Below, one piece after another: positions 1-36,810 of a stretch of 36,810 bases of DNA. The stretch covers positions 1 through 36,810 of the forward strand of contig JAFZED010000062.1 in the NCBI GenBank assembly GCA_017560825.1, written 5' to 3'. Numbering within the stretch: position 1 is the first letter of the stretch; each line of letters opens with the position of its first letter. This DNA is from Bacteroidales bacterium (lineage in GTDB: Bacteria; Bacteroidota; Bacteroidia; Bacteroidales; UBA932). The position numbers and the translations under genes were made by a program. The notes beneath the pieces are model-generated. The model was given only the letters and a program-made list of their open reading frames with translations, did no database searches and was not told the DNA's origin.

Positions 1-1
1 G

Positions 2-874
2 ATTTACGATACCACGAAGCAGAATATCAGCCTGCATATTGAGAATATTCTCAAGGATGGGGAGTTGGATCCGATTCGAACTGTCAAGGATTTCTTGACG
101 GTTCGCCAGGAAGGAAACCGTCAAGTGCAGAGAAATATTGTTCACTATAACCTTGACATGATCATTGCCCTTGGCTATCGTGTCCAGTCGCAGGTGGCTG
201 TGCGTTTCCGCAGGTGGGCAACGCAGAGACTCCACGAATATATCCAGAAGGGCTTTGCGATGGATGATGAGAGGCTGAAGCAGGGTGGTAACAGGTATTT
301 CCGTGAACTCTTGCAGCGTATCAGGGATATCCGCAGCAGTGAGCGCAACTTCTATCAGCAGGTGACGGATATATATGCGACAGCTGTCGATTATGATCCT
401 CGCAGTGATATGACGAAGACATTCTTTGCGACGGTGCAGAATAAATTGCATTACGCAGTCCACGAGAATACCGCGGCAGAGGTCATATATAATCGTGTGG
501 ATAACGAAAAGCAGTTCGTGGGAATGACTAACTTCAAGGGTAACTATGTTACCAAGGACGATGTGAAGATTGCCAAGAATTATCTTTCAGAATTGGAGTT
601 GCAGAGGCTGAACCTCCTCGTATCCGGATTCTTGGACTTTGCTGAGTTCCAGGCTTTGGAAATGAATCCTATGACGATGAAGGATTGGATTGAGGCTCTG
701 GATAGTCAAATAACAGCTCACAAGAGAAAGGTCCTGATCGGAAAAGGAACTGTTTCGCATACTCAGGCAATCCAAAAGGCAGAGCAGGAGTTTGAGATTT
801 ATCGCCAGAGGGAAATGGAGATGCTTGAAAGTGACTTTGACAGGGAGATAAAGAAACTTAAAGAGAAGAATTGA
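2..874 (+). CDS. RhuM-family protein, 5' truncated by window edge
   Basis: The reading frame is open from the first bases of the window, so the gene starts upstream. The TTG at 65 is internal, because the residues before it (IYDTTKQNISLHIENILKDG) already belong to the family. The text around DPIRTVKDFLTVRQEG and VRFRRWATQRLHEYIQKGF is the hallmark of RhuM/virulence RhuM-type proteins (Pfam Virulence_RhuM, named after a Salmonella SPI-3 gene). Their biochemical role is not settled. They are common as cargo of integrative elements and near restriction systems. The C-terminus (about residues 240-290 of the visible part) is charged and probably coiled coil. It lies just inside a tRNA-associated attachment-site copy, consistent with being the last gene of an integrated element. 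Confidence 0.85.
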   Translation: MYDTTKQNISLHIENILKDGELDPIRTVKDFLTVRQEGNRQVQRNIVHYNLDMIIALGYRVQSQVAVRFRRWATQRLHEYIQKGFAMDDERLKQGGNRYFRELLQRIRDIRSSERNFYQQVTDIYATAVDYDPRSDMTKTFFATVQNKLHYAVHENTAAEVIYNRVDNEKQFVGMTNFKGNYVTKDDVKIAKNYLSELELQRLNLLVSGFLDFAEFQALEMNPMTMKDWIEALDSQITAHKRKVLIGKGTVSHTQAIQKAEQEFEIYRQREMEMLESDFDREIKKLKEKN

Positions 875-1004
875 TACTACTGGAGTATTTCAAGATCAAA
901 TAGAAGAATGAAGGAAATGAAGCGGTTAGTGCCACTAACCAGTTGAGATTAATAAAAACTAACTGAAATTCCGGATTTTCAAGTTCCCCTAAAGTTCCCC
1001 ACAA

Positions 1005-1039
1005 ACAAAAAAGCACTTACGAAACTTTCGTAAGTGCTT
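1005..1039 (-). terminator. Hairpin with T-tract next to att copy
   Basis: A near-perfect inverted repeat (AAGCACTTACGAA, three-base loop, TTCGTAAGTGCTT) is followed on the minus strand by a T-run. It sits immediately beyond the duplicated tRNA 3' end at 1050-1066, just as another hairpin sits beyond the intact tRNA. It may be a displaced tRNA-operon terminator or the terminator of the integrated element. Confidence 0.7.
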
Positions 1040-1049
1040 GATTTTTCAA

Positions 1050-1066
1050 GTAGCGGGACGCAGGAT
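1050..1066. repeat. Attachment-site copy (tRNA-Met 3' end duplicate)
   Basis: The 17 bases GTAGCGGGACGCAGGAT are identical to 1334-1350, which covers the 3' end of the CAT-anticodon tRNA gene. Tyrosine-recombinase elements typically integrate at a tRNA 3' end and leave such a direct repeat. The tandem AAGTTCCCC copies at 981-1000 lie on the element side. Confidence 0.7.
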
Positions 1067-1333
1067 GTTTCAGTCGCCGCGGCAGGGCCGGCGGCTCCTT
1101 CTAATCCTTTTGTCCGGTCGCATTGTACCCAAGAAAGTTCTCAGGACGCTGTGTGCTGTTTCCATATTATGCTATGGCCATCAAGCTTCGTTCGCTTCGC
1201 TCACTGCCGGTCATCTCCACGTCTGCCGCTTTGAAAGCAAGCTTTCAGCGTCAGCCGTGTCGACGCCCGCTCCCTTTGGGAGAAGCTTGATGCCCATAAA
1301 CGAAAAAAACACAGCGTTTTGCTGTGCTTTCTT
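1067..1333. other. Non-coding segment between two att copies
   Basis: About 270 bases with no convincing gene; the short frames here have no recognisable protein features. It holds an inverted pair (CCATCAAGCTTC near 1180 and GAAGCTTGATGCC near 1282), a local hairpin GAAAGC/GCTTTC near 1232-1247 and the tRNA operon terminator at its right end. It could be the scar of a decayed insertion between two attachment cores. Confidence 0.5.
1303..1330 (-). terminator. Rho-independent terminator of tRNA operon
   Basis: On the minus strand, directly after the tRNA-Met 3' end, GCACAGC and GCTGTG pair around an AAAAC loop and are followed by seven T. This is the expected terminator of the two-tRNA transcript. 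Confidence 0.8.
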
Positions 1334-1350
1334 GTAGCGGGACGCAGGAT
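1334..1350. repeat. Attachment-site copy in tRNA-Met 3' end
   Basis: The native copy of the 17-bp core shared with 1050-1066. It covers the T-arm and acceptor 3' strand of the tRNA, the usual target of tRNA-specific integrases. Confidence 0.7.
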
Positions 1351-1408
1351 TGAACTGCGGACCTCATGATTATGAATCATGCGCTCTAACCAGCTGAGCT
1401 ATCCCGCC
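1335..1408 (-). tRNA. tRNA with CAT anticodon (probably elongator Met)
   Basis: Minus-strand cloverleaf: acceptor GGCGGGA pairs with TCCCGCT (G1-T72 is a wobble), D arm GCTC..GAGC, anticodon stem CATGA/TCATG closing the loop TTCATAA with CAT at positions 34-36, and T loop TTCAATC. No CCA is encoded. The C1-A72 mismatch of initiators is absent, so it is either elongator tRNA-Met or the lysidine-modified tRNA-Ile; sequence alone does not fully separate these. Its 3' end doubles as an attachment site. Confidence 0.93.
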
Positions 1409-1427
1409 ATTATGTTTTAGAACTGTG

Positions 1428-1498
1428 TTGAGATAGAAGGACTCGAACCCTCACTGACAGAGCCAGAATCTGTAGTGCTACCATTACACCATATCTCA
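1428..1498 (-). tRNA. tRNA-Gln (CTG)
   Basis: Minus-strand cloverleaf with acceptor TGAGATA/TATCTCA, anticodon stem ACAGA/TCTGT and loop TTCTGGC, giving anticodon CTG (codon CAG). T arm GAGGGTTCGAGTCCTTC. A T1-A72 first pair is usual for tRNA-Gln. It lies 19 bases upstream of the CAT tRNA on the same strand and they probably share a transcript. Confidence 0.95.
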
Positions 1499-1528
1499 AT
1501 TTGGCTTCCCTTTTTTGAATTGGGACTG

Positions 1529-1560
1529 CAAAGGTATGAATGTTTTGTTAAAATGCAAAA
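1529..1560 (-). promoter_or_regulatory. Promoter of tRNA-Gln/tRNA-Met operon
   Basis: On the minus strand TTTG (1557-1560) is followed after 20 bases by TACCTTTG (1529-1536). These match the Bacteroidetes -33 TTTG and -7 TAnnTTTG boxes with the right spacing. It lies between the deformylase stop and the tRNA-Gln 5' end. Confidence 0.75.
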
Positions 1561-1595
1561 CTTTTTTCAATAATTTGCGTGTTTTCGATAAGAAT

Positions 1596-2204
1596 TTACA
1601 ATCTGTCGATGTAAAGTATGCCGTCCAGGTGGTCTGTCTCGTGCTGGAAGATGACTGCTGTGAAGCCCTGGATCCTTTCGCGGGCTGGCTGGACTGTCAC
1701 TTTCCCCTCTGAGAAGACGGCGTCGTACTCGATCTCGATGTCCTGCCATCTCATCACATCTCCTCTTTTGTCCGGAACGGAGAGGCAGCCCTCGCCTCCG
1801 GGTGCCTTCTCCCCGTGATGAGCAACTATCCTTATATTCCCATATACCTCAAAAGGCTCTCCTTCCTTGTCGAACCGCTGTACTGCGACAACTCTGCGGT
1901 TCAGTCCGACCTGCGGTCCCGCTATGCCGACTCCGTCCTGTGACGGGTGAGTCACCGTGGCTATCATCTGGCTGCATAATGTGACAAAGGCTTCTGAAGA
2001 CAGCGCCTCGCTGGACAAGTCTTCAGACTGGGCACGCAGGATGGCCAGGTCAGCAGGCCTGTCAATGGTCAGCACACGCATAATGCTGTCAGCCCCATTT
2101 ATCAGGGACAGTTCCTTTTCCGTAAAAGTTCCTTCTCCACTATTGCAGGAGGCAAATGCAAACAGTGCCATCATAAATCCGCACAAAACTGAAACCTTTA
2201 TCAT
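1596..2204 (-). CDS. Peptide deformylase-like lipoprotein
   Basis: 202 residues. All three deformylase motifs are intact: GVGIAGPQVG (91-100), EGCLSVP (138-144, metal ligand Cys140) and HETDH (188-192, two His ligands and catalytic Glu189). Family members remove the N-formyl group from nascent proteins in the cytoplasm. Here, however, the N-terminus is a lipoprotein signal (hydrophobic residues 4-18, FASC with Cys20) and about 70 residues precede the catalytic core, so the enzyme is predicted to be exported and lipidated. Its ATG overlaps the ispF stop as ATGA, implying translational coupling. The deformylase assignment is strong; the location and substrate are inference. Confidence 0.9.
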   Translation of the reverse strand: MIKVSVLCGFMMALFAFASCNSGEGTFTEKELSLINGADSIMRVLTIDRPADLAILRAQSEDLSSEALSSEAFVTLCSQMIATVTHPSQDGVGIAGPQVGLNRRVVAVQRFDKEGEPFEVYGNIRIVAHHGEKAPGGEGCLSVPDKRGDVMRWQDIEIEYDAVFSEGKVTVQPARERIQGFTAVIFQHETDHLDGILYIDRL

Positions 2205-2686
2205 ATCGCTGATTTCTTTAACAGCACCACCGCATACACCTCACATCCCTCACCGCGGCCCACAAAGCCGAGTTTCTCCGTCGTGGTGGCCTTGACAGAC
2301 ACCTGGCCGACTGAAACCCCCATCACCTGGCTGAGGCACTCGCGCATCTTAATGATATACGGTGCAAGCTTCGGCCTCTGCATAGCTATGGTGATGTCGG
2401 CGTTGCAGACATCCCAACCCTCTGCGCGTACAAGTTCCATCACGCGTGCCAGAAGGATCTTGCTGTCAATGCCTTTGAATTCCGAAGATGTGTCGGGGAA
2501 ATGCTTTCCGATGTCTCCAAGAGCCAGTGCCCCGAGCAGGGCGTCACAAAGCGCGTGAATGGCGACGTCGCCGTCGGAGTGGGCGATGCATCCTATCGGG
2601 CTTTCCACAAGCACGCCGCCCAGCCACAGGGGCAGTCCCTCAGCCAGTGCGTGCACGTCATATCCGTTTCCTATTCTTATGTCCAT
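2201..2686 (-). CDS. ispF: 2-C-methyl-D-erythritol 2,4-cyclodiphosphate synthase
   Basis: 161 residues, normal for IspF. It converts CDP-methylerythritol 2-phosphate to the cyclic diphosphate in the MEP isoprenoid pathway. Visible motifs are GYDVH near the N-terminus (Asp and His metal ligands), HSDGDVAIHALCDALLGA, GDIGKHFPDT and the C-terminal KATTTEKLGFVGRGEG. The ATG at 2686 places GNGYDVH at the usual distance from the start; an in-frame extension to 2725 would add untypical residues. It overlaps the downstream deformylase by four bases. Confidence 0.95.
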   Translation of the reverse strand: MDIRIGNGYDVHALAEGLPLWLGGVLVESPIGCIAHSDGDVAIHALCDALLGALALGDIGKHFPDTSSEFKGIDSKILLARVMELVRAEGWDVCNADITIAMQRPKLAPYIIKMRECLSQVMGVSVGQVSVKATTTEKLGFVGRGEGCEVYAVVLLKKSAI

Positions 2687-2725
2687 ATTCCAAAGTATTT
2701 CCGTACAAAGTAAATAAAAAATCAC

Positions 2726-2733
2726 TAAATTTG
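2726..2733 (+). promoter_or_regulatory. -7 box upstream of the mutL operon
   Basis: TAAATTTG matches TAnnTTTG and lies 21 bases before the ATG of the small membrane protein gene. No clear -33 TTTG is seen. It would drive the run 2755-7403. Confidence 0.6.
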
Positions 2734-2754
2734 CTCGTTAAAACAAAAAGGATT

Positions 2755-3066
2755 ATGGGATTTAATTTCAGTTTTTTCGGCACCCAGGAAGTGCGCAGGT
2801 TCAGTTACAAGCCACGTTTCTATGACCCTGAGAAGGAGGAGCAGAAGAAGAGGTTGAAGAAGGCCGGCTTCAAGAGCGAGGAGGAGCACACCTACGTTCC
2901 GGGCCAGCATCTAAGAGGAAGTCTGCGTGACGGAAACTACCAGAGAAAGGTCGAGGTCAGCCGCAATCAGAAGAGGATAGGTGTGGTCACAATGGGCCTC
3001 CTGTTCGCAGTTATCTATCTGGTATATAAATACTTCCCACTCCTTGTGGACACCCTGGCGAAGTAG
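2755..3066 (+). CDS. Conserved small C-terminally anchored protein
   Basis: 103 residues beginning MGFNFSFFGTQEVRRFSYKP, with an aromatic/basic N-terminus, a highly charged middle (EKEEQKKRLKKAGFKSEEE) and one hydrophobic segment near the C-terminus (about 80-97). The ATG at 2755 follows the promoter box; longer in-frame extensions run back antisense through ispF and are not credible. Short proteins of this pattern occur in Bacteroidales next to mutL, and from memory some carry the label riboflavin synthase subunit beta, which nothing here supports. Role unknown; a cytoplasm-facing tail-anchored protein is the simplest reading. Confidence 0.8.
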   Translation: MGFNFSFFGTQEVRRFSYKPRFYDPEKEEQKKRLKKAGFKSEEEHTYVPGQHLRGSLRDGNYQRKVEVSRNQKRIGVVTMGLLFAVIYLVYKYFPLLVDTLAK

Positions 3067-3092
3067 GGTGGCCTTGTCAAACAGATAGGATA

Positions 3093-5003
3093 ATGGACAT
3101 AAGAATATTACCAAGCAACATAGCGAATATGATCGCCGCGGGTGAGGTCGTGCAGAGACCTGCGTCCGTGGTGAAGGAGCTGATGGAGAATGCCGTCGAT
3201 GCCGGTGCGGACCAGGTGACAGTGGTGATCCAGGACGCAGGAAGGACCTTGATCCAGGTGATCGACAACGGTTGCGGAATGTCTCCCGACCAGGCCGTGC
3301 TCTGTTTCGAGAGACACGCGACATCCAAGCTCGCTTCTGCAGAGGACCTGCACAACATCCTGACTTTCGGTTTTCGCGGAGAGGCACTCGCTTCGATCGC
3401 TGCGGTGGCAGAAGTCACCCTCAAGACCCGCCGAGAGGAGGATGAGATCGGCTGCCAGGTGGAGTTCGCAGACTCGCAGCACCTGGCTACAGATGAGGTG
3501 GCGACCGCCCGCGGAGCCAACTTCAGCGTACGCAACCTGTTCTACAATGTTCCGGCGCGCAGGAAGTTCCTCAAATCGGACAACGTAGAGTTCAAGCATA
3601 TAGTTTCAGAGTTCACAAGGGTGGCTCTGACAAGGCCTCAGGTCGGTTTCACATTGACACACAACGGAAAGGATGTCTTTGTGCTCAGACCGGCAAAGTC
3701 CCTCAAGTTCAGGATCCAGGACGTCCTGGGATCGAACGTGGTGAATGATGTCGTGGATATAAAGACGCAGACGTCCGTAGTAGCCGTGTCCGGCTACGTC
3801 GGCCGCCCGGCCTCCGCAAAGAAAGGCCTCGGCAACCAGTACTTCTTCCTGAACGGCCGCTACTTCCGCAGCCCGTATCTCCACAAGGCGGTGATGAAGG
3901 CCTACGAGAACCTGATTCCTGAAGGAGTCACTCCTTCCTATTTCATCTACCTTGAGGTGGACCCTCAGTCAGTGGACGTGAACATCCATCCGACCAAGAC
4001 GGAGATCAAGTTCGAGGACGACAGCGTGATCTTCCAGATCCTCTATGCCTGCATAAAGGAATGTCTTGGCAAGAACTCTTTCGGAGACAGCATAGACTTT
4101 GACCGTGAAGGTGTTCCTGACATCCCGGTCTTCAGCAAGGAATTTGACGAGTACCGCCCCGTGAGCGAGCCTCAGCCGGGTGCCGATTCGACATACAATC
4201 CGTTTGACAATGACGGATTCCCTTCAGAATCAAGTCCTTTCAATAACTTCTATGTCAACGGATCATCCTCGTCAGGCTCACACCAGGCTCCGCGCCAGCA
4301 GTCTTTCGGAGACGACTGGGCCTCGGCGGGCCAGGGTTTTGAAGAGGCTGTCCAGCACCAGCAGGCCGGCTACGACGTGGGAAGGTTCATCGAGAAGCGC
4401 GACGACTATGGCAAGCTGTTCGAAGACAAGATCGCTCCCGGAAGGTCGATTCTGACGGTACAGGGAAAATATATAGTGACCAACAGCCGTTCCGGCCTTA
4501 TGGTCGTGAATATGGCAAGGGCTATGGAGCGCATCCTCTTCGATCGCTTCCTTGCGGCAATCTCACGTAACGACCACGTGACCCAGACTTCGCTCTTCCC
4601 GGTGACAGTGCAGGTAGGAGTCGAGAATATGTGCCTGTTCAGCGAACATTCGCAGCTTCTGACAAGCCTCGGTTTCGACATCGCACCGTTTGGAACTGAC
4701 ACCATCGTGGTGAACGGAGTGCCGGAGGGCTATAGCGCAGAAGCTGGCAAGGTGGAAGCGATGATAGGTGACATCCTGCTCATCCTGTCAGAGGACCACA
4801 GCGCCCTTCCTGAGATGATGGCTGCCAATATGGCGGCAAAATTCGCTCATCTGGGCTCACTTAGTGGCGATCCTGTCACAAATCCGGCAGAGGCACAAAG
4901 ATTGATTGATCAGCTCTTCGCCTGTGAAAATGCAGAATATACAAGTACGGGACGACGCATAATGTCGCTCATCCCGATTGAAGAAATCGACAAGAAATTC
5001 TAA
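3093..5003 (+). CDS. mutL: DNA mismatch repair protein MutL
   Basis: 636 residues. The N-terminal GHKL ATPase is complete: IAAGEVVQRPASVVKELMEN (ATP-binding Glu/Asn), DNGCGM, RHATSKL and GFRGEALASI, followed by the transducer domain (VDVNIHPTKTEIKF). A low-complexity Ser/Pro/Asn/Gln linker spans roughly 350-445. The C-terminal dimerisation domain is present, but the metal-binding endonuclease motif (canonical DQHAxxExxxxE) reads NMARAMERILFD at 473-484. MutL couples MutS mismatch recognition to strand removal. The ATG at 3093 precedes MDIRILPSNIAN, the usual start. The stop is five bases before the rhomboid ATG. Confidence 0.97.
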   Translation: MDIRILPSNIANMIAAGEVVQRPASVVKELMENAVDAGADQVTVVIQDAGRTLIQVIDNGCGMSPDQAVLCFERHATSKLASAEDLHNILTFGFRGEALASIAAVAEVTLKTRREEDEIGCQVEFADSQHLATDEVATARGANFSVRNLFYNVPARRKFLKSDNVEFKHIVSEFTRVALTRPQVGFTLTHNGKDVFVLRPAKSLKFRIQDVLGSNVVNDVVDIKTQTSVVAVSGYVGRPASAKKGLGNQYFFLNGRYFRSPYLHKAVMKAYENLIPEGVTPSYFIYLEVDPQSVDVNIHPTKTEIKFEDDSVIFQILYACIKECLGKNSFGDSIDFDREGVPDIPVFSKEFDEYRPVSEPQPGADSTYNPFDNDGFPSESSPFNNFYVNGSSSSGSHQAPRQQSFGDDWASAGQGFEEAVQHQQAGYDVGRFIEKRDDYGKLFEDKIAPGRSILTVQGKYIVTNSRSGLMVVNMARAMERILFDRFLAAISRNDHVTQTSLFPVTVQVGVENMCLFSEHSQLLTSLGFDIAPFGTDTIVVNGVPEGYSAEAGKVEAMIGDILLILSEDHSALPEMMAANMAAKFAHLGSLSGDPVTNPAEAQRLIDQLFACENAEYTSTGRRIMSLIPIEEIDKKF

Positions 5004-5007
5004 GGAA

Positions 5008-5712
5008 ATGAGCTATTATTCATATGATAACGGACGCAGAGGCTTTATGAGCAACGTGCCGACTGCAGTCAAGAACATAATAATCATCAATGCCCTCATT
5101 ATGATAATGACTGCATTGAATGAGAACTTTATGTACGAGAGGTTCGCCCTTTTCTATCCGACATCGCCTTTCTTCCACTGGTGGCAGCCGGTTACGCATA
5201 TGTTTATGCACGGCGGTTTCTGGCACCTTCTTTTCAATATGTATACCCTGTACATATTCGGAAGCCAGCTTGAAAGGATCTGGGGTGCAAAGAAGTTCCT
5301 GGTCTTCTACTTTGTGACCGGACTCGGAGCCGCCCTCATACACACCGGAGTCGAGTGGCTGCAGATGCAGAACTGGATGACCCAGGCTGCAGAGGGCTCT
5401 ATGGCGGCGCAGGCCTCGATCCACGCCTTGAAGATGACTCCGACAGTGGGTGCTTCCGGAGCGATATACGGAGTGCTTATGGGCTATGCGATGCTGTACC
5501 CGGATGCTGTTATGACCCTTATCTTCCCTATTCCTATATCTTTGAAAGCCAAATGGTTCGTGCTTATATTTGCAGCGATCGAACTCCTGACGGGAGTCAC
5601 AGGTGTAGGCGGCGGCATTGCCCATTTCGCCCATCTCGGAGGTCTGATATTTGGCTTCATCCTCATCTGGTACTGGAAGAAGAGACGTATGCTTTACAGC
5701 AGGATGGACTAA
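5008..5712 (+). CDS. Rhomboid family intramembrane serine protease
   Basis: 234 residues with about six membrane segments. The catalytic serine lies in GASGAIYG and the catalytic histidine in AHFAHLGG of the last helix. The family HxxxN region is seen as HGGFWHLLFNMYTL. Rhomboids cleave transmembrane substrates within the inner membrane. The ATG at 5008 is five bases after mutL; a TTG ten codons upstream inside mutL is less likely. A C-terminal basic tail (KKRRMLYSRMD) should face the cytoplasm. The substrate cannot be told from the sequence. Confidence 0.93.
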   Translation: MSYYSYDNGRRGFMSNVPTAVKNIIIINALIMIMTALNENFMYERFALFYPTSPFFHWWQPVTHMFMHGGFWHLLFNMYTLYIFGSQLERIWGAKKFLVFYFVTGLGAALIHTGVEWLQMQNWMTQAAEGSMAAQASIHALKMTPTVGASGAIYGVLMGYAMLYPDAVMTLIFPIPISLKAKWFVLIFAAIELLTGVTGVGGGIAHFAHLGGLIFGFILIWYWKKRRMLYSRMD

Positions 5713-5724
5713 ACGATATGTCAT

Positions 5725-6834
5725 ATGCCGAAGGCTAAGAAAAAGGATAACAAGAAGAAAAACGCAACGTTTTTCGGTATAACGTCAAGAGTGCTTATGC
5801 TCATAGTGGCTGCGCTCCTGGCGTTGTCGTATGTTTCTATAGCCATAAATCCGGCGAAGGTGTGGCTGGTGTCCCTTTCGGGCCTTCTTTTCGTGCCTTT
5901 GATGACGCTCAATGTCCTCCTCCTCCTCTGGGCCATCAAGCGCCTTTCAAAATCCTTTGTGATTCCTCTTCTTGCTCTGATTCCTTCATTCTTCTTCATC
6001 GGACGTTATGTGCAGATTGGGGCTGAAGAAGAGCAGGCAGGCCAGGCTAAAGGCGAAACCGTCAAGGTTATGACCTGGAATGTGGGAAGATTCGCGATGC
6101 TGGACGAGGAGGCAGGAATCAGGAATATGCAGCAATGCGCCGACTCCGTCTTTGACTATATCCTTTCACAGGATCCCGACATCGTCTGCCTTCAGGAGTT
6201 CAAGCTCAGCGGCAGCCAGAAGGTCAGGGACTACCTGAGCCGGAAGATGAAGGGCTATTCGGTGGAGTATTATATGTTCCCAAGTGGTTCAGGCTCTTTC
6301 GGAAATGTGACATTGAGCCGCCTTCCGATCAAGGACAAGGGAAAGATCAAATTCGAGCAGAGTGCAAACTTGGCGATATACACAGACCATCAGGTCGGAG
6401 ACAGGAGATTCCGCGTATATAACTGTCACTTCGAGAGTTACAACATCTCCTTCACCGGTTTTGCAAAGGCCCTGCTCCAGCGTGACAACACTGTGATCAA
6501 CGAGACCGGCACCAAGATGAAGCGTTCCATCACCCGCCGTCCGAAGCAGGTGGACCAGGTGTTCTCGCACATCGAGGACTGCCCGATCGAATCGTTCGTA
6601 TGCGGTGACTTCAATGACAATCCGATGTCATATACCTACTACCGTATGACCCGTCACAGAGAGGACTCCTTTGTTGAGGCAGGTAAGGGCTTCGGAGCGA
6701 CATACGCCCTCCTCTGGCCTATGCTCCGAATAGACTACATCCTCTATCCGTCAAGATACGACGCAGTCACCAACGACATCCCGAGAGTAAACCTCTCAGA
6801 CCACTACCCGGTAATATCAGAAATAGAATTGTAA
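5725..6834 (+). CDS. Membrane-anchored endonuclease/exonuclease/phosphatase family protein
   Basis: 369 residues. A lysine-rich start (PKAKKKDNKKK) is followed by three hydrophobic segments up to about residue 95, then an EEP (DNase I-like) domain: VMTWNVG, DPDIVCLQEF (metal-binding Glu), NVTLSRLPI, NCHFES, CGDFNDNP (catalytic Asp/Asn), RIDYILYP and the terminal SDHYPV (catalytic Asp-His). All active-site residues look intact. The domain probably faces the periplasm. Members cleave phosphodiesters of nucleic acids, phosphoinositides or other molecules, so the substrate is open. It lies 12 bases after the rhomboid gene in the same operon. Confidence 0.9.
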   Translation: MPKAKKKDNKKKNATFFGITSRVLMLIVAALLALSYVSIAINPAKVWLVSLSGLLFVPLMTLNVLLLLWAIKRLSKSFVIPLLALIPSFFFIGRYVQIGAEEEQAGQAKGETVKVMTWNVGRFAMLDEEAGIRNMQQCADSVFDYILSQDPDIVCLQEFKLSGSQKVRDYLSRKMKGYSVEYYMFPSGSGSFGNVTLSRLPIKDKGKIKFEQSANLAIYTDHQVGDRRFRVYNCHFESYNISFTGFAKALLQRDNTVINETGTKMKRSITRRPKQVDQVFSHIEDCPIESFVCGDFNDNPMSYTYYRMTRHREDSFVEAGKGFGATYALLWPMLRIDYILYPSRYDAVTNDIPRVNLSDHYPVISEIEL

Positions 6835-6839
6835 TATAT

Positions 6840-7403
6840 ATGAAAGAAGAGATTCAGAAGGCAGTTGAGGTGCTCCGCAAGGGAGGCATCATCCTTTATC
6901 CGACCGACACAGTATGGGGCATCGGCTGCGATGCCACATACCAGGAGGCGGTAGCGAAAGTATATGAAATCAAGAAGCGCGAAGACTCGAAGTCGCTGGT
7001 GCTCCTTGCAAGTGATATAGATATGATATGTCGTTATGTGAAGGAGATTCCGGAAATGGCGGTACAGCTTGTTGAGGTCAATGACAAGCCGATGACAATC
7101 ATATATCCCGGCGCTATGGGCCTTGCTCCTAACGCGATCGCCGAAGACGGCACCGTCGGCATAAGGATCCCGATGATGGATTTCTGCTGCCAGCTTGCCT
7201 CAAGACTTGGCAGGCCGATAGTATCAACATCCGCGAATATATCAGGAGAGCCTACTCCTAAGAAGTTTGCAGAGATCCCTCAGCAGATAAAGGACGCGGT
7301 AGACCATATAGTAGACCCATCCCTCGAAGCGGGTGCAACAGGCCAGGCCTCATCCATCATAAAGGTAGGCCTTGACTACACAATCCAGATAATAAGGAAA
7401 TAA
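6840..7403 (+). CDS. L-threonylcarbamoyladenylate synthase (TsaC/YrdC type)
   Basis: 187 residues, the short form without the Sua5 C-terminal domain. It makes threonylcarbamoyl-AMP for t6A37 modification of ANN-decoding tRNAs. Recognisable motifs are GGIILYPTDTVWGIGCDA, the KKREDSKSL loop (K-R-x-x-K-S binding region), GTVGIRIP and the STSANISGEPTP signature. It starts five bases after the EEP gene and ends the plus-strand operon, with its stop only three bases from the convergent rsmE stop. Confidence 0.95.
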   Translation: MKEEIQKAVEVLRKGGIILYPTDTVWGIGCDATYQEAVAKVYEIKKREDSKSLVLLASDIDMICRYVKEIPEMAVQLVEVNDKPMTIIYPGAMGLAPNAIAEDGTVGIRIPMMDFCCQLASRLGRPIVSTSANISGEPTPKKFAEIPQQIKDAVDHIVDPSLEAGATGQASSIIKVGLDYTIQIIRK

Positions 7404-7406
7404 GGA

Positions 7407-8135
7407 TTATTCCATATAATGGAGATATACAGCTGAGACTGCCGTGAGAGCGGCGGTCTCAGTGCGTAGACGGGAGTCCCCAAGATGTACGGGTACGAAT
7501 CCGCTCTGCAATGCAAGGTCGGCTTCCACCTTTGAAAAATCGCCCTCCGGGCCGATCATCACGGCGATTTCGCCGCCTTCCCATCCCTTCAGCACCTCCT
7601 TTATGCTCCTGCGTGGAACATTCTCATCATCAAAGCAATAGGCAATCAGCTTGAGGGTGTCCTGTCTGTCTGCAAAACTGGTTATGAACTCCTTGACAAA
7701 CAGCGGTTCGTTGACAGCAGGAACCGCAGCCTTGAGGGACTGCTTGGCAGCACTTACCAGGATCTTTTCCACTCTTGCAGTCTTCAGGATACGTCTTTCA
7801 GAATGCTCTCCTATGACAGGAGACAGCTCGTCGAAGCCCATCTCGCAGGCCTTTTCGGCAAACCATTCGTATCTGTCGTTGTTCTTGGTGGGGCAGACCG
7901 CCATATGAAGCCTGTACGGATGTGAGCCCCAATCCTTTACAGAGTCAATGACAGCAGCGGTGACTTCCTTGTGGCTGTCAGACACAATCCTGCATCTGTA
8001 AAGCGTACCGCAGCCGTCAATCACAGAAATCTCGTCACCGCACCTGTGCCTGAGCACCTTTATGCAGTGACCTGATTCGTCGTGGTCCAGACGGCAGATT
8101 CCGCCTTCTATATCCTTGGAGTAAAAAAGTTCCAT
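7407..8135 (-). CDS. rsmE: 16S rRNA m3U1498 methyltransferase RsmE
   Basis: 242 residues, the normal length. The N-terminal PUA-like part (HDESGHCIKVLRHRCGDEIS) is followed by a SPOUT trefoil-knot methyltransferase ending with MIGPEGDFSKVE and LGDSRLRTETAAL, the SAM-binding knot signature. It methylates N3 of U1498 in the 30S decoding centre. The ATG at 8135 (MELFYSK) is preferred over an in-frame TTG at 8159, which lies inside the promoter box at 8157-8164. Confidence 0.95.
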   Translation of the reverse strand: MELFYSKDIEGGICRLDHDESGHCIKVLRHRCGDEISVIDGCGTLYRCRIVSDSHKEVTAAVIDSVKDWGSHPYRLHMAVCPTKNNDRYEWFAEKACEMGFDELSPVIGEHSERRILKTARVEKILVSAAKQSLKAAVPAVNEPLFVKEFITSFADRQDTLKLIAYCFDDENVPRRSIKEVLKGWEGGEIAVMIGPEGDFSKVEADLALQSGFVPVHLGDSRLRTETAALTAVSAVYLHYME

Positions 8136-8156
8136 CTGTACATAATTTTCAACCCA

Positions 8157-8182
8157 CAAATATAATCAAAATGTTAAATTTG
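8157..8182. promoter_or_regulatory. Divergent promoter pair, rsmE / phosphodiesterase
   Basis: Minus strand TATATTTG at 8157-8164 lies about 21 bases upstream of the rsmE ATG. Plus strand TAAATTTG at 8175-8182 lies 66 bases upstream of the phosphodiesterase ATG. Both match TAnnTTTG, so the two promoters nearly touch. Confidence 0.6.
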
Positions 8183-8194
8183 CACATCTCCTCC

Positions 8195-8230
8195 CTGTCA
8201 TCCTGAGTCGGCGGCGCCGACGTGAGGATC
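8195..8230. repeat. Palindromic extragenic element in 5' leader
   Basis: A hairpin with core GTCGGC-GGC-GCCGAC (8207-8221) extended by imperfect arms ATCCTGA and TGAGGAT. Its TCATCCTGAG start resembles dispersed extragenic repeats seen in several bacterial genomes. It would lie in the untranslated leader of the phosphodiesterase gene. Confidence 0.5.
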
Positions 8231-8248
8231 TTATAAATATTGAAAGAA

Positions 8249-8743
8249 ATGAAATATATAGGATTAATATCCGACACCCACGGCGTCTTCAGCGCCGAAT
8301 TCCGTGAATTCCTCGCCCCCGTGGACGAAATCTGGCACGCCGGTGATTTCGGCGGAGGCCTCGACCTTGCCGCCGCCATATCAGAGTTCAAACCCCTTGT
8401 CGGTGTGGCTGGAAACTGTGACAACTACGACCTCCGTTTCACCCACCCTCTCCACCGCTTCTTTGAATGTGAGGGGATGAAGGTGCTTATGACCCACATC
8501 GGAGGCTATCCCGGCAGATATGACGCCCGCGCGAGGAAGCTGATCGATGAACTCCATCCGGACATCTTTGTCTGCGGCCACTCGCATATCCTTAAAGTGG
8601 TGAGGGATCCCAAGAGAGATATGCTGGTCATCAACCCGGGAGCAGCCGGCATCCAGGGCTTCCACGTGGTCCGCACCGCCCTCCGCTTCCGCCTGGACCA
8701 AGGCCGCATCAGCGATATGGAAATCTTCGAACTCGACAGATAA
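8249..8743 (+). CDS. YfcE/MJ0936-family metallophosphoesterase
   Basis: 164 residues. All calcineurin-like phosphoesterase motifs are present: SDTHG (8-12), HAGDF, GNCDN, THIGG and CGHSHI, with NPGA following. Family members hydrolyse phosphodiesters with Mn2+ or similar metals and are compact single-domain cytosolic enzymes; the physiological substrate is unknown. The ATG at 8249 gives the standard MKYIGLISDTHG start; an in-frame TTG three codons earlier is less likely. It is expressed from its own promoter behind a hairpin-containing leader. Confidence 0.93.
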   Translation: MKYIGLISDTHGVFSAEFREFLAPVDEIWHAGDFGGGLDLAAAISEFKPLVGVAGNCDNYDLRFTHPLHRFFECEGMKVLMTHIGGYPGRYDARARKLIDELHPDIFVCGHSHILKVVRDPKRDMLVINPGAAGIQGFHVVRTALRFRLDQGRISDMEIFELDR

Positions 8744-8784
8744 TCCAGTGACGCGTAAATAGCTAATTTATAGGGTCTTATGAT

Positions 8785-8816
8785 GAATCACCTGCGGCAA
8801 TTGGAGCAGGTGATTC
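8785..8816. repeat. Dispersed palindrome, copy 1
   Basis: Perfect 11-bp arms GAATCACCTGC and GCAGGTGATTC around a 10-base centre GGCAATTGGA. The reverse complement of 13550-13581 differs from this by one base, so the two are copies of one family. It lies in the 247-base gap before the cysteine-rich gene, which otherwise shows only the promoter. Confidence 0.8.
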
Positions 8817-8943
8817 AATGTAAGAAGCTGATAGATAGCAACTTGCTGTTTTGGGCTCTTTCTGTGATTTCAGGTTGGTTTGAAGGATGTCAAAATATAG
8901 AAAGTTAAATAGGGTGTTTAGCTATATATTGGAAGAATTTTAT

Positions 8944-8951
8944 TATTTTTG
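8944..8951 (+). promoter_or_regulatory. -7 box of the cysteine-rich lipoprotein gene
   Basis: TATTTTTG matches TAnnTTTG 39 bases upstream of the ATG; TTTA at 8917-8920 sits near the -33 position. Confidence 0.6.
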
Positions 8952-8990
8952 CTAGGTACGATAATGTTTAACGTAAAAATATATAGGATT

Positions 8991-9209
8991 ATGAAGAAAG
9001 TATTTATGGCTCTGGCGGTTGCTGCCGCTATGCTCGCAGCTTCATCTTGCTGCTGCAGCAACAATAAGGCAGCTTGCACTAAGGATTGTACAACTTGCAC
9101 TAAGGACTGCGCAGACAAGAAAGGCTGCTGCGAAGAGAAGACTGAGTGCGCTGGTGACTGCGCTGACTGCAAAGGATGTGACAGCACATCAGTTGACTGC
9201 TGCAAATAA
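8991..9209 (+). CDS. Small cysteine-rich lipoprotein
   Basis: 72 residues. Residues 1-19 form a lipoprotein signal peptide (MKKVFMALAVAAAMLAASS) with Cys20 as the likely lipidation site, followed by two more Cys. The remaining 50 residues carry 12 further cysteines in C-x2-C, C-x3-C and CC patterns (CTKDCTTCTKDC, GCCEEKTEC, GDCADCKGC, DCCK) with Lys, Asp and Thr and almost no hydrophobic residues. The ATG at 8991 is preferred to an upstream TTG inside the promoter box. It has its own promoter and strong terminator. The pattern suggests metal binding or a disulfide-stapled surface peptide; no family is recognised with confidence. Confidence 0.85.
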   Translation: MKKVFMALAVAAAMLAASSCCCSNNKAACTKDCTTCTKDCADKKGCCEEKTECAGDCADCKGCDSTSVDCCK

Positions 9210-9233
9210 CAGACATCTGTATAATACGTTATG

Positions 9234-9266
9234 GATATTGTCCTTGACCGGGACAATATCTTTTTT
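9234..9266 (+). terminator. Rho-independent terminator after cysteine-rich gene
   Basis: Perfect 10-bp stem GATATTGTCC/GGACAATATC with a 7-base loop followed by six T. Confidence 0.9.
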
Positions 9267-9267
9267 G

Positions 9268-9275
9268 TATCTTTG
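9268..9275 (+). promoter_or_regulatory. -7 box of radA
   Basis: TATCTTTG matches TAnnTTTG, directly after the terminator and 24 bases before the radA ATG, giving a short leader. Confidence 0.65.
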
Positions 9276-9299
9276 TAAACCAAACTATAAGACATTTAT

Positions 9300-10682
9300 A
9301 TGCCAGCTGTGAAGACAAAGACTGTGTGGTTCTGCAAGTCCTGCGGAAATGAGAGCCCCAAATGGATGGGCCGTTGCCCGGCCTGTGGAGAATGGAACAC
9401 GATGGTCGAGGAGACCGTCGCAACCGGCAAGAAGGCTTCTGTAGCCGACAGAGTGCCGGGAGCAGGGCAGAAACCACTGCCGTTGTCTGAAATAGATTCG
9501 TCGGTAGAGAACCGCATATCATTGAACAACGACGAGGTCGACCGCATACTTGGCGGCGGTCTTGTCGAGGGTTCTCTTGTGCTCATAGGCGGAGAACCTG
9601 GTATAGGAAAATCTACATTGTCACTTCAGATCCCGCTTAACTGTCCGAACCTGAAGACCCTTTATGTGACAGGAGAGGAGAGTGCAAGACAGGTCAAGCT
9701 GCGTGCTTCTCGCATTGGCGGAGATGATGCCAACTGCTTGATCTACAGCGAGACACTGATGGAAAACATCATAGCTGAAGCAAAGGCTATAATGCCCGAC
9801 CTGATGGTGGTAGACTCAGTACAGACAATGTTTTCACAGAATGTGGAGTCATCTCCCGGTTCGGTGACCCAGATCAAGGAGACGGCCGCAATGCTTCTCC
9901 GTTTTGCAAAAGAGACCGGAGTGCCTGTCATCCTGATAGGTCACATCACGAAGGAAGGAAGCATCGCAGGTCCGAAGATATTGGAACATATAGTGGATGT
10001 CGTACTCCAGTTCGAGGGTGACAACAGGGGAGCTTACCGCCTCCTGAGAAGCATAAAGAACCGCTTCGGATCAACATCCGAGCTTGCTGTCTTTGAGATG
10101 ACAGGAAAAGGCTTAAGAGAAGTAAGCAACCCGTCCGAAATGCTCATCCCTATGCACGAGGAAGGCTTGAGCGGAGTGGCTGTGAGCGCTATGCTCGACG
10201 GTACAAGGCCGTTCCTGATCGAAGTGCAGTCGCTCGTGAGCACGGCTGCCTACGGCACGCCTCAGCGCAGCGCGACAGGCTTCGACGTCCGCCGCCTGAA
10301 TATGCTCCTGGCAGTACTCGAAAAGAGAGCCGGCTTCAAGCTCAGCATAAAGGACGTCTTTCTGAATATGGCAGGAGGACTCAAGGTCAGCGATCCTGCC
10401 TGCGACCTTGCTGTAATAGCTGCAGTACTGTCATCCAACTTTGATTTTGCCATCCCTTCCGATGTCTGCTTTGCCGGTGAAATCGGCCTGAGCGGAGAGA
10501 TCAGACCTGTAGCTCAGACAGACAGACGTATAATAGAGGCAGCCCGTCTTGGCTTCAAGAGGGTGTTTGTTTCCAGCTTCACAGCCCTTGACGGACTGGA
10601 AGAGCAGGGAGTGAGGGGAATAGAGGTAGTAAAAGTCGCTGATGTGCCGGCTCTCTGCCGCGCACTTTTCAAGGCAGACTAA
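9300..10682 (+). CDS. radA: DNA repair protein RadA (Sms)
   Basis: 460 residues, full length. An N-terminal C4 zinc finger (Cys12, 15, 26, 29) is followed by a RecA-like ATPase with Walker A GGEPGIGKST (about 97-106), the RadA-specific KNRFG motif (about 253-257) and a C-terminal Lon-like domain (SATGFDVRRLNMLLAVLEKRAG onward). RadA is a branch-migration helicase acting with RecA in recombinational repair. The ATG at 9300 follows its own promoter. Its stop shares bases with the stop of the convergent dacB-like gene. Confidence 0.97.
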   Translation: MPAVKTKTVWFCKSCGNESPKWMGRCPACGEWNTMVEETVATGKKASVADRVPGAGQKPLPLSEIDSSVENRISLNNDEVDRILGGGLVEGSLVLIGGEPGIGKSTLSLQIPLNCPNLKTLYVTGEESARQVKLRASRIGGDDANCLIYSETLMENIIAEAKAIMPDLMVVDSVQTMFSQNVESSPGSVTQIKETAAMLLRFAKETGVPVILIGHITKEGSIAGPKILEHIVDVVLQFEGDNRGAYRLLRSIKNRFGSTSELAVFEMTGKGLREVSNPSEMLIPMHEEGLSGVAVSAMLDGTRPFLIEVQSLVSTAAYGTPQRSATGFDVRRLNMLLAVLEKRAGFKLSIKDVFLNMAGGLKVSDPACDLAVIAAVLSSNFDFAIPSDVCFAGEIGLSGEIRPVAQTDRRIIEAARLGFKRVFVSSFTALDGLEEQGVRGIEVVKVADVPALCRALFKAD

Positions 10683-12169
10683 TTTGCTTCGGCTAGAGTG
10701 GCCATAATCTTGTCCAGCAGAGGCCGCACCTTCCAAGTCGGTGAGGTGCAGTTGTTTACCATAATGGAGAACACTATTGTCTCCTCCTTGGCGCCTGAGC
10801 TCGGGAGGATGTAGCCGCTGTAGCATCTCACTCCGTTCATAGAGCCGCTCTTGACCTTTATCCTGGCCTTCATAGCAGCTGGACTGGACTTCATATTGTA
10901 CTCAAGCGTGCCTTTCGATCCCGGCGAAGGAAGAGTGGAGACATAATCCTCATACGCCGGTGAGGACATCATTCCCAACAGAAACCTGCAGAAGAAATCC
11001 GTAGACATATAGTTCTGTCGCGACAATCCGCTTCCGTCCGCTATCGCTGCTCCGCGCAAAGTGCTGACTCCCAGATTCTTCAGTACCTTGTCCATAGCGA
11101 CATAAGAAGAATCGTAGCACGCGCTCTGTGTAAGAGTCTTGCCCAAAGTACGGAATAGCGTCTCAGCATAGAGGTTGTTGCTGGCGTGATTGGTCTCGAA
11201 GACTATCCTCTTCAATGAAGCCGAGGCTGTAGAGTCAATCATATGGATCTGTCCTTTGTCCTCAAAGTCCTGACAAAGCCTGAAGTCTGAAACTCCACCT
11301 TCGCAGACGATTCCTTTCTTTACGAGATACTCCCTGAAATAGTGGGCGCAGGTGTACTCCGGGTACTTGTTGCTGCAGTCCAGTCTCTTTCCGGCCCTGT
11401 CCACCCCGAATGTGCCCCTGATTTCAGCAACCGGTGCAAGCTCGCTCGTGTACAGATAAAGCTGATCACCCGTACCGGCCTCCCCGGTGCTGCAGTCCTG
11501 CCTCACCTCAAGCCAAGGACAGACAGGATAATAAGGGGATATATTGACGTCGTCGCCGACTTTTTCACCTGCCGCAACAGAAAACGAAAGCGTGTTCTCA
11601 TAGAACATAAGTCCTGTGGCTCCGGAGCCGTAGTATGTTCCTATGTCGCTCCATTGCCAGGTCGGATGCTCCATCATACCGTCGAAATGCCTTCCGTCTC
11701 CGACGATTTTTCCGGTGATATGTCTGATCCCGGCATCACGGACTATCTTTTCCCACTGACCGAACATCTCCTCGGCAGGAGTCGCGATCGAGTCCTTCGA
11801 GAAGGTGGTGGGGTCTCCTCCGCCGATAATATACAGGTCTCCGTCGAGGATACCGTCAGTGATTTCTCCGCTATGTCCTATCTTTGTATAGAATTGATAG
11901 TCAGCTCCTAACGTGTGCATCGCTGCTCCTGTGCTGATCAGCTTCATATTGGACGCCGGCACAAGCATATTGTCCGAGTCCACATCGACGAGGACCTTTC
12001 CATCCGCTCTCTTTGCGCATATGCTTACCACGCCTTGATTCAGCGCAGGATCCTCCGCGATGGCGTTGACCTTCGCCTGAAGGGCGATGGCAGCCGAATC
12101 GGCTGCAACCTGTGCGTGTGCGTTGCCGAAGGCAGCCCACGCGCAAACCAGCATAAATATACGTTTCAT
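10679..12169 (-). CDS. dacB: D-alanyl-D-alanine carboxypeptidase/endopeptidase (PBP4, S13 family)
   Basis: 496 residues. A signal peptide (MKRIFMLVCAWAAFGNAHA) precedes a DacB-type fold: active site SNMK (Ser73, Lys76) in LVPASNMKLISTGA, the SGLSRQN region carrying the second motif, and KSGSMNG as the third (KTG-like). Long inserted domains between the first two motifs are typical of class C PBP4. It trims or opens peptidoglycan cross-links in the periplasm. The ATG at 12169 gives a normal signal peptide; a TTG at 12187 would add six residues. The promoter is divergent from galE. Confidence 0.93.
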   Translation of the reverse strand: MKRIFMLVCAWAAFGNAHAQVAADSAAIALQAKVNAIAEDPALNQGVVSICAKRADGKVLVDVDSDNMLVPASNMKLISTGAAMHTLGADYQFYTKIGHSGEITDGILDGDLYIIGGGDPTTFSKDSIATPAEEMFGQWEKIVRDAGIRHITGKIVGDGRHFDGMMEHPTWQWSDIGTYYGSGATGLMFYENTLSFSVAAGEKVGDDVNISPYYPVCPWLEVRQDCSTGEAGTGDQLYLYTSELAPVAEIRGTFGVDRAGKRLDCSNKYPEYTCAHYFREYLVKKGIVCEGGVSDFRLCQDFEDKGQIHMIDSTASASLKRIVFETNHASNNLYAETLFRTLGKTLTQSACYDSSYVAMDKVLKNLGVSTLRGAAIADGSGLSRQNYMSTDFFCRFLLGMMSSPAYEDYVSTLPSPGSKGTLEYNMKSSPAAMKARIKVKSGSMNGVRCYSGYILPSSGAKEETIVFSIMVNNCTSPTWKVRPLLDKIMATLAEAN

Positions 12170-12191
12170 CTTTTTAACTCTCTTCAAAGAG

Positions 12192-12219
12192 CAAAATTAG
12201 CATAAAAATCATAACTTTG
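12192..12219. promoter_or_regulatory. Divergent promoters, dacB / galE
   Basis: Minus strand TAATTTTG (12192-12199) points to dacB; plus strand TAACTTTG (12212-12219) points to galE. Both match TAnnTTTG, about 22 bases from their ATGs. Confidence 0.65.
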
Positions 12220-12241
12220 TCTGGATTAAACACAATATAAT

Positions 12242-13279
12242 ATGTCTAAAACAGTGCTTGTTTCCGGCGGTGCCGGCTATATAGGAAGCCACGTCAGTGT
12301 GGAACTTATCAACTCGGGTTACAATGTTGTGGTGGCAGACAATATGTCCAACTGCGATATGACCTGCTTCGAAGGAGTGAAGAAGATCACAGGAAAGGAT
12401 GACATCCCTTTCTATCAGATCGACTGCTGTGACTATGAGTCCGTAGTGAAGCTTTTCGATGAGCAGAAGATAGATGCAGTCATTCATTTTGCTGCATATA
12501 AGGCTGTCGGTGAATCAGTTGCACAGCCGATAATGTACTACCGCAACAATCTTGTGTCTTTCCTCAACATCCTTGAGGCTGCCAAGAATCACGGCGGCTG
12601 CAATGTGCTCTTCTCGTCATCGGCGACAGTCTATGGAGAGGCTCAGGACCTTCCTGTGACCGAGCAGACTCCTCGTCTTCCCGCAACGTCTCCATATGGA
12701 AACACCAAGCAGATGTGTGAGGACATCCTCCGCGATGTAGTCAAGGCCACTGCAGGTTCGGAAGGAGTGGTCAAAGGCATAGCCCTGCGCTATTTCAACC
12801 CTATCGGCGCTCATCCGTCCGCATTGATAGGCGAACTTCCGCGCGGAGTGCCGAACAACCTCGTTCCGTTCATCACTCAGACAGCAGTAGGAAAGCGCGA
12901 GTGCCTGAGCATATTCGGAAACGACTATCCGACCGAAGACGGCACCTGCCTTCGTGATTATATAGATATAGTGGATCTGGCCAAGGCGCACGTGGCGGCA
13001 GTCGCACGAATGCTCGACGACAGGATGAAGGAGGGATATGAGATATTCAATGTGGGTACAGGCCGTCCGGTTTCAGTCTACGAACTTGTGACTGTTTTTG
13101 AGAAGGTCAACGGCCTGAAACTCAACTACAAGTTCGCCCCTCGCCGCCCTGGAGACGTCGTTGCCATCTGGGCTGACACCCGTCTGGCGAACGAGGAACT
13201 CGGCTGGCAGGCAGAGCGCCCTCTTGAGGAGACCCTCGCTTCAGCCTGGGCCTGGGAAAAACACCTCGCAGAAAAATAG
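12242..13279 (+). CDS. galE: UDP-glucose 4-epimerase
   Basis: 345 residues, an extended SDR. NAD-binding GGAGYIGSH (9-17), SSSATVYG with the catalytic serine region, YGNTK (Tyr152, Lys156) and the substrate-binding RYFNPIGAHPSALIGE are all present, with a normal C-terminus (DTRLANEELGWQAE). It interconverts UDP-glucose and UDP-galactose for surface polysaccharide and galactose metabolism. It is monocistronic, with a repeat-rich gap downstream. Confidence 0.96.
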   Translation: MSKTVLVSGGAGYIGSHVSVELINSGYNVVVADNMSNCDMTCFEGVKKITGKDDIPFYQIDCCDYESVVKLFDEQKIDAVIHFAAYKAVGESVAQPIMYYRNNLVSFLNILEAAKNHGGCNVLFSSSATVYGEAQDLPVTEQTPRLPATSPYGNTKQMCEDILRDVVKATAGSEGVVKGIALRYFNPIGAHPSALIGELPRGVPNNLVPFITQTAVGKRECLSIFGNDYPTEDGTCLRDYIDIVDLAKAHVAAVARMLDDRMKEGYEIFNVGTGRPVSVYELVTVFEKVNGLKLNYKFAPRRPGDVVAIWADTRLANEELGWQAERPLEETLASAWAWEKHLAEK

Positions 13280-13392
13280 TCCGGCTTTTCGCTTCAAAAA
13301 CGTGCGTCGCTGCAAGGGAAATACTCAAATGTCGTGCTTTTGCGTCCGCGACGCAAGTTTTTCGGCTAAAAAGCCTGCGTCGCTGCATTGAA

Positions 13393-13516
13393 ATTGCCCC
13401 CGGGTGTCTTTTGACGTGCTCCTAGGTGCACCCATCTGCCTTTGAGACCACTCCAAGCCACATTGCTGCACCTAGGTGTATAGTAATATGACACCTAGGG
13501 GCAGTGGGGGCAGTGA
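13393..13516. repeat. Imperfect inverted repeat with three CCTAGG sites
   Basis: CCTAGG, normally a rare hexamer, occurs at 13421, 13471 and 13494, twice as part of CACCTAGG-like palindromes. The outer parts TGCCCCCGGGTGTC (about 13395) and GACACCTAGGGGCAGTGGGGGCA (split by an insertion, about 13489-13511) are inverted relatives. No reading frame of note. Within the 610-base galE-to-13890 gap. Confidence 0.5.
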
Positions 13517-13540
13517 CAGGTATTGAATTGGTGTCTTGAG

Positions 13541-13590
13541 TTTTACAGAGAATCACCTGCTCCAATTGACGCAGGTGATTCTCTGTAAAA
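13541..13590. repeat. Dispersed palindrome, copy 2 (extended stem)
   Basis: A perfect 20-bp inverted repeat: arms 13541-13560 and 13571-13590 around a 10-base centre. The inner 32 bases are copy 2 of the family at 8785-8816, in the opposite orientation with one mismatch. The rest of the gap to 13815 holds only short repeats such as two near copies of TTGCAAGGAT/CTGCAAGGAT, with no supported gene. Confidence 0.8.
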
Positions 13591-13814
13591 CGTTGTGCTA
13601 TAGTGATTTGTGGTTTTGTTTTCTTTTGTCCGGAGCCGTTCTCTCTCAGCGGCAGCGTGGTCGGCAGCCGCAATCCTCGCAGAAATAAGCCTCGATTCTT
13701 TTGCAAGGATTGCTGTTTTGAATCAAAATCGCTGGTTTTGAGGCCATATTTGAAATCCTCGCACAAGAAAACGCCATTTCTTCTGCAAGGATATAGGAAT
13801 GCCCTTTCAGGTAC

Positions 13815-13870
13815 ATAAAACAAGCATTCCCGTCTTTTCAACCGGTGTTGATCAGGCGGGAATGCTTTAT
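13815..13870 (-). terminator. Terminator of the 91-residue protein gene
   Basis: Inverted repeat AAGCATTCCCG (13822-13832) and CGGGAATGCTT (13857-13867) followed on the minus strand by GTTTTAT. It begins about 20 bases after the stop codon. Confidence 0.65.
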
Positions 13871-13889
13871 TCTGGTGCTGCCAGGAGGA

Positions 13890-14165
13890 TTACTCCTGCT
13901 TTGAAACTACTGCGCTGAGCTTCTCGCAGAGCTCGTCGAGCTTCTCGAACATTTCCTTTGTAAGGTTGTTGTAGAAAGCCTTCTTGTTGCCCTCTGGGTG
14001 GCTGGCTTTAGTCTTGAGGTTGTTGTAAAGCTCTACAGCCTCGTCGATTATCTGTGCGATCTCGTCAGCGTCCTTGTGTGGGTTGAGCGCAACGAAGAGT
14101 GCGCAGTCATCAATAAATTCCGCTACGAAATACTCGATGTCTTTCTTGAAAACTCTAAGGTTCAT
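13890..14165 (-). CDS. Conserved small helical protein of unknown function
   Basis: 91 residues (MNLRVFKKDIEYFVAEFIDD...). It is acidic, predicted helical throughout, with one Cys pair spread (CALFVAL; LCEKLS) and no signal peptide or membrane segment. The pattern FKKDIEYFVAEFIDDC followed by EAVELYNNLK is familiar from uncharacterised Bacteroidales proteins, but I cannot assign a function. A good promoter upstream and terminator downstream support a real monocistronic gene. Confidence 0.8.
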   Translation of the reverse strand: MNLRVFKKDIEYFVAEFIDDCALFVALNPHKDADEIAQIIDEAVELYNNLKTKASHPEGNKKAFYNNLTKEMFEKLDELCEKLSAVVSKQE

Positions 14166-14204
14166 AATAATTCGAATTAATTAAGGTTTGTGTTATAACG
14201 AACG

Positions 14205-14212
14205 CAAAGTTA
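14205..14212 (-). promoter_or_regulatory. -7 box of the 91-residue protein gene
   Basis: Minus-strand TAACTTTG, 39 bases upstream of the ATG. Confidence 0.65.
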
Positions 14213-14258
14213 GCAAATTTTATTAAGAAACAAGTGGTGCTGATTATTTTGTAGGCAC

Positions 14259-15266
14259 CTATAATCTTGTGGCGGCAACAAGTCTGTGGGAGTTCTCGTA
14301 ATAATCCTCATCTCCTGGAATCAGTGAGTTTATGCGTACCCTGTGTGACGAGTGGATCATCCTGTTGTTGCCCAGATAGATGCCCACGTGGGTGATTCTC
14401 ATCGGCTTCTCATCGGTTGCCGGAGTGCCGAAATACACAAGGTCACCGCGTTCCAGGTTTGCCACAGCGGCCAGTGCTTCCTCTCTGTCATATGTGGCAG
14501 CCCTGTCCTCGTTATTTAGATCTCTTCGAGGAACATCTATCCTGTCTCCGCAGAACACCTGCTGCGAAGCATTCCTCGGCAGAAGGATGCCGTTCATTAT
14601 ATGGCATATACGTACAAGACCGCTGCAATCCACGCCCTTTGCCGACATTCCTCCCCAGAGGTACGGCACTCCCAGAAGCTTCTCGGCCTGGGCGATGATC
14701 TTCTCCGTCACATCCGGTGATATGCTCTCTGCCGAACCCTCTCCCATTGCTATGGATGTCCATCCCTGGTGAAGCTTCAGCTCCTTCGAAGGTACGTATC
14801 CGGTCTTGCCTGATGGCAGCATTACCTGCGTCCATCTGCCTCTGAGTGCCTTTGCGCCGCGTTTTTCTGCTTCCGGTCCGAACCTGAGGATGTCGCCCCC
14901 GACAAGGTCGCACAGAGTCGCAGACTTCAGCGACCGTTCTGTATATATATGTCCATATAGTCCATTATACATCACCTTCGGAGCGTCGTTATATGCCTTC
15001 AACTGCTCTTGGGTCATCTCGACGAGGCCTTGGTTGGTGCACCAGGCGCGGTAGGGTTGAGGTGTGATGACCTCCATCCAATAGCTCTGTTCGCCGACGA
15101 TCTCCACCACCGTTCCCATCAGCTCCTGCGTCTCCAGTGGCGATTCATAATCAGGCTCCAGCCTGAGATAGCTGGTTGAAAACTCCACAACCGCCATCCT
15201 CTTCTCCTGCCCCGCCGCCGCTGCCGCGACCCCCAGCAGAATTAATATTCCTATAATCCTTCTCAT
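14259..15266 (-). CDS. NlpC/P60 peptidoglycan endopeptidase with SH3-like domains
   Basis: 335 residues. A signal peptide (about 1-19, MRRIIGILILLGVAAAAAG) is followed by two SH3-like regions (about 24-85 and 100-165, the latter with TGYVPSKEL) and a C-terminal NlpC/P60 domain: GVDCSGLV (catalytic Cys214), ITHVGIYLG (His293) and MIHSSH (third residue, His305 region). The organisation matches gamma-D-glutamyl-diamino acid peptidases of the YkfC/dipeptidyl-peptidase VI type, which cut stem peptides of peptidoglycan. It is transcribed divergently from the radical SAM gene. Confidence 0.93.
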   Translation of the reverse strand: MRRIIGILILLGVAAAAAGQEKRMAVVEFSTSYLRLEPDYESPLETQELMGTVVEIVGEQSYWMEVITPQPYRAWCTNQGLVEMTQEQLKAYNDAPKVMYNGLYGHIYTERSLKSATLCDLVGGDILRFGPEAEKRGAKALRGRWTQVMLPSGKTGYVPSKELKLHQGWTSIAMGEGSAESISPDVTEKIIAQAEKLLGVPYLWGGMSAKGVDCSGLVRICHIMNGILLPRNASQQVFCGDRIDVPRRDLNNEDRAATYDREEALAAVANLERGDLVYFGTPATDEKPMRITHVGIYLGNNRMIHSSHRVRINSLIPGDEDYYENSHRLVAATRL

Positions 15267-15292
15267 CTTCTTCTAAGTATGTTACGTTATGG

Positions 15293-15320
15293 CAAAATTA
15301 GGAAAATATGACTAATTTTG
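15293..15320. promoter_or_regulatory. Divergent promoters, NlpC/P60 / radical SAM
   Basis: Minus-strand TAATTTTG at 15293-15300 and plus-strand TAATTTTG at 15313-15320. The plus box ends only six bases before the radical SAM ATG at 15327, so that transcript may start at or next to its start codon. Confidence 0.65.
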
Positions 15321-15326
15321 CGCGAT

Positions 15327-16340
15327 ATGACAGATGATTTTGCGAAATACGGTTTCCCCGATGGGAAAAGATATAATTCCTTTGTCGGTTATTTCAAGAG
15401 GAAATATGGCGAGCGTCTGCAGAAGATAGTGCTGGACGCCGGCTTCACCTGCCCGAACCGTGACGGCAAGGTCGGCAGGGGAGGGTGCACCTATTGCGAC
15501 AATGCCGCTTTCCACCCTTCGTACAGCACCGCAGGCAAGAGCCTTCACCAGCAGATGGATGAGGGTATTGAATTCCATAAGGTGAGGTACCGCACCACTG
15601 AGCACTATCTTGCTTATTTTCAATCATTTTCCAATACCTATGCTCCTTTGGAAAGGCTTAAGGCCTTGTATGAGGAGGCGCTTTCGCACCCGCAGGTGGT
15701 GGGCATAGTCATAGGCACCAGGCCGGACTGTGTGGATGAGGAGAAGCTGGACTATCTGGCAGATCTTGCCGGAGGCCGTGTACTGGAAGGTTGGAGCAGG
15801 TCGCTTTCGGATGGTCAGGAGCGGACTGCACCTGTGGTCATCGTGGAATACGGAATCGAGTCCTGCTATGACCGGACGCTTCTGCGTATAAACCGAGGCC
15901 ACGATTTCGAGACAGCCCGCAGAGCCGTGACGATGACTGCAGAAAGGGGACTGGATGTGGGAGTCCACTTCATTTTAGGACTTCCGGGGGAGACCAGGCA
16001 GATGATGCTTGATTCCTGCGAGCTGATCAACGCCCTTCCGATCCGTTCGGTGAAGTTCCACCAGCTCCAGATCGTCAAGGGGACAAGGATGGAGAAGGAA
16101 TATGAAGAAAAGCCTCAGGATTTTGAACGTTTCGGCCTTGAGGAATATATCGACTTCTTTGTGGATATGCTGGAGCGCCTCCGCCCGGATCTTTTCATAG
16201 AACGTTTCGTCGGCGAGGTCCCTCCACGCTTTGTCAACGAGACCCCTTGGGGCCTTATCCGCAATGTGGAACTCCTCCGCCTGCTCGAAAAATGCCTCGA
16301 AGACCGCCGGACCTGGCAGGGAAGGCTGCTGGAACGATAG
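15327..16340 (+). CDS. TIGR01212-type radical SAM protein (YhcC-like)
   Basis: 337 residues. The cluster motif is the longer-spaced form CPNRDGKVGRGGCTYC (Cys42, 54, 57), diagnostic of the YhcC/TIGR01212 group rather than plain CxxxCxxC. Further marks are IGTRPDCVDEEKL, VEYGIES, INRGHDFETARRAV and VGVHFILGLPGE. The start at ATG 15327 fits the promoter; a TTG at 15318 lies inside the -7 box. Members bind a 4Fe-4S cluster and cleave SAM; the reaction of this group is not established to my knowledge. Downstream lies a palindrome of the RAYT-associated type. Confidence 0.93.
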   Translation: MTDDFAKYGFPDGKRYNSFVGYFKRKYGERLQKIVLDAGFTCPNRDGKVGRGGCTYCDNAAFHPSYSTAGKSLHQQMDEGIEFHKVRYRTTEHYLAYFQSFSNTYAPLERLKALYEEALSHPQVVGIVIGTRPDCVDEEKLDYLADLAGGRVLEGWSRSLSDGQERTAPVVIVEYGIESCYDRTLLRINRGHDFETARRAVTMTAERGLDVGVHFILGLPGETRQMMLDSCELINALPIRSVKFHQLQIVKGTRMEKEYEEKPQDFERFGLEEYIDFFVDMLERLRPDLFIERFVGEVPPRFVNETPWGLIRNVELLRLLEKCLEDRRTWQGRLLER

Positions 16341-16393
16341 TATATCCCTTTTGAGCCTCCTGTAAGTCTCTGTGTATTAGCATTTTATGCTAG

Positions 16394-16421
16394 ATGCCTG
16401 CTGCGCTTGGTCGGCAGGCAT
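16394..16421. repeat. REP-like palindrome A
   Basis: ATGCCTGC, 12-base centre TGCGCTTGGTCG, GCAGGCAT. The same arms and the same 28-base length as palindromes B and C around the transposase gene. Confidence 0.8.
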
Positions 16422-16477
16422 TTTGTGCATATGATTGATTATCAGACAGTTGTATATTGCGCTCCGCTGCCCTTCCT

Positions 16478-16514
16478 CCTCCCCTTGCTGCCCCCTGCCT
16501 CCCCTTGCTGCCCC
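16478..16514. repeat. Pyrimidine-rich tandem repeat
   Basis: CCTCCCCTTGCTGCCCC occurs at 16478-16494 and again at 16498-16514 (20-base period) within a C/T-rich stretch of about 65 bases. The 427-base gap 16341-16767 holds this, palindromes A and B, and no supported gene. Confidence 0.75.
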
Positions 16515-16696
16515 TCCCTTCGCCGCCCTCGCATATAAAATAAACCAATTCCTGAATAAATCACACGATCATAAAATTTATTCGCCACATTTTTCTTTTT
16601 TTTAAACAAGTTTTCCCCTGTAAGCTCTAGTTTTGTCCTGGCAGATGCGCTTGTTGAGTGGCACGTAAAGGCTTGATTATCAGCAATATGCTGATT

Positions 16697-16724
16697 ATGC
16701 CTGCCGCACGGATACAGCAGGCAT
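16697..16724. repeat. REP-like palindrome B
   Basis: ATGCCTGC, centre CGCACGGATACA, GCAGGCAT, 43 bases before the transposase ATG. It shares the centre end GGATACA and the following CTAAAGCA with palindrome C. Confidence 0.85.
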
Positions 16725-16767
16725 TTCGGCTAAAGCATTAATTATCAATATTTTAAAGGAAAGGACT

Positions 16768-17703
16768 ATGAAGAGGAGAAGAAGATTTCTGCCTGGAGAG
16801 TGCAGTCACATCTATCAGAGAACAGTGCAAGGGGTTAATATCTTCTATGACAGAGAGGATTATCTGGTCTTTTATATGATAATCTCTGTCTCAGCAAGGA
16901 AATTCAAAGTGAAAATCATAAAAATGTGCCTGATGATAGATCACATACACATTCTCGTAGAAGCGGATTCGTGCAAAGAGATGGCTGATTTTGTAAGGCA
17001 TTATACGTCTGTCTTTGTCAGAGAATATAACGACTCGATAGGAAGGAAAGGTCAGCTGATGCACAAAAGTTTCGGCAGTGCTCCCAAAAAAGGAAATAAA
17101 AAGACAAGGTCAGCCATTATCTACATCGGAAATAATCCCGTTGAAAAGAAAATATGTAGGAGTGCGGAAGAATACAGATGGAATTTTATTGCATATTTTG
17201 GTAAAATGAATCCTTTTTCGAAGGCCGTTCCGGAATCTTGCTGCAGTAAAATGCTTAGGAGGGCAAAAAGGGAAGTCAGTCTTAGCGTTGCTGCAAACTG
17301 TTATATCAATTACGCCAGGCTCAGATGGTTTATGCGTAGGATTGATGATGAAGAAAAGGAAATATTGACCGATTATATTGTAACTGAATATATGCCGTTT
17401 GACTTACAGACCCTGTGGTCTTATTATGAAGATGAGGGGCAGATGATTGCTGCAATGAACGCAAGCACGGGAAGTGAATATGACATAAAGGAAAAAGTGA
17501 CACATCATTCTGATCTGATATATGAAAGAATTAAGGATGTCGTGCGAAAAGAAACCGGGTTGGATACAGTGCGAAAAGTGACGGTTCTGCCTGAAGGTGA
17601 AAAAGTTGAAATGCTTTCAAAGATAAAGGACGCTCTGCCTGAGGCCGAATATTTCCAAATATGCAAATTTCTTCACGTCGCCAAAAAGAAGCGGGAATTG
17701 TAG
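16768..17703 (+). CDS. REP-associated tyrosine transposase (RAYT, Y1 family)
   Basis: 311 residues. The N-terminal domain is a Y1/HUH transposase: YQRTVQGVNIFYDREDY, LMIDHIHILVE (HUH histidines His59 and His61), then ADFVRHYTSVFVREYND, where Tyr79 or Tyr87 is the likely nucleophile, and GQLMHKSFGSAPK...YIGNNPVEKKIC, typical of Bacteroidetes members. A helical C-terminal region of about 150 residues lacks a known catalytic motif. RAYTs cut single-stranded REP palindromes and are thought to spread them without moving themselves. It is single-copy here, uninterrupted, and bracketed by palindromes A, B and C. Confidence 0.9.
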   Translation: MKRRRRFLPGECSHIYQRTVQGVNIFYDREDYLVFYMIISVSARKFKVKIIKMCLMIDHIHILVEADSCKEMADFVRHYTSVFVREYNDSIGRKGQLMHKSFGSAPKKGNKKTRSAIIYIGNNPVEKKICRSAEEYRWNFIAYFGKMNPFSKAVPESCCSKMLRRAKREVSLSVAANCYINYARLRWFMRRIDDEEKEILTDYIVTEYMPFDLQTLWSYYEDEGQMIAAMNASTGSEYDIKEKVTHHSDLIYERIKDVVRKETGLDTVRKVTVLPEGEKVEMLSKIKDALPEAEYFQICKFLHVAKKKREL

Positions 17704-17731
17704 TGCGCTGATATTCAGGGTGTTACTCTAA

Positions 17732-17759
17732 ATGCCTGCTGCGTGGATACAGCAGGCAT
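17732..17759. repeat. REP-like palindrome C
   Basis: ATGCCTGC, centre TGCGTGGATACA, GCAGGCAT, 28 bases after the transposase stop. Confidence 0.85.
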
Positions 17760-17814
17760 CTAAAGCAAGTGCCTGATAAATATGGAGTTAGGTGTGTCGC
17801 AGCGTGAATGTTAG

Positions 17815-19365
<1,551 letters not shown>

Positions 19366-19372
19366 TAAGCCT

Positions 19373-20233
19373 ATGAGGCGTATAGTTCTCATATTCATCA
19401 TAGGGATCGTCTTGCCGACATTAACGTCGTGCAGGGCGATTTCCTCCTTTTTAAGTAAAGAGGAGGCAGTGGCTGAAGTCGGCTCTGCCCGTCTTTATAG
19501 GAGTGATCTTAATATGGTGATTCCTAAAGGATTAGCCTATGAGGACAGCGTGCGCCTGGCCAAAAGTTACATAAACACTTGGGCTCTCGATCAGGTCTTC
19601 CTGTCGATAGCCGAGCAGCAGCTTTCCAAGTCGGAGAAGGATGTGACCAGGGAACTGGAGGACTACAGGACCTCTCTCCTTAAGTTCCGCTACGAGCAGC
19701 TGTATGTGAACGAACGCCTTGACACGGCAGTGTCCGATGACAAGGTGGAAGAGTATTATCAGGCGCATATGGACAAGTTCATCCTGCGCCGTCCGCTGGT
19801 CAAGGCCCGCTTCCTGAAGATATCTGCAGAGTCTCCTACTTTGAAGGAACTCAAGAAGAAGATGTCTTCCGAGGAAGTCAATGACCTTTTTGAAGCGGAC
19901 AGCCTGGCATATTCATCGGCATTGAAGTTTGAGATATGGCAGAATAATTGGGTCGATATCGCCTTGGTGGCCAGCGAGTTGGGAATGGATTACACCTCCG
20001 TTCTTGCCTCTATGAAGGGTAAGTGGGTGGAAAGGACCGACACCACAGGCATAATGACAGTGGCGTACATATCGGAAATCATATCCGAGGGTCACGCAGC
20101 TCCGATCGAGTACAGCACCCCGTCGATCAAGGATATGATAATAAGTGCCAGAAAACAGCAGCTTGTTTCCACTTTGGAACGTGATTTGCTGAATGAGGCG
20201 CGCGAAAATGGACAATTTGTAATTTTGAAATAA
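19373..20233 (+). CDS. SurA/PpiC-like lipoprotein
   Basis: 286 residues with a lipoprotein signal (VLPTLTSC, Cys20). The following helical region (VGSARLYRSDLNMVIPKGLAYEDSVRLAKSYINTWALDQVF) resembles the chaperone arm of SurA/PpiC proteins, but no complete parvulin domain is visible, so isomerase activity is doubtful. It starts seven bases after guaB and ends two bases before the next PPIase gene. It is probably a periplasmic chaperone lipoprotein for envelope proteins, cooperating with its neighbour. Confidence 0.8.
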   Translation: MRRIVLIFIIGIVLPTLTSCRAISSFLSKEEAVAEVGSARLYRSDLNMVIPKGLAYEDSVRLAKSYINTWALDQVFLSIAEQQLSKSEKDVTRELEDYRTSLLKFRYEQLYVNERLDTAVSDDKVEEYYQAHMDKFILRRPLVKARFLKISAESPTLKELKKKMSSEEVNDLFEADSLAYSSALKFEIWQNNWVDIALVASELGMDYTSVLASMKGKWVERTDTTGIMTVAYISEIISEGHAAPIEYSTPSIKDMIISARKQQLVSTLERDLLNEARENGQFVILK

Positions 20234-20235
20234 AT

Positions 20236-21618
20236 ATGAAGCGATTCCGCATACAGAAACTTATGGCGGCTGCTGTGGTGTTTTGTGCCGCAGCTGTTGC
20301 CGCATCTGCGCAGAAATATAACAACGGTCTGATTGACAAGACTATAGCCGTTGTCGGCAACGAGTTCATTATGCTTTCAGAGCTTGAGGAAGAGATGAAG
20401 GCACAGGGATTCGGCTATATGTCCGACAAGACCGGCAGATGCGAGCTTCTTGAGAATATGATGACCACCAAGCTCTTCCTTATGCAGGCAAGAGTGGACT
20501 CCATTGAGGTAAACAAGGATATGGTGGAGAGCAACCTCGACGATTATATGGCCAACATCCTTACCTACTATGGCGGTGAGGAAGGCGTCGAGAAGCAGTA
20601 TGGCAAGCCGATATACAAGATCCGTCAGGATCTCCGTGCGGACCTTCAGGACAAGACTCTTGCGGAGCAGATGCAGCAGGAGATCGCAAAGAAGATTCCG
20701 GAGCTGACACCTTATGATGTCCAGCAGTTCGTGGACGCGACTGATCCTGAGGACCTTCCGCTTGTACCGATGAAGTACCAGCTCAGCCAGATCTGCATCT
20801 ATCCGGACAGAGAAGCGGCAAACATCGCAGTAAAGGAGCGCCTTCTAGCAATCCGCGAGCGTATCATCAACGGTGAGAAGTTCTCGACTCTGGCACGTAT
20901 ATATTCGCAGGACCCGGGCAGTGCAAGAAAAGGCGGTGAACTCGGAATGGCCTCTAAGGACATCTTCTGGCCTGTATTCTCGGATGCGGCTATGTCGCTC
21001 AAGCCGGGCGTGGTGTCTCAGATTGTAGAGACTCCGGACGGATTCCACATCATCGAGGTCCTCGAGAAAAAAGGAAATATGTTCAATGCGCGCCACATCC
21101 TTCTCAAGCCTGAGTACACTACTGAGGATATGGAAAAAGGTTTCCGCGTGCTTGACAGCCTTAAGACAGAGCTTGCAAATGAGGCTGTGACTTTTGAACT
21201 TGCAGCGCGTTTCTATTCTGAGGACCCTGCAACAAGGACAAACGGAGGCCAGATGGCCGACCCGTCTTCTGGTTCATCATATTTCGAGATCGACCAGCTC
21301 AAGCCTCAGGACTATGCTGCTATCAAGGATCTCAAGGAAGGTGAGATTTCAGAGCCGTTCTCTTCACTTGACAACGAAGGAAGAAACGGTAACACAGTCT
21401 ATAAGATCATCAGAGTGGACAAGATCATTCCGGCTCATCCGGCATCCTTCTCGAAGGATTACACTTTGCTTCTAGGCTATGCCAAGAACAATCTCCAGAT
21501 GAAGGCCATCAACGATTTCATCGATTCCAAGATCAAGTCTACCTACATAATCATAGACCCTCTCTTCAAAGACTGCTCATTCGAGCGTGACGGCTGGGAG
21601 GAAAAGTTCCGTAAATAA
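20236..21618 (+). CDS. SurA-type periplasmic peptidyl-prolyl isomerase
   Basis: 460 residues. A signal peptide (about 1-25, ending AASAQ) precedes a SurA N-domain (IDKTIAVVGNEFIMLSELEEE) and two parvulin domains: about 177-282 (QLSQICIYP..FSTLARIYSQDPGSARKGGELG..) and about 284-395 (FNARHILLKPE..TFELAARFYSEDPATRTNGGQM). The organisation equals E. coli SurA, which escorts outer-membrane proteins. It sits between the SurA-like lipoprotein and the OstA-like gene. Confidence 0.93.
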   Translation: MKRFRIQKLMAAAVVFCAAAVAASAQKYNNGLIDKTIAVVGNEFIMLSELEEEMKAQGFGYMSDKTGRCELLENMMTTKLFLMQARVDSIEVNKDMVESNLDDYMANILTYYGGEEGVEKQYGKPIYKIRQDLRADLQDKTLAEQMQQEIAKKIPELTPYDVQQFVDATDPEDLPLVPMKYQLSQICIYPDREAANIAVKERLLAIRERIINGEKFSTLARIYSQDPGSARKGGELGMASKDIFWPVFSDAAMSLKPGVVSQIVETPDGFHIIEVLEKKGNMFNARHILLKPEYTTEDMEKGFRVLDSLKTELANEAVTFELAARFYSEDPATRTNGGQMADPSSGSSYFEIDQLKPQDYAAIKDLKEGEISEPFSSLDNEGRNGNTVYKIIRVDKIIPAHPASFSKDYTLLLGYAKNNLQMKAINDFIDSKIKSTYIIIDPLFKDCSFERDGWEEKFRK

Positions 21619-21638
21619 GACCTTTTCTGCAGCGTCAT

Positions 21639-24392
21639 ATGTCTTTTTTCAGGAAGTTGATACTTTCAGCAGTCGCTTTGACCGCCTGCCTGTCCCTCTC
21701 TGCACAGAACAAGAAATCTGAAGAGAAGGACAGTCTTGTTGTGTTGCTCAGCTCCAAATCAGCCCAGATGGTGGACATCGAGGGAGCACGTTACAGAAAA
21801 GTAGTCGGTCCGGCACGTTTCCTCCACAACAACACCTACCTCATATGTGACACAGCCTTGTGGAATGTCGAGACAAAGATCATCGACGCGTGGGGCAACG
21901 TGAGCGTGCTTCAGGAAGAGACAGTGCTGACAAGTGAGAACCTCAAGTACTTGATCGATGAGGACCTGGTTCAGTTCAGAGGAGCTATGGTACAGCTCAC
22001 TGATAAGGATCACAACACATTGAGGACCAGGCATCTGGACTATAACACCAAGGACTCGGTCGCTATCTTTATGAACGGTGGTGCGATGCGTGACAAGGAT
22101 GGCCAGATCATCGAAAGCCGCACTGGTACCTACGATTCAAAGATAAATACGTTTACGTTCAACAATGATGTGAATATGTTCACCGACTCCGTCTTCGTGA
22201 AGACAAAGGAGCTGGTGTACGAGTCCGATCTGGACCTTGCAACCTTCGGAAGTGCCACAGATGTGTGGAAGGATGAGAATATGCTTTCTTCCAACCGAGG
22301 TTGGTACGACAGAGGACGTGAACTCTTCTTTTTTGCAGACAAGGTACACGTGATGTCAGAGGATCAGGAAGCCTGGTGCGACACCCTGTTCTTCCACAGG
22401 TCGACATCTGACATTGAAATGCTTGGAAACACGCAGATCACAGACACCACACGAAACGTATTTGCACTGGCAGGAAGAGTTGAGTACATAGACACCCTGT
22501 CTAAAGTCACCCTCACCCGCAAACCTGCTGTCATCTCTCAGACAGAGGACCAGAGTGGTGCGATCGACACAGTCTACCTTGGAGCAGACAGGCTTGTCTA
22601 CTACACTCAGATGAAGTTTGAGATCAGTGACGCTGTCAATGCGGATGCAGACAAGAGGCTTAAGTCACTTGAAGTGGATCCGGTGGGCGAATTCCGCAGG
22701 AAAGCGGCTGAAGCCGCTGCGAAGGCTGCGGAAGAAGAAGCCAAGAAGGATCCGAACTATCGCCCGAAGGCATCCAAGCCAAAAGGTAATGCCGCACCGC
22801 CCGAACCCACAGGAAGGCCTACCAGGGTAGCTCCTTCGTCAGGTGGGGCAACGCCGAACCCTCAGACAAGACCGCAGAGACCGACAAGACCAGAAAGACC
22901 AGAAAGACCAGAAAGACCGGTACCTTCATCAAATGGGGATATAAAGACATCTGTAGACCAGCCAGCTGCCAAAGATTCGTTGTCAGTCAAAGACTCACTG
23001 TCGATTCCTGATTCTCTGGCAATGCCGGATTCACTCGCAGTAACAGATTCCTTGGCTGTCGCCGACAGTCTGGATATGACACCGAAGGACTCCACACGTA
23101 TCGGCTTCCTGCAGGCAGTAGGAAAGGTAAAGATATATAAGAAGGACATCCAGGTCGCCTGTGACTCCCTTCTGTACTGCGACCTCGACTCGCTTGCACG
23201 TCTGTATAAGGAACCGCTTATATGGCAGGAAATTACAAGACAGTACTCTGCCGACAGCGTGACCCTTATGATAAAGGACGGAAAGATGCAGAAGGCCAGC
23301 CTTATGTCCAATGCATTCATAGTCATAAAGGAGGATGAGAAGAGTTTTGACCAGATCAAGGGCACTGAAATGCTTGCCTACTTTGGCTCAGAAGGAGAGC
23401 TCGTCCGTTTCGATGTGCTCGGAGGTGCGTCTGCTCTCTTCTACCTTGAGGAAAACGGAGTGCTCGCGACAGTCAACAAACCGGAGTCAAAGATGCTTTC
23501 TGCAGTCCTGAAGGATGGAGAGATCCAAAGGATATATTATTTCGAAGAGGCAAAGAATGACGGCTACCCAGTCGTGCAGATGACGGCCGACGACAAGCAG
23601 TTGAAAGGATTCAACTGGCTTCCCGAGAGGCGTCCGGCAGACAGAAAGGCAGTGACGCCTCTGTCCCTTCGTCCAAGCGAAAGACTCAGATATGCGGCAC
23701 ATCCTCGTGCCAAGTACAAGCAGACAGACATATATTTCCCTGGATATATGAACGATGTCTATCGCCAGATAGAGGTCCGCGATTCTCTCCGCAGAGTCCG
23801 TGAATGGGAAAGACAGATCGCTGAACAGGAAGCTGCGGAAAAGGCACGTCTTGACAGCTTGGCTGCGACGGATTCTCTTGCAACTGGCACTTCTTTGACA
23901 GATTCTTTAAGTACAGGACCTGCCAGACTGCCTGTTTCGGATTCTCTCTCTGTCAGTCGTGACTCTTTATCAGCACATAGAGACTCACTGGCAACCAGTC
24001 TGGATTCACTTGCCCTGTCTGACTCCCTGGCAGTAATGGACTCTGTAACTGTGACAGAGCCGACAAAGGAGGAACTCAGAGCTGCAGCAAAGGCAGAAAA
24101 GGCCAGAATCAAGGCTGAGAAGAAGGCCGCACGTGAGCTGAAACGTCAGGAAAGGCAGGCAGCCAAGGAAGCCCGCTGGGCAGAACTCGATAAGAGGGAT
24201 GCTGAAAAAGCGGCAGCCAAAGAGGCCAAACTGAAGGCAAAAGAACGCGAACGCAAACGCAAAGCCCTCGAAGACGCAGCCCGCCAGGCCGAAAAAGACG
24301 CCCAAACCCTCGAAAAATACAGAAGAAAATTCGAAGCACAAAAAGCCGCCGAATCCGCCAAGGCAGCCAGTAGCAAATCTTCGAAAAAATAA
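21639..24392 (+). CDS. OstA/LptA-like outer-membrane biogenesis protein with DSL repeats
   Basis: 917 residues. A signal peptide (ALTACLSLSAQ) is followed by an OstA-like N-terminal half built of beta repeats (VEGPARFLHNNTYLICDTALWN-like text, AWGNVSVLQEETVLTSENL, MNGGAMRDKDGQIIESRTGTY). Similar domains carry lipopolysaccharide across the periplasm. Unusual additions: a Lys/Pro stretch with RPERPERPERP from a 9-bp tandem repeat (about 22870-22918), Ser-Leu-Asp repeats of the form xDSLxx around 440-485 and 730-805, and a Lys/Ala/Glu-rich coiled tail to the C-terminus. It starts 20 bases after the SurA gene, in the same operon. Confidence 0.88.
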   Translation: MSFFRKLILSAVALTACLSLSAQNKKSEEKDSLVVLLSSKSAQMVDIEGARYRKVVGPARFLHNNTYLICDTALWNVETKIIDAWGNVSVLQEETVLTSENLKYLIDEDLVQFRGAMVQLTDKDHNTLRTRHLDYNTKDSVAIFMNGGAMRDKDGQIIESRTGTYDSKINTFTFNNDVNMFTDSVFVKTKELVYESDLDLATFGSATDVWKDENMLSSNRGWYDRGRELFFFADKVHVMSEDQEAWCDTLFFHRSTSDIEMLGNTQITDTTRNVFALAGRVEYIDTLSKVTLTRKPAVISQTEDQSGAIDTVYLGADRLVYYTQMKFEISDAVNADADKRLKSLEVDPVGEFRRKAAEAAAKAAEEEAKKDPNYRPKASKPKGNAAPPEPTGRPTRVAPSSGGATPNPQTRPQRPTRPERPERPERPVPSSNGDIKTSVDQPAAKDSLSVKDSLSIPDSLAMPDSLAVTDSLAVADSLDMTPKDSTRIGFLQAVGKVKIYKKDIQVACDSLLYCDLDSLARLYKEPLIWQEITRQYSADSVTLMIKDGKMQKASLMSNAFIVIKEDEKSFDQIKGTEMLAYFGSEGELVRFDVLGGASALFYLEENGVLATVNKPESKMLSAVLKDGEIQRIYYFEEAKNDGYPVVQMTADDKQLKGFNWLPERRPADRKAVTPLSLRPSERLRYAAHPRAKYKQTDIYFPGYMNDVYRQIEVRDSLRRVREWERQIAEQEAAEKARLDSLAATDSLATGTSLTDSLSTGPARLPVSDSLSVSRDSLSAHRDSLATSLDSLALSDSLAVMDSVTVTEPTKEELRAAAKAEKARIKAEKKAARELKRQERQAAKEARWAELDKRDAEKAAAKEAKLKAKERERKRKALEDAARQAEKDAQTLEKYRRKFEAQKAAESAKAASSKSSKK

Positions 24393-24397
24393 AACAA

Positions 24398-24434
24398 ACA
24401 TCCACGAAGTGCCTATGTACTTCGTGGATGTTTT
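24398..24434 (+). terminator. Terminator of the guaB-OstA run (CCACGAAG family)
   Basis: Perfect 13-bp stem ACATCCACGAAGT/ACTTCGTGGATGT with an 8-base loop and TTTT. Its core CCACGAAG/CTTCGTGG recurs in two more terminators downstream. Confidence 0.88.
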
Positions 24435-24470
24435 GGTAAGAAAGAAGAATGTCATATGAATGATTCCCTG

Positions 24471-24478
24471 TATCTTTG
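24471..24478 (+). promoter_or_regulatory. -7 box of the 251-residue lipoprotein gene
   Basis: TATCTTTG, 27 bases before the ATG at 24506. The segment from here into the signal peptide is duplicated at 25600 onward. Confidence 0.65.
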
Positions 24479-24505
24479 TACATATTATGTTGTATACTAT
24501 ATACT

Positions 24506-25261
24506 ATGAATAAACTGTTTTCTAAAATCGCATTTCTTTTTTCCGGACTCATCTTTTTGATGTCTTGTGAAAGAGTTACTTATCAGGATGAAGTTGTCTA
24601 TGCAGTTACAACAGGGAAGAGTATATCCTCGATCAGCATTTTCAATGCGAAAGACGAGTTGCTCCATAAGTATGATTATATATACGATAGTTCAGGTAAT
24701 GTTGTAAGTGTTGATAATGATGGAGTTCTCTATACTTATCAATATGATGACGCTCTGCTTGTCAGTATTAGCTGCGATGATACATATAATTCTACTTGGG
24801 TCTTGACATATGACGAAAATCATAAGCTCGACGAATATTTTGTATATATGAATGGCGATTTTGTCATAAAATACACATTTGATTATGATGGAGATAGAAT
24901 TTCTTGTTTCAATATACTGAATAGAGAAGAATCAGATATTGTGAAAATAACGATGTCTTATGCTTGGGAAGGTTTCAATTTAGCCAGCATTGGAAGCATA
25001 GAGTTTACCTATAAAGATATCATAGATAATTTCAATGTGCCGATTCCAGAATTGCAGTTACCATCTTATGGGTTATTCTTGGATCCTCTGTTCGATGGCT
25101 TCTCGTGTTCGGAAAATTTGATACAAACCTCCAAGGCAAGTAATTTAAACGAATTTGAGTACTTGAGAAATGAAGATGGGGATATATGCCGCATAGATGT
25201 TGACAGCGGCAGGCTTTATTATATAATAGAATATGCCGAATGTTCTGAAGCGAGAAGATAA
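24506..25261 (+). CDS. Hypothetical lipoprotein with YD/RHS-like repeats
   Basis: 251 residues with signal MNKLFSKIAFLFSGLIFLMSC (Cys21 lipidation). The mature part is Asp/Tyr-rich with beta-hairpin motifs such as YDYIYDSSGNVVSVDNDG and YTYQYDDALLVSI, which recall YD/RHS-type or DUF4595-like surface proteins. No catalytic motif. A TTG at 24476 lies inside the promoter box, so ATG 24506 is chosen. AT-rich compared with the genes before it. Followed by its own terminator. Function unknown. Confidence 0.8.
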   Translation: MNKLFSKIAFLFSGLIFLMSCERVTYQDEVVYAVTTGKSISSISIFNAKDELLHKYDYIYDSSGNVVSVDNDGVLYTYQYDDALLVSISCDDTYNSTWVLTYDENHKLDEYFVYMNGDFVIKYTFDYDGDRISCFNILNREESDIVKITMSYAWEGFNLASIGSIEFTYKDIIDNFNVPIPELQLPSYGLFLDPLFDGFSCSENLIQTSKASNLNEFEYLRNEDGDICRIDVDSGRLYYIIEYAECSEARR

Positions 25262-25263
25262 GA

Positions 25264-25302
25264 AACAGCCACGAAGCAACGTTGAAGCTTCGTGGCTGTT
25301 TT
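25264..25302 (+). terminator. Terminator, CCACGAAG family
   Basis: 14-bp perfect stem AACAGCCACGAAGC/GCTTCGTGGCTGTT, 9-base loop, TTTT. Both this one and the terminator at 24398 are followed by GGTAAG. Confidence 0.88.
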
Positions 25303-25383
25303 GGTAAGGAAGGCAGAAGGATTGGCAAAATGCCGTGTTTTAAACTTGTTATCATAAGAAATCTGCCTTCCTTATGCTGTATA

Positions 25384-25573
25384 ATATAAAAGAGGTGCAG
25401 TCCGGCCCACACCTCTCTAAGCTTACCACGGCTTGATTGATAGATAGGTCGTCCTGCACCAAAGGCACAAGACCACCTATCGCCCTATCAATCATTCGTT
25501 TGTGGTAATTTAGAGAGGTGACGATAGGGGTAAAAATATGTCAATTATATTGTTGGTATAAAACTCAACTTAC
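25384..25573 (-). ncRNA. Structured non-coding RNA, 6S-like candidate
   Basis: On the minus strand a TAACTTTG box at 25580-25587 predicts a start near 25573. The transcript folds into a long rod: ACCTCTCTAA with TTAGAGAGGT, then TACCAC/GTGGTA, an internal bubble (AAACGAAT opposite AAGCC), GATTGATAG/CTATCAATC, and a further stem up to a TTT loop near 25460. It ends with a terminator AGAGGTG/CACCTCT plus TTTTATATT. The length (about 190) and rod-with-bubble shape recall 6S RNA, including the Bacteroidales-1 type. The terminator arm competes with the outer rod stem. No coding potential is seen. That an RNA exists is well supported; the 6S identity is inference. Confidence 0.55.
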
Positions 25574-25579
25574 TGATTG

Positions 25580-25587
25580 CAAAGTTA
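25580..25587 (-). promoter_or_regulatory. -7 box of the ncRNA candidate
   Basis: Minus-strand TAACTTTG, divergent from the promoter of the TPR regulator. Confidence 0.55.
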
Positions 25588-25599
25588 ATCAATTTTCTG

Positions 25600-25607
25600 T
25601 ATCTTAG
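25600..25607 (+). promoter_or_regulatory. Probable -7 box of the TPR regulator gene
   Basis: TATCTTAG differs from TAnnTTTG at one base. It is the duplicated counterpart of TATCTTTG at 24471, at the same place relative to the paralogous signal peptide. Confidence 0.5.
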
Positions 25608-25627
25608 TACATATAATGTTCTATACT

Positions 25628-27283
25628 ATGAATAAAGTGTTTTGTAGAATCGTATTTCTTTTTTGTGGGCTCGTGTCCCTGATTTCGTGTGGGGTGTCAG
25701 AAGTCAGAGATAAGCTGAATGATGTGGAATCGTATATAATGGAGTGCCCAGACAGCGCTTTGGCAGTGCTGGATTCTATGGATCGTGCCATTCTTACTAC
25801 AGACCGTCTGAAGGCCCATCATTCTCTTTTGTATGCGATGGCTCTGGATAAGAACTATATAGATGTGAGTGATGATTCACTTGCCAGAGTTGCTCTTGAC
25901 TACTATTCCCGTAAAGGTCCTGCGAAATATGAAGCCCGTTCACAGTATTATCTGGCACTGTCATATTATTATGCAGGCGATTTGAGTAGGGCTATTCTGG
26001 AAACAACTAAAGCAGATGCCCTGGCTGAGGAAAGTGATAGCCTGTATTTAGGCTTCGCTAAAGTGCTTCAGGCAGATATATACGCAAAGACCTATAATGA
26101 TGTTGAAGAGTTAAAATCATTGCAGGAAGCTGTAGATATATATAATGCTATCAGTTCATATTATTACTTGGTGATTGCGGAGTTAAGATTAGCTCAAGCC
26201 TTATTGAATCAAAATAGTTATTTAGAAGGAGAATCGATTTTACAAAGATTGATTTATGCTGATCAGATCAATGAAAATATAAGACTATCTTCCATCGTGA
26301 CTTATGCTTTTATGAAAGTTACTCAAAATAATCCAGATTATACAATGGCCTCAGAGCTCTATAATGAGATTTGTAGTCAATATGATGGGCGCTTTATGAA
26401 GACCCAGGATTATTGGGCTTACGCTTATGCTTTAGGGCAGATTGGCAGATATGAGGAATCAGAATCTATTATTTCTCAGTTGTCTCAAATAGATTCTTCA
26501 GCCACTGCATTCTATTGGCTTTATAGAATAGAGAAAGGATATGGAAATTATTCAGAGGCGTTGACGAAGCTTGAAAATTCAGTAACTCAGAATAATACAG
26601 AAGTTACAGACGCCTTGAAACAGTCATTAGCTAGTGTCCAAAGAGAATATTACGAGTCCCAATACCGTGAAGCCTCATTGCAGGTCAGGGTAAAGAATCA
26701 GATGATGATCCTTGTTGTATCTTTTGCATTCGTTGTTCTATTGTTGATCCTGCATTTTGTTCATAGACGAATCTCAAGTCAACAAGAGGAAAAGGAAAAA
26801 CTTATGGAGTACGTCGATGAGATCAAGCGCCAGCTTGTTCAGGCCAAAGAGGAGAATTATCCTTTACTGAAGAAACGCTTCATAGATCTGTATAAATCTC
26901 GTTTCGATACAATCGGAATGTTGTGCGACCAGTATCTCCAGAACAAAGACAGGTCAGATGTCGAGAAGGTGATGTATCAGAAGATGCTTCTGATGATAGA
27001 GGAAATCCGTAACGACAAGGTCAGAAAAGTAAAGTTTGAATCTTTGCTGAATTCAGAATTGGACGGAATCATCCAGAACTTCCGCACAGAAATGCCGAAA
27101 TCAAAAGAATGGGAAGTAACGATGTTCAGCTATCTGGTAGCAGGTTTCGACGCAACGACTATTTCCAGACTGATGGATATGCCTTTAAATAATGTCTATG
27201 CCTACAAAAGACGCCTCAAACTCAAGATTGAAGAGAAAAAACCTGAACATTCCTCTCAATTTCTCGAAATGATAACCCACTGA
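25628..27283 (+). CDS. TPR - transmembrane - HTH regulator with lipobox
   Basis: 551 residues. N-terminus MNKVFCRIVFLFCGLVSLISC with a lipobox-like Cys21; TPR-like helical repeats to about 350 (ARSQYYLALSYYYAGDLSRAI, YWAYAYALGQIGRYEES); one membrane helix at about 358-380 (MMILVVSFAFVVLLLILHFV); a coiled coil; and a C-terminal region with an HTH-like AGFDATTISRLMDMPLNNVYAYKRRLK. This plan is known in Bacteroidetes as one-component membrane regulators sensing outside and binding DNA inside; a paralog lies at 31261-32712. ATG 25628 is chosen by alignment to the 24506 gene; ATG 25616 is possible. It probably controls adjacent accessory genes. Confidence 0.85.
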   Translation: MNKVFCRIVFLFCGLVSLISCGVSEVRDKLNDVESYIMECPDSALAVLDSMDRAILTTDRLKAHHSLLYAMALDKNYIDVSDDSLARVALDYYSRKGPAKYEARSQYYLALSYYYAGDLSRAILETTKADALAEESDSLYLGFAKVLQADIYAKTYNDVEELKSLQEAVDIYNAISSYYYLVIAELRLAQALLNQNSYLEGESILQRLIYADQINENIRLSSIVTYAFMKVTQNNPDYTMASELYNEICSQYDGRFMKTQDYWAYAYALGQIGRYEESESIISQLSQIDSSATAFYWLYRIEKGYGNYSEALTKLENSVTQNNTEVTDALKQSLASVQREYYESQYREASLQVRVKNQMMILVVSFAFVVLLLILHFVHRRISSQQEEKEKLMEYVDEIKRQLVQAKEENYPLLKKRFIDLYKSRFDTIGMLCDQYLQNKDRSDVEKVMYQKMLLMIEEIRNDKVRKVKFESLLNSELDGIIQNFRTEMPKSKEWEVTMFSYLVAGFDATTISRLMDMPLNNVYAYKRRLKLKIEEKKPEHSSQFLEMITH

Positions 27284-27298
27284 CACATAATAGCTTAT

Positions 27299-27335
27299 AA
27301 AAAGTGTAAGATTTAATTTTCTTACACTTTTGTAT
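27299..27335 (+). terminator. Terminator of TPR regulator gene
   Basis: AAAAGTGTAAG/CTTACACTTTT stem with a 10-base loop, followed by a T-rich tail. Confidence 0.8.
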
Positions 27336-27457
27336 TTTGTTGATTATCAATCAAATACAAAAGACATTTTAATGATTTTGTAAGTTTTTAATAGCCCCGA
27401 AATTAGCCTAAAGCAGAGAAACTTCCATACATTTACGGCGTTTTAAACTTATTTATC

Positions 27458-27838
27458 ATGAGAAAAATTCTATTATTGATGGCCGTGCTGCTGCCTCTGT
27501 CATTGTTCGGGAAGAATGATGATAATGAAAATGCAGTAGTGAAAATCCCGTTGCAATATGGGCAGGGGGTAAAAAACAATCGTAATATATTTGTTGAGCC
27601 GATTGAGTCTTATTATTACTATGTGACTAACACAATTATTACCAACGTACTCGATGGTAGTGGAAGTATATCAGTCTCAGTATTCAATCGCTCTACCGGT
27701 GAAGTTTGGTATGACACTATTGATTGCTCAGTTCAGCAACAGATTATTACTCAAATCTCCGGAACTCCTGGAGTGTATGAGGTCGTCTATATGACAGCCT
27801 CTGGTGATACTTATAGTGGATTATTTGAGATCAAGTAA
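27458..27838 (+). CDS. DUF3244-type secreted protein
   Basis: 126 residues. The signal peptide MRKILLLMAVLLPLSLFG is followed by a single beta-sandwich-like domain with the DUF3244 pattern (GSGSISVSVFNRSTGEVWYDTIDCSVQQQ..QISGTPGVYEVVYMTASGDTYSGLFEI). Members are small exported Bacteroides proteins of unknown function, often near TPR regulators. A weak TACATTTA box at 27428-27435 may be its promoter, since a terminator precedes it. It ends 19 bases before the next gene, probably co-transcribed. Confidence 0.82.
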   Translation: MRKILLLMAVLLPLSLFGKNDDNENAVVKIPLQYGQGVKNNRNIFVEPIESYYYYVTNTIITNVLDGSGSISVSVFNRSTGEVWYDTIDCSVQQQIITQISGTPGVYEVVYMTASGDTYSGLFEIK

Positions 27839-27857
27839 TTTAATATTAACAAAAATT

Positions 27858-29660
27858 ATGAAATACATTAAGTTGATAGTTTTTCTGGCATTGTCTATTG
27901 TGTCGTGTCAGTATCAAGAGATTATTCCGGATAAATTGGCGGATTACAATGCTGAAGATGTTGATTATTATTCAATTATTGAGTCTATGGGATATCCTGT
28001 AGAAGACATCGTGGAATATGAAAATCTTTTCATTGTTTCAGGTGAAACTTTTTTCTATAAAGACGATTTGTCTGAATATGCGAGGATGCATCCTCAGACC
28101 AAAATCAATGCACTGGGGACCTTGCCTGCTGATTCGCAAACGATATATATAAATGATCAATATATAGATGCGGATTATGTTTCATTGCTTGAAGAGGCAA
28201 TTGATAAGTGGAATAGCTTAGAGGATTGTAATCTGAATTTTATCTATCCGCATGAACTATGCGATGATTGTGTCATTTTAGAAATCAGTGATACTCCGAC
28301 TAAACTTACTCAAAGTAATGCTATGATAAGGGAGAGTGTGATGGAAGGAGTCATACCGACTGTCTCAATTAATACATCTCACAACACCTGGCTTTCTCTT
28401 CCGGGAGATCAACAAGTATATGCAATAATGCATGCTATAGGTCATTTAATAGGACTAAAAGATAGTGATGAAACGGAATATCATATTGATGAAACGTCTA
28501 TGGAACCTTATTCTACTATTATGAGGCCAGCAGATGAAATTACTCCAGCAGAATATTTCTATTATTGGGGGGAAGGTTTCGGATATGGCGATAAAGAGGC
28601 TTTGGCCAAAATGTACCCATTACTTGTTACATCAGTATCAATTTCGGCTGATTCTCAGATCTTATATTCTGGTTATCCTTACTCACTAATTTGCTCATAT
28701 GAAGCACGTAAAGATATTCCTAACGTAAATTACAAATTTTCAGTTATTTCAATGCCGGAAAGTGCATCTAATCCAATTGTCTCAACGGATGGTTATAAGT
28801 GCGTTGTGGAGTTTAATGTACCCGGGGTTTATACTATAAAAGTTGAAGTGTTAGGTGGTGATGATCAAACAACAAGAGGCACTTATGCAAAAACTTTACT
28901 AGTCGTTGGACTTAATAGGTTTATATATCCAAAAATAACTGAAGTTAGAATAAATACGCCATTTGAGATTATATGGGATAAGTATGTTGATGGGAAAAAG
29001 GCGGATGTTACAATGACCGGTATTGAGTCTTGTTTTGATGGTGGGAACTCAACCAATTTGGAGATATCGAATCCGTCAATAGGGCAGTTCAATGTTATCT
29101 TGAAGGAATATGGTTCCTATACATTAACAATGGAAGCGAGGTTGGAGGAATTCGTGGAAAGAAAGGTAATACAAATTGATAAATTTTATAAGCCACTGAG
29201 AATGGTGATGGATTCACTTAACATTAATTTGGAGGAGGATATAGATTATCGACAAGAACCTTTTATTATAGGTGATTATTGTCAAAAAGTTGATACCACC
29301 GATACCACCAATACCACCAATCATATATGTGCTAGAACGCCTTATTCTACTAAGTTGTCTCAGTCTGGGACGTTAGAGGGAAGACTGTTCTGTAAAGTAT
29401 ATAAAAAATATTATAAAGAGTCTTTTCCTGTGGCAGCTAGGGCTGTGCAACGACGTCCGATAACAGATACTACATTTGTACGCACAGTTATCAGGTATCC
29501 AGGTGATGACGTTACATATACTCCGGACTTTGATTTGCACGATATTGAGGTGTATTACACTTCTCCTGTGTATAGTGACTATGGACCAGTTATGTACGAA
29601 AGATATAGAGGATATTATGGAATTATTGTTCCAGAATCTAGAATATATATTAAGGAATAG
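27858..29660 (+). CDS. M57-like metalloprotease-fold lipoprotein, active-site Glu replaced
   Basis: 600 residues; lipoprotein signal with Cys17 (LSIVSC). About 90-260 resembles a HEIGH (M57-like) peptidase: DADYVSLLEEAIDKWNSL, VYAIMHAIGHLIGLKDSDE and the Met-turn-like YSTIMRPADE. The motif reads H192-A-I-G-H196, so the general-base Glu is Ala, and the usual third His is Asp202. From about 260 on come beta-rich Ig-like segments (VSISADSQILYSGYPYSLIC; GVYTIKVEVLGG; GSYTLTMEARLE) and a short Thr/Asp/Asn repeat encoded by 9-bp units near 29294. A non-catalytic surface binding protein is likely. ATG 27858 is chosen because it directly precedes the signal peptide. Confidence 0.8.
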   Translation: MKYIKLIVFLALSIVSCQYQEIIPDKLADYNAEDVDYYSIIESMGYPVEDIVEYENLFIVSGETFFYKDDLSEYARMHPQTKINALGTLPADSQTIYINDQYIDADYVSLLEEAIDKWNSLEDCNLNFIYPHELCDDCVILEISDTPTKLTQSNAMIRESVMEGVIPTVSINTSHNTWLSLPGDQQVYAIMHAIGHLIGLKDSDETEYHIDETSMEPYSTIMRPADEITPAEYFYYWGEGFGYGDKEALAKMYPLLVTSVSISADSQILYSGYPYSLICSYEARKDIPNVNYKFSVISMPESASNPIVSTDGYKCVVEFNVPGVYTIKVEVLGGDDQTTRGTYAKTLLVVGLNRFIYPKITEVRINTPFEIIWDKYVDGKKADVTMTGIESCFDGGNSTNLEISNPSIGQFNVILKEYGSYTLTMEARLEEFVERKVIQIDKFYKPLRMVMDSLNINLEEDIDYRQEPFIIGDYCQKVDTTDTTNTTNHICARTPYSTKLSQSGTLEGRLFCKVYKKYYKESFPVAARAVQRRPITDTTFVRTVIRYPGDDVTYTPDFDLHDIEVYYTSPVYSDYGPVMYERYRGYYGIIVPESRIYIKE

Positions 29661-29744
29661 TAATGTATAAGAAAAAATGTATATTGCAGGATAATTGACT
29701 GACATTTATTAAAGTGGAATGAAAATAATGGTAATCTGTATCTT

Positions 29745-30329
29745 ATGAAATCAAAGTTATTTCTTTTTCTATCATTAATGCTGTTGCTTCTCTCTGGCTG
29801 TGAGAAGAATGAACTCTTTATCTCCATCCCTGACTTTGAACTTAAATCAAACAGGCAGAACACAGATAGAAGGGATTTTACTGCTAACTGCCACGAATGC
29901 AATGATGCGTATGTCCTGACAGTGATTTTGTTTTATAATTCTCAGGATGCGCATTTTTGGGAGCAGAAATGGAAAATCACAGTAGACTCAAACGATGGGG
30001 TGAGATTATTTTTTCAGGATGACTCAATTCAGTATATGACTACATTCTATGAAGAGGGTGGGAACCCATATTCAACGTGGCTTATAGCCTCGGGGGAGTC
30101 TAAGTTTCCTCCTTATGATGAAATGCGTGCTTTCCGATTTCATTTCCCGACTTCAGTCGAGGATAAGACATTCCGTCTCAAATTAGAACATTCTGAAACG
30201 GGCCAGATTCTTTATAGTGATGATTTCATTTTGCAGACTGACATATGCAATGATCCGGACTGTACTGTGAGACCATTAGGACGAGACCATAAATACCACA
30301 TAAATCATCTGATATCAAGAAAACAATAA
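29745..30329 (+). CDS. Hypothetical lipoprotein
   Basis: 194 residues with signal MKSKLFLFLSLMLLLLSGC (Cys19). The mature part has TANCHECNDAYVL (a CxxC), aromatic-rich beta segments (FWEQKWKITVDSNDGVRLFF) and a late CNDPDC. No known family recognised. It follows the M57-like gene by 84 bases on the same strand and is closed by a strong bidirectional terminator, so it is probably the last member of the accessory block. Confidence 0.75.
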   Translation: MKSKLFLFLSLMLLLLSGCEKNELFISIPDFELKSNRQNTDRRDFTANCHECNDAYVLTVILFYNSQDAHFWEQKWKITVDSNDGVRLFFQDDSIQYMTTFYEEGGNPYSTWLIASGESKFPPYDEMRAFRFHFPTSVEDKTFRLKLEHSETGQILYSDDFILQTDICNDPDCTVRPLGRDHKYHINHLISRKQ

Positions 30330-30343
30330 AATGATGTAATAAG

Positions 30344-30381
30344 AAACCTCCACGAAGTTTTTATTGCTTCGTGGAGGTTTT
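30344..30381. terminator. Bidirectional terminator, CCACGAAG family
   Basis: 14-bp stem AAACCTCCACGAAG/CTTCGTGGAGGTTT between convergent genes. It has T-runs on both sides and could serve both the lipoprotein and tonB genes. Confidence 0.85.
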
Positions 30382-30388
30382 GTAATGC

Positions 30389-31075
30389 TTATCTGAGCAT
30401 AAATATCACAGGAAAGGTGTAGCTGACTGCAACCGCGCGGTCGCGTTGTTTTCCAGGTGTCCACTTAGGGGAAGAGTTGATTACTCGTAATGCCTCACGG
30501 TCGATGTCCGGGTGTACTCCTCTCACTACTTTTGCGTCTGCCAGTGTGCCGTCTTTTCTGATTGTAAAAGACAGTACGACACGTCCTGAGATTCCGTTCT
30601 CTTTACAAGTTTCCGGATAGACAAGTCTCTGGTTGACCCATTTGCTGAATGCATTGGCATCACCCCCGTTGAACAGCGGCTTCTGCTCCACTAACATAAA
30701 TGGAATGTCAGCTTCTTCAACCTCCTCCTCAATCACCTCTATATAATCGTATAATACGATTCCTTCTGTTGGATTATCTTCGATAGAGATAAACTTGTCA
30801 TCAACTATGATATCATCTTCGATGATGTCTATCACATCTGACAGAACAGGAATCTTTGGTGCTGCCGGAGGTGGCGGTGGAGTGTCAAATGTGATAGGTA
30901 TGAGGTCTTCTACATCCATTATCACGTTTGTGTCTTCGAGTGATGTTGTCCTGATCTTTCCTGTGGTGAATTCAAAACAGAAGTAAACTAATGCCAGCGC
31001 TGCTATGCAGCCGATTTCTGTAAAGAGGAGCCTCTTGTTTTGGAGGTCCGCCTTTTCGCTTTTTCTGATTTCCAT
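30389..31075 (-). CDS. TonB family energy transducer
   Basis: 228 residues. A cytoplasmic basic N-terminus, one membrane helix (about 17-36), a short proline run (DTPPPPPAAPKIP), an acidic periplasmic linker (about 75-135) and the TonB C-terminal domain (YPETCKENGISGRVVLSFTIRKDGTLADAKVVRGVHPDIDREALRVINSSPKWTPGKQ). It transmits proton-motive force to TonB-dependent outer-membrane transporters. The acidic linker in place of Lys/Pro repeats is common in Bacteroidetes. No exbB/exbD lies in the window. It has its own promoter. Confidence 0.93.
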   Translation of the reverse strand: MEIRKSEKADLQNKRLLFTEIGCIAALALVYFCFEFTTGKIRTTSLEDTNVIMDVEDLIPITFDTPPPPPAAPKIPVLSDVIDIIEDDIIVDDKFISIEDNPTEGIVLYDYIEVIEEEVEEADIPFMLVEQKPLFNGGDANAFSKWVNQRLVYPETCKENGISGRVVLSFTIRKDGTLADAKVVRGVHPDIDREALRVINSSPKWTPGKQRDRAVAVSYTFPVIFMLR

Positions 31076-31118
31076 AATAAGAGATTTTTAGGGTTGGTAC
31101 TTTGCATTTTGCTTGGTG

Positions 31119-31126
31119 CAAAGTTA
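31119..31126 (-). promoter_or_regulatory. -7 box of tonB-family gene
   Basis: Minus-strand TAACTTTG, 43 bases upstream of the ATG. Confidence 0.65.
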
Positions 31127-31161
31127 CGCTCATATAATACCCTGAAACAAATTTTCGGGCT

Positions 31162-31240
31162 TGCAAAATCTCTCTTATTTATACGGTAAGTAGTTGTAGA
31201 TCAGGTGTTTACGCAATGTTGAATCTGCAAAATCTCTCTA
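31162..31240. repeat. Direct repeats upstream of the TonB gene
   Basis: TGCAAAATCTCTCT occurs at 31162-31175 and 31226-31239 (64-base spacing), and an inverted AAAATCTCTTAT-like copy lies at 31076-31089 next to the tonB start. They flank the promoter, so they could be operator sites. Confidence 0.6.
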
Positions 31241-31260
31241 TTTTTGTAAGGTGTTGATTA

Positions 31261-32712
31261 TCAAGAATTTATGGCTTCGATAAATTCTTCCTTATCTGGT
31301 GCTTCTGACGATGAAATTTTACCCTTCAGACGCCAGATGCGATTGTAGATGATGCCTTTGTCTTTCTCTAGAATTGTTGATATTGTGGTGCTGGAAAAGC
31401 CGGATGCTGCGAATATGAACAGTTTCAAGTCTTCAGCCTTCAGCTTGAGCATTTGTTCGCGTAGTCTTGCCACAAGGCAGTTGCAGTTCCTGTCAAGCAT
31501 CATCTCCAGCCCTTTGATTGCCTTCGGGTCTTCTCTCAGTCCCTCGATGGCGGATTTGACCTCCTTGAGTATCTTGGATTGCAGATTGTCTGTCCCTTCG
31601 TATACATAGTACTGTTCGCAGAGTCTTTCAAGAAGGTCGAACCTGGCTATTGACATATGCTTTTCTGACGGAAGCCTTTTTGAGGCGGCTTTCAGCCTGA
31701 TCTGCAGGTCTTCTGCGATGGTCATATATCTCTCTGTTTCTGCTTTTTCTTCAGCCAGTGCCTTTGCAGTTTCCAGACGGCGGTAACGGATGAAGCCCGT
31801 AAGGGCGAATACGATAGCCAGAGCTGTGAGAATTATGAAGGCTACTGCAAGTCGTGTGGTACGCAGACGTTGCTGAGATATTTCCAGCTGATGAGCCTTA
31901 TACTCTTTGCGGGCTGATTCTACGGAACGCTGCAAGGTGACTGATTCCACTGAGTTGATGTGATCCATAACCTCTTCCAGTGCCGCGAGGGCCGAAGCTG
32001 TGTCACCTGACCTGCTTGCTACCTGGTATTCTCTGAATTTCACCTGTGCCTTTTCTGCTGGAGTTTCAGCGGTCTGCAATGCCTTGGCTATCCATTCTGA
32101 TGCTTCGGCCGTGTTTCCAGTCAGTGCATAGGCGTATGCAAGCATTCCGCGGTCTTCGCAAGTGAGAGGGCATTTGAGTTCGTTTGCTTTGCGTGCAAGC
32201 ATACTGATCGCGAGCTCCGGATCTTGTCTTGAGGTCTCCAGGCATAAGGCCGCATAGGCTTCAAGGCAGGCGGCCTCCAAAAGGGTGTCAGCCGCCTGAT
32301 GAGCCTGAAACATTGTGTTGCGGAAAATCTTCTCCGCAGATGCATAGTCTTGAAAATTATAGCGGGCGAGGCCGCCTTCGAGATAGACATACAGTGAATT
32401 ATAAGGCTTGCCAGCTTTTTCAAAGGCCTCTAGCGCCTTGTCCAGATAGGCGATCTCTTCAGTGTGTCCGCCGGTAGCGTTATAGGTATGAGCTATTTTC
32501 TGGTATATGGTGCCGAGACTATAATAGTCCTCTGCTTTCAAGGCCATTGTTTCAGCTTTGGAGTAGACCTCCATAGCTTCGCTGTAGCGTCTTTCTTCAT
32601 ATAATGCGTGTCCATTACCAATCTCTTCCTGAAGGTCAGTATCCTTATGCTTTGCGCAGGATGCTGACACAACAGAAAGTAACAGTATCAGTATGGCTGT
32701 GTGTCTGAACAC
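31261..32712 (-). CDS. TPR - transmembrane - HTH regulator (paralog)
   Basis: 483 residues with the same plan as the 25628 gene: lipobox-like VVSASC (Cys19), TPR repeats (ALYEERRYSEAMEVYSKAE; YYSLGTIYQKIAHTYNATGG; FRNTMFQAHQAADTLLEAACLEAYAAL), a membrane helix at about 285-306, coiled coil, and a C-terminal HTH-like segment FAASGFSSTTISTILEKDKGIIYNRIWRLKGKI. The start is GTG, placed directly after the pepT stop with no gap (TAAGTG), so it is expressed as part of the pepT transcript. Target genes unknown; the repeats before tonB are candidates. Confidence 0.85.
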   Translation of the reverse strand: MFRHTAILILLLSVVSASCAKHKDTDLQEEIGNGHALYEERRYSEAMEVYSKAETMALKAEDYYSLGTIYQKIAHTYNATGGHTEEIAYLDKALEAFEKAGKPYNSLYVYLEGGLARYNFQDYASAEKIFRNTMFQAHQAADTLLEAACLEAYAALCLETSRQDPELAISMLARKANELKCPLTCEDRGMLAYAYALTGNTAEASEWIAKALQTAETPAEKAQVKFREYQVASRSGDTASALAALEEVMDHINSVESVTLQRSVESARKEYKAHQLEISQQRLRTTRLAVAFIILTALAIVFALTGFIRYRRLETAKALAEEKAETERYMTIAEDLQIRLKAASKRLPSEKHMSIARFDLLERLCEQYYVYEGTDNLQSKILKEVKSAIEGLREDPKAIKGLEMMLDRNCNCLVARLREQMLKLKAEDLKLFIFAASGFSSTTISTILEKDKGIIYNRIWRLKGKISSSEAPDKEEFIEAINS

Positions 32713-33933
32713 TTACTCAGCGTATAAGCTTATGATGTTGAGGATGACCTTGCTGGCCTTCTGCATACTTTCGAGAGGGACGTATTCCATCTTGCCGTGG
32801 AAGTTGTGTCCGCCTGCGAAGATGTTAGGGCAAGGGAGTCCCATAAATGAGAGGTTGGCTCCGTCTGTGCCACCACGGATCGGCTGGATCTTTGGCACGA
32901 TTCCTTCCATTTCCATAGCCTTCTTTGCCTTCTCGACGATGTGCATATGCGGCTCGACCTCTTTGCGCATATTATAATACTGGTGCTTCATCTCGAGCAG
33001 GGCTGTGCCTTCGCCATACTTGCAGTTGATGAAGTCGACGCATTTCTGCATATATGCCTTCTTCTGCTCGTAAAGATCCATATCGTGGTCGCGGATGATA
33101 TATGAGAAGGTCGCTGTCTCCACTTCGCCCTTGAAACTGATGAGGTGGTAGAAGCCCTCGTAGCCCGATGTGTACTCAGGACGCTGCTCCACAGGAAGGA
33201 GAGCGTTGAGCTCCATACCGATGAGGGTTGCATTCTTCATCTTGCCCTTGGCAGTGCCTGGGTGCACGTTGCGTCCCTGGATACGGATCGTGGCTCCTGC
33301 TGCATTGAAGTTCTCATACTCGAGTTCGCCGACCTGGCCACCATCGAGGGTGTAGGCGTACTTTGCGCCGAATTTCTCCACATCGAACTTCACTACTCCT
33401 CGTCCGATCTCCTCGTCCGGAGTGAAACCGATCTTGATGTCTCCGTGCTTGAACTCAGGGTGCTCCACTATGTACTGGACTGCGTCCATAATCTCAGCTA
33501 TTCCGGCCTTGTCATCTGCACCCAGAAGTGTAGTTCCGTCTGTAGTGATGAGAGTCTGGCCCTTGTACTGGGTCATTTCAGGGAACTCGCTTGGCTTGAG
33601 GCTCAGTCCGGGAACTCCCTTCAAAGGGATCTCTCCGCCATCATAGTTCTCGATGATCTGAGGCTTGATGTCGGCTCCGGAAGCGTCCGGCGCGGTGTCA
33701 GCGTGAGCGATGAAACCTACAGCCGGCACATCTTTTCCGCAGTTTGACGGAATGCTTGCCATTACATATCCATATTCGTCAAGTGTGGCCTCCACTCCCA
33801 TTGCCTGAAGCTCGTCGCGGAGCATTTTAAGCAGGTTGAGCTCCTTTGCCGCGCTTGGCTGCGAAGTTGATTCGGGGTCAGACTGTGTGTCCACAGCCAC
33901 ATATCTTAAAAATCTGTCTAAAATCTTTTCCAT
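32713..33933 (-). CDS. pepT: Peptidase T (tripeptide aminopeptidase)
   Basis: 406 residues, standard for the M20B family. Motifs: FIAHADTAPD (zinc His77 and Asp79), LLGADDKAG (bridging Asp), TPDEEIGRG (catalytic and zinc Glu), GRNVHPG, RGGTDGA and GGHNFHGKMEYVP (final His ligand). It removes N-terminal residues from tripeptides in the cytoplasm. With the OPT transporter gene upstream in the same minus-strand run, it suggests peptide uptake and use. It lies eight bases after the preceding lipoprotein gene. Confidence 0.97.
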   Translation of the reverse strand: MEKILDRFLRYVAVDTQSDPESTSQPSAAKELNLLKMLRDELQAMGVEATLDEYGYVMASIPSNCGKDVPAVGFIAHADTAPDASGADIKPQIIENYDGGEIPLKGVPGLSLKPSEFPEMTQYKGQTLITTDGTTLLGADDKAGIAEIMDAVQYIVEHPEFKHGDIKIGFTPDEEIGRGVVKFDVEKFGAKYAYTLDGGQVGELEYENFNAAGATIRIQGRNVHPGTAKGKMKNATLIGMELNALLPVEQRPEYTSGYEGFYHLISFKGEVETATFSYIIRDHDMDLYEQKKAYMQKCVDFINCKYGEGTALLEMKHQYYNMRKEVEPHMHIVEKAKKAMEMEGIVPKIQPIRGGTDGANLSFMGLPCPNIFAGGHNFHGKMEYVPLESMQKASKVILNIISLYAE

Positions 33934-33941
33934 AATCTGTG

Positions 33942-34625
33942 TTATTGTTGTTGGTTATCAGTCTCTGTTTCTGTATCAGTGTCGGTCTCCGTATCTGTCG
34001 ATATTTCCGGGAATTCCGGCTCAGCTGTCTTGAAGCCTGCCGCTTCCACGAACCAGTTTGCCATCTCGACGCAGTTTCCTGTGGTCTCGTTGGTGCACGC
34101 AAGCCTGAAGTACTCGCTCGAGGCATCTCCCAGAATGAGGAACTTATGCATTTTCTGGTACTCCTTGAGCTTTATCATCTGTGCATCCCTCTGGTTCTTT
34201 GTGAACTTGATGAGGAAGGTGTTGGATTTTCCTATCGTTTCGCCAGCCTGATTTCTGTACATATGATTAGAATATATCACCTTACGGATAAGAGAAATGC
34301 TTTTGTAACCCTCTACAGTGAGAGCGACGCATTTTGACAGTGTCTCATCGGCGTCGTTGCCTTCCGTTGCATAATATATCCATTTATATGGCTCGGTCAC
34401 GATCTTGAATCCGTTGGCCTCGAGATCTGCCATCACGGCTTCTTTGTCCTTCTCCTTTATAATAAGGAAGTGGTTGCTATAGATTGTTTCAAGACTATGA
34501 TGTTCCTTCTCCACGATGTAATAGTCGTCGTGGAAAACGTAATCTGGATCGTACTCCGTGTCAATGACATTCTTTTCACAGGCACAACACAAAAGGATAA
34601 AAGCGAAAGCTAAAAATCTTTTCAT
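33942..34625 (-). CDS. Lipoprotein resembling a stand-alone subtilase prodomain
   Basis: 227 residues with a Cys-rich lipoprotein signal (ILLCCAC, Cys16). The middle looks like two beta-alpha-beta propeptide units (HFLIIKEKDKEAVMADLEANGFKIV; NTFLIKFTKNQRDAQMIKLKEYQKMHKF) followed by TTGNCVEMANWFVEAAGFKTAEPEFP. That last pattern resembles, from memory, the region just before the catalytic domain in Bacteroides S8 peptidases. Here no protease follows: the gene ends in a Thr/Asp/Glu tail encoded by hexamer repeats (about 33955-34000) and Gln-Gln-Gln. It may be a protease inhibitor or chaperone, or a truncated relic. Located between zupT-like and pepT genes. Confidence 0.75.
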   Translation of the reverse strand: MKRFLAFAFILLCCACEKNVIDTEYDPDYVFHDDYYIVEKEHHSLETIYSNHFLIIKEKDKEAVMADLEANGFKIVTEPYKWIYYATEGNDADETLSKCVALTVEGYKSISLIRKVIYSNHMYRNQAGETIGKSNTFLIKFTKNQRDAQMIKLKEYQKMHKFLILGDASSEYFRLACTNETTGNCVEMANWFVEAAGFKTAEPEFPEISTDTETDTDTETETDNQQQ

Positions 34626-34643
34626 ATGTCAAATTTTCTTGTT

Positions 34644-35480
34644 CTATATCAAAAGCAGGCTGACTGCCATTACGGCCATTCCACCGACCACGCCCGCTAT
34701 CGCAATATGGTGTTTTCCGTATTTCTCGGCGGTAGGAAGCAGTTCATCCAAGGATATATATATCATAATTCCCGCAACAGCGGCAAGAATCAATGGGAAT
34801 ATGGCTCCGTTTCCGGAAAGTTCCACTCCGAATATGGCCGTGAGCGCAAGGCAGAGCAGCGCGCCGATCACCTCGCTGAAACCCGAGACGGTCGCATAAA
34901 GCAGGGCTTTGCCCTTGCTTTTGGTCGCGTAATATATAGGTATGGCCACGGCAATGCCTTCAGGTATGTTATGAATGGATATGGCGAAGGTAATGCCGGC
35001 TCCCATTTCAGGGTTGTTCAGCGCTCCGATGAACGTTGCAATGCCTTCAGGGAAGTTGTGTATGGCTATCGCCAGGGCTGACATCACTCCGAGCTTGTGC
35101 AGGGCTTTCTCGTTGCCCGTGTGCTCCAGAACCTTTACAGCGGGAGTCTGCGCTCCCAGAGAAAGTCCTGACGCTTCGTGAGGGTTCTCAAACTCGGGGA
35201 TCAGGAAGTCAATAAGTGTTATGATGCCCATTCCGATGAAAAATGCGATCATCACCCACACCTTTCCGTGCTCTATAGCCCCGCTGGCCATTATTTCGGC
35301 CTGTGCCTCAGGATAGAGCTCTGCCAGGGATATGAATATCATCACTCCGGCACTGAGTCCCAAGGCTCCTGCAAGGAAGTTACTGCTGATCTTTTTGCGG
35401 AACAGCACAAGCGCGCCGCCGACGCCGGTCGCAGAACCTGCGATCAGCGTCATCAGTAGCGCACTTATAATTCCGTTCAT
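34644..35480 (-). CDS. ZIP family divalent metal transporter (ZupT-like)
   Basis: 278 residues with about eight membrane helices. The metal-binding helices show AIAIHNFPEGIATFIGA and AISIHNIPEGIAVAIPI, the two hallmark HNxPEG motifs of the ZupT/GufA branch. It imports zinc, iron or other divalent metals through the inner membrane. A long polar loop (about 95-120) lacks the usual His-rich cluster. It follows the OPT gene by 14 bases, so they are probably co-transcribed. Confidence 0.95.
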   Translation of the reverse strand: MNGIISALLMTLIAGSATGVGGALVLFRKKISSNFLAGALGLSAGVMIFISLAELYPEAQAEIMASGAIEHGKVWVMIAFFIGMGIITLIDFLIPEFENPHEASGLSLGAQTPAVKVLEHTGNEKALHKLGVMSALAIAIHNFPEGIATFIGALNNPEMGAGITFAISIHNIPEGIAVAIPIYYATKSKGKALLYATVSGFSEVIGALLCLALTAIFGVELSGNGAIFPLILAAVAGIMIYISLDELLPTAEKYGKHHIAIAGVVGGMAVMAVSLLLI

Positions 35481-35494
35481 ATATACCTATATCT

Positions 35495-36810
35495 TTATGC
35501 CTTCTTTGTCTTGAGCGCAGCGTATATCATATATATGATGATGGCTGCGTAAGGGATGATGGCGATCGGTTCTGTCCAAGGCGACGGCTCCATAAATGCA
35601 TCTACCTTCGCAAATCTGAGGATTGCGCTGACAACACCCATAAGGGCACCACCCGCGATGAATCCTGAAGCAATGAGTGTACCTTTCTCGGTGCGGGCCT
35701 CGTTGAGGGCCTTGTCCTTGCTGCGGCTGCCTACAAACCAGGAGATCGCTCCACCCACAAGCATAGGGGTGTTGAGGTCGATTGGAATGAACATACCGAG
35801 GGCGAAAGGAAGTGCAGGAACCTTGAAGAAGTTCAGCACGAGTGCCAGAGCAGCGCCTATTCCATAAAGGAGCCAAGGTGCTCCGCCGCCGTTCATCATA
35901 GGCTCGATCACTGCTGCCATTGCATTTGCCTGAGGTGCTACAAGGGCATCCTCGCCGGTAAATCCATATGTCTTGTTGAGGACGAGCATAACTCCGCCTA
36001 CAGTTGCGGCTGCCACAAGCGTGCCGAGGAACTTCCATCCTTCCTGCTTCTTAGGTGTAGAGCCGATCCAGTAGCCGATCTTGAGGTCAGTGATGAATGC
36101 ACCTGCAACAGAGAGTGCTGTACATACTACGCCTCCGATGATGAGTGCTGCTGTCATTCCGGCAGTTCCGTCAAGACCCACTGCAACCATAATGAGGGAA
36201 GCGAGGATGAGGGTCATAAGTGTCATACCGCTGACAGGGTTCGATCCCACGATGGCGATTGCATTTGCTGCCACGGTAGTGAACAGGAATGCGATGATAC
36301 CTACAACCAGCAGACCTACGACAGCGTGCCATACATTGTGTACCACTCCGAAGAGGAAGAACAGGAACACTGCCACGAGAGCTACGGCGATTCCGATCAC
36401 GATGATCTTCATCGAGAGGTCCTTCTGGGTTCTGATCACTTCAGCTTCAGAGTCGCTCTTCTTTCTCTTGAACTCGCTTGCAGCAAGTCCGAGTGCAGAC
36501 TTGATCACACCGAAGGACTTCACAATACCGATGATACCTGCAGTTGCAATGCCTCCGATACCGATGTGCCTTGCATATTCCTTGAATATCTGGTCCGCAG
36601 ACATCTCTCCGATAGTCTGGGTAATGCCTGTGTTCATAAGGTCAACAACCTGTCCGCCCCAGATGAGGTTCATCACAGGAATAATCACCAGCCAAACGAG
36701 GAACGAGCCGCAGCAGATGATGAACGCATATTTAAGACCTACGATATAGCCGAGTCCGAGCACAGCTGCTCCTGTGTTCACCTTCAGGAGAACCTTGGCT
36801 TTTTCTGCTA
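35495..36810 (-). CDS. OPT family oligopeptide transporter, 5' truncated by window edge
   Basis: At least 438 residues; the frame is open to the last base of the window (AEKAKVLLKVNTGAAVLGLGYIVG), so the N-terminal part is missing and the GTG at 36781 is internal. Many membrane helices are visible. Landmarks of the bacterial OPT group (TIGR00733) are GYIVGLKYAFIICCGSFL, ATAGIIGIVKSFGVI, GSNPVSGMTLMTLI and FKVPALPFALGMFIPIDLNTP. OPT proteins import oligopeptides or related conjugates by proton symport. It heads the visible run OPT, ZIP transporter, lipoprotein, pepT, TPR regulator. Confidence 0.93.
   Translation of the reverse strand, partial: AEKAKVLLKVNTGAAVLGLGYIVGLKYAFIICCGSFLVWLVIIPVMNLIWGGQVVDLMNTGITQTIGEMSADQIFKEYARHIGIGGIATAGIIGIVKSFGVIKSALGLAASEFKRKKSDSEAEVIRTQKDLSMKIIVIGIAVALVAVFLFFLFGVVHNVWHAVVGLLVVGIIAFLFTTVAANAIAIVGSNPVSGMTLMTLILASLIMVAVGLDGTAGMTAALIIGGVVCTALSVAGAFITDLKIGYWIGSTPKKQEGWKFLGTLVAAATVGGVMLVLNKTYGFTGEDALVAPQANAMAAVIEPMMNGGGAPWLLYGIGAALALVLNFFKVPALPFALGMFIPIDLNTPMLVGGAISWFVGSRSKDKALNEARTEKGTLIASGFIAGGALMGVVSAILRFAKVDAFMEPSPWTEPIAIIPYAAIIIYMIYAALKTKKA

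What the first reader, a model, noticed from the sequence alone, without database searches (positions are those of the whole stretch)
1596..2204. Peptide deformylase predicted to be an exported lipoprotein
All three catalytic motifs are intact (Cys140, His188, Glu189, His192), but the protein begins with a lipoprotein signal and Cys20. Deformylase normally works on nascent chains in the cytosol. An exported, active version would have to act on formylated peptides outside the cytoplasm, for example its own or competitors' fMet peptides, which are also host chemoattractants. That last step is inference.
Basis: partly seen in the sequence, partly recalled or inferred. Interest (0 to 1): 0.75.

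Follow-up and report, generated by a model that had tools for sequence, protein, structure and literature searches.

The report
Exported peptide deformylase of Bacteroidota
A bacterium related to gut Bacteroidales has, besides an ordinary peptide deformylase, a second one that is predicted to be exported and anchored outside the cytoplasm, and similar enzymes form a distinct branch in its phylum, which suggests that formylated protein ends may also be processed outside the cell interior.

Summary
Window 1596-2204(-) encodes a 202-aa peptide deformylase (PDF) with a lipoprotein signal, metal and catalytic residues present, under purifying selection. The same genome has a second, signal-less PDF and fmt. 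It belongs to one clade (support 100/98) of exported-type PDFs: profile hits in 102 of 149 genomes of its family, 65 of 392 sampled in its order, 12 of 392 in its phylum. Of 121 relatives examined, 91 have a lipobox, 29 another hydrophobic signal or anchor, one neither; 0 of 47 canonical PDFs have such an extension. Exported forms share a QRxDKxxxPxE signature and mostly lack the basic C-terminal tail (the ribosome-binding helix in E. coli). Lipid and transmembrane anchors switched at least three times, and acidic surface-export signals are rare (3 of 91), so the periplasm is the likelier workplace than the cell surface (inference). Most likely role, inferred: removing formyl blocks from peptides or protein ends so that exopeptidases can act; one relative is fused to an M1 aminopeptidase domain. 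The host-chemoattractant idea is not excluded but unsupported. The literature searches made here listed no exported PDF. Activity, location and substrate need experiments.

The parts
1596..2204 (-). gene of the exported peptide deformylase, 202 aa
2145..2204 (-). lipoprotein signal peptide and lipidation cysteine (residues 1-20, FAS|C20)
   Evidence: helix 3-18 in the AlphaFold2 model, pLDDT about 65
2091..2144 (-). linker with a short helix 29-37 (residues 21-38), added before the canonical PDF start
   Evidence: alignment A1, model; canonical residues 1-2 align to model residues 39-40
1596..2090 (-). PDF domain (residues 39-202, with stop codon)
1911..1934 (-). motif I GVGIAGPQ (residues 91-98)
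1848..1880 (-). signature of exported PDFs, QRFDKEGEPFE (residues 109-119)
   Evidence: Q109, R110, K113, P117, E119 in 67-70 of 70 exported and 0-3 of 38 canonical rows
1776..1793 (-). motif II EGCLSV (residues 138-143), metal ligand Cys140
1620..1646 (-). motif III QHETDHLDG (residues 187-195), metal ligands His188 and His192, catalytic Glu189
2201..2692 (-). ispF, immediately upstream; its stop overlaps the PDF start (ATGA)
   Evidence: same neighbour in 16 of 80 related loci

Best explanation
The gene makes a class I peptide deformylase that is exported by Sec, lipidated on Cys20 and held by its lipid in the outer (or inner) membrane, facing the periplasm. Shown here by sequence: signal and lipobox, active-site residues and predicted fold, a separate signal-less PDF, retention of export signals in the family, loss of the basic tail. 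Inferred: it is active and periplasmic, and it removes formyl groups from N-formyl-Met peptides and protein ends that reach the periplasm (from N-out membrane proteins, released signal peptides, debris of other bacteria). This gives a free amino terminus for periplasmic dipeptidyl- and aminopeptidases, so blocked peptides become degradable food and do not pile up.
Against: No experiment shows activity, location or substrate. The M1 fusion was seen in 1 of 40 genomes. S46 peptidases are nearly universal in the family, so they do not discriminate. No gene neighbour is conserved beyond sub-clades, and among the frequent ones I recognised none of peptide catabolism. 47 of 149 genomes of the family have no hit at the threshold, so it seems dispensable. 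Seven relatives have Asp in place of the metal ligand Cys, one has no signal (L117), and 7 of 119 exported forms do have a tail of 20 aa or more with net charge +2 or more (39 of 47 canonical). Over residues 1-20 alone dN/dS is 0.58, and in the pair L025/L030 it is 0.92 over the first 40 codons, on few changes.
Confidence: 0.45

Rival explanations
1. Periplasmic maturation enzyme: it deformylates the bacterium's own N-out inner-membrane and exported proteins, a second round of N-terminal processing that the ribosome-bound PDF cannot do because SRP shields these chains.
For: SRP blocks deformylation of SRP-bound signal sequences and N-out proteins are more likely to keep fMet; the paper says that the role of retained formyl groups is not known (PMC5454389, passages). 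Membrane anchoring by lipid or by transmembrane helix.
Against: Seems dispensable: no hit in 47 of 149 genomes of the family and in 380 of 392 of the phylum sample at 1e-38. No constant partner gene seen.
Confidence: 0.2
2. It is an amidase for another small N-acyl substrate (for example a formyl amino acid or a formylated non-peptide compound) outside the cytoplasm, not for fMet peptides.
For: A nearly invariant QRxDKxxxPxE segment and T182/F186 that canonical rows lack suggest a changed substrate; identity to the own canonical PDF is 29%.
Against: Catalytic residues and the Arg after motif II are kept (its peptide-binding role is recalled), and the fold matches peptide-bound PDFs closely.
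Confidence: 0.15
3. Surface or vesicle enzyme that destroys formyl-peptide chemoattractants of host or competitors.
For: Titles of many relatives name rumen and hindgut samples; deformylase is proposed as a way to break down formyl peptides (PMC6563851, abstract and outline).
Against: Fewer than two acidic residues at +2..+6 in the window protein and in 88 of 91 lipobox relatives; transmembrane-anchored relatives should not be at the surface (inference).
Confidence: 0.08
4. The signal is not used: translation starts at Met42 and the product is a second cytosolic PDF.
For: Met42 lies near the start of canonical PDFs (model residues 39-40 align with canonical residues 1-2) and is Met in 69 of 81 close relatives.
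Against: 12 of 81 relatives show no Met there (11 another residue, one not found by the pattern); the first 40 codons have dN/dS 0.20 against L003, and a lipobox, signal or anchor is kept in 120 of 121.
Confidence: 0.05
5. Decoy that binds PDF inhibitors of the actinonin type in the periplasm and protects the cytosolic enzyme.
Against: A decoy needs no strict conservation of the catalytic Glu (121 of 121); the resistance enzymes have an Arg-to-Tyr change (same abstract), while the Arg after motif II is kept here (81 of 81; that it is the same Arg is recalled).
Confidence: 0.05

Closest known systems
Class I type b peptide deformylase (Acinetobacter baumannii, PDB 6jf3-6jf8, 6jes)
   Different: 38-residue N-terminal signal and linker; QRxDKxxxPxE segment (not compared with these chains residue by residue)
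Canonical signal-less PDF of the same genome (G000:C72)
   Same: Catalytic motifs in register
   Different: 29% identity, no signal, 30-residue basic C-terminal tail, other side of the tree
Accessory PDFs of Vibrio and integrons (PMC12690207; outline with abstract, sections 5 and 6 and search passages seen)
   Same: Second PDF beside a housekeeping one
   Different: Described as resistance enzymes, often on mobile elements; 'lipoprotein' and 'Bacteroid' have no hits in the main text, and the passages shown for 'signal', 'periplasm' and 'secret' do not describe exported PDFs
Acylpeptidyl-oligopeptidase of Porphyromonas gingivalis (PMC8048996, passages seen)
   Same: Proposed role: opens N-blocked peptides for periplasmic dipeptidyl-peptidases
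   Different: Serine peptidase of family S09 that cuts off a blocked di- or tripeptide instead of removing the block

Membership tests
Peptide deformylase (PF01327) | Match over the curated cut-off | tested here: met
   106.8 bits against 22.8
Peptide deformylase (PF01327) | Metal ligands Cys and two His, catalytic Glu and Gln | tested here: met
   Q98, C140, H188, E189, H192
Peptide deformylase (PF01327) | Exact published motif I GxGxAAxQ | tested here: not met
   GVGIAGPQ; PMC12690207 section 6 reports that exact motifs are not reliable markers of activity, so this does not exclude membership
Peptide deformylase (PF01327) | PDF fold | tested here: met
Peptide deformylase (PF01327) | Hydrolysis of N-formyl-Met peptides | not testable with these tools
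   needs an assay
NCBIfam TIGR00079 equivalog | Score over cut-off | tested here: not met
   94 against 103.95 bits
Ribosome-associated housekeeping PDF | C-terminal helix that binds the ribosome | tested here: not met
   Tail after the last motif is RL in the window protein; canonical tails median 32 aa, +9; role of the helix from PMC8712518, one passage
Bacterial lipoprotein | Signal peptide with lipobox and conserved Cys | tested here: met
   own lipobox and hydropathy rules, window and 91 of 121 (window counted among them); SignalP not available
Surface-exposed Bacteroidota lipoprotein | Acidic lipoprotein export signal after Cys | tested here: not met
   CNSGEG in the window; two or more acidic residues in 3 of 91; motif from PMC6222051, passages
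Exported PDF clade of Bacteroidota (defined here) | One side of a branch apart from canonical PDFs, with QRxDKxxxPxE | tested here: met
   support 100/98, 70 rows against 38 canonical and 4 outgroup rows; signature

The most novel reading that the evidence does not exclude
Bacteroidota have a dedicated extracytoplasmic N-terminal processing step: an anchored periplasmic deformylase, specialised by its QRxDKxxxPxE segment, that unblocks formylated protein ends and peptides which escape the ribosome-bound enzyme, either as a maturation step for exported proteins or as the entry step of peptide catabolism.
Probability: 0.5. Interest if true: 0.85.

Novelty: new variant of a known kind. Interest (0 to 1): 0.7.

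Why it matters
Deformylation is known as a cytosolic, ribosome-linked reaction. A conserved PDF clade outside the cytoplasm would mean that formyl-Met ends are also processed in the periplasm. That touches three open matters: what becomes of the formyl groups kept by membrane and exported proteins (their role is stated to be unknown in PMC5454389), how gut bacteria feed on blocked peptides, and how much formyl-peptide signal they release. It may also matter for PDF-directed antibiotics, which would meet a periplasmic PDF first (inference).

Tried and rejected
Phage or plasmid origin: tblastn in plasmids (788 records matched, 40 shown as a spread) and phages (139 matched, 15 shown) and a scan of viral contigs (365 relatives, best 80 kept) gave nothing above 37.5%, 44.3% and 39% identity in the rows shown; export signals of the viral loci were not examined. 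Operon partner: ispF in 16 of 80 loci, a radA-like gene directly upstream in 13, an aminotransferase-like gene in 10 (names recalled), no constant neighbour. Link to S46 peptidases: present in 143 of 149, not informative. Conservation of the M1 fusion: 1 of 40 genomes; the list of weaker matches was cut. Foldseek against PDB: not run, machine busy; VIA-align was used instead. Distances in the model: no coordinates were laid in the Python box.

Rows dropped or unsure: 11 of 49 canonical loci in the tree (the script's motif pattern missed them, my count) and 1 of 5 outgroup loci (L191); 1 of 48 in the control (L127); two C-terminal fusions in the tail count (L029, L150); L113 (duplicate of the window) and L125 (no signal, canonical-like) from the set of 121. 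G330 (L125) passes the 1e-32 threshold although it has no signal, and hits reach down to 3.5e-34, so the counts at 1e-32 are profile counts that may hold a few such cases. N-termini were looked at for 37 of the 64 other genomes (29, eight by eye), for 12 of the 15 (or by eye), and for only eight of the 101 others. The 80 loci were found through short patterns, one of them IFQHETDH, and are the best 80 of a capped list, so motif conservation in them is partly ascertained; the other 40 came from a whole-length profile.

Full report
What was checked. The window gene at 1596-2204 on the minus strand has an ATG, 202 codons and a stop. It is a clear member of PF01327, though below NCBI's equivalog cut-off. 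The N-terminus MIKVSVLCGFMMALFAFASC is a lipoprotein signal with Cys20.

The genome. G000 (2.06 Mb, 82 contigs, 77% complete, unnamed) has two PF01327 matches: this gene and a signal-less PDF at C72:47798-48271, which starts MILPIYLYGSEKLR and has the usual basic tail. The two are 29% identical over 153 aligned positions. fmt is present, so formylation is likely, and two lspA-type matches, so lipoproteins can be made.

Relatives. A scan of named genomes gave the best 80 loci of a capped list, by their titles uncultured or metagenome-derived Bacteroidales or Bacteroidia, 49-87% identical in the best segment. With the window and 64 of these I built alignment A1 (37 invariant columns). With A1 as profile in the phylum sample, 12 of 392 genomes have a hit at 1e-38 or better, one without signal (G330) has 3.5e-34, and the rest start at 3.0e-29. 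Counts at 1e-32: own family 102 of 149, order 65 of 392 (hits down to 3.5e-34), class 15 of 396, G330 among them. The own genome is in each count. Of 71 other genomes with an exported-type hit, 69 have two or more PF01327 matches; G560 and G567, both drafts, have one.

Export signals. By lipobox and hydropathy rules, 91 of 121 exported-type proteins (the window, 80 and 40, not cleared of near-duplicates) have a lipobox, 29 another hydrophobic N-terminal segment (secretory signal, transmembrane anchor, or a lipobox outside my pattern), and one (L117) none; none of 47 canonical PDFs has one. On a tree built from the PDF domain alone, the 70 exported rows are one side of a branch with support 100/98, against 38 canonical and 4 phage or plasmid rows. 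Lipid and transmembrane anchors switch at least three times on that tree (five off-consensus lipoboxes, L145, L158, L163, L166 and L171, were counted as lipid by hand). In all 12 transmembrane forms the N side is more positive than the C side; in six it is +1 or more against 0 or less, in five (L035, L075, L076, L078, L144) the C side is +1 too, and L043 has 0 against -2. So N-in, C-out is likely but not uniform.

Not at the ribosome. After the last motif, 119 exported proteins have a tail of median 6 aa and net charge 0, 47 canonical ones 32 aa and +9; tails of 20 aa or more with +2 or more are in 7 of 119 and 39 of 47. The C-terminal helix of PDF contacts ribosomal protein L22 (PMC8712518, one passage).

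Where and what. Bacteroides lipoproteins reach the surface with an acidic signal after the Cys (PMC6222051, passages). The window protein has CNSGEG, and 3 of 91 lipobox forms have two or more acidic residues at +2 to +6. Together with the anchor switches this points to the periplasm (inference). Formylated ends can get there: SRP keeps PDF from SRP-type signal sequences, and N-out proteins are more likely to keep formyl-Met (PMC5454389, passages). In P. gingivalis, a separate periplasmic enzyme opens N-terminally modified polypeptides for the dipeptidyl-peptidases (PMC8048996, passages). Relatives of this PDF are fused to other modules: DUF1684 (L177; L280 by eye), DUF3667 with hydrophobic segments (L181), a second, degenerate PDF copy (L174, L175), and in one genome an M1 aminopeptidase domain (1 of 40). 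The last is what a deformylate-then-trim pathway would look like, but it is one case.

Selection. Window against L003: dN/dS 0.126 overall, 0.10 for residues 42-202, 0.20 for residues 1-40, 0.58 for residues 1-20 alone, as expected of a signal peptide that keeps its character rather than its letters (the last clause is inference). Of seven other close pairs, L025/L030 gives 0.92 over the first 40 codons and L071/L073 0.42 overall, both on few changes.

Literature. Ten searches were made, of open-licence papers only. The phrases secreted, extracellular or periplasmic (peptide) deformylase gave no paper. Peptide deformylase with lipoprotein and Bacteroid (8 papers), deformylase with signal peptide and Bacteroidetes (4), peptide deformylase with outer membrane vesicle (12), and formyl peptide with deformylase, gut and Bacteroid (2) listed nothing on exported PDFs by title and abstract start; two searches showed 20 of 81 and 15 of 139. 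A 2025 survey of PDFs in 5,042 genomes (PMC12690207) has no hit for lipoprotein or Bacteroid in its main text. A description elsewhere cannot be ruled out.

Verdict. A real, conserved, exported branch of a well-known enzyme family; new variant of a known kind. Export and fold are well supported by sequence, activity is likely, the periplasm is the best-supported place, and the biological role is inferred.

Noticed in passing
L118-L124 (unnamed family f6): Exported-type PDFs with motif II EGDLSI: Asp in place of the metal ligand Cys in all seven, with secretory rather than lipoprotein signals.
   Followed up: partly
L285:923-3412 (+): Signal peptide, exported PDF and M1 aminopeptidase domain in one 830-aa ORF; among 40 genomes searched no second case in the listed matches.
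   Followed up: yes
L174 and L175: Proteins with two PDF domains, the first with broken motifs, the second intact (two PF01327 stretches in L174).
   Followed up: no
L029:3001-4212 and L150: Exported PDF in frame with a flavin reductase domain or a deaminase-like sequence (by eye); a lost stop codon is possible.
   Followed up: no
window 65-874 and L004, L011, L012, L015: A RhuM-like protein (name recalled) beyond the two tRNA genes is 95-98% identical in four related loci whose exported PDFs are only about 60% identical to the window's: a sign of recent transfer next to tRNA-Met and tRNA-Gln.
   Followed up: no
window 9300-12187: A radA-like gene followed by a DacB-like gene (names recalled); in 13 relatives the exported PDF lies directly downstream of a radA-like gene, whereas here it lies downstream of ispF.
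   Followed up: no
window 32713-33933 and 35495-36781: A PepT-like peptidase and part of an OPT-like oligopeptide transporter (both by eye), some 30 kb from the PDF gene.
   Followed up: no
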